Shown here: positions 1-36,009 of the stretch, piece by piece
Layout of the letters: every line of letters begins with the position of its first letter
Position numbering within the stretch: position 1 is the stretch's first letter
Source of the DNA: a virus
Strand: one strand, 5' to 3'
Length of the DNA: 36,009 nucleotides
Virus record (IMG/VR): IMGVR_UViG_3300025418_001023
Coordinates: 1-36,009 of that record
The notes under the pieces: generated by a model
Database searches by the model: none
Seen by the model: the letters and a program-made list of their open reading frames with translations, nothing else
What the model was told of the DNA's origin: nothing
Position numbers and translations under genes: made by a program

Positions 1-62
1 TTGGTTTTCCTTTGTTTGTTTTTTTATATTTGAGGCAGTTGCCCCAATGCTAGATTAGCAGG

Positions 63-230
63 TTAGGCCGTAGGCGCTGAGTTGGCTGCAAGTGTGGCTA
101 GATAAGCCTGATAATCGCTATTGGTTGGGTCGGTAGGGATGCCCCAAGTTTGACCATCTTCATCAATACGGATAATTTTTTCAGGGGTAGCCAATTCAGA
201 ATCGGCTGGAATGACTTGATATTGAACCAT
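63..230 (-). CDS. Small fibre-associated protein (55 aa)
   Basis: A 55-residue soluble protein directly after the 346-aa fibre gene. The ATG at 230 follows the leader GCGGAGTTATAAAATG, whose GCGGAG is also the end of the fibre gene; the same leader precedes the 56-aa gene at 1442. The central stretch WGIPTDPTNSDYQAYLATLA resembles short proteins encoded beside tail fibres in many aquatic phages (family recollection, not searched). It pairs with the upstream fibre and is the second copy of a fibre-plus-small-protein module. A role in fibre trimerisation or assembly is inferred from position only. No further gene starts in the 62 bases beyond it. Confidence 0.75.
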   Translation of the reverse strand: MVQYQVIPADSELATPEKIIRIDEDGQTWGIPTDPTNSDYQAYLATLAANSAPTA

Positions 231-231
231 T

Positions 232-1272
232 TTATAACTCCGCAGATAAGGCTATTGTGGATGATGTGCTTTGGAACCAACAAGCAGTAGCGTTTCCAGC
301 AGTTAAACCGCCGCCCGAACTTGTGAAATCAAGTGTCACCATATTGGTTGCTTGGGCTGCAATGCTTACTGTTGTGCAAGTCAAAACTCCACCAGATGAG
401 TTAATCAAGCCAAAGTTAGATGCAGCAGCAAAAGAATAACTTGGAGCAGTACGCATAGTTACTGGCAATAGCAATGGGCCAAAAGCACGAGTTGAGGAAA
501 TTGCTTGAGCCGCTACACGGTCAATATTTGCCGAACTAATTTGCCAGAAGTACCGCTGGCAGAGGCTTAACTCGCCTTGGAGTGTGCCACCTGCTCGGCT
601 GAATGGGGTTGCTACTGAGCCAACCTCAAGTTGTACGCCTGTAATATAAAACGAATCATCTGCTCCTGCGGTTCCCGTTGGATTGCTAAGGAAAACAAGA
701 CCAATTTCGGTTGCAGTGCTGGGAATCGCTACTTGATAAGAGAAGCGTTGCATTGTTGTTGTCAAAGTTGCAGTTGTATCTAGTTGCGTTTGAAAACCCG
801 CATAGCCGGTTTGAACATTCTCATCAGTTCCAGTTCCAGTAAACAGGCGAACGACAAGCAAGTTAGATGTTGCTGAGTAGTTTGCACCTGCTTTGGCATA
901 AAAACTTAGAGTGACTGTCTTGCCAGCAAGGGGAATAGAAGTAGCAGTTTCCATGCTTTGTTGAAGTTGAATAGAACCTGTTGCAGTTTGACCAGATGTT
1001 CGTTGAATCTTTGCAGCATATTGAAATCCCGCTACGCCAGCCGATTGACGGGTCAAGGTGTAAGCAGCAGAACTACCTGTGTAGTTGCTAACAAAGTACC
1101 ATCTGTCTGCTGAATAAACTGTTGTATATATACTGGCAGCACTTGAGAATGAAGTACCTCTTTGCCAAAAATCAAAACCGCCATTGGCAAGGAAATTTTT
1201 AGCGCCTACATAGGGGCTAACTGCCCCACCTGTATTCTGCTCAACTGTTGAGGTTAATTGTGCGCGTGACAT
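232..1272 (-). CDS. Tail or head fibre / receptor-binding protein, short paralogue
   Basis: A 346-residue protein made almost wholly of one beta-rich domain that repeats the C-terminal 300 residues of the 1059-aa collagen-like fibre. Both share an NGxFxxWQRGTSF motif near the domain start, a GSVATPF...GTLQGEL..CQRY block, and the ending SAEL. It lacks the N-terminal anchor and the collagen repeats, so it may bind the long fibre's tip, or be an alternative receptor binder or decoration protein. The ATG at 1272 overlaps the TAA of the 56-aa gene. The domain resembles carbohydrate-binding modules of phage fibres; the specificity cannot be read from sequence. Virion surface location is inferred. 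Confidence 0.8.
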   Translation of the reverse strand: MSRAQLTSTVEQNTGGAVSPYVGAKNFLANGGFDFWQRGTSFSSAASIYTTVYSADRWYFVSNYTGSSAAYTLTRQSAGVAGFQYAAKIQRTSGQTATGSIQLQQSMETATSIPLAGKTVTLSFYAKAGANYSATSNLLVVRLFTGTGTDENVQTGYAGFQTQLDTTATLTTTMQRFSYQVAIPSTATEIGLVFLSNPTGTAGADDSFYITGVQLEVGSVATPFSRAGGTLQGELSLCQRYFWQISSANIDRVAAQAISSTRAFGPLLLPVTMRTAPSYSFAAASNFGLINSSGGVLTCTTVSIAAQATNMVTLDFTSSGGGLTAGNATACWFQSTSSTIALSAEL

Positions 1273-1442
1273 TATTCACCTGCCTGTGGTGTAGAAGAGT
1301 TGGATGGGAGTGTGCTAGATGCCTGTTGTGCCTCATAATCGGCCTTGAGCATTGAGGTATATTCGCCGTTGCCGCGGTCTATAATCGCAAATGTCTGAAG
1401 ACCATCTAATTCTTCAATATCAATAAAAGTTACATTATTCAT
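1272..1442 (-). CDS. Small fibre-associated protein (56 aa), first copy
   Basis: A 56-residue acidic protein between the two fibre genes. The chosen start is ATG at 1442 behind GGAGTTATAAA. A longer frame would start inside the upstream fibre and has no ribosome site. It occupies the same place after its fibre as the 55-aa protein at 63-230 and has the same leader. The two proteins are only weakly alike (an I-D acidic segment, a DY/QA segment, and a Ser/Pro/Thr-rich tail). Function unknown; a fibre chaperone or accessory protein is the natural guess from context. Confidence 0.65.
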   Translation of the reverse strand: MNNVTFIDIEELDGLQTFAIIDRGNGEYTSMLKADYEAQQASSTLPSNSSTPQAGE

Positions 1443-1443
1443 T

Positions 1444-4400
1444 TTATAACTCCGCGCTAAAGCCAATATAGGCATTTGTTGAATTATTACCGATTGGTCC
1501 ATAAGGACGATATTGAGTAAAACCTGTTCCCGTGAGTTTTACTGGCACTACATTCAATGAACCGTTACCCATTGTGGCAGCGGAAATAGCGATTACAGTT
1601 CCATCATCTGCGGTCACTGCTAGGTTTGCATAATCAACAGCCGTTGGAGTAATTCGTAGCGAAACGGGTACAGATATATTTGTCACGATTTGAGTCGTAC
1701 TGGTTGCGCTTCCCCACGGAGCGATATATCCGTAAGCATAAGCAGGGTTTGTATTACGGTAATAGTACCTCTGGCAAGCGGCTAACTCCCCCTGAAGTGT
1801 TCCAGTAGCAGTTGTGAATGGTGTTGCCACGCTACCTGCTTCGGCCTGAACGCCCCAAAGGTCAATGTTTACACCAGTTCCGCTATATCCAAAGAATATT
1901 GATAAGCAACTACCAGCACCAATAGTTTTGCCACTTATTGACGGCAAAGTAATTGTCAATGAATATCTTGCCCACGATGTAGTAAGAGAAACATTGCCAG
2001 CGACATTTGTTACTTGACTACTTCCGCCAGTTCCAAAAATTTGATTTACTTGTAAGCCCATTGATATTGCACTTGATGCTTTTGCCCAAAATGAAATAGT
2101 CATAGTCTGGCCAGCAAAAGTACGAACATCCTCAATTCTCTGCTCAACCTGAGTCTGAGTATTGGTTGCAGACATTCGCAGGAAATATGCGCTTTCGTAC
2201 CCTGCTACTGGGGCAGTGCCAGCAGTGAAGGCTTGTTGGGAAATAGTTGTAGTTCCGCTATAACCGTAAGTTGCCCAACGGTCTGCTGTATAAACAAACG
2301 ATGCGCCAACGCTAAAACTTGTGCCTCTCTGCCAGATGCTAAAGTCACCGTTCAGAATCTTATTACGGCCCGCAACAAAAGTTGGGCCAGACCAAGCAAC
2401 ACCAGTTGCGCTAGAAGAGTTTGCAACGAGTGTGCTGCCATCGGCTCCCACCGGAAGGTTTGTAACCGAACCAGATCCTGTACCGACCACGAGGTCAGCC
2501 TTAGCTGTCACGGTAGCTATTGGGATGGCGTTAGCTACGGCAAAGTTGTTTGGAGAAGCTACGACGGCTGAATCTCCGGCCACCAAAGCTGTTAAACCGG
2601 TGATAGAAGTGCCCGTAGAAGCCGTGTAATCGGTTCCTCGGACCAATCGAACGCCGTTTATGTATACTTCTTCGGCTCCGACCGTGTAGGTCAAGCTGGT
2701 CGAGAAGGAATCTGTACCAGAAAGGCTGGTTTCTCCACCTGAAGCGGTATAACGCCAGGTCTGAACGCTTACAGTTCCGGAAGGTCCAGTAGCACCAGTC
2801 GCGCCGGTTGCACCAGTAGGTCCAGTAGCTCCGACCGGTCCAGTAGCTCCGACGGGTCCAGTAGCACCAGTGGCACCAACTGCTCCATTCGAGCCAGTAG
2901 CTCCGGTTCCACCTGTTCCACCGGTTCCGCCTTGTGGTCCAGTAGCACCCGTTGGTCCGGTTGGACCAGTAGCTCCAACTGCACCGTTTGAGCCAGCGGC
3001 TCCGGTTCCACCAGTGCCTCCAGTGCCTCCAGTTACGCCTGTTGGACCAGTAGGTCCTGTCGCGCCTGTTGCACCAACTGCACCATTAGAACCAGCAGCA
3101 CCAGTTCCTCCGGTACCTCCGTTTGCACCTGTAACACCAGTTGGACCAGTAGGTCCGGTAGCTCCTGTCGCGCCGACAGCGCCGTTCGATCCGGCAGCTC
3201 CTGCGGCACCGGTTCCACCGGTACCACCAGTTCCACCTTGAGGTCCAGTTGGACCTGTAACACCAGTCGGTCCGGTTGCGCCAGTTGCGCCGACAGATCC
3301 GTTTGTTCCGTTAGCTCCTGCGGGACCAGTAACACCAGTTGCACCAGTTGGACCAACAGGACCAGTGGCTCCGACAGGACCTGTAGCTCCAGTTGCACCA
3401 ACGGCACCGGCAGCACCAGTTCCTCCAATTGCTCCAGTGGCTCCTGTAGCTCCAGTGGCTCCAACAGGACCTGTAGCGCCGGTGGCACCTGGTACGCCAG
3501 TTGGACCAACGCCGCCAGTTTGAGCGAAAGTGATTGAGTCAGTTCCGATGATGATGTAACCGTTGGTTCCAGTTCCGACGTTATTTTGAATCCAGTTTGT
3601 GCCAGATTGAGTTAAACCTGAAACGACATAGAGATAGTCGCCGTATTCAACTTCGCCAGCAATGGAATTGTTGTAATCGGTTGTACGAGTCAAAATGTAT
3701 GGACGACCCGCAGGGTTGTTCTTTCCTGCATCGGTAACAATATAAATACCGTTTTGTGTTGCAGTGGTCTGGTTTTTAACTAAAACACGATCATTTACCG
3801 CAACGTTTACGCCGTCAATTGTTGCAATTCCGTTTGATGAACCAGTAAGTGTTGCACCAATTCCATAGCCACCGCCCGCATCGGCAGATCCAGCGGTATA
3901 AGTAGCAGAAAGATTTGCAGTTGTACCAACGCGAGCAGAAGCGTGAGCGTTATTTGATGCTAATGGACCGGTGGCTCCGGTTGCACCTGTTGGACCGGTA
4001 GCTCCGGTAGCACCAGTGGCTCCAGTCGCTCCGGAAACGCCGTTTGATCCGGCAGGACCTGTGGCTCCAGTCGCTCCGGTTGGACCAGTCTGCCCGATTG
4101 GACCGGTTGCTCCAGTTTGACCAATACCTGTGGCTCCGGTTGATCCGGTAGCACCTGTTGGACCAGTGGCTCCGATTGGACCTGTAGGTCCAGTTGCTCC
4201 TGTTGCACCTTGAGGTCCTGTAGCTCCAACTGGACCTGTAGCACCAATTCCACCAGTAGCACCAATTCCACCAGTAGCACCAATTCCACCAGTAGCACCG
4301 GTTCCGCCGGTTGCACCCGTGCCACCAGTTCCTCCAGTGCCGCCGGTTCCTCCGGTAGCACCGACTGGACCTGTTGGTCCTGTAGGTCCTGTAGCTCCAG

Positions 4401-4623
4401 GGGTTAATGAGATTGTTGCAATTGTTGTATCAACTGCATCTAAACGAGCTCTGACGCTTGCCTTTGTTCCCTTAGGGAGTACTCCCAGCTCAGTTTCGAT
4501 AGCATGAATCGCATCATTTGCGTTAGCATGCTGAGTGTGATGGGGAACCGTTGCGGAGTCAAGGGTATCCGTTGCCTGTGGATCGACAAATGAATCGATG
4601 CCGTTAGGATACGAAGATGTCAC
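1444..4623 (-). CDS. Large collagen-like virion fibre (1059 aa)
   Basis: Residues 1-74 form an anchor domain ([28 protein letters not shown]) common in fibres of actinobacterial and aquatic phages. Residues about 75-220 and 371-614 are Gly-X-Y collagen repeats rich in GATGPTG and GPVGATG. A beta domain with an NDRVLVKNQ motif (about 221-370) separates them. A short beta domain follows (about 615-690), then a receptor-binding-type domain from about 750 to the end, shared with the 346-aa protein. The product is expected to be a long trimer with triple-helical shafts. The gene lies after the capsid gene and a glycosyltransferase rather than in the tail cluster. ATG at 4623 has AAGGAG upstream. 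The repetitive shaft invites length variation. Confidence 0.9.
4241..4294. repeat. Three perfect tandem 18-bp repeats in the collagen shaft
   Basis: The unit gcaccaattccaccagta occurs three times without mismatch at 4241-4258, 4259-4276 and 4277-4294. Read on the minus strand it encodes repeated Gly-Ile-Gly-Ala-Thr-Gly units. Identity at the DNA level, in a region where codon choice otherwise varies, suggests recent slippage or unequal exchange that changes shaft length in steps of six residues. Confidence 0.9.
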
Positions 4624-4644
4624 ATTGACTCCTTAGTGTTAGGG

Positions 4645-4688
4645 GCGACAGAGCAGTCACGCCAGGGGTTAACGTCTTACTCTGTCGC
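4645..4688. repeat. 9-bp inverted repeat before the collagen fibre gene
   Basis: GCGACAGAG at 4645-4653 pairs perfectly with CTCTGTCGC at 4680-4688 across a 26-base loop. It spans the glycosyltransferase stop codon and the leader of the fibre gene. On the minus-strand transcript the hairpin is followed by C-rich sequence, not a U tract, so it is not a clear intrinsic terminator in that direction. It could be an mRNA stability or processing element. On the plus strand it is followed by TTTATTCTT. Confidence 0.5.
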
Positions 4689-5387
4689 TTTATTCTTGAT
4701 CGCGTAATCGCGAAATGGTGTGTGGTGTCTTTCATCTAGCCAAAAGTCTTTTTTATGAGCCAAAATAGCGCCAGTATGCACATGAAGCGGTATTCCAAGC
4801 GAAGCTAAACGCTTTGAGAACAACAAATCTTCACCAAACCAGCGTCCGCCAATCGGACCATCCATAAACCAAGCCCAGTCTTTACCCTGGTTTTCTGTTG
4901 TCTTAGATTGTATCTCAAGCAACACGTTTCTATGGATAAGAAGGCAACCAGTGCCTGTGGCATCAACTTTAATTACTTCGTTAATTGGATAATCATCAAT
5001 GTTGACAAGTCCTCGACCTGGAATCTCATTATAGATTGTTGGTACTGGTCGAAGCATATCTTCATCATCAAAAAATGCCGCAAATACAAGCGCCGACATT
5101 ACCGGACGCTTATCAACGTCTGCTGCTGCAATAAGTTTATCAAAGTTTTCAAGTGTCATTCGCTCATCAGCGTCCATCATCAGTAACCATGGAGCATCTG
5201 TTTGCTCAAGATAGTTTTTAATGAGCAGATTTCGTGAGCGAGTAATCAGTCCAGAATTGGAAACCTGGACATAAGAGTCAAAACGGTCAAATCTTTGACG
5301 TGCAATATGAATCAAGTCAATGGCTAATTGAGCGTTAATCTTGCCATCGTTAATAGTTGCAATGCAAACTTTATCTTTTAGTTTCAT
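4677..5387 (-). CDS. GT-A fold glycosyltransferase (236 aa)
   Basis: Predicted nucleotide-sugar-dependent glycosyltransferase acting in the host cytoplasm. It has an N-terminal Rossmann-like half, the segment SRNLLIKNYL, then the metal-binding motif MMDADE (Asp72-x-Asp74), and later FGEDLLFSKRLASLGIPL with an acidic pair typical of GT2-like enzymes. There is no membrane segment, so it is soluble. ATG at 5387 overlaps the upstream stop (ATGA) and is preferred over a TTG two codons upstream. Sitting between the capsid gene and the collagen fibre, it may glycosylate virion proteins such as the fibre or capsid. Cell-wall glycan or DNA as acceptor cannot be excluded. Confidence 0.75.
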   Translation of the reverse strand: MKLKDKVCIATINDGKINAQLAIDLIHIARQRFDRFDSYVQVSNSGLITRSRNLLIKNYLEQTDAPWLLMMDADERMTLENFDKLIAAADVDKRPVMSALVFAAFFDDEDMLRPVPTIYNEIPGRGLVNIDDYPINEVIKVDATGTGCLLIHRNVLLEIQSKTTENQGKDWAWFMDGPIGGRWFGEDLLFSKRLASLGIPLHVHTGAILAHKKDFWLDERHHTPFRDYAIKNKATE

Positions 5388-5551
5388 TCCCAAGCACCCC
5401 TAGTCTCGCGAATGTGTTCGATTGCTGCAGTTTCAGCCTCGAACATCCCTTCTTCGTGCTCTTTAATCAAATCATCAAGAGCTTTTAGTCCTTTATTTGT
5501 AACCAATTCTCTTGCGGCTTGTAAACCTTCAAGAAATATAGCTTTCCCCAT
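5384..5551 (-). CDS. Small hypothetical protein after the capsid gene (55 aa)
   Basis: ATG at 5551 follows a strong AAGGGGAAATT leader. The 55 residues are highly charged and predicted helical (KALDDLIKEHEEGMFEAE), with no Cys and no membrane segment. The stop overlaps the glycosyltransferase start, so the two are probably translationally coupled. I do not recognise the family. It is not obviously a decoration protein. Confidence 0.7.
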   Translation of the reverse strand: MGKAIFLEGLQAARELVTNKGLKALDDLIKEHEEGMFEAETAAIEHIRETRGAWE

Positions 5552-5578
5552 AATTTCCCCTTAATTATTGCGCCGAGG

Positions 5579-5610
5579 CGCTGACTCTACCAAAAATGAT
5601 AGAGCCAGCG
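5579..5610 (-). repeat. Hairpin immediately downstream of the major capsid gene
   Basis: CGCTGACTCTA at 5579-5589 pairs with TAGAGCCAGCG at 5600-5610 with one mismatch and a 10-base loop. It begins 16 bases after the capsid stop codon on the minus transcript. It lacks a clear U tract, so it may stabilise the 3' end of the capsid mRNA or be a leaky terminator that separates high capsid expression from the genes below. The role is inferred. Confidence 0.55.
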
Positions 5611-5625
5611 TCGCGACTAAGGCTA

Positions 5626-6969
5626 CTAGAAGCCTGAAGGTGCAACTGCACCAGTTCCGCTGACTGTTGTAACAGCCTTTGCGAAGCGGTGTGCGAGTGC
5701 TGCGTATCCGTAAACCTGGAAGCGGACGGTGAGGTTCGCTGAGAGGACGTCAGGAAGTACGCGTGTCTTAACACCAGACTCGAAGAGGTAAGAATCTGAG
5801 AACTTACCGATGAGAACTGGAGCTTGGTTTGTTGATGAACCGTAGTTGAGAGGCATTGTTGCGTCAACATAAACTGGTACACCGTGGATTGTTCCAACGA
5901 GACCCTTAGAAGCACCAGGAGCGTCAACAACACCAGAAGCGTTGAATGGACCTGCAGCCTTAGGAACAATGAGTGGACGTGAAGCAGAGTCAGTCTGAGA
6001 TGACAACCAGTACCAAGTACTTGGAGCCATAACGATTGCCTCTACGTCACGGTAACGGTTACGAACTACTTGGCTGATACCAGCAGCGAAAGCCTTGAGG
6101 CCGCCGACAGCTGTTGGTGTTGTTTCAGTCCATGATGTTGGGATACCGTTTGTTGTGTCTGCACCAAGGTTGATGAAGCCACGAAGTGTGCCTGATGTGC
6201 CGTCGCCGTTTCCGAGGACTGCTGTGTTGAGCTGGAGAGCATAGTCAGCCATGAGATCGCCGAAGACCATACGGTCGAGGCCACCTGAAAGTGGAGACAT
6301 CTCAACGAGCTGAATCGAAACGTTCTCGTAACCAGAGATTGTGCGTACTGGTGCGTTAACGGTCGATGTAACCATGTCGCGGATTGTTGTCGCAGCATTG
6401 TCTGGGTTCTGGAACGCTGTCTTAGAACCGAGGGTAATTGCTGGAATGTTGATGGAATCTGTTCCCATTGGAAGAGCCATCTTTGTAGCCAAGTCAGCTG
6501 TTACACGAGCCGCACGAGCGAACTCTGCGTATTCGTTGATGAGCCAGATTGGTGGTACGAAATCTCCACCGGTACCGTTTGTGAGACCGATGTCACGAGT
6601 TTCGACTGCAACTTCTTGAGCGTGGCGGTTTAGGCGATCCCAAGCTTCTGGTTGGTTACGTAGCTGAGCACCGATCATGTCACGAACGAAAGAGTTTTCG
6701 CTGTGCTTGTCGTATGTCATTGCTTCGCGAGTTACAACGGCGCCGCCGAAGACAGCAACCTTTGATTCCTTGCGTGATTCTGCGATTGCAGCAGAGCGAG
6801 CTTCTACAGCTTCCTGCTTTGCAATGCGCTCATCAAGTGAAGCAACCTCATCTTGCTTTGCTTCAGCTGATGCGAGAGCTTCTGCGGTGACATCTTCTGC
6901 TGCGATGGTTGATTCAACCTCGGCAACAAGAGCGTCGCGCTGCTCCTTGAGCTTTGCTGATAGAGTCAT
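5626..6969 (-). CDS. Major capsid protein, HK97 fold (447 aa)
   Basis: Residues 1 to about 95 are a charged, Glu/Ala/Lys-rich helical region (AEALASAEAKQDEVASLDER) matching the delta scaffolding domain that the prohead protease removes in HK97-like phages. The remainder carries the HK97 shell fold signature (an IWLINEYAEFARAARV segment, the TSWTETTPTAVGGLKAF region and a late beta strand region with PVYVDATMP). The usual length for delta plus shell is 390-450 residues. ATG at 6969 follows AAAGGGTCAAA. It lies directly after the protease gene and is followed by a hairpin, as expected for the most highly expressed virion gene. Confidence 0.93.
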   Translation of the reverse strand: MTLSAKLKEQRDALVAEVESTIAAEDVTAEALASAEAKQDEVASLDERIAKQEAVEARSAAIAESRKESKVAVFGGAVVTREAMTYDKHSENSFVRDMIGAQLRNQPEAWDRLNRHAQEVAVETRDIGLTNGTGGDFVPPIWLINEYAEFARAARVTADLATKMALPMGTDSINIPAITLGSKTAFQNPDNAATTIRDMVTSTVNAPVRTISGYENVSIQLVEMSPLSGGLDRMVFGDLMADYALQLNTAVLGNGDGTSGTLRGFINLGADTTNGIPTSWTETTPTAVGGLKAFAAGISQVVRNRYRDVEAIVMAPSTWYWLSSQTDSASRPLIVPKAAGPFNASGVVDAPGASKGLVGTIHGVPVYVDATMPLNYGSSTNQAPVLIGKFSDSYLFESGVKTRVLPDVLSANLTVRFQVYGYAALAHRFAKAVTTVSGTGAVAPSGF

Positions 6970-7025
6970 TTTGACCCTTTCTAGTGAGTGGGCATGAATG
7001 ACCGTCGGGGCTATTGCGCCGAGGG

Positions 7026-8441
7026 TTAACCCTTACGCTTTACGCGAAGGGAATACTGATTGAAGCGAAGAGCAAGCTTACGCTTAGCAAGTTCAAGGTC
7101 TTCGGCTTCTGCTTCAGCGCTTCGTGCGCCAATGCTTGTTGAGTCGTAAGCAGGCCAAGTTACGGCTGATACCTCGTAAAGATCAAGATCAGTCAGCGTA
7201 CGTAGTCCATCTTCTTTTGTCTGTCCATCTGCACCGACTGAAAACGCGAATGACATCTTGTTGACGTCGCCGCGCTTAATGGCTGAGAAAAGTTCCTGGG
7301 CACGAGGATTTTGTGGGTCAAGATCTGCTTCCATAAGCAAACCTTGTGCATCTTCTGACAAGCGCATTGTTCCGCTTTGTGTTGATGCTAGAGGAATTCC
7401 CTCTGTGTCATGGTTAATCAAAAGAAACACCGCGTTGTCTTCTGACAGTGTGCGAGTAAAAGCTCCTGGAGCGATAACCTCGCGGAAGTTTAATCCTGTC
7501 GCTTCGCGGTTGAATGTTGCCGCATAACCAGCAATCTTAAAGTTTGCGTCTTCCTGATCTACTGCGCGAATCTCGGCATCCATTGTGATGCGCTCGGCGG
7601 TACGGATCATTGTTTTACGCTCTTCGACCATTGTCATATCGGCCTTTCTTGGGGATGGAAGTGGCTTGATGATGGTCAAATAGTTTGAGCGGTGAACGTT
7701 CACTTGATCGCTTGCAACCCAACCATTACCTGATTCTTTGTAAACGCGCACATGGAATACAGGATTATCATCAGTGGCTTCCATTGTATAGCCATCGGAT
7801 GAAGAAGCTGTACCTCTTGCAGTAACTTTTTCTACGCGACCGCGTGAGCGACCGGTAGATGTTGGCCATGAAACATAAGTTCCTTCACCAACTCGAGCCG
7901 AAGAAACTCGCTCTTCTTCTGAATCATCTGGGAGGAATTCAGCAGTTTCTGGATTTGCATTGTGTGCAATCCAAGCATCTTCGCTGTCCTCATCGTCGTC
8001 AAGCATCTTTGTTGCAGGATCTGCAGCTGAGTTTTCTTCAGTGTCGTCATCTGGATCGGTAAGACCAAGAGCGTCAATCACTGGGTCAAGAGCAAGATCT
8101 GCAGCACAGATTAAATAATAAGCTTGAGCGATAATCGGATCGTTGTCCATGATTGTTGCGAGAAGGGCTTGAGCTGCATCTATTGACGCATCTGCAGCCA
8201 TGACGCCGTGAAGCGCGTCTCCGTCACGTAGTTCAGCCATTGTTGGATTGCCTTCCATTATTTCTACTGCGCGCTGTTCCGCAGAAGCGATGATTTTGTT
8301 TGTCCATTCAAGCGTGCTGCTTCCAAATGAGCTATCGCGAATTTCATAAATGTTCGCAATGCCTAGAAAATCTGGAAGCGTTACCCCTGATGCGACTGCT
8401 TCATCTCGCACCGCTTTTGGTGCTCGGAATGTTTCAGCCAT
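7026..8441 (-). CDS. Prohead protease (U35 family) with long N-terminal extension (471 aa)
   Basis: Residues about 270-471 match the HK97 prohead protease family: IAGYAATFNREATG, REVIAPGAFTRTL, the His in LLINHD, the Ser in KMSFAFSV and SAVTWPAYDSTS. The first 268 residues are unusual: a helical segment, a very acidic linker (residues 128-178), and a small beta domain (about 183-258, VGEGTYVSWPTSTGRSRGRV) resembling DUF2945. An internal in-frame ATG at 7637, behind AAAGG with 5-base spacing, would give a normal-sized 203-aa protease. It overlaps the portal stop by one base. Expected role: cleave the capsid delta domains during prohead maturation. Confidence 0.88.
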   Translation of the reverse strand: MAETFRAPKAVRDEAVASGVTLPDFLGIANIYEIRDSSFGSSTLEWTNKIIASAEQRAVEIMEGNPTMAELRDGDALHGVMAADASIDAAQALLATIMDNDPIIAQAYYLICAADLALDPVIDALGLTDPDDDTEENSAADPATKMLDDDEDSEDAWIAHNANPETAEFLPDDSEEERVSSARVGEGTYVSWPTSTGRSRGRVEKVTARGTASSSDGYTMEATDDNPVFHVRVYKESGNGWVASDQVNVHRSNYLTIIKPLPSPRKADMTMVEERKTMIRTAERITMDAEIRAVDQEDANFKIAGYAATFNREATGLNFREVIAPGAFTRTLSEDNAVFLLINHDTEGIPLASTQSGTMRLSEDAQGLLMEADLDPQNPRAQELFSAIKRGDVNKMSFAFSVGADGQTKEDGLRTLTDLDLYEVSAVTWPAYDSTSIGARSAEAEAEDLELAKRKLALRFNQYSLRVKRKG

Positions 8442-9655
8442 TATTCGATCACACCCATAATTGGAGGTTGGATGTCTCCATCTGAACCAAGGCTAGGAAC
8501 CTGTCCGCCAGCTGTTACGCTGCCGGTAAGAGCCTGGTTAAAGACATCGCCACCGTCGTATGTTTCGTAACCTTCCATAACACGGACTTCATTAGGTGTA
8601 CGAGCACCCATTTGTACGTGAAGAAGGTTAACCTTTGCGCGGCTAAGAGCGTCTGAGCGAAGAAGGTGAGAAGTATCAAATACAACGTCGGTACCTTCTG
8701 GGAAAAGCTGAGATAAACCAACCTCAAGGCGGCGAAGCCACGGCATGATGGTGTGAGTTAAGAAGTTGATCGAGGCTTGCTCAACGTTCTGATATGTCTG
8801 ATTGTCGCCAGAAGCCAAGATCAAATGTGAGGGAATGCGGAAGACACGAGCGATGTCGCGGATGAGCTGTTCGCGGGTCTCAATCATTTCCATGTCGGCA
8901 GCGGAAGTTGTAATTGGCTTCCACTTAAGACCGTCTGAGAGAACCGCTGGGAGTCTGTGGCGGCGATGAGTGTTCATGAAGGTATCGCGAACCTGAGCTG
9001 CTTGCTCGCGTGTTAGCTTCTGATCAGTCTCAACAACCGATGAAGGTGTTGCGCCCTCGCCGTAGAACTGTCCGATGTGACGGTCCATAGCCATTGCGAT
9101 ACCGATTAAGTTACGGTTTTGGATCATTGGCGAGACGCCCACGAGGGACTGAGGTGGTGTTATCCAACGAAGGTGCATAAGCTCGTCGGAAGCAATTTCA
9201 TTTCCTAGGTGGAGATACTTACGGCCGATTTGGTCGCCGGTTGGTAGTACCTGCATCTGGTATGGGTGAAGTGGGACAAGGCCGATAATGTTTCCGCGCT
9301 TGTCAACATCTTTGTGCACATAAGCGTTACCGTGCAAAGAAAGCGAAAACATGATCTGGTGAATAAGCTCAAACATGTTTGACTCTGGGTCTGGATACAT
9401 CAAAACATCCGGTAATCCAACCGAGACGCGCTTACCATTCTTGATCTTGTAGGCACGAAGTGGCAGCGAAGCTACGGTGTCCGAGAGTAAGGAGACGCAA
9501 CCGAGAACTGCGGAAATTCCAAGGGCTGACCACTCGTCAATGCGCTCACCAGCGGCAGACGTAATGTTAGTCTGGCCATAAAGCTGCGAAAGCGGAGCGA
9601 CGTAGTTGTTGAATTGGGGATAACGTCCAACAATTCCACGCGTGAAGATACTCAT
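8441..9655 (-). CDS. Portal protein, HK97 family (404 aa)
   Basis: Forms the dodecameric ring at the capsid vertex through which DNA is packaged and the tail attached. Family hallmarks: an N-terminal ALGISAVLGCVSLLSDTVASL helix region, YPDPESNMFELIHQIMFSLSLHGNAY, PLHPYQMQV, and RVFRIPSHLI...NVEQASINFLTHTIMPWLRRLE. Length is typical for the family (about 400). ATG at 9655 overlaps the stop of the small membrane protein (ATGA). It sits in the canonical order terminase - portal - protease - capsid. Confidence 0.94.
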   Translation of the reverse strand: MSIFTRGIVGRYPQFNNYVAPLSQLYGQTNITSAAGERIDEWSALGISAVLGCVSLLSDTVASLPLRAYKIKNGKRVSVGLPDVLMYPDPESNMFELIHQIMFSLSLHGNAYVHKDVDKRGNIIGLVPLHPYQMQVLPTGDQIGRKYLHLGNEIASDELMHLRWITPPQSLVGVSPMIQNRNLIGIAMAMDRHIGQFYGEGATPSSVVETDQKLTREQAAQVRDTFMNTHRRHRLPAVLSDGLKWKPITTSAADMEMIETREQLIRDIARVFRIPSHLILASGDNQTYQNVEQASINFLTHTIMPWLRRLEVGLSQLFPEGTDVVFDTSHLLRSDALSRAKVNLLHVQMGARTPNEVRVMEGYETYDGGDVFNQALTGSVTAGGQVPSLGSDGDIQPPIMGVIE

Positions 9656-9819
9656 TCAGAACCTACCGATGCTAGAAACGAGAGTGCCAATGTTGCTACT
9701 CCTGCCGCGATGAGACCTGCGCCAACACCAAGCAAGACAGCAATTCCAGAAACAATCAAACTTGCTCCGACTACCTCAGCGATAGTCGTCATCAAATCCA
9801 AGGTTAGTCGGAATTTCAT
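9652..9819 (-). CDS. Small membrane protein between terminase and portal (55 aa)
   Basis: The start at ATG 9819 is chosen because it follows TTGGAGGGGAAAA; the longer upstream frame has no such site. After a short N-terminus the protein is a nearly continuous hydrophobic stretch, TIAEVVGASLIVSGIAVLLG followed by a second AGLIAAGVATLAL segment, so one or two membrane helices with a small loop. It overlaps the terminase C-terminus by 44 bases in another frame. Small membrane proteins at this site recur in actinobacteriophages; function unknown. It is unlikely to be the holin, given its distance from the lysins. Confidence 0.75.
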   Translation of the reverse strand: MKFRLTLDLMTTIAEVVGASLIVSGIAVLLGVGAGLIAAGVATLALSFLASVGSE

Positions 9820-11389
9820 TTTTCCCCTCCAAGTCATAAAGGTTAAAGGCAGCTGGTAGGAAATCTCCTTGACCAAACCACCACGTTGCGCGTTCGAGTG
9901 CCATGACAGAAGCGACTGCTAAGTCAATCCGTCGAGTGGATCCTCGTTTTTCTTTTGCCAATCGACTGCCGCGCTGGTCAACGCGAAGAGTTGCGTTACC
10001 CACGTGTCTAGCAAGTTGAGGATCTCCGTTGTGTGTGAGTTGTTTGTTAACAACCGCCTCAAAGAACCGAGTGGTTGCAGGTGTCATACGTGATGCTGTC
10101 TGCGGGAAAGTCACAACCGGCAAACCCTCGTCTTCGAGAACCTGAAAGGTTCTGGCCCAACGGTAAGGGTCGCAGGCAATTTCAACGACGTCGTAACGAC
10201 GGCACGCTGCACGGATAGCTTCTTCAACTTCCATGATCGGAACTTGCCAGTCTGCTCCGGCTTCTTCTGGTTTTTCCCAGACGTTTAGCGGAACAATATG
10301 CGGTGTCTCATCGCAGGTGACCGCGACAATTACCGTGCAGTCTCCGTTGAATGATCCGTCAAATCCAAGAACGATTTTTGTATTTTCTTCGAGGCCAAGT
10401 GGAGAAGCGCAAGCGTCCCAAGAGCCATGAGGCAACCAAGTATCAGACGTCGACGTCCAAACATTTAATCTCTTTGTCTTGAATTCAGCTTCTGGGGTCT
10501 GCAGTACCGCAGAGGCGAAATCATCTTCAGCAACAATGTCATTAAAACCTGGGTTTGCAGTTTCCCAAGCTAGTTTGTCCCGATAATCAAGATCAGGATT
10601 TGCTTCCCACCAAGCAAAGTAAAAGCTTGGGTCAACAACTTCTCCGCTCGCTACGCGCTTTCCGTATTCGTAGAGCTGGTAGCACAGCGAATCTTTTCCG
10701 CTGGAATCAACCTTGACCCCTGCGGTTGTAATAGCTACAAGCAATGGTTCTTTACGAGCACCCATTGCCAAAGACATAACGTCAAAAAGTTCACGGTTTG
10801 GCTGAGCGTGAAGCTCATCAAAAGCCACGAAGGTCGGTGATAAACCTTCCTTTGTGAAGGCTTCTGCCGAAAGAGCCCGATAGACTGAACCAGTCTTTGG
10901 ATTGTAAATAGCGTCTCTATATACATCGAGAATCTCTGATAATTCGGGCTGCATTTCGACCATGCGCTTGGCAGTGCCGAACACGATTTTTGCTTGTTCT
11001 TTTTCTGCTGCGCACGAATAGGTTTCCCCACCTGTTGGACCCAGGACCAAGTGCTCAAGGGCTAGCGCCGACAACCAAGCGGACTTGCCATTCTTACGAG
11101 GCAAGCCGATCAGCGCGCGCTTATGCTTGAGCGAACCGTCAGGTCGTTCTGCAAATAATCCTCTTGTTAGCTCCGACTGCCAACCGCGAAATACCAGCGG
11201 TTCACCAGCAGCTCCAGCTACTGAGTCTTTTGTGATTGAGCACAAAGTCTCAGAGAAGTCAATGATGTTTTGACCGCGACTTCGCTTAAGCTCATCAGCA
11301 CTGACCGGAGATACGTATCTCGGCGGCCAGCCTTTAATTTGTTTTGCGTTCGTTCCTCTTTTGGAGGAGTTGGTCGATTGCGCTGACAC
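9776..11389 (-). CDS. terL: Terminase large subunit (537 aa)
   Basis: ATP-driven DNA packaging motor and headful/cos nuclease. Walker A-like GLPRKNGKS (residues 95-103), Walker B with catalytic acid VAFDELHA (Asp191-Glu192), coupling motif AITTAG (about 219-224), and nuclease acidic residues in LGFDGSFNGD (Asp344), CDPYRW and RRIDLAVASVMA. Length fits HK97-type Terminase_1 enzymes. The start is GTG at 11389 behind AGAGGTGAAAC, overlapping the small subunit by 56 bases, which suggests coupled translation. The lack of any frame break indicates a functional motor. Confidence 0.95.
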   Translation of the reverse strand: MSAQSTNSSKRGTNAKQIKGWPPRYVSPVSADELKRSRGQNIIDFSETLCSITKDSVAGAAGEPLVFRGWQSELTRGLFAERPDGSLKHKRALIGLPRKNGKSAWLSALALEHLVLGPTGGETYSCAAEKEQAKIVFGTAKRMVEMQPELSEILDVYRDAIYNPKTGSVYRALSAEAFTKEGLSPTFVAFDELHAQPNRELFDVMSLAMGARKEPLLVAITTAGVKVDSSGKDSLCYQLYEYGKRVASGEVVDPSFYFAWWEANPDLDYRDKLAWETANPGFNDIVAEDDFASAVLQTPEAEFKTKRLNVWTSTSDTWLPHGSWDACASPLGLEENTKIVLGFDGSFNGDCTVIVAVTCDETPHIVPLNVWEKPEEAGADWQVPIMEVEEAIRAACRRYDVVEIACDPYRWARTFQVLEDEGLPVVTFPQTASRMTPATTRFFEAVVNKQLTHNGDPQLARHVGNATLRVDQRGSRLAKEKRGSTRRIDLAVASVMALERATWWFGQGDFLPAAFNLYDLEGKNEIPTNLGFDDDYR

Positions 11390-11798
11390 GTTTCACCTCT
11401 GCTACCCCTAGTCGCGAGCGTGACACCGGATCAAACCCAAGCGAAGCTAGGGCGTCGGTGAATGCTTTGTTAATCTGTACGTAAGCTCGACCATCAGCCG
11501 AGTCCAGCGTTGCCATGTACTTGGTCCTGGCGGCGGTTACCGCGTCGGCAAGTTTAGCTGTGTTCTCGATTGCGGCCATGTCCGAATGCGGCGACAACCA
11601 GCCGATGGCGTTGTCCCAGATTCGATTCCAAAAAATCTTACCATCCTCACCAAGCATTGCTGGTGGCTCTGGAGTTTTGTCCGCTGCTGGCAGCAAGACG
11701 ATGTTCTCAAGTTCCTTCAAGCGACGGCCTCCACTATCAAGCCCTGGCGATCGCCCTGTAGCTCTTTTGATTTCCGCCGGTTTCGGTGGACGTCCCAT
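11334..11798 (-). CDS. terS: Terminase small subunit, P27-like (154 aa)
   Basis: DNA-recognition subunit of the packaging terminase. The N-terminus GRPPKPAEIKRATGRSPG and the later PAMLGEDGKIFWNRIWDNA are hallmarks of the P27/phage_terS family of actinobacteriophages. The C-terminal half is helical and ends in a basic tail that probably contacts the large subunit. ATG at 11798 is chosen because AAGGGGGATTTGAG precedes it; a start nine codons upstream would lack a ribosome site. It is preceded by an HNH gene, the usual partner at the packaging end. Confidence 0.88.
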   Translation of the reverse strand: MGRPPKPAEIKRATGRSPGLDSGGRRLKELENIVLLPAADKTPEPPAMLGEDGKIFWNRIWDNAIGWLSPHSDMAAIENTAKLADAVTAARTKYMATLDSADGRAYVQINKAFTDALASLGFDPVSRSRLGVAEVKRVSAIDQLLQKRNERKTN

Positions 11799-11942
11799 CT
11801 CAAATCCCCCTTGGTCCAAGTCCATTTCGTAATTTTGAGCGTGCGCGTAAAAGACGGAGGCGAGGGGTCATGAGCGATTTTCTAGGAAAATTGACCAGGC
11901 TGGGGCCTTATTTTGTTATTTATATGATAGTGCCTGATGTTT
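11799..11942. other. Gap between HNH and terS: candidate cos/packaging region
   Basis: No convincing gene lies in this 144-base gap. It holds the terS ribosome site, a GC-rich tract (gacggaggcgaggggtcatg) at 11853-11872, and an imperfect palindrome attttctaggaaaat centred near 11885. In HK97-like actinobacteriophages with an HNH-terS-terL order the cohesive end usually lies just here. That is family knowledge; the exact nick sites cannot be read from sequence. A short plus-strand frame in the gap is judged spurious. Confidence 0.35.
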
Positions 11943-12266
11943 TCACTTGTCTTGCTTGCGACTGTTGCATGATCTGCAGCAGGCTCTTAAATTAGCTGGG
12001 TCTAGACCTAGCGCCCTATCCTTCGAAATTGCTATGACATGATCTACAGTTGCATCAGCGCCAGCTAGTCGCTTCTCACATATGTAACATGTCCAGTTGT
12101 CTCGCTCTAATACTGTGCGTCGTATGGCCTGCCATCGACTACCGTACCCACGCTCCGTAGTATTTCTCTTTGGTCGTGGTGGATGAGCGATTAAATAATT
12201 ATTAGCGCAGCGATCGCATCGTGTATTCGGTCCAGGTAGACCGCAGTCAATACATGGTTTACGCAT
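11943..12266 (-). CDS. HNH endonuclease (107 aa)
   Basis: Zinc-binding Cys pairs at the N-terminus (CIDC, CDRC) are followed by the HNH core: WTCYICEKRL, VDHVIAISKD, DPANLRACCRSCNSRK. The length and position just before terS match HNH proteins that work with terminase in cos cleavage and packaging of HK97-like phages. The start overlaps the stop of the Ntn-hydrolase gene (TGATG), so it is translationally coupled. It could instead be a free-standing homing-type HNH, but the compact operon placement favours the packaging role. Confidence 0.9.
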   Translation of the reverse strand: MRKPCIDCGLPGPNTRCDRCANNYLIAHPPRPKRNTTERGYGSRWQAIRRTVLERDNWTCYICEKRLAGADATVDHVIAISKDRALGLDPANLRACCRSCNSRKQDK

Positions 12267-12832
12267 CAGCGATATTGGATAACAGTTTTAATTTCTCCGC
12301 CTGTGAATGCGTCATACTTTGCAGAGATTTCAATTGCTCGCTTAATAAGTATTTCTACATCTTTAACAATGCACAAATCAAAGCTGTCAATCAAAGCTTC
12401 TAACGCACCCATTGCAAAGCGTTCGCCAGAACCTGCAGTGTAAGTGTTATTTGTTGCTCGCTCAAACGAATAATCTTCGTCGATTCGATAACATTCACCA
12501 TTTATTGCAACAATCCAAATGTTGTCATTTTCAGCTGATGAATCACTGCGTTTAACTTCGTAACCGTGTTCATCAAATAATTTTCGCATTGCTGGAATTA
12601 AAGTTTTAGCAATGTAACGATCTGTATTTGATCGTCCAACTTTTGGCGCAACAAAATTATGTTGTAAAAGATTTATTCCACGAACTGCGCCTGCGCCTGC
12701 GATGATAACGCCGTTGTTGTTAAAAATCTTTCCGTCAGGAATGTCAATTGAAAATCCGTCTTCACCAGAGCTTTGTGAATCAGCTCCAATAATGACAAAG
12801 TTTTTGGTCTGAATGGCAGCTAGCGTTGTCAT
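12266..12832 (-). CDS. Proteasome beta-like Ntn hydrolase (188 aa)
   Basis: The mature N-terminus would be Thr after Met removal (M-TTLAAIQ). Numbering that Thr as 1, the family catalytic residues fall in place: Thr1, Asp17 in IIGADS, Lys34 in DGKIF (Lys33 in 20S beta and HslV), and the Ser in GSGERFAMGALEAL. The glycine-rich AGAGAV strand is also present. Length is close to HslV and short beta subunits. No ATPase partner is visible. It is first in the HNH-terS-terL string, downstream of a promoter candidate. Possible roles: degrading host proteins, processing virion proteins, or poisoning the host 20S proteasome by mixed assembly; none is proven. Confidence 0.82.
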   Translation of the reverse strand: MTTLAAIQTKNFVIIGADSQSSGEDGFSIDIPDGKIFNNNGVIIAGAGAVRGINLLQHNFVAPKVGRSNTDRYIAKTLIPAMRKLFDEHGYEVKRSDSSAENDNIWIVAINGECYRIDEDYSFERATNNTYTAGSGERFAMGALEALIDSFDLCIVKDVEILIKRAIEISAKYDAFTGGEIKTVIQYR

Positions 12833-12898
12833 TCATTTTTCCCCTCAAATGGTAGTGGCAGGGTTTCTTCTTCCCCTAAAGACACCCCGCCGGGGATA

Positions 12899-12928
12899 TT
12901 TATACCATAAATGTCCAATTTATGTTAA
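12899..12928 (-). promoter_or_regulatory. Promoter candidate for the packaging/capsid operon
   Basis: On the minus strand TTAACA (12923-12928) and TATAAA (12899-12904) are spaced by 18 bases, each one mismatch from the sigma-70 consensus, and an upstream TGG gives an extended -10. It overlaps the stop codon of the preceding gene and faces the Ntn-hydrolase gene 67 bases downstream. A small CCCCGGCGGGG inverted repeat follows the -10. Confidence 0.45.
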
Positions 12929-13549
12929 ATTGTCCGGACTTTGCTTCTTCGGCGTTTCGTGCAAGCTACCTGCCAGGATGCCAAGCGTATCTTTGCCCCA
13001 AACAGCCTCGCATTTTGTACATTTAGCTGAAATTGGTCCATAAATGTCCATGTTGACAATAATGGAGTTTTTTTGGCCACAATGCGGACAAAAGCCTTTA
13101 ATTCGACGCGGTTTATCCTTCCAGGTCAGTTTTAGCTCCACCTGGTTGCGAAAGTCATGAACCCGATCTGAAATGTGCTCAACGAGCTCATCGGTTCCGG
13201 TTACTAGCAGGTTTGGTAGCTGATAAAAGTTCTCCCGGATGTCCGAGAACACGTTTCCGCCCGCCATCAGGCTTAAATTGACGCTCATTTGCGCCGCGAG
13301 TACCAACAGTCCCAACATGTCATCGCCAATGGGTGCTCTAGAACTGGCGAGGATTGATTTAGAGACACTTTCTCCTTCAGGGCCAGACGTAGCCTCATAA
13401 ATCTCATCATAGAGCTGTTCTAGCAGTCCTGGATGCTTAGAAACGTGTGTCTTACCGTTATCCATAGATTCCCGGTGTTCGTAGTACCGGGCAAGGTGCG
13501 AAACGTCGTCAATCAGACGCTCCATCAACTCAGAACGGGATCGTGGCAT
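12920..13549 (-). CDS. Hypothetical protein with C-terminal zinc ribbon (209 aa)
   Basis: ATG at 13549 follows AAGGAGAACCGAAAA and is preferred to starts further upstream that lie inside the previous gene without ribosome sites. The N-terminal 130 residues are mostly helical and unrecognised, and include a hydrophobic patch (MLGLLVLAAQMSVNLSLMAG) that looks like a buried helix. The C-terminus carries CPHCGQKN...CTKCEAVWG, a four-Cys zinc ribbon. It follows a second zinc-ribbon gene and precedes the packaging operon. Nucleic-acid binding is plausible but unproven. Confidence 0.75.
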   Translation of the reverse strand: MPRSRSELMERLIDDVSHLARYYEHRESMDNGKTHVSKHPGLLEQLYDEIYEATSGPEGESVSKSILASSRAPIGDDMLGLLVLAAQMSVNLSLMAGGNVFSDIRENFYQLPNLLVTGTDELVEHISDRVHDFRNQVELKLTWKDKPRRIKGFCPHCGQKNSIIVNMDIYGPISAKCTKCEAVWGKDTLGILAGSLHETPKKQSPDNLT

Positions 13550-13838
13550 TTTTCGGTTCTCCTTTGCAGTCATGAAGCGAGACGACCAGGGGTTGTGGAT
13601 CGTTGATGGTTTTTTTAATTGTCTCGGGAAGTCGTAGCTTTGCTTCAGCATTTCCATACCGAGTTGTGATTTGAAAACTTGACCCACCTCGTAGCAAGTT
13701 TTCAAGCTCCTCGTATTTCGACATCAGTAGCCGATTCAGCCTGACCCGGAACCCGCCGGCATGACAGTCCCAGACAGTGGCGCCGCAGCGAGTGCAGACC
13801 GCCTCAACTAGCGCCGTTGTCTTGAATGGCTCTGACAT
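13530..13838 (-). CDS. Zinc-ribbon-like protein (102 aa)
   Basis: CTRCGATVWDCH near the N-terminus plus a late VSLHDC give a possible Cys4/His zinc site. Similar short proteins are common in replication regions of actinobacteriophages (recollection). ATG at 13838 is preceded by GGAGGTTTTT. Its ribosome site lies within the CCTCCGGGAGGAAC sequence that also carries an outlying copy of the iteron-like repeat. It overlaps the next gene by 20 bases. DNA binding is a guess from the zinc site. Confidence 0.75.
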   Translation of the reverse strand: MSEPFKTTALVEAVCTRCGATVWDCHAGGFRVRLNRLLMSKYEELENLLRGGSSFQITTRYGNAEAKLRLPETIKKTINDPQPLVVSLHDCKGEPKNATIPF

Positions 13839-13847
13839 AAAAACCTC

Positions 13848-14021
13848 CGGGAGGAACTTTTGGATTTTTAGCTACTTCGGTTGTTGTCTGAATGTTTTTG
13901 GTTGCTCCCACTCCGTTCCTCCCCCTAGGGAGGAACGGGAGCAGCGGGAGTAACCTAAAACTCACTATTCAGAGGTTGCTCCCGGGAGGAACTGGGAGTA
14001 ACTGGGAGCAGCGGGAGCAAC
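13848..14021. repeat. Iteron-like cluster of GGGAGnArC 9-mers
   Basis: Direct copies: 13928-13936, 13937-13945 and 13946-13954 are exactly adjacent (GGGAGGAAC, GGGAGCAGC, GGGAGTAAC). A second group lies at 13984-13992, 13994-14002, 14004-14012 and 14013-14021, with an outlier at 13848-13856. Inverted copies at 13901-13909, 13915-13923 and 13975-13983 (GTTGCTCCC or GTTCCTCCC) let each group fold into a hairpin. The second group fits a G3-N7-G3-N7-G3-N6-G3 quadruplex pattern. It straddles the 3' end of the prim-pol/helicase gene and the gap after it. Best guess: replication origin iterons. Confidence 0.7.
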
Positions 14022-16166
14022 CCCCCAGTCCGGCTGGCTAAAACCGGCCGAAAAGCTGTCCGAAAGTGGGTCCAATTTGGCGTCGTAGAGCTTTACGAAC
14101 CCGATGCGACGAGCGGAATTACGCGATTCGCCGTCCCGGGATTCGGTTAAAAATAGCTCTTCAACCAGGATGTCGATAGCTAAACCGACAGCCTGATCTT
14201 TGCCTTTGACAGCCTTAATGACCTCGTTTCGGGACGGTGCCTCATCTCCTGACCAGTCATGCACAAATCGAGAAACACGCTCCATCAGCACAGTCGGACG
14301 CATCCGGCCGTCGCTAGACATAGACGGCATGTCAACGCTCCATTTGGTCATGGTGGTGTCCTGGGAGTCCAAAACGAACGTTCCAGCGTGCTTTCCTGGC
14401 GAAACCGATCGAAGTCCACCATTACGGTCTTTTTCGATGGTCAGGCTGATCTTTCCGAGCTTTCCAGGAGCTGGAGCCATCAGCACCTCCGCCGAGAGAT
14501 AGGTCCCGTCAATGGCACGCTTCTTGGCAGTACCGCCAATGGCGTAGCCTGACTGCCTGGCGTCAATACCCTTCGGTAAGTGGTCAATTGTGATGACGCA
14601 GGCGCCAATTGTGTGAGCAAGTGGCTTGCAGACAGCTCGGAGTGCCTTGGTGATGTCATCGTTGTCAGTGGACTTCAGTCCCAACATAGGGACCAGCTCA
14701 CCGACGGAGTCAACGACAGCTATTTCAGGTTTCCACTCGATCATGTCATGGATGAAGAGCCGAAGACCGTCGATGTCCTCAGGTTCTGCAATCTTGAACA
14801 TGTTCGGGTTGGCAATGCAGGCTATCGGAGCACCAAGGGCGACAAGACGCATAGCTATTTCAGCCGATCCGTTGTGGTCGATATCAAGGTACACGGCACG
14901 GCGGTTCTGGTGCAGCGCCTCTACGACCGCGCACATCGCGAGCCACGATTTCGCTGTTTCAGGGTCGCCGAAGATTCCGTTGATTCTGCCGTTGTAGAAC
15001 AAGGCAGTACCATCGGAACGTTTGACCCAAGCAGGTGGCTCGATCTCAGGTGGTGTGCCACGAAGGAGCCATTCAAGGTCGGCATAGATTGACGTCTCAA
15101 CGTCGGGTTGTTCACTGCCTGGGACTGTTTTATTGTCCGGAGCTAGAAACTCTTCGACGCTGAACTCAAGACCACGTAGCTTTCCGTCGCAGTCTCGGCC
15201 ATTGCAGCGTTCTTTTGGTTGCATCTTTGCAAGGATGATCGAAATACCGCCGAGCAACATGCGCTTCCACTCGAGCTCTGCAGATGTGGTTCCACGATCT
15301 TGGCCAATAACGTCAACAAATTCGCTTGCAACACGCTGAAGCGCATATCCAACACCTTGGTGACCAACTTGGCCAAGACGCAAGAGTCCCAGCATGAGGT
15401 CTCGAACAGCGTCATGGCGTGAGCCAGATCGGCCTGAGAGCGCCTCTTCTATGTCGTATAGCTTTCTGTTCACCATTGCGCACGGCTGATCCGGTGTGCA
15501 CCATTCGGCAAAGGCAACAGCCATTTCCTCGGCGTCAGTGTCCAGGCGCTGAGTTGCCGGCGTTGCCGCTTGTCCCTTCGTAAGACCTTGGACCCAGGCA
15601 GCAGGTAGCTCTGGAAGTTGGTCTAAATGAGGACCCGCGCCGATGGTGTCTTGGTTTTCAGGTCCGATCCAACGATACGTGCGACCTTCTGGGTGCAGAG
15701 ATGGCCAAACAACCGCATAACGGTGACCTCGGTGGATGGTTTCAATGCCAGGACCAACTTGGTTTGGCCACTGAAGACCTGTCGGTACCCGGTAGAACCT
15801 AATGCCACTGATGCCATCGTCTCGCGACGTTACTCGCCAGGTTTCAGGCAGTGGACCGAATGTCGCGATGCCTTTAGCTAGCGATTCCATTCCAGACTTT
15901 TCGCCGTAGGCGTCAACGTCGATGCCCAAAATGTTTGCGGGCATGCGAAGGGCAATGTTGCCACGTCCTTTGGTTTCAATCCATTCCTGGATTTCCGATG
16001 CGTCCGGTGAAATGTCGTAAAACCGCTTGCCTGTGTAACCAGTTGGCGGATGAGATTTCTTGCCTGGCGGAAGGGGTAGGACATCTGACCATCCCAGCTT
16101 TCGATAATCCCACGCCGCTTGTGCGTAAGGACCGTCGACTGGTGTGGTCTCCTCGTCAGGCATCAT
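13965..16166 (-). CDS. Bifunctional primase/polymerase-helicase (733 aa)
   Basis: Main replication protein. Residues about 12-180 form an archaeo-eukaryotic-type prim-pol domain, with the metal pair in LGIDVDAYGE (Asp83, Asp85) and an IRFYRVP...HRGHRYAVVWPS region. Residues about 390-600 form a RepA/RecA-like AAA+ helicase: Walker A GIFGDPETAKSW (around Lys406), Walker B EIAVVDSVGEL, then TIDHLPKG and a GGTAKK motif. The tail from about 630 is a winged-helix-like region. ATGATG start with AAGGGGATTAG before it. The last codons (YSQFLPGATSE) are written in the iteron-like repeats. Confidence 0.9.
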   Translation of the reverse strand: MMPDEETTPVDGPYAQAAWDYRKLGWSDVLPLPPGKKSHPPTGYTGKRFYDISPDASEIQEWIETKGRGNIALRMPANILGIDVDAYGEKSGMESLAKGIATFGPLPETWRVTSRDDGISGIRFYRVPTGLQWPNQVGPGIETIHRGHRYAVVWPSLHPEGRTYRWIGPENQDTIGAGPHLDQLPELPAAWVQGLTKGQAATPATQRLDTDAEEMAVAFAEWCTPDQPCAMVNRKLYDIEEALSGRSGSRHDAVRDLMLGLLRLGQVGHQGVGYALQRVASEFVDVIGQDRGTTSAELEWKRMLLGGISIILAKMQPKERCNGRDCDGKLRGLEFSVEEFLAPDNKTVPGSEQPDVETSIYADLEWLLRGTPPEIEPPAWVKRSDGTALFYNGRINGIFGDPETAKSWLAMCAVVEALHQNRRAVYLDIDHNGSAEIAMRLVALGAPIACIANPNMFKIAEPEDIDGLRLFIHDMIEWKPEIAVVDSVGELVPMLGLKSTDNDDITKALRAVCKPLAHTIGACVITIDHLPKGIDARQSGYAIGGTAKKRAIDGTYLSAEVLMAPAPGKLGKISLTIEKDRNGGLRSVSPGKHAGTFVLDSQDTTMTKWSVDMPSMSSDGRMRPTVLMERVSRFVHDWSGDEAPSRNEVIKAVKGKDQAVGLAIDILVEELFLTESRDGESRNSARRIGFVKLYDAKLDPLSDSFSAGFSQPDWGVAPAAPSYSQFLPGATSE

Positions 16167-16286
16167 CTAATCCCCTTCTTTTAGCTGGTCATACGCCTCG
16201 TCGGCTTTGTCCCAAATGTCTACTTCAACAACTTCATCCTCGTCGGCGGAACCTTCTCCGCTCATCCACATTGGGTCACCGCTCAC
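16167..16286 (-). CDS. Very acidic small protein (39 aa)
   Basis: GTG at 16286 behind AAGGGGTACGAAA opens a 39-codon frame that ends one base before the primase ATG. The product is strongly acidic (GSADEDEVVEVDIWDKADEA). It overlaps the HTH gene start-to-stop in a compact operon. The charge pattern could mimic DNA or bind a basic partner, but no family is recognised. Confidence 0.55.
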   Translation of the reverse strand: MSGDPMWMSGEGSADEDEVVEVDIWDKADEAYDQLKEGD

Positions 16287-16437
16287 TTTCGTACCCCTTT
16301 GCAATGTTGCGAACTCGTTCTTGCGGTATGTCGTAGCGTTGAGCTAATTCGACCAAGTTAACCGCTTTCCTGTTAACGATTTTATACTCACTGCGAATCT
16401 GTCGAACTTCTTCGCTTGTTAGCTCTTTCCTGCCCAT
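16276..16437 (-). CDS. Small helix-turn-helix protein (53 aa)
   Basis: Begins MGRKELTSEEVRQIRSEY and continues with VNLVELAQRYDIPQERVRNI, a resolvase/homeodomain-like helix-turn-helix. ATG at 16437 has AGGGGG four bases upstream, and the reading frame overlaps the FmdB gene end by 19 bases. A DNA-binding regulator or a specificity factor for the following replication gene is likely. It is too short for the track-length cut-off of many gene callers. Confidence 0.7.
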   Translation of the reverse strand: MGRKELTSEEVRQIRSEYKIVNRKAVNLVELAQRYDIPQERVRNIAKGYESER

Positions 16438-16586
16438 CCATCCCCCTTAAATACAATTCCCGGAGCCGAGAATATCTTTGTCATGAGCTCGCCGCATGAA
16501 CACGTCGGTGCGGATTGCTCAGAAACACTAGCTATAACTTCACAAGTGATTAAACACTTAGGACATCTGAATTCGTAGGTTGGCAT
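16419..16586 (-). CDS. FmdB-family zinc ribbon protein (55 aa)
   Basis: MPTYEFRCPKC, a second Cys pair in TCSCGELM, and the late FSAPGIVFKGDGW are the pattern of the FmdB putative regulatory family, common in actinobacteria and their phages. The start is ATG 16586 rather than a TTG ten codons upstream, because the family begins MPTYEF. The function is unknown; transcriptional regulation is a family-level label only. Confidence 0.85.
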   Translation of the reverse strand: MPTYEFRCPKCLITCEVIASVSEQSAPTCSCGELMTKIFSAPGIVFKGDGWAGKS

Positions 16587-16587
16587 A

Positions 16588-16662
16588 CTATTCTCGATTC
16601 TGTACAAAACTAACAAGCCAACCGGTTAAAAACCCAGCTATTGCAAACATGTAATGTGGCAT
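16588..16662 (-). CDS. 24-aa putative membrane micropeptide
   Basis: ATG at 16662 with AGAAGGGG five bases upstream opens a 24-codon frame, mostly one hydrophobic segment (MFAIAGFLTGWLVSFV) ending in a charged QNRE tail. It ends one base before the FmdB start and follows the transglycosylase-like gene by 11 bases. The good ribosome site and perfect fit in the gap argue that it is real. Function unknown. Confidence 0.5.
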   Translation of the reverse strand: MPHYMFAIAGFLTGWLVSFVQNRE

Positions 16663-16673
16663 TAAAACCCCTT

Positions 16674-17120
16674 CTAATACCAATGGTTAGCTATCCAGTG
16701 CGCCTTTGCTGCGCAAGGTCCGCCAGATCCGTACCAGCGAGCAATGTATGCTAACGTGGCGACGACCTGAGAGCGCGGATCTGAACTGAATTTCATGCCA
16801 ATGTTTTCATATGTTGATTTCAGCAGCTGACCGATTCCCTTGGCCGATGATGTTGGATTCTTGGCCAGAGCATTCCAGTGCGATTCATTAGTAATGACAT
16901 AATCAAGGCAAGCAAACTGCTTGGGCGTCAAAAGCTGATACGCGAAGTATCTAGCTTCGTTCACCTGGAACGATGATTCTGTCGCCTGAACTAACTGAAC
17001 AACTGGTTGAACTTTCACGATCTTTGATGCTGGTTTATTGACGTACATTCCAAATGCAAAGAATACCGCCGCAGCAGTAATAAGCGTCATAATAAATCTA
17101 TGGTTTAGTTTACTTTCCAT
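16674..17120 (-). CDS. Membrane-anchored lytic-transglycosylase-like protein (148 aa)
   Basis: A short basic start is followed by one hydrophobic segment (FIMTLITAAAVFFAFGMYV), an uncleaved anchor or signal. The C-terminal 75 residues are an SLT/lysozyme-like domain: CLDYVITNESHWNALAKN with the putative catalytic Glu, SSAKGIGQLL, then a YIARWYG..GPCAAKAHW end. This compact form is frequent in actinobacteria and their phages. It sits among replication genes, far from the lysis cassette. It could remodel the wall during infection, or be a secreted moron-type protein. ATG at 17120 overlaps the stop of the upstream gene. Confidence 0.78.
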   Translation of the reverse strand: MESKLNHRFIMTLITAAAVFFAFGMYVNKPASKIVKVQPVVQLVQATESSFQVNEARYFAYQLLTPKQFACLDYVITNESHWNALAKNPTSSAKGIGQLLKSTYENIGMKFSSDPRSQVVATLAYIARWYGSGGPCAAKAHWIANHWY

Positions 17121-17253
17121 CTTTACTCGCAATCGCTCGGCAGAAATCGACCCATTCGTGCTGAAACTCCCGACGTGAACGAGCTTCTTTGTACAACGAA
17201 CAGACTGACCAACCCCAAACGATTCCGATAACAGCTGCTAATGCAATAAACAT
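17110..17253 (-). CDS. Small membrane protein (47 aa)
   Basis: ATG at 17253 follows AAGGAGAAAAAA. One N-terminal membrane helix (FIALAAVIGIVWGWSVCSL) is followed by a charged cytoplasmic tail with Cys and Trp. It overlaps the transglycosylase-like gene start by 11 bases, so the two are probably coupled and could act together at the membrane. No family recognised. Confidence 0.65.
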   Translation of the reverse strand: MFIALAAVIGIVWGWSVCSLYKEARSRREFQHEWVDFCRAIASKDGK

Positions 17254-17274
17254 TTTTTTCTCCTTAGATTAAAA

Positions 17275-17304
17275 GAGAGCTCAGAGTGACGGCTCTGAGC
17301 TCTC
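17275..17304 (-). terminator. Strong hairpin terminator candidate
   Basis: GAGAGCTCAGAG (17275-17286) and CTCTGAGCTCTC (17293-17304) form a perfect 12-bp stem with a 6-base loop. On the minus transcript it is followed by TTTTAATC, a short U tract. It lies 11 bases after the stop of the 164-aa gene, separating the recombination genes from the membrane/regulator group below. Confidence 0.65.
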
Positions 17305-17315
17305 GGCTTGCCGGA

Positions 17316-17810
17316 TTAAAACTGAGGCGCGATTTGTGTTGCACCAAGTTGTTGCATCAAAGCGGCAATAGCTGCTTGATCCATCACAGGCGCTGCAGGT
17401 GGCGTTGGCGCAGTTTGCGCAGCAACTGGACCAGCAGGTTGAGCAAACGCGTTCTTCTTCTGAGCTTCCACCCACGCTTGAGCGCGAGCGACGTCAGCAT
17501 TCTCGAAGTTGTTGAGGACCCAAGCAGGATTTCCCTTGCCTGTATCGACCGTTCCAACTCGCGCAAGAACGTTCGTCGTACCGACCTTAAGCTTATTAGT
17601 GATTCCAACGTGTCCGACTTTGACGTCAGTGTTGAGTTCTCCTGAACCGTCAAGGTCCACGAAATCGACAGTAAACTCGTCAATCTCCGCGTTGCGGAGA
17701 GTGTCAAAACGCTTTGACGATGACTTGACAGCGGTGAACAGGACGAGATGACCGTTGTGCTCTGCAGGCTTGAAAAACCCGCCGCCGCCATTTGCTGGTT
17801 GTGTGAACAT
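17316..17810 (-). CDS. Putative ssDNA-binding-like protein (164 aa)
   Basis: ATG at 17810 follows GAAGGGAAAT. An N-terminal Gly-rich patch (MFTQPANGGGGFFKPAEHNG) leads into a beta-rich core to about residue 105, and a C-terminal Ala/Pro/Gln-rich flexible tail ends in Phe. This beta core plus disordered tail, next to a Cas4-like exonuclease, resembles phage single-strand-binding or annealing partners, but the classic acidic SSB tip is missing. The assignment rests on layout and context and is tentative. Confidence 0.5.
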   Translation of the reverse strand: MFTQPANGGGGFFKPAEHNGHLVLFTAVKSSSKRFDTLRNAEIDEFTVDFVDLDGSGELNTDVKVGHVGITNKLKVGTTNVLARVGTVDTGKGNPAWVLNNFENADVARAQAWVEAQKKNAFAQPAGPVAAQTAPTPPAAPVMDQAAIAALMQQLGATQIAPQF

Positions 17811-17857
17811 ATTTCCCTTCTTTCTTTGTGTGTGTTGTTTTCTTGCATGCTGCAAGT

Positions 17858-18616
17858 CTATATTTTCTGCTGCTTGCCGATAACTAGCTTTGAGCGATCT
17901 GCTTTCCACTTGAATACTTCAAGCGCAGCAAGGAATACGTCAAACTCGGCTTCCGTGACATCCATGTCGACAACTTTGCCCGTGCCTTCTTTTGGCGCAT
18001 GCCAAATCTGACAACGCGTAATCTTCGGCACTGGAATCTCAGTCCCATCAGTATGGAGAATGTTCTCGGCATACTTGTACGCAGCAAGCTGAATGGAGTA
18101 ATCAGGATAAACGCCGGTCGACGTCTTCAGGTCGACGAGTGTAACTTCACCGTCGATGATGTGTATGCCATCAAAGGAACCTGCATAGCCATACTTATTT
18201 GACCATACAGTACCTTCAATGGATAGTGGCTGAGGCTTGACAGCTTTCAAGATAGCTCTCAAGTTCTTTGCTGCTTCGCCAAGACCTGGTGGGTCAAACG
18301 GTGAGTTGATGTCAATCTCACCACGAAGCAAACCTTCGCAATACTCGTGCGCATCTGTACCTGCAGCAGCTGCCTTGTCTCTTGTGCGCCAAGGTGAACC
18401 CTTGAGCATGTCGATGGCTGCATCTTCAGGGAGGTCAATCCACGCCTTTTTATTATTTGCCGCAAACTCTGCCACGCTCTTCGCAGCCCAACGCGGTAAG
18501 GCAGGCTTGTCAAGAACATTGAGCACAGTTGTGACCGATGGAACTACAGCGCCGGTGACAGGATGGGAATAACCTCGTCCGGTGCCGACTGTTACTGCTA
18601 ATGCTGGTGAGGTCAC
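17858..18616 (-). CDS. RecB/Cas4-like PD-(D/E)XK exonuclease (252 aa)
   Basis: Nuclease motifs in order: GTDAHEY (His90), IEGTVWSN (Glu134), AGSFDGI (Asp149), VDLKTS (Asp162, Lys164) and QLAAY (Gln176...Tyr180), the full RecB-nuclease set. It probably resects double-strand ends for phage recombination or degrades host DNA, together with the following SSB-like protein. The start is GTG at 18616, overlapping the previous stop (GTGA). There is no Cys cluster for an iron-sulphur site, unlike true Cas4. Confidence 0.87.
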   Translation of the reverse strand: MTSPALAVTVGTGRGYSHPVTGAVVPSVTTVLNVLDKPALPRWAAKSVAEFAANNKKAWIDLPEDAAIDMLKGSPWRTRDKAAAAGTDAHEYCEGLLRGEIDINSPFDPPGLGEAAKNLRAILKAVKPQPLSIEGTVWSNKYGYAGSFDGIHIIDGEVTLVDLKTSTGVYPDYSIQLAAYKYAENILHTDGTEIPVPKITRCQIWHAPKEGTGKVVDMDVTEAEFDVFLAALEVFKWKADRSKLVIGKQQKI

Positions 18617-18888
18617 GCTGCCATCTCGTTTCTACGGGACAAAGATGTCGCGATAGCTAAAGCCATTGCTCCAATCTCCATCATCTGATCTTCTAGTGCC
18701 CGGTATCGATGATTCTTGCGGCTTTCATCAGCTGCAATAATCTTGTTATCGAGGCGCGCCATAGCTGACCACAATGTTTGCGGCGTAATCACCAGATCAA
18801 CAAGGTCGCTTTCGCGCATATACTGATCGTGTGCAGTTGTGAATACTGCATGGCTATCAACCAGCAGATCCATCCGTTTTCTTCCCAT
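18613..18888 (-). CDS. Hypothetical helical protein (91 aa)
   Basis: ATG at 18888 follows AAGGGGAAACAA. The sequence is predicted to be almost all helical (ITPQTLWSAMARLDNKIIAA), soluble, with no Cys. It overlaps both neighbours (nuclease upstream by 32 bases, exonuclease downstream by 4), so it belongs to the recombination/replication operon. Family not recognised. Confidence 0.7.
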   Translation of the reverse strand: MGRKRMDLLVDSHAVFTTAHDQYMRESDLVDLVITPQTLWSAMARLDNKIIAADESRKNHRYRALEDQMMEIGAMALAIATSLSRRNEMAA

Positions 18889-19246
18889 TTGTTTCCCCTT
18901 CAGTACGTGGATCTCCGTAACCAGCGTCTCTCAAAAGCTCCACCATAATCTTGAGAGGTACAATCGCTGGCCAATTTTCTATTGACGCCGGACCAAAACC
19001 ATCAGGCCTGAGAACTGCGACCGGAATAATTCCGTCCTTAATTCTCTCTGCCGCTTGATTCATTGCTTCAGTGACCGGGAAGCCTCGGCGTGCCTTAACT
19101 TCCCAGTCTATACCCACGGTCCCTGTAACGTCCGTGCCTTGTCTACCGGCCCCGGTAGACTCAGCAAACGGCCATCCGTGAGCCTGAAGGTAATCAGCGA
19201 CTATACGCTGTGAGGCGTAGCCGCGATGCTTTCGGTGTTGACTCAT
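18857..19246 (-). CDS. Hjc-like PD-(D/E)XK nuclease / Holliday junction resolvase (129 aa)
   Basis: GAGRQGTDVTGTVGIDWEVKAR gives the nuclease core Asp39...Glu49-x-Lys51, with an N-terminal helix (ASQRIVADYLQAHGW) as in archaeal Hjc and phage resolvase-like proteins. Expected to cut branched recombination or replication intermediates before packaging. ATG at 19246 overlaps the upstream stop (ATGA). The acidic/polar tail after residue 110 is probably disordered. A restriction-like or VRR-type nuclease is the main alternative. Confidence 0.75.
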   Translation of the reverse strand: MSQHRKHRGYASQRIVADYLQAHGWPFAESTGAGRQGTDVTGTVGIDWEVKARRGFPVTEAMNQAAERIKDGIIPVAVLRPDGFGPASIENWPAIVPLKIMVELLRDAGYGDPRTEGETNGKKTDGSAG

Positions 19247-20076
19247 ACAATCCGTTCTCTAGCTTCGTAGACAGCATTCTCGAGCCAATGCTCGAAAGTA
19301 GTTAAACCTGGAAGATAAAGATTTGCTTGCCAACCGTAAAGAATAGCTCTTGCGGTTGTGCTGATGTTTTCGATGCTGTGCTGAGACCACAGCGGTTCAT
19401 ATGACCAGTCATGGTCAACCGATCTGATCTGCTCAGCTTTCTCAACGTCGCGCTCATAGAGATGTAATGAACCTACAGTATGAGAATACCAACCCATCTC
19501 AATGCCCAAAGCTTGGGCAACAGCGCCTTGCAAAGCGCCGAATTGGACAAGATCGTATGGCAGACCTAACCAGACATCATTCGATCTCATATTGACACGC
19601 GTGCAAAGTTTATTGTTGCGAATGAAAAACTGTAAAGACAATGTGCACGGAATATCTTTCGAGATTACTCTAAGGTCTTGCTTCCAATCAAAGATCGTAA
19701 GAACCGCTTGGCGTGAGTCTGGGTCAGACTTTAATAGTTCAACTAACTTGATAAGACTTCCATAAATCCTGGCGCCGTAAGCTCCGTGAAAGATATTTCC
19801 GTCCATGTAGTTGCCAAATACTTTAGAACCTGAAACAACAACTTCAGGCGCCGTAGTTTGACCAACCAGCTGCAAAGCTTCGACAGCGCCGATAAATGAC
19901 TTTAGCTCTCGATTATCAACAGTGTATGGAATAACCCACGGACGCTCAATGAGCATTGTCGGATTCATAACTTCATACGTCTTTTGACCACGAGGTGATG
20001 TTACTTCACCGTGTGTTAAGCAAAGTCCAATAGCAGCTTCAACGGCTTCAGATGGGTTGTTCAGTTCAATAAACAT
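19243..20076 (-). CDS. Thymidylate synthase-family enzyme, possible dCMP hydroxymethylase (277 aa)
   Basis: The ThyA fold is clear: catalytic Cys144 in DIPCTLSLQF, MRSNDVWLGLPYD (Arg164), and GSLHLYERD (His205, Tyr207). The residue that selects uracil in thymidylate synthases (Asn in LPFN) is Asp175 here (LPYD), as in T4-type dCMP hydroxymethylase; Asn-to-Asp change is known to favour dCMP. It may therefore add a methylene-derived group to dCMP rather than dUMP. ATG at 20076 is chosen (AAGGG upstream, overlap of 11 bases with the kinase). It neighbours a kinase, NTP pyrophosphatase and dCMP deaminase. Ordinary dTMP synthesis remains possible. Confidence 0.85.
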   Translation of the reverse strand: MFIELNNPSEAVEAAIGLCLTHGEVTSPRGQKTYEVMNPTMLIERPWVIPYTVDNRELKSFIGAVEALQLVGQTTAPEVVVSGSKVFGNYMDGNIFHGAYGARIYGSLIKLVELLKSDPDSRQAVLTIFDWKQDLRVISKDIPCTLSLQFFIRNNKLCTRVNMRSNDVWLGLPYDLVQFGALQGAVAQALGIEMGWYSHTVGSLHLYERDVEKAEQIRSVDHDWSYEPLWSQHSIENISTTARAILYGWQANLYLPGLTTFEHWLENAVYEARERIV

Positions 20077-20539
20077 CTGGTAAATCCCTTCCAAGCGTAT
20101 CTGAGTCGACAACTTCAATGCCGTGTACTCTATCGGCAAGGTCAAGGTACATGTCCTGAGCTTTCAGAACATTGTCAATCTGATCTTGTTCGCCGCGCAT
20201 CATGAGCGTAGTCGTAATGCAATCGGTGTTTCTGTAGATTATCTTAATCTGTGCACCAAGCTCAAGGAGCGTGTTGTGGCACAAAATAAATGAAGTGTTC
20301 CTCTCAAATAAAGACTTGCGTCCAAAGATGTGAGGCCAAATTATTTCACCAATATGCCAGCGGTCAAGAATAAGGCGCTGATCTTCATCTTCGTCCATGA
20401 TGGACGTTATGTATTCATTCCACCAATGATTCTTTGTGGGAATACCGGCATGAATGATTTTGGCATTGGTCTCTTTAGCTAACCAATGTGCATGTGATGT
20501 CTTGCCTACGCCGTCGACGCCTTCAAGAATTGTAATCAT
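20066..20539 (-). CDS. Thymidylate/deoxynucleoside monophosphate kinase-like protein (157 aa)
   Basis: P-loop LEGVDGVGKTSHAHWLAKE at the N-terminus, a DRWHIGE motif in the place of the kinase's DR(Y/F) catalytic pair, and a YRNTDC...MRGEQDQ segment in the lid position. It probably phosphorylates dTMP or a modified dNMP made by the neighbouring synthase. It is shorter than cellular Tmk (about 210 aa). ATG at 20539 overlaps the previous stop (ATGA) and has AAGGA upstream. Confidence 0.8.
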   Translation of the reverse strand: MITILEGVDGVGKTSHAHWLAKETNAKIIHAGIPTKNHWWNEYITSIMDEDEDQRLILDRWHIGEIIWPHIFGRKSLFERNTSFILCHNTLLELGAQIKIIYRNTDCITTTLMMRGEQDQIDNVLKAQDMYLDLADRVHGIEVVDSDTLGRDLPDVY

Positions 20540-20988
20540 GCGCAATCCTTTGGAAAACCATCTTCGTATTCGCAGCCTTCAGACACTGAGCACATCACGC
20601 CGGCATCATCTAGTGCACGACCACATTCTGCACACTTTCCCCAGACGCCGTCGTAGCCATCTTTCTGACGCTTAGCGTTTTTGTTGGCCTTGTCTAAATA
20701 ACGAATTTCTACTTCGTCAGCAGTAGCTCCAACAGCAAGCCAGAGATTTACAATGAAGTGAAGTACATCAACCAATTCACCAACAAAGGCTTCACGGTTA
20801 ATATGACGTGACGTTGCCCATGGTTTCCAGCCTACCTCACCGAGAGCTTCGTGAAGCTCGTCAGTTGCGGCTAAAATCATGTCTTTAATAAACTGAATCT
20901 TTTCTTCTTCAGGCAGATTTTCCGGATCAAGTCCAAATGATTCTTTCTGAAGTACTGCTTGGCGCATAAAAATTGAATCAAGCATCAT
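20536..20988 (-). CDS. All-alpha NTP pyrophosphatase (dUTPase/dCTPase/MazG-like) with zinc ribbon (150 aa)
   Basis: The metal-binding pattern of dimeric dUTPase/MazG enzymes is visible: DELHEALGEVGWKPW (Glu44, Glu47) and ELVDVLHF (Glu71, Asp74), then YLDKANKNAKRQKDGY. The relevant family includes T4 gp56, a dCTPase/dUTPase. A C-terminal extension from residue 119 has CAECGRALDDAGVMC and another Cys, probably a zinc ribbon. Start is ATG 20988 or 20985, the second better spaced from GAGGGGG. Likely role: remove dUTP and/or dCTP. Confidence 0.83.
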   Translation of the reverse strand: MMLDSIFMRQAVLQKESFGLDPENLPEEEKIQFIKDMILAATDELHEALGEVGWKPWATSRHINREAFVGELVDVLHFIVNLWLAVGATADEVEIRYLDKANKNAKRQKDGYDGVWGKCAECGRALDDAGVMCSVSEGCEYEDGFPKDCA

Positions 20989-21415
20989 TCCCCCTCGGTA
21001 AATGAGTTACTTCTATGTCAAGTTGTAAAGCGATGTTATCAAGTAAATCCGTCGGATATACTTGCGGATCGACGGGAACGCCGAAGAAAACTCTTCGAAT
21101 TCCATGAGCTGCAATCAGCGGTAAACAAGCCTGACAAGGCCTGTGCGTAACCGCCAATAAACCGCCACGAGTATCCGTCGGAGTGCAATACCGTAAAGCA
21201 TTGACTTCGGCGTGGATAACAAATGGACGTCTAGCTTCTCGGTCATCCCAGTCAATCTGAACTCCCGAAGGAGCTCCATTGTAACCAACGCCAGCGACAG
21301 AGTTGTCAGGACGAAGAACCACGGCACCGACTTGGTACCAAGGGTCCTCGCTCCGCGACGCTGCCATTTCAGCTAGCATCAGAGCGTACTCATGCCACTC
21401 TGGACGAAAGCGCAT
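20978..21415 (-). CDS. dCMP deaminase (145 aa)
   Basis: Zinc-dependent deamination of dCMP to dUMP. The HAEVNAL motif (His68, Glu70) and PCQAC (Cys94, Cys97) form the zinc site, and the N-terminal RSEDPWYQVGAVV and GYNGAPSG match the dCMP deaminase family. The length is typical. ATG at 21415 overlaps the stop of the HTH gene. It feeds dUMP to a thymidylate synthase and drains dCMP, which matters for the neighbouring Asp-type ThyA homologue. Confidence 0.92.
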   Translation of the reverse strand: MRFRPEWHEYALMLAEMAASRSEDPWYQVGAVVLRPDNSVAGVGYNGAPSGVQIDWDDREARRPFVIHAEVNALRYCTPTDTRGGLLAVTHRPCQACLPLIAAHGIRRVFFGVPVDPQVYPTDLLDNIALQLDIEVTHLPRGNDA

Positions 21416-21636
21416 TAGCTAGATCGACCTCGACCATCGGACTGGCGAACCAGCTGCTGGACGCGACTGACCGAAATGTCCAATAAGTCCGCAATGTCCG
21501 AATATGTCCAACCTTCTTCGCGCGCCTTTTCAATGATGCCCAAAAAGTTGGCTTTATTCTCTGCCGCTGTTCTAGCGTGGCTTTTTAGCTCTTTATGCCA
21601 GTGCCACAGCTGATCTGCAATATCTTCGTCGTTCAT
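21415..21636 (-). CDS. HTH regulator (73 aa)
   Basis: A C-terminal sigma-70 region-4/MerR-like helix-turn-helix, EEGWTYSDIADLLDISVSRVQQLV, follows a helical N-terminus. ATG at 21636 with TAGGGGAAGT upstream; the longer frame would begin inside the operator region. It is divergent from the plus-strand island and sits next to two palindromic operator-like sites (21682-21696, 21737-21751). It probably controls its own leftward operon (nucleotide and replication genes) and the island. Confidence 0.78.
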   Translation of the reverse strand: MNDEDIADQLWHWHKELKSHARTAAENKANFLGIIEKAREEGWTYSDIADLLDISVSRVQQLVRQSDGRGRSS

Positions 21637-21681
21637 ACTTCCCCTAAATCCCAAGACCATCCTGGGCAGGGTCCCAACAGT

Positions 21682-21696
21682 ACACCACCGGAGTAG
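21682..21696. promoter_or_regulatory. Palindromic operator-like site 1
   Basis: TACACCACCGGAGTA is an imperfect 15-bp palindrome (TACnCC-n3-GGnGTA). It differs from site 2 at only two symmetric positions. It lies 46 bases upstream of the HTH gene start and is likely bound by a dimeric regulator. Confidence 0.6.
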
Positions 21697-21736
21697 AAAA
21701 TGCCTCATTTATCGGTGTTTCTTATATGTGTTTTCC

Positions 21737-21751
21737 TACTCCACCGGTGTA
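21737..21751. promoter_or_regulatory. Palindromic operator-like site 2
   Basis: TACTCCACCGGTGTA, flanked by C and G to make a 17-bp palindrome, matches site 1 at 13 of 15 positions. The centres are 55 bp apart, close to five helical turns, so proteins on both sites could contact each other. It lies 49 bases before the GTG of the plus-strand gene. Confidence 0.6.
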
Positions 21752-21799
21752 GTATTTCAGCTATCAGGACGGCCCCGTTCTGAGAAACAGGAGAATAAA

Positions 21800-22096
21800 G
21801 TGTCAGATCTAAATATGACTAAGGTCGTAGAGCTTGTCAAGGAACAAAATGCAAATCTTCCAATTCAGATTATGCATACTGGTGGAGGTTGCATGACTGT
21901 TTATGCTGGACCTGCTGATGAAGACGGTTTTTTTGTTTTAGCTATTGGTCCATGCTTTGTGCGCGATGGCATTGTTTATGGAACTTGTGATGATCTTTAT
22001 TTTGGAAAAGACGGAGATGAAGAGGATTACACTGTTCTCTCTACCGAAACTGAAGAACAAATCGCGTCAATGATTCAAGAAAAGTTGGTGAAGTAA
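21800..22096 (+). CDS. Hypothetical protein of the plus-strand island (98 aa)
   Basis: GTG at 21800 behind ACAGGAGAATAAA is chosen; a longer frame from 21728 lies across the operator region. The product is acidic, with a beta-rich middle (GGGCMTVYAGPADEDGFFVL), Cys residues at scattered positions and a helical end. I do not recognise the family. It is first of three tightly linked rightward genes controlled by the operator pair, so it may be an early or lysogeny-type function. Confidence 0.72.
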   Translation: MSDLNMTKVVELVKEQNANLPIQIMHTGGGCMTVYAGPADEDGFFVLAIGPCFVRDGIVYGTCDDLYFGKDGDEEDYTVLSTETEEQIASMIQEKLVK

Positions 22097-22266
22097 TGGC
22101 ACACTGGCAAATGTACGGCGCTGATTTGTTAGCTAAATATGATTTGTACACTTGTGGAACTTGTCTTGCTCTTTACGGCGAAGAAGGTCACAACTGTCCA
22201 AAAGCTGAAGTTATTTGTGGCGATTGCCTCTATCCAATTAGTCAATGTCAACATAAGGAGAAGTAA
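22096..22266 (+). CDS. Small Cys-rich zinc-binding-like protein (56 aa)
   Basis: The ATG overlaps the previous stop (TAATG). Cys pairs TCGTCLALYG and VICGDCLYP plus further Cys and His (CPKAE, QCQHKE) look like two zinc knuckles. It is a compact possible nucleic-acid or protein binder. Translationally coupled to its upstream neighbour; family not recognised. Confidence 0.65.
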   Translation: MAHWQMYGADLLAKYDLYTCGTCLALYGEEGHNCPKAEVICGDCLYPISQCQHKEK

Positions 22267-22422
22267 ATGTTTCCAATGTCACCAGCAGAATCTTGGGCTT
22301 TTTTGTTTTTAATCTTTACCGTCATGTTTACTGGTCCAAAGCTATTAAAAAACTTTGTTGATTTTATCTGCGAGCGAGCGCGTCAGCGTCAGCTCGAGGA
22401 GTACTACAACTCCAAAAGATAA
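22267..22422 (+). CDS. Small membrane protein (51 aa)
   Basis: Follows the previous stop without a gap, with AAGGAGAAGTAA before the ATG. One hydrophobic helix (SWAFLFLIFTVMFTGPKLL) is followed by a basic/acidic tail (CERARQRQLEEYY). It is the last gene of the rightward island, 6 bases before the terminator stem. It could be a membrane-acting early protein such as superinfection exclusion; this is speculation from topology and place. Confidence 0.62.
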   Translation: MFPMSPAESWAFLFLIFTVMFTGPKLLKNFVDFICERARQRQLEEYYNSKR

Positions 22423-22428
22423 AAAAAG

Positions 22429-22487
22429 AGCCGTTCACGGAAACCGCACCAACAGAAGGGGTTGTTGGGGTTCGACCGTGAACGGCT
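22429..22487. terminator. Bidirectional terminator between converging transcripts
   Basis: AGCCGTTCACGG (22429-22440) pairs perfectly with CCGTGAACGGCT (22476-22487); the inner part can pair further (AACC with GGTT, CCAAC with GTTG). Rightward it is followed by TTTATTATTTTT, leftward by a run of U (complement of AAAAAAAG). It stops both the plus-strand island and the minus-strand HNH gene. Confidence 0.88.
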
Positions 22488-22491
22488 TTTA

Positions 22492-23034
22492 TTATTTTTC
22501 GGTGGCTAGTTCTCCACCAAGACCCATGTAAGCAGCGCCATCGATCCATCCATCTAGCTTTTCTGGACTCTGAACGAGACGCGCCACTTTCACTTGATTC
22601 ATGCAAAGAGCAACTTGATGCTCGACTACTTCAATTCCTAGAACAACACTCCAGAGCTTAGCTATTCGAGCAAAGTTCTCTTGTGGTGTTCCGTATTCTT
22701 GTTCCCGATCGTTGTATGTCAAACGATCAGCTTCTGCAAAGATTTCTTTGCGTTTCATTTTAGCCCCCTGGTCATCCTGTGCGCCCTTGGCTAAGTTACA
22801 AGGTGCGCACAGCGCTTGTAAATTATCCTCGTCATTGTTTCCTCCCTTAGCTAAAGGAACAATGTGGTCAATGTGATGCTCGACCTCAAACAAATCAGCG
22901 CCGCAGTGCTGGCAAACAAAAGCACAACGAGCCAAAACCCGCAGCCGGATAGTTTGAGGAAAGGACACTCTCGCTACTGGCTTTGGCTGTCGTGAGCTTT
23001 TCAGTAAAGCTTTAACATCTGATTTTAAGGACAT
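22492..23034 (-). CDS. HNH nuclease fused to a DUF6378-like domain (180 aa)
   Basis: Residues about 27-85 are an HNH nuclease (CQHCG, HHIDHIVPLAKGG, NLQALCAPCN). Residues 93-180 resemble the phage domain I know as DUF6378 (YGTPQENFARIAKLWSVVLG, QVALCMNQVKVARL, DGWIDGAAYMGL), usually a free-standing small protein. At the joint an ATG at 22758 has AGGGGG at 5-base spacing and would release the second domain alone. So one gene may give two products. The HNH half could be a homing-type nuclease or host-DNA nuclease. Confidence 0.8.
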   Translation of the reverse strand: MSLKSDVKALLKSSRQPKPVARVSFPQTIRLRVLARCAFVCQHCGADLFEVEHHIDHIVPLAKGGNNDEDNLQALCAPCNLAKGAQDDQGAKMKRKEIFAEADRLTYNDREQEYGTPQENFARIAKLWSVVLGIEVVEHQVALCMNQVKVARLVQSPEKLDGWIDGAAYMGLGGELATEK

Positions 23035-23037
23035 TCA

Positions 23038-23295
23038 TCACTTTCTGCACCTGCAGCCATTATTACTACCGCGTCGGCGATGCTTCATAATGTTTGCAGG
23101 TTTAGCGTCAAATCCATGATCCGCAAGAAGACGAGAAATTGCTGCTGCTGATATGTCGTGATTGTCAACGAGACCCAGAACAGCTTTTCTATCGTCGGAC
23201 TCCATGCCATCAAGGATTCTGCTCATTTTGCAAAAATAACCTTGCTGAATAGGAGGATTCTTCAGGAACTCCTCAATTGCGTCTTTTAGGCGCAT
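23038..23295 (-). CDS. Small HTH-like DNA-binding protein (85 aa)
   Basis: ATG at 23295 begins MRLKDAIEEFLKN; an upstream extension into the neighbouring gene is discarded. The segment DISAAAISRLLADHGFDAKPANIMKHRRR reads as a helix-turn-helix with a basic recognition arm, and the protein ends in a Cys-rich basic CRCRK. It is similar in layout to small actinobacteriophage proteins with an RHRR..C.C end. Gene regulation or DNA binding after the lysis cassette is plausible. Confidence 0.68.
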   Translation of the reverse strand: MRLKDAIEEFLKNPPIQQGYFCKMSRILDGMESDDRKAVLGLVDNHDISAAAISRLLADHGFDAKPANIMKHRRRGSNNGCRCRK

Positions 23296-23299
23296 AAGT

Positions 23300-23584
23300 T
23301 TATGCCGCCGGTGTAGTCGATGCTGCTGGAGTCTCTTTTTGCGCAATCTTCGTTGTGATACGAAGAGCTAAAGGACTCAAGAATGGATACTTGGCAACCA
23401 ATGCGCGTGTGGCAGGAGCTGCAACAGCACCAACCGCAGCGTAGGCAAATGAAGCCGCATTGAACTTTGCATGCGGACTTGCAATGTAATTTTTAGCATA
23501 TTGGATAACGAATGCAGTTTCAACCGCAATAAACGCGTGCCAATATGACTTAATAAGATCTGATTGCTTCTTTGATAGTGTCAT
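23300..23584 (-). CDS. Membrane protein of the lysis cassette (94 aa)
   Basis: ATG at 23584 overlaps the upstream stop (ATGA). Two moderately hydrophobic segments (SYWHAFIAVETAFVIQYAK and FAYAAVGAVAAPATRALVA) and a polar Ala/Thr/Pro tail. The position after a 75-aa membrane protein and the endolysin suits a holin or antiholin partner. Neither family is identified. Confidence 0.65.
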   Translation of the reverse strand: MTLSKKQSDLIKSYWHAFIAVETAFVIQYAKNYIASPHAKFNAASFAYAAVGAVAAPATRALVAKYPFLSPLALRITTKIAQKETPAASTTPAA

Positions 23585-23808
23585 TCTTCCTCCACGTTGT
23601 TTACGTATGGAGTCACAATGTGTGACTCTTGCTCCACGTCCGCTCTTCCAGAGCCCTTCTCCGGAGCGGCAATACCTGTCACGGCAGCTGTTGCAACCAT
23701 GCTCAAATGTCCTGGATCGACCGCGAAATTCGAAGCCTTCCACACCGCTAGCGCGGCAATACTACCAAGAGCAACCGCCTTGGGATCGGAATAATGCAGC
23801 TTAAACAT
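23581..23808 (-). CDS. Small putative holin (75 aa)
   Basis: ATG at 23808 overlaps the endolysin stop (TAATG). Two short hydrophobic stretches (AVALGSIAALAVWKA and LSMVATAAVTGIAA) and a charged acidic tail ending VNNVEEE. Size, topology and place directly after the CHAP endolysin fit a class II-like holin. It is one of four small membrane proteins in the cassette, so the actual holin is not settled. Confidence 0.6.
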   Translation of the reverse strand: MFKLHYSDPKAVALGSIAALAVWKASNFAVDPGHLSMVATAAVTGIAAPEKGSGRADVEQESHIVTPYVNNVEEE

Positions 23809-24662
23809 TATGAACCAGCCTTAGCTACCATTGAGGTATATGTCCAGGCATCAATGCCTTGGTGACCTTTAAGTCCTGGATATTTAGATTGGTAAATCGG
23901 AACAAGAGCAAGTTCCTCGGCTGTTAATACGTTGGTGACTAAGTTAGCGGGCAACAGTCCCGCATTGGCCAAAGCCCGGGCAACAATGAGCTCTGCAGTG
24001 CCCTTGGCCCCAACCTTGAAGGCTGAAGTTCCAGGAAACGGAGGAGCTGCGATTACCGTGGTTTTTGCTGCTGGTGTGGTACTAGTTGAGCTGTTCATAA
24101 TCGCAGCTCCACCGCCACCAAGCGCCGTAACTCCAGCAACACCAGCGGCAATACCCTTGTTCTGGGTTGAATTCACAGCTGGTCGAACTGGGTTTGGATA
24201 CTTAGGGCGAACGATTGCCATAATGTTCAGGTAAGGCCGATGGCGGCGGAATACGCCGATACCATCAGCCTGAGAACCTGTTGCGTGATCCGCTGAGGTG
24301 TTACCCTCAATCACGGTAATACCAGCCGGAGAGGCGTTCTCAATAATGCCAACATGCTGAGCAATGCCATTTGTCCAGGAATAGAAAACAATGTCTCCAG
24401 CCCTGGCATCTTTGACGTTAATGACGCAGCCTTGTTTTTGGAACCAGGCAAGACCTGCCGGACAATAGCTAAATCCCTTAGGGGTTTCAGCCGCAACAAG
24501 CGCTGAGACGTTAGCTTGGGCAAACACCCAGCTAACGAACATGGCGCAATACGGTTGATTTGGCACGCCGTACCAATCTCCGTACGGGTTTTTATTGTCC
24601 GGACCCTCAATAAAGCCAATTTGTTGCTGAGCAATGTTAACAATATCAAGACCGCTTGTCAC
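23808..24662 (-). CDS. CHAP-domain endolysin (284 aa)
   Basis: Residues 1-155 are a CHAP amidase/endopeptidase: Cys39 in PYCAMFVSWVF, His103 in AQHVGIIEN, and the polar third residue in IEGNTS (about 119-121). A Pro/Thr/Ala-rich linker with a possible membrane-like GIAAGVAGVTALGGGGAAIM stretch follows. Residues about 225-284 form a small wall-binding-like domain (ARALANAGLLPANLV, GIDAWTYTS). It cleaves host peptidoglycan at lysis. GTG start at 24662 overlaps the upstream stop. Confidence 0.9.
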   Translation of the reverse strand: MTSGLDIVNIAQQQIGFIEGPDNKNPYGDWYGVPNQPYCAMFVSWVFAQANVSALVAAETPKGFSYCPAGLAWFQKQGCVINVKDARAGDIVFYSWTNGIAQHVGIIENASPAGITVIEGNTSADHATGSQADGIGVFRRHRPYLNIMAIVRPKYPNPVRPAVNSTQNKGIAAGVAGVTALGGGGAAIMNSSTSTTPAAKTTVIAAPPFPGTSAFKVGAKGTAELIVARALANAGLLPANLVTNVLTAEELALVPIYQSKYPGLKGHQGIDAWTYTSMVAKAGS

Positions 24663-25147
24663 TGATATATCAACCTCTCTGCCAAATCTCCTGGCGTTAC
24701 TAAATAGTCTGGTTTATCTGTCAGCAAAATCCCAGCCTTCGCATAGCATTCAGCTACCAGTTCTGAACAGATATAACCGTTCTTACTTGATAGATATTCC
24801 AATATGCGAGTGTTGGCTAGTACCTTCAGTCCCAAAATGCGCAATGCAATGTCGGCAATGACTAAAAATCCATAGGGTTTACCAATAATTTGGTGAGCCT
24901 TGTGAACAATAATCAAGCGCTGCTGGTCGCTGAGCTTTTCGTGCTGGTTCCAAGCAACTTCTGTATACTTGGAAACATAACCGATTTCTACGCCCTTGGG
25001 ATTAGCTTCAATGATTCTTCCTTCGCCAATATAGATAAAGGCGTGATTCCACCTGGACAAAGTGCCCAGGCGGATTAACTTAGCCATGATTCCGTTAGTT
25101 TTAACGCAACCATAATCACCAGGACGAGGATTATAGGTTTTCGTCAT
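24659..25147 (-). CDS. Permuted NlpC/P60-type peptidase (162 aa)
   Basis: The circularly permuted papain-like order is visible: His35 in WNHAFIYIGEG, acidic Glu47 in RIIEANP, and Cys127 in NGYICSELVAECYAKAG (YiiX/YebB type). It probably acts on peptidoglycan peptides. It forms a two-enzyme lysis set with the CHAP endolysin just downstream and overlaps it by 4 bases. Tail-associated entry hydrolase is an alternative. Confidence 0.85.
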   Translation of the reverse strand: MTKTYNPRPGDYGCVKTNGIMAKLIRLGTLSRWNHAFIYIGEGRIIEANPKGVEIGYVSKYTEVAWNQHEKLSDQQRLIIVHKAHQIIGKPYGFLVIADIALRILGLKVLANTRILEYLSSKNGYICSELVAECYAKAGILLTDKPDYLVTPGDLAERLIYQ

Positions 25148-25487
25148 CTAACGACTCCTTAATTACCTCAATGTCCTTAGCTTCTTTTTTAGTAAGCTTA
25201 CGAATTTCACGCAAGATCATGGCATCGCGCTTTGTCTGACCGATCATTGCAATACCAATGATAAGTTCGACAGTAACCGCAAGCCATGAAGCAAGGTTCA
25301 TCCATTTGATATAGGCATGAGTATCAGTGAACCATGTTGGTTGCATCCACCAAATAGCTGTAACAAGTGTCCAAATAATTACGAACCACCAGTTACGGAT
25401 AACGCCCTGGACTTTCCACGAGATTTGCTCGCTGAACGTCAGGACGTCTTCTGTGTCTGGATGAATATATTTACGACTAAAGATCAA
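25131..25487 (-). CDS. Two-helix membrane protein of the lysis cassette (118 aa)
   Basis: The best start is TTG at 25487, six bases after AAGGAGG; an upstream TTG has no spacing. Two Trp-rich membrane helices (WWFVIIWTLVTAIWWMQPTWF and LASWLAVTVELIIGIAMIG) precede a charged cytoplasmic helix ending in KEAKDIEVIKESLDDE. Topology fits a holin or holin partner. It overlaps the peptidase by 17 bases. Confidence 0.75.
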   Translation of the reverse strand: MIFSRKYIHPDTEDVLTFSEQISWKVQGVIRNWWFVIIWTLVTAIWWMQPTWFTDTHAYIKWMNLASWLAVTVELIIGIAMIGQTKRDAMILREIRKLTKKEAKDIEVIKESLDDENL

Positions 25488-25665
25488 GCTCACCCTCCTT
25501 AATTTCAAGACGGGTGTTCTTTTTGTTTGAGCGCCTAATTGTGGCCGCTATGATGTGGACGACTACGCGATGGAATACCCACCACAGCGCTCCCCCGATC
25601 GCACCGATTGAGAACGTCCAACAGTAGATGACGTTTGCTAGATCAGATTGGTCTTGGAGTGTTAT
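25477..25665 (-). CDS. Putative holin-like protein with apparent ATA start (62 aa)
   Basis: Open frame of 62 codons with one clear membrane segment (VIYCWTFSIGAIGGALWWVF), a second hydrophobic run (VVVHIIAATI) and a strongly charged tail (RRSNKKNTRLEIKEGELDL). No ATG, GTG or TTG exists in frame. The only suitable codon after the upstream TAA is ATA at 25663-25665, eight bases after AAGGA. Either a rare ATA start or a single-base change from ATG. It overlaps the next gene by 11 bases. Composition and topology say it is a real gene. Confidence 0.6.
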   Translation of the reverse strand: MTLQDQSDLANVIYCWTFSIGAIGGALWWVFHRVVVHIIAATIRRSNKKNTRLEIKEGELDL

Positions 25666-25676
25666 TTAATTGTTCC

Positions 25677-25811
25677 TTACTCTTGAGGTTTATTTCCCCC
25701 AGAGGCTATTTTACCAAGAAGAATCTTTAATGTGAGATTTTCTTGTATGAGGTTTGCAATCGTATTTTTCTGAGCTTCTAATAACTCATTTGCATCTATT
25801 TCTTGTTCCAC
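25677..25811 (-). CDS. Small coiled-coil-like protein (44 aa)
   Basis: GTG at 25811 behind AGGGGGATAAT opens 44 codons in the gap after the S74 fibre. The sequence is helical and leucine-rich with heptad-like spacing (ANELLEAQKNTIANLIQENL), then a Gly-rich end. It may be a fibre accessory or the first lysis-cassette gene. Family not recognised. Confidence 0.6.
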   Translation of the reverse strand: MEQEIDANELLEAQKNTIANLIQENLTLKILLGKIASGGNKPQE

Positions 25812-25812
25812 A

Positions 25813-27321
25813 TTATCCCCCTAGTTTTGTTACGCGAGCAGAAAGCTCTTGTACTGCTTTAATAAGTGGTGCAATAAATTGTTCGTAAGCAAGTGATTGG
25901 TAAGACTCTGGATCGTTAAGATCAGAGATAACCCAACCACCAAAGTCACCAACATTAGCGGCATCGAGCGCTGATTTTACTTCTTGTGCAATTAAACCGT
26001 AATGTGTGCGTTTTCCGGCAATGGATTCTACTTTGTAAACATCTTTTCCATTAGCATCTTTTTCTTCAACAACAGGATTACCTTTATCATCAACAACTAC
26101 TTTATTTCCACCGGAGATAAACTTGTAAGCAACCGGGCGAAGTGAGTTGATAAAGTCAAGACCAAGAGGCGAATTTTCAATATCTGTTTTAAGTCTAAGA
26201 TCAGAGTTGACAATAGCAGCATTGTGCAGATAAATGTGATTCCACTGATAGCTGTTGGCACCAACACCAAGGTCATATGTATTTGTCGTATTTGGAGACC
26301 AACCAGAAATTACACCGTAACCTCCGTAAAGATTTACGGTATTTGTAATGTTTAGGTTTGTATCGTAAACGTTTGTCACGTAAGAGCTCGCAGCGGTCAA
26401 TTGTCCGCTATTGCTAAGTGAATAAGATCCTGCCCCTGTTGTAACCGAAGTAAATGATCCGGCTCCGCCAGATGTTATTCCGTAAAGTCCGCCCCCTAAA
26501 GTTAGCGATCCGCCGGAAATGTTAATTCCGGACGCCGCAGTTATTGAACCGTTAAATACCGATGATCCGGTCGAGTAAAACGTTGATGCGTAAACACCAC
26601 GATCAGAAAAAAAGCTATAAGTAGATTGTTGACCGTTACCGTTAGTTGCCATCAAGTACGTTCCGCCGTAGTTAATGTATCCAGATTGGATACTAAAACC
26701 ACCAATTGTTCCGTTGCTTGATGTAATTGTTCCAGAGATTGTCGCACTGCTCGCATTGAGCGCTCCGGTGTAAGCGTCAACCGAGAATGTTCCGCTGTTG
26801 TTGCTGATGCCAACGTTAACCATAATTGTTCCAGCGGTAATCTTTCCAGCTGTTACGCTTGCGATTACTGCGTCAGAAAGCTTTGTTGTGTCCCAACTAG
26901 AACCGTTCCAGGTCCACTGGTTGAGGATGACCCCAGTTCCTGACTGATACTGGAACCAAATATCACCCTGGCGTGTACCACTTCCGGAGTACGATGCCGT
27001 GGAATATGTGACAACGTTCTTGCCATTAGCTGTAGCTGATGCTGCAGTGGCATTAGCGTTTGCTGTTGTTGCAAGTGAATATGCAGAGGCAATAGCTGTA
27101 TCTTGAACGGCAACCCAGGACGATCCGTCCCAACGGTATTGTTTATTGCCATTAGTTGTGTCAAACCAAATATCGCCAATTGCACTAGCGTTAGGAGTTG
27201 GAGCTGCATAGTAAGTCGACGTTGGAACAACGACTGCTGTGGCAGAACTGTCATAATCGCCTGAGCTGTACCATGTTGAATATGGAATCGGCGTATTAGT
27301 AATCTGAGGTGCTAGTGGCAT
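25813..27321 (-). CDS. Tail fibre with C-terminal S74 auto-chaperone (502 aa)
   Basis: An N-terminal region with a FDTTNGNKQYRWDGSSWV repeat-type motif is followed by coiled and beta-prism-like repeats. The C-terminal 130 residues are an intramolecular chaperone of the Peptidase S74 family: Ser373-Asp-Leu-Arg-Leu-Lys378 supplies the Ser/Lys dyad, with cleavage expected before Ser373. HYGLIAQEVKSAL and YEQFIAPLIKAVQEL complete it. After trimerisation the chaperone cuts itself off. It sits after the distal tail gene, so it is the tail-tip fibre. Confidence 0.88.
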   Translation of the reverse strand: MPLAPQITNTPIPYSTWYSSGDYDSSATAVVVPTSTYYAAPTPNASAIGDIWFDTTNGNKQYRWDGSSWVAVQDTAIASAYSLATTANANATAASATANGKNVVTYSTASYSGSGTRQGDIWFQYQSGTGVILNQWTWNGSSWDTTKLSDAVIASVTAGKITAGTIMVNVGISNNSGTFSVDAYTGALNASSATISGTITSSNGTIGGFSIQSGYINYGGTYLMATNGNGQQSTYSFFSDRGVYASTFYSTGSSVFNGSITAASGINISGGSLTLGGGLYGITSGGAGSFTSVTTGAGSYSLSNSGQLTAASSYVTNVYDTNLNITNTVNLYGGYGVISGWSPNTTNTYDLGVGANSYQWNHIYLHNAAIVNSDLRLKTDIENSPLGLDFINSLRPVAYKFISGGNKVVVDDKGNPVVEEKDANGKDVYKVESIAGKRTHYGLIAQEVKSALDAANVGDFGGWVISDLNDPESYQSLAYEQFIAPLIKAVQELSARVTKLGG

Positions 27322-27331
27322 CAGTTTCCCC

Positions 27332-28468
27332 TTAGATCGTTATTGAATATGGGTTCATTGGTGAAGTGTTAATCTCCACGCGCCAAGACTCGGGCGTAAT
27401 GCTGTGATTAAAGCCTTCTACAACGCAATAAAGCTCCAGAGTTCTACCATCAACAGTTGTGCGCTCGATAGTAACCTGGTCGCCAATTTCAAGGGACAAC
27501 AAATCAGGGTACAAGGCACCAAGAGCAAATGCAGAGAACTGCACTGATTGAACAAGGGTTTGGGGATTGTGATCTTTGTACGCCAGATATTTAGCAAGAT
27601 TATCAGCGTCTGAATCGTTGAGAATTGGCGCATTTACGGTGATTGTTTTTAAGCCAAACGCCGTTGTTGAAGGCAGGTGTCTATACCGGCGCTGTGTGCC
27701 GCTTTCGCGCTGAATAAGGGCTTCGTTAATGACCTGATATGTGCCAGGGGTTGTTTCAAGCACGTCGTATTCCACGGTATTTGTGGCACGAGAATCAGAC
27801 AATAGAAGTCGTGTAACGCGGCTAAACTTGTCACTTAGAGGTAGAAAAGTGGCCGTTCCCTCACGGCTAATAAAGAATCGACCAGCCTCGCACGCTACGC
27901 ACTGCTCAATAATGTTCTGCAATGTAGCTGATTGTGTTGTAGCTTCCATCTGAACGGAGCCTGAAAGGTTCCTAGAATCAGTCCAGTTGGCGTAGGTCAA
28001 CATTCTTCCGACTCTGGTTGATGTTGTTTCTGCAGCATATCCTGCAGGAGATACAGCTAGCGCGTACATCTTAGACAACAGAGCAATGCCATCGGTAAAT
28101 GTCATTGTGGCGTTTGGTGAAAAACCCTGGTCAACAAGACTGGTTTCAAGGAATCCGACAAAAAGGTAATAACCTGTTCCCTGCCAGGTTCCAATAATGC
28201 GCGTTTTTAATCCTGCTTTTAGCTGGTTAACACCGCCTACAACGTACGGAGAACCAGACAGAGTGTATTCTGGGTCATAATAGCCGCTGAAGTTATCAAC
28301 AACAATGCTGGCGTGTCCTGGGTCGTTTTTCTGGTCCGCTCTTGTGCGTCCTCGAGTAAACGAGACTTCACGAAGATCGCTGACATTGACTCTTACCCAT
28401 GATCCGTTGATATAAAACTCAACAGCAATTGTTGGTCCGTTAGTCGATCCGTCAAGAAATGATGTCAT
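27332..28468 (-). CDS. Distal tail / minor tail protein (378 aa)
   Basis: Placed between tape measure and S74 fibre. The N-terminus reads VEFYINGSWVRVNVSDLREVSFTRGR, then GHASIVVDNFSGYYDPEY, typical of actinobacteriophage minor tail proteins with a first beta domain. The C-terminal half has a GDQVTIERTTVDGR beta domain. It probably forms the tail-tip hub that anchors fibres. No lysozyme or peptidase motif is visible. ATG at 28468 follows directly on the tape measure stop. Confidence 0.8.
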   Translation of the reverse strand: MTSFLDGSTNGPTIAVEFYINGSWVRVNVSDLREVSFTRGRTRADQKNDPGHASIVVDNFSGYYDPEYTLSGSPYVVGGVNQLKAGLKTRIIGTWQGTGYYLFVGFLETSLVDQGFSPNATMTFTDGIALLSKMYALAVSPAGYAAETTSTRVGRMLTYANWTDSRNLSGSVQMEATTQSATLQNIIEQCVACEAGRFFISREGTATFLPLSDKFSRVTRLLLSDSRATNTVEYDVLETTPGTYQVINEALIQRESGTQRRYRHLPSTTAFGLKTITVNAPILNDSDADNLAKYLAYKDHNPQTLVQSVQFSAFALGALYPDLLSLEIGDQVTIERTTVDGRTLELYCVVEGFNHSITPESWRVEINTSPMNPYSITI

Positions 28469-30004
28469 TTATAGCCCCAGAGCTGAAAGTGGTGCACCCT
28501 TACGGCGCAGAAGTTGAGCTAGCTCATTGCGCATACGAACGGCAAGGTCTTTTTCGGCAATAACCGAACCTTGCACGTTGATTGTCACATTCATCCCCTG
28601 TCCCATCCCTGATTTATTTAATGGTACAACAGCCTCTGGACCGGCCTCGCCAATCAAAGCTACTGTTGGAGAACTTACTACACCGCCGTCGGCAAGGTGC
28701 GGAATCTTTGGAATGTTAATTCCAAATTCTTCTCCGCCAAGAAATGATGGCAGCTTGATGTGAATCTTATCGAGGAGACCAATAGCTCCGTTGATGAGGT
28801 CAATAATTCCGTTAATTTCCATCTTGAAGCCATCAACAATAACGCTGAAGATTTTACCTATGGCATCGCCAACAGTCTTGACAATGTTCCACAAATCCTT
28901 GAAAACGTTGATAACAATAATTATGGCATCCTTTACGGCGCCTACTGCCAGAACAGTTGCCTTCCAGGCTGCTAACAAGACAACGCCAACAACCGGAGCC
29001 AATACCGTCACAATAAAGTTGCCAACATCCTTCAGAATTGGGAAGATGGCGTTAAATACTTCCTTGACATCATTAAATACTTTTCCAAAGTCTTTTCCAA
29101 GGCTACTGAAAATGCCCATTTTTGTGCCCGTTGATTCGAAGTGTTGGCCAAGCTGGATAATCCAATCAACAACGTCTTTTATGAATGGAACTAGCTTTGA
29201 TACCACATTACCAATTGCCTCAAATGCTGGGCGAAGAAGTGTTGTCAAAACCGGGACAATCTTGGCAAATCCCGAGGCTGCCGCAGTAAGCGCCGGATAA
29301 AGATATTGGCCAAGCTGAACCTGAAGGCCAGACATTGCAGCCGTGAACTCACGGTGCGCCATAATGTTGGCTTGAACAGCTTTTAGGTTGTTAGCAGTAA
29401 GTACAAGTCCATACTTCTGAGCTTCTTGCTCAAGTTCGACCAAACCAGCGCGTCCTTTATTGAGGAATGGCAACATTGTAAGACCAGACTTACCAAACAA
29501 AGCAACTGCTTCCGCTGTCTTCTGGACGCCGTTAGGCATCTTTGAGAACTTGTCGGCGGTCTCAAGCAATAGCTCATTCATGCTCTTAATATGACCGGAT
29601 GAGTCTCTGGTCGTGATACCGAGCTCCTGAATAGGCTTTTTATTAGCTAAAACAACTGTTGAAAACTTCTTTAATGTCATTTGAGCAGCGTCGGCTGAAA
29701 GTCCGGTCTCCTCAAATGCAAAGCGTAGCTTAGAAGCATCTTCTGCAGTACCGCCAGTAACGCGCTGGATCTGCAGGACTTCGCCGCCAACTTTTTGGAA
29801 CTCGTTAATGGATTCCTTGGCAAATCCTGTAACCTCGTTCAGAGCACTGGTCATCAGGTTACCGCTGAATACGCCAGCGGCTATTTCCTTGATTTTTCCA
29901 AAGGCTCCGCCGGTGTTCTCGGCTTCTTTACCAATTTTCTTCAGTGTTGAAGAGGCTGAACGGTCATAACCATAGATATTGACGCCAAGATCTGTACTGG
30001 CCAT
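28469..30004 (-). CDS. Tape measure protein (511 aa)
   Basis: Length ruler of the tail and DNA-channel protein. A helical N-terminus (YDRSASSTLKKIGKEAENTG), long alpha-helical middle with EETGLSADAAQMTLKKF and ALFGKSGLTMLPFLNKG, membrane-like hydrophobic runs (VTVLAPVVGVVLLAAWKATV), and a C-terminal LADGGVVSSPTVALIGEAGPEAVVPL motif found in many tape measures. By the usual rule of about 0.15 nm per residue the tail would be near 75-80 nm. ATG at 30004 with TAGGAG upstream, just after the frameshifted chaperone stop. Confidence 0.9.
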   Translation of the reverse strand: MASTDLGVNIYGYDRSASSTLKKIGKEAENTGGAFGKIKEIAAGVFSGNLMTSALNEVTGFAKESINEFQKVGGEVLQIQRVTGGTAEDASKLRFAFEETGLSADAAQMTLKKFSTVVLANKKPIQELGITTRDSSGHIKSMNELLLETADKFSKMPNGVQKTAEAVALFGKSGLTMLPFLNKGRAGLVELEQEAQKYGLVLTANNLKAVQANIMAHREFTAAMSGLQVQLGQYLYPALTAAASGFAKIVPVLTTLLRPAFEAIGNVVSKLVPFIKDVVDWIIQLGQHFESTGTKMGIFSSLGKDFGKVFNDVKEVFNAIFPILKDVGNFIVTVLAPVVGVVLLAAWKATVLAVGAVKDAIIIVINVFKDLWNIVKTVGDAIGKIFSVIVDGFKMEINGIIDLINGAIGLLDKIHIKLPSFLGGEEFGINIPKIPHLADGGVVSSPTVALIGEAGPEAVVPLNKSGMGQGMNVTINVQGSVIAEKDLAVRMRNELAQLLRRKGAPLSALGL

Positions 30005-30012
30005 GATTTCTC

Positions 30013-30482
30013 CTAGTTTTCGCCGTTATTGGTTTTTGCTGCGTTTATTAAATCGTTTAATAGTGACAATTCTATATCCCACACGTTTAATGGCGTGATT
30101 CCTGGGTAGAAATGGCATAGAAGAGCTATATGCTTACGTATGTGCCCGTGAGTTCCGCCTCGGACTAAGCCTCGGCTGATGGCTCTTTTGGGTCTGATAC
30201 TCCAGCAGTAATTTCGTCGATGGAATATGTGTTGAGCACATCATCAACAGAAACAATCTTTCCGGCCCTTGTCATGCAAATCCAAGCTAGTGCGTAAAGC
30301 GCCTTAACCTTGGAATATGCTGGATTTGGGTAAAGCTTTTCACCCTCAGAAAGGGTAGACAGAAGCGTCAAGCCATCAAGGCCAAAGGCTTCTTCAATAG
30401 TAATAATCTCGCGGCCTGTTGGGCCTTGAGTATTGTTCTCGCTTGGTAGATCAAAAGATTCACCACGGATAATTAAAGGCAT
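30013..30482 (-). CDS. Tail assembly chaperone, -1 frameshift product (156 aa)
   Basis: Ribosomes that slip back one base at 30186-30192 leave the short chaperone frame and read 60 further codons to TAG at 30013. The added part includes FYPGITPLNVWDIELSLLND, the proline/aromatic pattern typical of the second chaperone (lambda gpGT type). It has no start of its own. This product is expected to bind both tape measure and tail tube during tail assembly. Confidence 0.85.
30165..30482 (-). CDS. Tail assembly chaperone, zero-frame product (105 aa)
   Basis: ATG at 30482 follows AGGGGGAACCAA; an upstream extension overlaps the previous gene and is rejected. The protein begins PLIIRGESFDLP and contains helical segments with AYSKVKALYALAWICMTRAG, typical of lambda gpG-like chaperones. 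Located directly before the tape measure gene. It is made in excess over the frameshifted form. Confidence 0.85.
   Translation of the reverse strand: MPLIIRGESFDLPSENNTQGPTGREIITIEEAFGLDGLTLLSTLSEGEKLYPNPAYSKVKALYALAWICMTRAGKIVSVDDVLNTYSIDEITAGVSDPKEPSAEA
30186..30192 (-). promoter_or_regulatory. -1 ribosomal frameshift slippery site
   Basis: On the minus strand the heptamer C CCA AAA lies in the correct phase for X XXY YYZ slippage (codons CCA, AAA), seven codons before the zero-frame TAG. The -1 frame then stays open for 60 codons until the TAG 8 bases before the tape measure ATG. Confidence 0.88.
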
Positions 30483-30495
30483 TTGGTTCCCCCTG

Positions 30496-31050
30496 TTATT
30501 TAATAAGACCAGTTTCCGACATTGCATCTAGGAATGATTTTGCAACTTCTTCCTCGATTTGGTTCTTGTGTGCAGCAGCGGTATGAACTAAATAAGGCTT
30601 TGGAGACTGTTGAACCCAACGACCAGCCCAAGAACCGCTTCTTGCGCCTGCATCTGCAAATACTGGGTGTCTCCACGGCTTGCGAGAAAGACCTTCCATA
30701 TAACGTGGAAGCTTTCTGTACTTACCTGTCTTATTTGCAAATGTTGTACCAGACACGTGTATTCTAATACTAAAACCCTTTTTGGAGTTTGTAGCATTGA
30801 CTTTTGTCTGAACGGCGGCAGCAATTCCCGCCCTGAGTCCCAGCTCAGACTCTCCCCGTCGGGATTTAGCTGCCGTTCCGCTCTTAGCTGGCGTGTTGAG
30901 CGCCGCTTCTTTTACTTCTTGCGCAATAGGTCTCGCAATAGCGGTTAACCTCTTGCGTAGTTGCTTCTGAACATCAGCGTCAATAGTCTTGACCGCCTTG
31001 TAAAACTTTACAAGGTCTGGGCTTTCAACATTGACGTCTAGAGCTGCCAT
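30496..31050 (-). CDS. HK97 gp10-like neck/tail component (184 aa)
   Basis: Basic helical N-terminus (FYKAVKTIDADVQKQLRKRL), a middle with KYRKLPRYMEGLSRKPWRHPVF, and a C-terminal YLVHTAAAHKNQIEEEVAKSF, the pattern of HK97 gp10-like proteins common in actinobacteriophages. It probably helps join head and tail or complete the tail. Position after the tail tube is later than in HK97, but frequent in actinobacteriophages. Confidence 0.78.
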   Translation of the reverse strand: MAALDVNVESPDLVKFYKAVKTIDADVQKQLRKRLTAIARPIAQEVKEAALNTPAKSGTAAKSRRGESELGLRAGIAAAVQTKVNATNSKKGFSIRIHVSGTTFANKTGKYRKLPRYMEGLSRKPWRHPVFADAGARSGSWAGRWVQQSPKPYLVHTAAAHKNQIEEEVAKSFLDAMSETGLIK

Positions 31051-31051
31051 A

Positions 31052-32029
31052 TTAGAGAGCGTTGTCGCTTGTCTGATAGACGATGGTCAATGGCTGATCT
31101 GTACCGTTGTCATAAGCGGTAAAGGTCATTGCAACATCAATGACACCAGGTCCTGGAACCTTTGGTGTGTCAGCATCGAACTTAACAGCTGAAACCGTGA
31201 TCGACAATGACTGCTTGTATGTGCTAGCAATTGTCGCACCAGTAAAGGTGAGATTAAGCGCTGCTGATGAATCTGTAAGGTACTTGTTGAGCAATGTGAG
31301 ATCGGTGAATTCAGCGGTCAGCTTTCCTGTGATCTTGCGGAAACCGTTGATGATCTGCTCAGCTTTAGCACCAGAAGAACCAAGGTTGTAACGATCTGCT
31401 TTAATGACGTTATCAACAGTGAGGGTGAAATCCTTGACGTTGGCAACTGATGTGCCGTCGACAGTGATTGCGCCCTGGGCAAAGTGGAAGATAGAACCGT
31501 TTGCTGGGTATGAAGCGGTCGCCAAAGACTGTGTTGTAGAGAAGCCAGCACCGTCAATGTTGAACTTACCTGTAGCTAATCCACCGGCTGCAACTTCTAC
31601 TTCCCATGAAGCAACCTTTGCGCCGGTAATTGTCTTAGGAACTACTGTTCCTGTGTACTCTGGAACGCCAACCTGAACTGTAGCAGAACGTCCATAAATG
31701 TCACCAAGGGTGAATGTATAGCTATAAACGCCAGTGCTTACTGTTGTTGGTGATGGTGCAGTTCCAGTGGCCAATGCCAAAAGCTGACCAAGACCATTGG
31801 TTGGAAGGTCAAGCATAATGTCGCCAGTTGCGTCAAATGTTGTAACAACACGACGCTGTGAGCGAGGTAGCAAGCCGCCAGCACGAAGGCCTAGACCCTC
31901 GACTGTCTTCTTGTTGTAGTTAATGCCTTCAGATGTGAACTCGTAGAAACGAGACACGGTGACAGGCGTATTAAAAGTCGTCTCGAACGCGATTCCCAGT
32001 TGGGAACCAATTCCGGCGCCGATTGCCAT
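31052..32029 (-). CDS. Major tail tube protein (325 aa)
   Basis: Begins GAGIGSQLGIAFETTFNTPV and has FYEFTSEGINYNKKTVEGLGLR, a pattern of actinobacteriophage tail tube proteins; the remainder is beta-rich and Thr/Ser/Val-rich with LTAEFTDLTLLNKYL. Polymerises into the tail tube around the tape measure. No extra Ig domain is obvious at the C-terminus. Located between the tail completion genes and chaperones, as expected. Confidence 0.88.
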   Translation of the reverse strand: MAIGAGIGSQLGIAFETTFNTPVTVSRFYEFTSEGINYNKKTVEGLGLRAGGLLPRSQRRVVTTFDATGDIMLDLPTNGLGQLLALATGTAPSPTTVSTGVYSYTFTLGDIYGRSATVQVGVPEYTGTVVPKTITGAKVASWEVEVAAGGLATGKFNIDGAGFSTTQSLATASYPANGSIFHFAQGAITVDGTSVANVKDFTLTVDNVIKADRYNLGSSGAKAEQIINGFRKITGKLTAEFTDLTLLNKYLTDSSAALNLTFTGATIASTYKQSLSITVSAVKFDADTPKVPGPGVIDVAMTFTAYDNGTDQPLTIVYQTSDNAL

Positions 32030-32037
32030 GTTATCTC

Positions 32038-32268
32038 CTAGTTAGCTGGAGCAGCGTCTGCTGCTGGGGTTTCAGGGTTTGGGGTTGATGCAGGTGTTAC
32101 TACTGCGGCTGCTGCCTGATCTGCTGCTGCCCAGTTCGATGTCTGCTCCAAGAGAGAAGCTGCAACTGTTGCATCGGCAACATCGAAAGTTGAGTTTGCG
32201 TTGACGGTTAATCCAAGTGATGGAATATAAACGTCGCCTAGTGGTGAAACGTTTTTGATCTTTGCCAT
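32038..32268 (-). CDS. Small head-tail region protein (76 aa)
   Basis: MAKIKNVSPLGDVYIPSLG followed by FDVADATVAASLLEQTSNW is a small beta fold found as a short protein in the connector-tail region of many actinobacteriophages (recollection). The last 25 residues are Ala/Pro/Thr-rich and probably disordered. ATG with AAGGAGAAAAC upstream. Possibly a minor tail or decoration component. Confidence 0.7.
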   Translation of the reverse strand: MAKIKNVSPLGDVYIPSLGLTVNANSTFDVADATVAASLLEQTSNWAAADQAAAAVVTPASTPNPETPAADAAPAN

Positions 32269-32277
32269 GTTTTCTCC

Positions 32278-32739
32278 TTAGATTCTTGCTCGGTAAAGAA
32301 TTGTGAAATCAATGACCACTGCAGAACCAGCGTTGGTCTGCATTTGGCGAATTCTGTGGCTATCAAGGCCTGAATAAAGAACAGCGCCGCTGAAGCTTGG
32401 ATCAGAGCGGATAATTGTGTCCACCGCTGACAATAAAGTCTGGCCATTAGCTCTGTTGGTGGCCATTGTTGTATCACCGCTTTGGGCAACTAGCATGCAG
32501 TTCAAGGTTCCATCCTCAAACATCTTGTAGTTTCCAACAAGTTCCCAGTTGTTTTTGGACTCAGAAGCTACAACATCTCCGCTTTCATTGCCATCATGTC
32601 CAACGGCAATATAACTGCCAGGATAAGAGTCAATGTTAATATCCGGACCATCGTAAATCTGGATTCCAGTCAATAATGGTGATGCCTTGAAAGCTGCAAT
32701 GACATTTGTAATCAGATTTTCAATTGCTGATGTGGCCAT
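32278..32739 (-). CDS. Tail terminator / completion protein (153 aa)
   Basis: Helical N-terminus (IENLITNVIAAFKASPLL), then alternating beta and helix with IYDGPDINIDSYPGSYIAVG and a final DFTILYRARI. Size and place after the connector and before the tail tube match tail terminator proteins that cap the tube and bind the head connector. Start overlaps the connector stop by one base. Confidence 0.72.
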   Translation of the reverse strand: MATSAIENLITNVIAAFKASPLLTGIQIYDGPDINIDSYPGSYIAVGHDGNESGDVVASESKNNWELVGNYKMFEDGTLNCMLVAQSGDTTMATNRANGQTLLSAVDTIIRSDPSFSGAVLYSGLDSHRIRQMQTNAGSAVVIDFTILYRARI

Positions 32740-33587
32740 TACAAGATACCCGGCAAACTAATTGGATCGAGCAATCCCATAACTCGACGTGGCATAGAGA
32801 AGGTTGAACCTGAGTAAAAATCGTCACCGTTTTGGTTACGGGTAATCACGTTCATAGAACCGCGTTGTGTCTGCCACAGATGGCGAACAATCTCAAGAAC
32901 ACCCTGCTTTGCTTGTGGGTGAGGGTTGACATAACCGGCAACATAAGAAACCGTGATGTTTCTAGCTCCTGGTGCCCAGATACCAAAGAAGTTTGGTTCA
33001 TTAAGGGAACCGGATGTTACTCGATCAAGGCGCTGACCTGTGTAATCCAGCGCATAATCTGTTGCACCTAAAGTAATTCCGTTTTCAACAACGCTAATAA
33101 TGCTGATTGCACGAGGGTGGAGAAGGCGCAAAGTCTGTTGATTTCCATCGTAGACTTCATTGGTAAATGTCTGGCGACCAAGAATGGTTCCTGTGTAATT
33201 TTGGGCCATTTCAGTAGCCGCATCGACAAAGCGATATAGCTCAAGATCGTTGGTTGTTATCGTTGACGAAATGTTGAGGTGATCTTTTACCTCGTCAATA
33301 GAAACAATGGAAATCGAATTTGGGTCGCGGACGGTGAAGTCATCAGCGTATGAGCTAGCATTTGTTCCTGTAGCTACCCAGAAAACTGTGTGACGACCAG
33401 CCTGAGACGGAGTGTAGTTTACGTCATAAAGTCCGGTTCCAGAGTGGTTAACCGTTGGTGTCGCAGTGGTACCATCTGGCAAAGTAATGGTCAATACGAC
33501 CGCTGTTGCGTCTGCTGCAGTTCCAGAGCTATTGGTTACAGTAATACCAAGAGGGACTGAGCTTCCGAGGAAATACGTACTGGCCAT
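32739..33587 (-). CDS. Head-tail connector with N-terminal Ig-like domain (282 aa)
   Basis: The C-terminal part (about 95-282) is a gp6-like DNA-packaging connector: SIDEVKDHLNI, DLELYRFVDAATEMAQNYTG, and a late HPQAKQGVLEIVRHLWQTQR helix. The first 88 residues form a separate beta sandwich (VPLGITVTNSSGTAADATAV, YTPSQAGRHTVFWVATG), an Ig/FN3-like module. The connector itself should bind the portal. An Ig module at its N-terminus could project from the neck. Confidence 0.83.
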   Translation of the reverse strand: MASTYFLGSSVPLGITVTNSSGTAADATAVVLTITLPDGTTATPTVNHSGTGLYDVNYTPSQAGRHTVFWVATGTNASSYADDFTVRDPNSISIVSIDEVKDHLNISSTITTNDLELYRFVDAATEMAQNYTGTILGRQTFTNEVYDGNQQTLRLLHPRAISIISVVENGITLGATDYALDYTGQRLDRVTSGSLNEPNFFGIWAPGARNITVSYVAGYVNPHPQAKQGVLEIVRHLWQTQRGSMNVITRNQNGDDFYSGSTFSMPRRVMGLLDPISLPGIL

Positions 33588-33590
33588 CGG

Positions 33591-33794
33591 TTATCGACCT
33601 TTCATAGATGCTGATGATGTCTGACGTTCGGCCATATTTCCCATAATTGAGGTGTAGTCATACGTCCACAATGAGTTGTTGTAAGAAATACCGCTCTGAT
33701 CGTAAAGATAATGATTCAGAATTGAAGCTGGAGTGGCCCGATAAACCATGCTTGGCGCAGTGACGATTCTTTCCGTCATTGTGCTTGCAGACAT
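33591..33794 (-). CDS. Small hypothetical protein (67 aa)
   Basis: ATG at 33794 follows AAGGAGCTAAT. Rich in Ser, Thr and Tyr (YLYDQSGISYNNSLWTYDY), no Cys, no membrane segment. It lies between the glycosyltransferase and the connector and is probably part of the virion operon. I do not recognise it. Confidence 0.65.
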   Translation of the reverse strand: MSASTMTERIVTAPSMVYRATPASILNHYLYDQSGISYNNSLWTYDYTSIMGNMAERQTSSASMKGR

Positions 33795-33795
33795 A

Positions 33796-34857
33796 TTAGC
33801 TCCTTAGTTGGTACCAGCCATCTTCCCAAAGCGTGAGAAGTCTCTGAAAATAAGCCTCGTACTCAAGGCCGATTGTATCAAGGGAATAATGATTTACCGA
33901 ATGTTCCCTAATTGCTTTGCGGTCTAGTTTCTTTACGTCTTCTGCGGCCTGTAAGAACTCGGACAATGTTCTGCAGCGATAACCGGTTACGCCGTTGGGA
34001 TTGTTCTCTGTAAATGCGCCCCAGTCGGTCGTGATTGTAGGCGTTCCACAAGCTTGAGACTCGATCACGACGTTTCCGAAAGGTTCTATGTAAAGAGTAG
34101 GGGCTAATGTCGCGATCGCCTTTCCCATAAGTTCGGCGCGCTCTTTGGGGTTAACCGATCCGATGTAATCACCATAGCCGCCAGGATTTTCACCAGGTCC
34201 GGCAATGATAAGGCGCTTTCCAAGACGTTCGCATACTTCTTGAGCTATTCTGAAGCCCTTGCGGTCAATGACTCGACCGATGAAAAGGTAGTAATCACCA
34301 TCTCCGTCCCCAAGTGGGAACATGTCTGGTTCTAAATATCCAGGAATCACAACGTCAAAAAACTTGCCATCAACGGTTGTCGGATTTTGATATGCAGCAT
34401 AAATTGAGTGCATCCAAGCATATGACTCAAACACCCGATATTGGGAAAAAACCCCTCCGTAGCCAACGCCAAATTCCACAGTCATGTGGTTAGGAAAAGC
34501 ATCGGCGATTGGCTTCTGAGAAGAACCGCCAATGGCGCAGATAAAGTCTTGAGGCTGAAGTCGCTGCTTCAGTCCCTCAATAATATTGGCATTAAAGATT
34601 TGCCAATGCGGAAGGGTATTGTCCCAGCTCGTAGAAGTGAAGTGCTGATCCCCTACAGCTTCAGCACGTTCAGCTTCCGTAATACATGTAATAAGCTCAG
34701 TGACCGGAGCTTCATTCTGTTCTCCAGCATAGAGATATACCTCGTGACCCAGCTTGTTCATCATCATACAAAAACGACGAACCTTCTCAGTAAAGGCACA
34801 ACCCGCATATTCTTTTGTTACTTGAGTGTGTGGCAAAGCTAGGACATGAAAACGCAT
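33796..34857 (-). CDS. GT4-family glycosyltransferase (353 aa)
   Basis: GT-B fold with the retaining GT4 signature EPFGNVVIESQACGTPTITTD (catalytic Glu and donor-binding residues) and a mid-protein YLFIGRVIDRKGFRIAQEVC; the N-terminal half binds the acceptor. Soluble, cytoplasmic. ATG with AGGGGAAATAA upstream, 9 bases after the integrase stop, so both may share one transcript. It may modify virion proteins or host surface glycans to block superinfection; the acceptor is unknown. The second sugar transferase of the genome lies at 4677-5387. Confidence 0.87.
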   Translation of the reverse strand: MRFHVLALPHTQVTKEYAGCAFTEKVRRFCMMMNKLGHEVYLYAGEQNEAPVTELITCITEAERAEAVGDQHFTSTSWDNTLPHWQIFNANIIEGLKQRLQPQDFICAIGGSSQKPIADAFPNHMTVEFGVGYGGVFSQYRVFESYAWMHSIYAAYQNPTTVDGKFFDVVIPGYLEPDMFPLGDGDGDYYLFIGRVIDRKGFRIAQEVCERLGKRLIIAGPGENPGGYGDYIGSVNPKERAELMGKAIATLAPTLYIEPFGNVVIESQACGTPTITTDWGAFTENNPNGVTGYRCRTLSEFLQAAEDVKKLDRKAIREHSVNHYSLDTIGLEYEAYFQRLLTLWEDGWYQLRS

Positions 34858-34866
34858 TTATTTCCC

Positions 34867-35667
34867 CTATTTCAACAAGTTAACGAGCGAACGAGTACGC
34901 CCGTGAGCCAACTGAGTATAGACCTGAGTTGTTGCTACGCTTGTGTGGCGCATAAGCTCTTTAACAGCGACCAGATCCCCTCCGGATCGCTCTAGCATAT
35001 CAGTTGCAAAGTAGTGACGCAATGAGTGGAAATGCTTGGCATCCGGGCCAAGGATTCGACGCATTTCGTTGGCTGCTTTAGCGCTGAACTTGTTAGCTGT
35101 TACATTCCAGAGACGACCAAGAGTATCATATTTCCTGATCGTTTCTGCGACCATTGGGCTGACTGGAATCACCAAATCTGTGTTTCCCTTGCCAATAACG
35201 GTCAGCATTGGGCCCTCGTCGGTATCGAAAAGGTCAGCGCCCTTGATGACGGCAGCTTCGCAGCAACGAAGACCTGCCATACCGCCAAGGATAAACCAGT
35301 CGCGGAACATTGGTTCAGCTTCTTCGAGAAGCTTAGCGTATTCCGCCTTGGTTACTGGCTTTGGCGAGGATCGACCAACCTTAACCTTAGCTAAATCCTC
35401 GGCGGGATTATTGCCGTTGACCAGGCCCATCTTGTTCAAGGAGCCATAAATAGAGCGCAATCGAGCGACATAGTTCGCCTTAGCTGATTGCTTAGTTGCA
35501 CGTAGAACGATGTTATTTTCCAAGTCTTCGACCGTGGCCAAAGCTGGATGGACGCCGATTCTGCGGATAATCTGCAGATCGGTGAGAATGACGCTACGAG
35601 TAAAGCCGCTTGCCTGATAACGATTGGTAAGCTTCTTCTCGATTATCTCCATGGGTGTTAGTTCCAT
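34867..35667 (-). CDS. int: Tyrosine recombinase / integrase (266 aa)
   Basis: All catalytic residues are present: Arg134 in AGLRCCEA, Lys160 in VIGKGNTD, His214-x-x-Arg217 in HSLRHYF, His241 in RHTSVATTQ, and nucleophile Tyr250 in QVYTQL. Residues 1-90 are the SAM-like core-binding domain. It is short and Xer-like, without a clear arm-binding N-terminus. ATG at 35667 has a poor ribosome site; the next ATG is five codons on. It suggests temperate lifestyle or genome dimer resolution. Confidence 0.92.
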   Translation of the reverse strand: MELTPMEIIEKKLTNRYQASGFTRSVILTDLQIIRRIGVHPALATVEDLENNIVLRATKQSAKANYVARLRSIYGSLNKMGLVNGNNPAEDLAKVKVGRSSPKPVTKAEYAKLLEEAEPMFRDWFILGGMAGLRCCEAAVIKGADLFDTDEGPMLTVIGKGNTDLVIPVSPMVAETIRKYDTLGRLWNVTANKFSAKAANEMRRILGPDAKHFHSLRHYFATDMLERSGGDLVAVKELMRHTSVATTQVYTQLAHGRTRSLVNLLK

Positions 35668-35733
35668 ACCAGGAAACGTACCAGATTGGAACTACCTTTG
35701 CCGGAGTGTTTCGTCCGGCCATCGAAGAGCTAG
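35668..35733. other. Short gap before the integrase: hairpin and GGAGTGTT repeats
   Basis: GCCGGA (35700-35705) and TCCGGC (35714-35719) make a small hairpin. GGAGTGTT occurs at 35703-35710 and again at 35746-35753, just inside the neighbouring gene end. These could be recombinase-binding or attachment-site elements, but no host core sequence is known here. Confidence 0.3.
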
Positions 35734-35988
35734 CTAACTCTCGGTGGAGTGTTCCAATGCCTTTTCAATGGCTTGAACGGTAAAGCAAGGCCAAGGTTCG
35801 TCACAATTACAGTATTTGTTACTGCTGTGTTCGTTTGGCTTATGCAATTCCACTACTGCGCGAAGGGCTTCATTAAAAGATTTTTGCAATTTGCATATGG
35901 CACAATCACATTCTTGACTTGCATCTTCTAATCGGTTTGTGGAATATATAAAGTTATTTATCTTTGCCAGCAATTCATCGTGTGTCAT
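35734..35988 (-). CDS. Small Cys-rich protein (84 aa)
   Basis: ATG at 35988 with GAGAGGTTGCCAAA upstream. Cys residues in CDCAICKLQ and YCNCDEPWPCFTVQAIEKAL look metal-binding; the W-PC-T-x-AI end is common in short actinobacteriophage proteins (recollection). Helical N-terminus. It is the first gene read into the window on the minus strand, with the integrase next. Function unknown. Confidence 0.7.
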   Translation of the reverse strand: MTHDELLAKINNFIYSTNRLEDASQECDCAICKLQKSFNEALRAVVELHKPNEHSSNKYCNCDEPWPCFTVQAIEKALEHSTES

Positions 35989-36009
35989 TTTGGCAACCTC
36001 TCATTCAAG

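Follow-up and report, generated by a model that had tools for sequence, protein, structure and literature searches.

A proteasome-like peptidase in an actinophage, part of a branch that looks restricted to phages

The viral DNA analysed here (a single stretch of 36,009 nucleotides, hereafter the window) encodes a proteasome-like (Ntn hydrolase) peptidase subunit of 188 amino acids, read from an ATG start on the minus strand at 12266..12832. The assignment draws on Pfam (PF00227), PHROGs (phrog_1040), an AlphaFold2 model and the match of that model to the betaproteobacterial proteasome homologue BPH (PDB code 5ovs). The best-supported reading is of a self-assembling peptidase with no unfoldase of its own, in favour of which stand an intact active site, the missing AAA+ partner, an acidic segment after the second helix and gene neighbourhoods that are mostly linked to replication. 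We consider it fairly probable that the protein acts as such a threonine peptidase in infected actinobacterial cells, the likeliest time being around genome replication. The window and isolated phages of Arthrobacter and Microbacterium show that actinophages carry proteasome-like genes and that these form a separate branch with hardly any members in bacterial genomes.

Active site and family membership

The protein begins MTTLAAIQ (Met-Thr-Thr), the ATG codon directly preceding that of the predicted nucleophile, Thr1 (residue 2; 12827..12829, minus strand). With Thr as second residue, removal of Met1 is predicted, exposing Thr1. Numbered from this Thr, the remaining active-site positions are Asp17 (residue 18, in the sequence GADS; 12779..12781, minus strand), Lys34 (residue 35, in PDGKIF; 12728..12730, minus strand), which aligns with proteasome Lys33 given one inserted residue, Gly47, which aligns with the oxyanion glycine, and Ser134, which lies within AGSGER and aligns with proteasome Ser129. 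The GSG motif around this last residue (residues 134-136; 12425..12433, minus strand) is conserved in the alignment. Asp166 is present as well, and Ser169 is replaced by Thr. A sequence-only reading of this DNA had proposed both the open reading frame and the set Thr1, Asp17, Lys34 and GSG serine; the former proved real and exact in its limits, and alignment to proteasome positions bears out the latter.

The homologues found by two IMG/VR scans came from considerably more than a hundred contigs, and 123 of the genes (75 + 48) were examined. Position 2 is Thr in 75/75 and 48/48 of these, so that the loss of Thr1 which the same reading had named as a check was not seen, and position 18 is Asp in 123/123. 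In the wider alignment the Thr1 position holds T or S in 41/41 rows, Asp17 is invariant (41/41) and so are both glycines of GSG (41/41). Among the rows of the actinophage clade, Gly47 is kept in 26/26, the central GSG residue is Ser or Thr in 26/26 and the Lys33 equivalent is K in 25/26, the exception (L062) having a K two positions away, probably through an alignment shift. For computable pairs, dN/dS values were 0.02-0.29; these concern relatives in general and not close relatives of the window gene, whose only near copies, in L001 and L002, encode identical proteins. The window gene is intact and, as judged from its relatives, under purifying selection. A decayed gene was rejected on the retained active site and the low dN/dS of the relatives.

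The Pfam Proteasome model (PF00227) reaches 25.6 bits (cut-off 22.4), its match being confined to the C-terminal third of the protein. In PHROGs, phrog_1040 (‘peptidase HslV family’) matches at 1e-26, covering peptidase residues 1-186 and profile positions 14-156 of 277. When a profile of the peptidase family was compared with solved structures, HslV ranked first (7.7e-15), followed by BPH (3.5e-12) and eukaryotic beta5 (2e-7), an order that corresponds to the ‘group I’ pattern (PMC8665760). In sequence, then, the peptidase is HslV/BPH-like rather than PrcB-like. Identity with true HslV was nevertheless rejected, the equivalog models NF003964 and TIGR03692 giving 18.1 and 16.4 bits against cut-offs of 137 and 157.75 and HslU being absent. 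True PrcB was likewise rejected, as there is neither a propeptide before Thr1 nor a paired alpha subunit (PrcA): a search of the window with PF00227 for a second proteasome-type subunit returned the single match already described, hence no alpha-like partner.

Predicted structure

An AlphaFold2 model, built with an alignment of 28 phage homologues, has a pLDDT of 91.9 and a pTM of 0.88 and contains a complete proteasome-beta fold. Two central β-sheets are flanked by helices H1-H4 (residues 50-59, 70-88, 137-150 and 156-173), the arrangement expected of a PF00227 member. The best Foldseek match of the model is BPH (8.8e-11). VIA-align also places BPH (5ovs) first, with a Z-score of 21.7 and an rmsd of 2.3 over 175 residues; for comparison, the archaeal beta subunit yields 20.6 and HslV and Mycobacterium tuberculosis PrcB 19.8 each. 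Comparison with the last two was the fold check proposed beforehand, and the predicted fold is indeed of the Ntn/proteasome type. Over the structural alignment, identity to PrcB is 17-18%. The earlier description, of a proteasome-beta-like Ntn hydrolase that a phage encodes and whose active site is complete, therefore finds agreement from Pfam, PHROGs and the AlphaFold2 fold alike. A chance resemblance to the proteasome was rejected on PF00227, phrog_1040, the fold, the structural matches and the residue conservation.

The segment that follows the second helix comprises 21 residues with a net charge of -3, against 10 residues in Escherichia coli HslV. The unfoldase-free BPH is distinguished by a pore loop that is long and acidic (PMC8665760), and by analogy the long acidic segment of the model would resemble BPH rather than HslV.

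Gene map of the window and identity of the phage

Nearly all genes of the window lie on the minus strand, in the order tail, lysis, nucleotide metabolism and replication, peptidase, HNH, TerS, TerL, portal, S78 prohead protease and capsid. On the upstream side are a Prim-Pol replication protein (13965..16166, minus strand; PF09250 9e-23, phrog_1156 3e-54) and, just before the peptidase, a 261-residue open reading frame with a TTG start (12920..13705, minus strand; phrog_1467 6e-5), which has no match in Pfam and whose C-terminal part reads as a zinc ribbon (CPHC...CTKC pattern). On the other side, the start of an HNH endonuclease gene (11943..12266, minus strand; PF01844 36 bits, phrog_144 5e-22) overlaps the peptidase stop by 1 nt, and translational coupling of the two through this overlap is probable. 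The small terminase subunit TerS (11334..11825, minus strand; phrog_83 8e-13), the large subunit TerL (9776..11389, minus strand; PHROGs, closest phage record phiPsal1), the portal protein (8441..9655, minus strand; phrog_12 7e-84) and the prohead protease (7026..8441, minus strand; PF04586 1.4e-41, S78 domain at residues 289-444 of 471) follow. The peptidase had been described from sequence as opening the packaging operon; the order downstream of it agrees, whereas its close relatives lie in replication or recombination blocks.

Other features of the window include the long N-terminal part to which the S78 domain (7026-8441) is fused, with a TUDOR-like stretch just below the cut-off (PF11160, 22.7 bits), a 1059-residue protein with long collagen-like GATGPTG repeats at 1444-4623, probably a tail fibre, and an HNH endonuclease fused to DUF6378 at 22492-23034 (PF19905, 4e-27). 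A scan for promoters and terminators around the peptidase gene gave no more than shuffled sequences give. Since the window was searched for a terminal repeat and none was found, the circular completeness of the genome is inferred from gene order only.

The window TerL is 51.5% identical to that of the Pontimonas (Microbacteriaceae) phage phiPsal1, its next matches being in Streptomyces phages, while the primase matches Gordonia and Mycobacterium phages and the endolysin Streptomyces and Actinomyces phages. These similarities make an actinobacterial host well supported, at a level above genus, and the actinobacterial context previously assumed is consistent with all three genes. Throughout the 36-kb window, a record that may be a fragment, the AAA+ unfoldase models all stay below their cut-offs; the HslU-type model PF07724 has no match there and the sole match of PF00004 is a sub-threshold Walker-A in a thymidylate-kinase-like reading frame. 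The earlier remark that no ATPase stands beside the peptidase gene accordingly extends to the whole window.

Gene neighbourhoods of the relatives

The genes most similar to that of the window (49-57% identity) sit in replication blocks. The nearest of them (54-57%) have the order peptidase-HNH-SSB, and a larger sister group has helicase-Toprim-peptidase-DUF1599-metallophosphatase-sigma70. WhiB follows the peptidase gene in several copies of the DSL-LC01 type, Pumpernickel has ThyX-peptidase among tRNAs, and large phages carry a copy among nucleotide and NAD genes; the DSL-LC01, Pumpernickel and jumbo-phage copies are thus found among early or nucleotide-metabolism genes. Most neighbourhoods have replication and nucleotide metabolism in common rather than virion structure. 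Pitbull has nearly the order of the window when read across its genome ends: its right end carries peptidase-gp78-HNH and its left end gp1-TerL-portal, followed by its own annotated capsid maturation protease.

Several further associations were observed. The reading frame of a histone-deacetylase-family protein (L134:5061-5984; PF00850, 2e-55) stops 16 bases short of the proteasome-like gene, on its upstream side, and a deacylase 62-100% identical to it occupies the same place in L142, L135, L127 and L072, five contigs in all; a deacylase-peptidase pair is possible in contigs of this type. In L124 (4982-5770), L125, L126 and L136, the gene is directly preceded by DpdA (7-deazaguanine DNA modification; PF23859, 3e-88) and directly followed by WhiB. 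A calcineurin-like metallophosphoesterase recurs near it in otherwise different groups (L046:4716-5921, L014:1799-2545, L021:7080-7817).

A distinct arrangement characterises phages related to ct2KA10. In 27/27 contigs of the ct2KA10/L062 type from the first scan the peptidase gene lies directly downstream of portal, itself after TerL, and L131 from the second scan has this order too; the loci concerned are L060-L069, L073-L081, L084-L091, L131 and L101:7500-8036. The predicted fold of the variant is again BPH/HslV-like. The ct2KA10 record itself reads TerL-portal-peptidase-...-scaffold-MCP and carries WhiB, for which reason it is probably an actinophage. It contains no S78 match, nor was a further peptidase recognised among the genes from portal to MCP. 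Little weight attaches to the missing protease: in many phages none is recognised, and the annotated capsid protease of Pitbull likewise escapes S78. A head-maturation role for the proteasome-like protein in such phages is possible on this gene order.

Phylogeny and distribution

In the tree, the window peptidase groups with contigs at 49-57% identity and then with the Arthrobacter phage Pitbull and the Microbacterium phage Pumpernickel, and every actinophage copy found falls in one branch. With long branches left out, this branch is separated with support of 99/98 from copies on rhizobial and Streptomyces plasmids, which are 26-30% identical to the window peptidase. The plasmid copies are probably of the AAH type, a label itself inferred in a tree that holds no published AAH representatives. 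L062 groups with the window branch, but its TerL and portal are those of the ct2KA10 type; its branch is long and its placement unsure. More distant copies, annotated HslV or protease, are present in several large phages (see also PMC7823757), and phages infecting Salmonella, Vibrio and Geobacillus have relatives too. L148 (IMGVR_UViG_3300006112_000029, 36.0 kb), whose metagenome number, 3300006112, is also that of L001, holds a far more divergent copy (28%); divergent versions of the peptidase therefore co-occur in one sample.

A peptide-pattern search recovered 166 relatives in viral contigs. With nearly the same pattern, 84,980 prokaryote species genomes gave two, both distant and gammaproteobacterial. 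Within the limits of a pattern search, which can speak for ‘rare’ and not for ‘absent’ in prokaryotes, the branch looks phage-restricted, and with the same limit these counts disfavour a host-genome or prophage gene.

Proposed mechanism and alternative readings

Under the favoured reading, methionine aminopeptidase would remove Met1 and Thr1, together with Asp17 and the Lys33 equivalent, would form the nucleophile. A ring of the BPH/HslV type would then form from this one kind of subunit, enclosing the active sites. The ring alone might cleave proteins that are flexible or in part unfolded, a mode proposed for BPH and for the 20S core without its cap; alternatively, it might borrow a host AAA+ ATPase, these being the two courses left since the phage supplies no unfoldase. 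Its place of action would be the cytoplasm of the infected actinobacterium and its time most likely that around genome replication, while its targets would be one or more host or phage proteins. The context does not single out one phase of infection, because relatives occur in several different neighbourhoods, and the position of the window gene directly upstream of HNH-TerS-TerL, and near them in Pitbull, counts against this mechanism in that it could mean a packaging-related role. As connectase and Anbu illustrate, proteins with a proteasome-like fold do not always form closed rings and may not be proteases at all (PMC8665760). Evidence of activity, oligomeric state or substrate was found for no member of the branch.

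A peptidase of packaging or virion assembly would trim or degrade phage proteins and, in ct2KA10-type phages, serve as the head-maturation protease. It would account for the run peptidase-HNH-TerS-TerL-portal in the window, for the genes at the two ends of the Pitbull genome and for the portal-adjacent position in all 27 ct2KA10/L062-type contigs, with ct2KA10 itself lacking both S78 and any other recognised peptidase between portal and MCP. However, a capsid protease is encoded separately in both the window and Pitbull, the closest relatives (49-57%) belong to replication blocks, the DSL-LC01, jumbo-phage and Pumpernickel copies are set among early or nucleotide-metabolism genes, and the S78 test is weak alone, as the Pitbull protease demonstrates; we regard this reading as unlikely. 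In the window phage specifically, a head-maturation protease was judged unlikely given the S78 prohead protease (PF04586, 1.4e-41), and the earlier suggestion that the subunit processes phage proteins loses ground here, at least for head proteins, by the presence of that enzyme and of its counterpart in Pitbull. A wider proposal sees in the branch a proteasome-like subfamily confined to phages and specialised for roles in infection, which in ct2KA10-type actinophages has taken over head maturation; it seems to us rather improbable, though if true it would make a proteasome relative the capsid-maturation protease of those phages.

Mpa/ARC docks to the alpha subunit of the proteasome. That the phage protein modifies host proteolysis, by joining or replacing host PrcB or by providing a core for Mpa/ARC-Pup in hosts without prcBA, would suit the actinophage context, and in one actinobacterial subgroup the pupylation locus persists although proteasome subunits are missing (PMC8223512). 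The profile is nevertheless HslV/BPH-like and not PrcB-like, propeptide and alpha subunit are both wanting, and relatives extend to phages of Salmonella, Vibrio and Geobacillus, so this alternative appears to us most improbable. The sequence-only reading had suggested an altered or replaced host core, for which the rank of HslV in the profile comparison (7.7e-15), the missing propeptide and alpha partner and the 17-18% identity to PrcB hold out little prospect; a mixed core with host PrcA/PrcB is not supported by the sequence. Some actinobacteria, moreover, have no proteasome core at all (PMC8223512), and the Corynebacterium glutamicum control genome has no PF00227 match, in line with such a loss. 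An Ntn enzyme that is either very specific or no protease at all (for instance a ligase like connectase, or an amidase that modifies a single protein at one site) has a precedent in connectase, a monomeric ligase with a proteasome-like fold (PMC8665760), and the HDAC-family deacylase or DpdA beside some homologues could hint at a specific modification pathway. The model, though, has all four flanking helices whereas connectase is without H1/H2, and the two-helix insertion of connectase between S3 and S4 is absent from it, leaving such an enzyme very unlikely.

For the favoured, unfoldase-free peptidase as for its rivals, the phage isolates make function testable in cultured hosts, and the portal-adjacent copies allow the idea that phage heads are matured by a relative of the proteasome to be tested sharply.

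Comparison with known systems

That phages encode proteasome-like proteins (PPH, AAH, PHROG 1040) is known already; the separate actinophage branch is newer. In the open-licence literature we found no earlier report of this branch, of the portal-adjacent variant or of a head-protease role. Fuchs, Alva and Lupas (2021; PMC8665760) described the phage-borne homologues PPH and AAH, for which neither a function nor a co-occurring AAA+ protein was found; they reported AAH from many phages and no actinobacteria-specific phage encoding it. ‘BPH’ has also been noted in a Citromicrobium phage (PMC8953757).

HslV (ClpQ), the best profile match, has the Thr-Thr N-terminus and active-site layout in common with the window peptidase, but it works with HslU, whereas the window has neither HslU nor another AAA+ unfoldase, and its loop after H2 is short. 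PHROG 1040 is also phage-encoded by a single subunit gene; its family name stems from annotation, and we found no member that had been studied by experiment. PPH, found in phages and their hosts, has about 140 residues and no helix H2 (PMC8665760); at 188 residues and with that helix retained (70-88), the window peptidase is not a PPH. AAH is group I-like, compact and phage-borne (PMC8665760), as is the window peptidase, yet the plasmid copies that probably represent AAH lie outside the actinophage branch (99/98). Within that branch are the ‘protease’ genes of the Arthrobacter phages Pitbull and Hum25, of Pumpernickel and of the Actinomycetia phage DSL-LC01, which are 31-36% identical to the window peptidase and bear the annotation protease or HslV, with no function established by experiment. 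BPH (PDB 5OVS/5OVT) provides the best structural match and shares the long acidic loop and the lack of a known unfoldase; its identity to the window peptidase is 18%, and its gene is bacterial where the window gene is that of a phage.

Follow-up and report, generated by a model that had tools for sequence, protein, structure and literature searches.

A candidate replication origin of iterons and a stem-loop at the 3' end of a phage Prim-Pol/helicase gene

Origins described near prim-pol and helicase genes

The origin of the Sulfolobus plasmid pRN1 is a stem-loop of about 100 bp lying directly downstream of the gene for a prim-pol/helicase/winged-helix protein. The intact stem-loop is required, and the authors of that study propose the same type of origin for phage BIP-1 (PMC4234260). 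Specific binding of the pRN1 protein to its origin was undetectable in vitro (PMC4234260), a result that counts against reading the phage locus described here as an origin. The Streptomyces theta plasmid pWTY27 carries a predicted prim-pol gene beside a 300-bp repeat region, in which repeats of 8 bp and 7 bp, occurring in either orientation (GTGGGAAC and TTCCCAC), compose a long inverted repeat of about 105 bp; this region is needed for replication and is bound by RepA in vitro (PMC3583192). For SaPI and SCCmec Cch2, the part of PMC7581432 drawn on here describes a self-loading helicase that uses its C-terminal domain to recognise iterons situated immediately after the helicase's own gene. PMC4234260 describes the RSF1010 oriV, which brings together iterons, hairpins for single-strand initiation and a helicase of the RepA type. 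A C-terminal winged helix has been suggested to act as origin reader in other primase families (PMC5862659).

The repeat array and its stem-loop

The locus compared with these systems lies in a stretch of 36,009 bases (the window), whose source record is that of an uncultured virus. Its features are:

13965-16166, minus strand: gene for a Prim-Pol/RecA-fold helicase/winged-helix replication protein of 733 aa (Pfam Prim-Pol, AAA_25, AlphaFold)
14091-14303, minus strand: its C-terminal winged-helix domain, residues 622-692 (AlphaFold, Foldseek)
13984-14021, plus strand: cluster A, four direct 9-mers at spacings of 10, 10 and 9, kept in relatives
13975-13983, minus strand: inverted 9-mer, an exact match, head-to-head against cluster A
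13955-13974, no strand: AT-rich spacer between clusters A and B, 65% AT
13928-13954, plus strand: cluster B, three exactly adjacent 9-mers (spacings 9 and 9), the 9-nt spacing being exact in close relatives
13915-13923, minus strand: inverted 9-mer forming an inner hairpin with the adjacent direct copy; the inner stem is almost invariant
13901-13909, minus strand: inverted 9-mer, an exact match, in the outer arm of the stem-loop by the stem alignment
13888-13972, minus strand: 85-bp stem-loop (imperfect palindrome) holding cluster B and the prim-pol stop codon, from folding and covariation
13858-13900, no strand: AT-rich stretch from stem-loop to lone copy, overlapping the outer stem, 67% AT
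13849-13857, plus strand: lone 9-mer abutting the next gene's GGAGG, at the same place in close relatives
13530-13838, minus strand: next gene, for a 102-aa protein with a CxxC motif (phrog_10480, E 3e-7)

The 733-aa protein matched Pfam Prim-Pol with an E of 9e-23; AAA_25, weak in the window's own protein, was found in 12 of 12 aligned relatives. Its AlphaFold model (mean pLDDT 73) shows a PrimPol region, a RecA-like core and a winged helix, and the central domain resembles DnaB, RecA and KaiC. The winged helix has an H-H-H-E-E topology at a pLDDT of about 80-90 and, when modelled alone, retrieved MarR/MepR-type winged helices in Foldseek (probability 1.00, best E 3.3e-3). Solved structures searched by sequence gave no relevant match. 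We propose that this gene product is the initiator and that its winged helix is a putative reader of the iterons.

The 9-mer GGGAGNARC (GYTNCTCCC on the gene strand) has 11 exact matches in the window, and all 11 fall within the 173 bp of 13849-14021, whereas dinucleotide shuffles of the whole window (n=100) gave a mean of 1.76 and a maximum of 6. These short direct repeats are therefore clustered beyond chance (11 against 1.8 expected). Direct copies start at 13849, 13928, 13937, 13946, 13984, 13994, 14004 and 14013, and inverted copies at 13901, 13915 and 13975. An earlier, sequence-only reading of the window had reported these repeat sites, all of which are present, and had placed them across the 3' end of the prim-pol/helicase gene, which indeed ends inside the array. 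Its outlier copy, given as starting at 13848 and overlapping a ribosome site, in fact starts at 13849 and abuts the next gene's Shine-Dalgarno-like GGAGG (13844-13848, minus strand). That reading further suggested that replication and translation may compete at this point; the copy beside the ribosome site is conserved. It had also suggested a G-quadruplex: a four-run G3+N1-7 pattern is present at 13984-14015, the sole one on either strand of the window, but it is missing from 8 of 8 close relatives tested, and we rejected the element because the pattern is not conserved. The AT-rich regions that adjoin the repeats are only modestly so; the spacer between clusters A and B, AT-rich by inspection in relatives too, is a possible unwinding site. 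An Rfam search gave no match and a tRNA/tmRNA search found none. Comparison of the array DNA with named phages and plasmids was uninformative, as expected if the repeat units differ between phages.

The stem-loop, which the sequence-only reading did not contain, encloses cluster B plus two inverted copies. Folded as DNA it has an energy of -28.2 kcal/mol (z -8.05; 0 of 200 shuffles), and its 80-nt core ranked first among 1592 segments across a 16-kb stretch. In an alignment of eight loci, six of them distinct in sequence, 94.6% of the cells over the 31 stem pairs were paired. The stem is held by compensatory changes: both sides had changed at 10 of the 31 pairs, a count conservative in the outermost stem, where the alignment has the window shifted by one base. 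None of 500 shuffles scored as high, and sliding the stem partners sharply lowered the covariation values. The outer flanks vary by lineage (TTTT/AAAA, AAAAA/TTTTT or AAGAG/CTCTT). When the gene-end hairpin was ranked against all segments of its locus, it came first in 8 of 14 loci and among the top three in 11 of the 14.

The phage thus shares with pRN1 a long stem-loop directly 3' of a winged-helix prim-pol gene, here of 85 bp and covarying. It differs in that pRN1 is without iterons and has an SF3 helicase, whereas the phage has iterons and an AAA_25-type helicase with a RecA/DnaB-like fold. The pWTY27 repeats resemble the C-run-ending units of the phage array, but that plasmid, by its description, has RepA (522 aa) and the prim-pol RepB as separate proteins, while in the phage PrimPol, helicase and winged helix form one protein. 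RSF1010 likewise divides the work among three separate proteins, of which RepC reads the iterons. According to the cited part of PMC7581432, the SaPI and SCCmec helicases are of the D5/DUF927 type, unlike the phage protein, and SaPIbov1 has a separate primase where the phage has PrimPol in the same protein; that part describes no iteron-armed stem-loop such as that of the phage.

Conservation, position and the winged helix among relatives

Relatives were found by scanning IMG/VR for the repeat pattern and by protein alignment. Two contigs (L004, L005), which match the window at 99.96% identity along about 9.3 kb, have the same array, and nine related contigs with 72-80% protein identity retain its layout. 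All relatives in which the array region was compared have cluster A, cluster B with the hairpin, and the lone copy; their individual copies show scattered single-base changes, including one in the lone copy of one close relative. Loss of the 9-mers in relatives that keep the protein had been named as a possible refutation of the sequence-only reading; instead, close relatives with the protein retain the array. The array is also kept independently of coding. In L009 (the contig of L076) the prim-pol gene and the array have a methyltransferase-like ORF between them, and in L075 and L077-L080 the array lies >1 kb past the prim-pol stop. Cluster A is outside the prim-pol gene in L075-L080, and in L081 the iterons, cluster A among them, are read in a different frame. 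Since the array persists despite an intervening ORF and a change of frame, it is the DNA element and not the protein tail that is kept. The intervening ORF, named from reading its sequence, occupies L009:4297-5459, exactly between gene and array, and the prim-pol tail of L009 is replaced.

The three-copy pattern scan gave 65 loci, most of them without a prim-pol homologue in the DNA examined and so set aside. For a family-wide comparison we used relatives picked by protein alone, with full-length loci dereplicated at 80% identity (n=48). In 27 of the 48 loci, against 2.6 expected (binomial P 4e-22), the segment densest in short repeats fell at the 3' end of the prim-pol gene, with gene-end limits of -250 to +350 of the prim-pol stop that were set after viewing a first set of loci; in the other 21 it lay elsewhere, which counts against the origin reading. 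The same limits applied to a separate set from bacterial genomes gave 21 of 29 chromosomal loci against 1.8 expected, the 29 including the near-duplicates L190 and L191. Of 39 loci, 35 had an 8-10-mer with 3-10 copies close to the end of the gene and no more than two in the rest of the locus; this table had no matched control, and the 48- and 29-locus tests bear the statistical weight. The repeat unit differs in sequence among relatives while its position is constant, and across the family the array adjoins the 3' end of the proposed initiator gene. By inspection, distant members show direct copies, an abutting inverted copy and a hairpin with iteron arms, often with a CCCC-TA-GGGG-like centre; direct copies followed by an abutting inverted copy, as beside cluster A, also occur with other repeat sequences in L082, L162 and L166. 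Gene-end arrays are found in Gordonia phages TinyDot (directly after gene 57) and Reyja, in Microcystis phage MinS1 and in Verrucomicrobia phage P8625, and inspection of the gene end in the prim-pol phages Fury, Firecracker, Jflix2 and Kimchi1738 revealed no array, which also counts against an origin. The plasmids pKRAD02 and p-XQ-29-C have the same layout at the 3' end of a homologous ATPase gene, which counts in favour of an origin because plasmids need one.

We then compared protein identity with iteron similarity among 11 divergent AAA_25-type proteins, a small sample in which related sequences are not independent. With repeat units set by hand, iteron similarity correlated with winged-helix identity (r 0.50, P 0.001) and not with helicase identity (r 0.03, P 0.41). 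With units chosen automatically, where the unit picked for the window was the palindromic overlap of two copies, the correlation was 0.48 for the winged helix (P 0.001) and 0.54 for its recognition part (P 0.0004), against 0.19 for the helicase (P 0.11) and -0.08 for PrimPol (P 0.67). Recognition of the iterons by the winged helix would be expected to give this pattern, seen here for n=11. Two distant records, L082 and L159 (MinS1), have a common repeat unit, ACCTCGTCC, and their winged-helix recognition helices are alike.

The proposed origin and competing readings

From these comparisons we consider it likely that 13849-14021 is a replication origin of the phage, used in cis by the Prim-Pol/helicase protein encoded immediately upstream; pRN1, pWTY27 and SaPI provide experimental precedents. 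The iteron/origin proposal of the sequence-only reading thereby gains strong comparative support, its G-quadruplex part excepted. In such an origin, the C-terminal winged helix would bind the lone 9-mer and those of clusters A and B. The duplex would then be opened by loading of the protein, with the stem-loop extruded or the AT-rich flanks melted. The RecA-fold ring helicase would be loaded there, and initial primer synthesis would fall to the PrimPol domain, perhaps on the hairpin once it is exposed. GC skew was uninformative for the origin, as nearly all recognised genes are on one strand.

More tentatively, the locus may belong to a class of replicons widespread among phages and plasmids. 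In these, a single PrimPol-helicase-winged-helix polypeptide would have its origin where its own gene ends, the iterons would also form the arms of a hairpin on which PrimPol starts synthesis, and winged helix and iteron would co-evolve. If so, the origin sequence could be predicted from the protein; a readable code may connect winged-helix residues with the iteron sequence. The array would link two origin designs described separately, iterons and a stem-loop downstream of a prim-pol gene, and it provides a concrete candidate for a phage group in which we found no mapped origin, including the cultured TinyDot, Reyja and MinS1. In the literature searched, open-access with few subscription papers, we found no account of such a layout for this family of phages.

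The stem-loop might instead act mainly as RNA, as a terminator, a processing signal or a translation-control structure between the replication gene and the next gene, which leads to the packaging genes. It is very stable in that form (-47 kcal/mol, z -6.96), its stem covaries, it lies between replication and packaging genes, and several distant hairpins have UACG/UUCG-like loops; moreover, the lone copy beside the ribosome site is conserved and can base-pair with the next gene's Shine-Dalgarno sequence. We nevertheless regard this reading as unlikely, since it leaves unexplained both cluster A, with its direct repeats at 9-11 nt spacing, and the correlation between repeat sequence and winged helix. 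No U-run follows the hairpin and a terminator scan of the gene strand found none; an intrinsic terminator at 13888-13972 was rejected for want of the T-run. The hairpin may serve both origin and RNA functions.

Control and origin functions are combined in iteron plasmids, and the array, which adjoins both the initiator gene and the start of the next gene, could be an autoregulatory operator or handcuffing site that limits protein synthesis or copy number, with the origin elsewhere. This seems improbable: the array lies where the initiator gene ends and not at a promoter, a search for a sigma-70-like promoter in 13400-14400 found none, and the stem-loop and AT-rich spacers suit an origin better. 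We judge it similarly doubtful, and at best a slim prospect, that the array is some other cis-acting DNA site, namely a partition centromere or a packaging or recombination site. Repeat arrays can serve as centromeres or packaging sites, and the distance to a terminase gene is about 2 kb, but no partition gene was recognised among the subset of ORFs searched, and the array accompanies the prim-pol gene in many phages and, on plasmids, the gene for a homologous ATPase. The ends of independent contigs from relatives fall close to 11867-11879, which places a probable packaging cut about 2 kb from the array, and the array was rejected as the cut site on this ground. Finally, chance or a by-product of low-complexity coding at the protein's C-terminus is scarcely credible: cluster A does encode the disordered C-terminal tail of the prim-pol protein in the window, but the shuffles, the non-coding cluster B and the relatives that keep the array without the tail or in another frame argue against it.

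Around the proposed origin, homologues of the 102-aa CxxC protein (45-56% identical) follow the array in close relatives, and this protein is possibly a replication accessory protein; similar-looking CxxC ORFs follow the array in L084, L085 and L098. The position 11867-11879, where two contigs of the same phage end, is a probable physical, cos-like genome end. In three separate lineages (L072, L074, L080) contigs end at or within a base of a sequence finishing in CATGAC. The site lies between an HNH gene (11943-12266) and an ORF at 11334-11825, just upstream of the large terminase gene, that is presumed to encode the small terminase. Beside the packaging genes is a gene for an HslV/proteasome-like peptidase (12266-12832, minus strand), and a long ORF at 1444-4623, also on the minus strand, has 9-base-periodic repeats throughout and is collagen-like by inspection.
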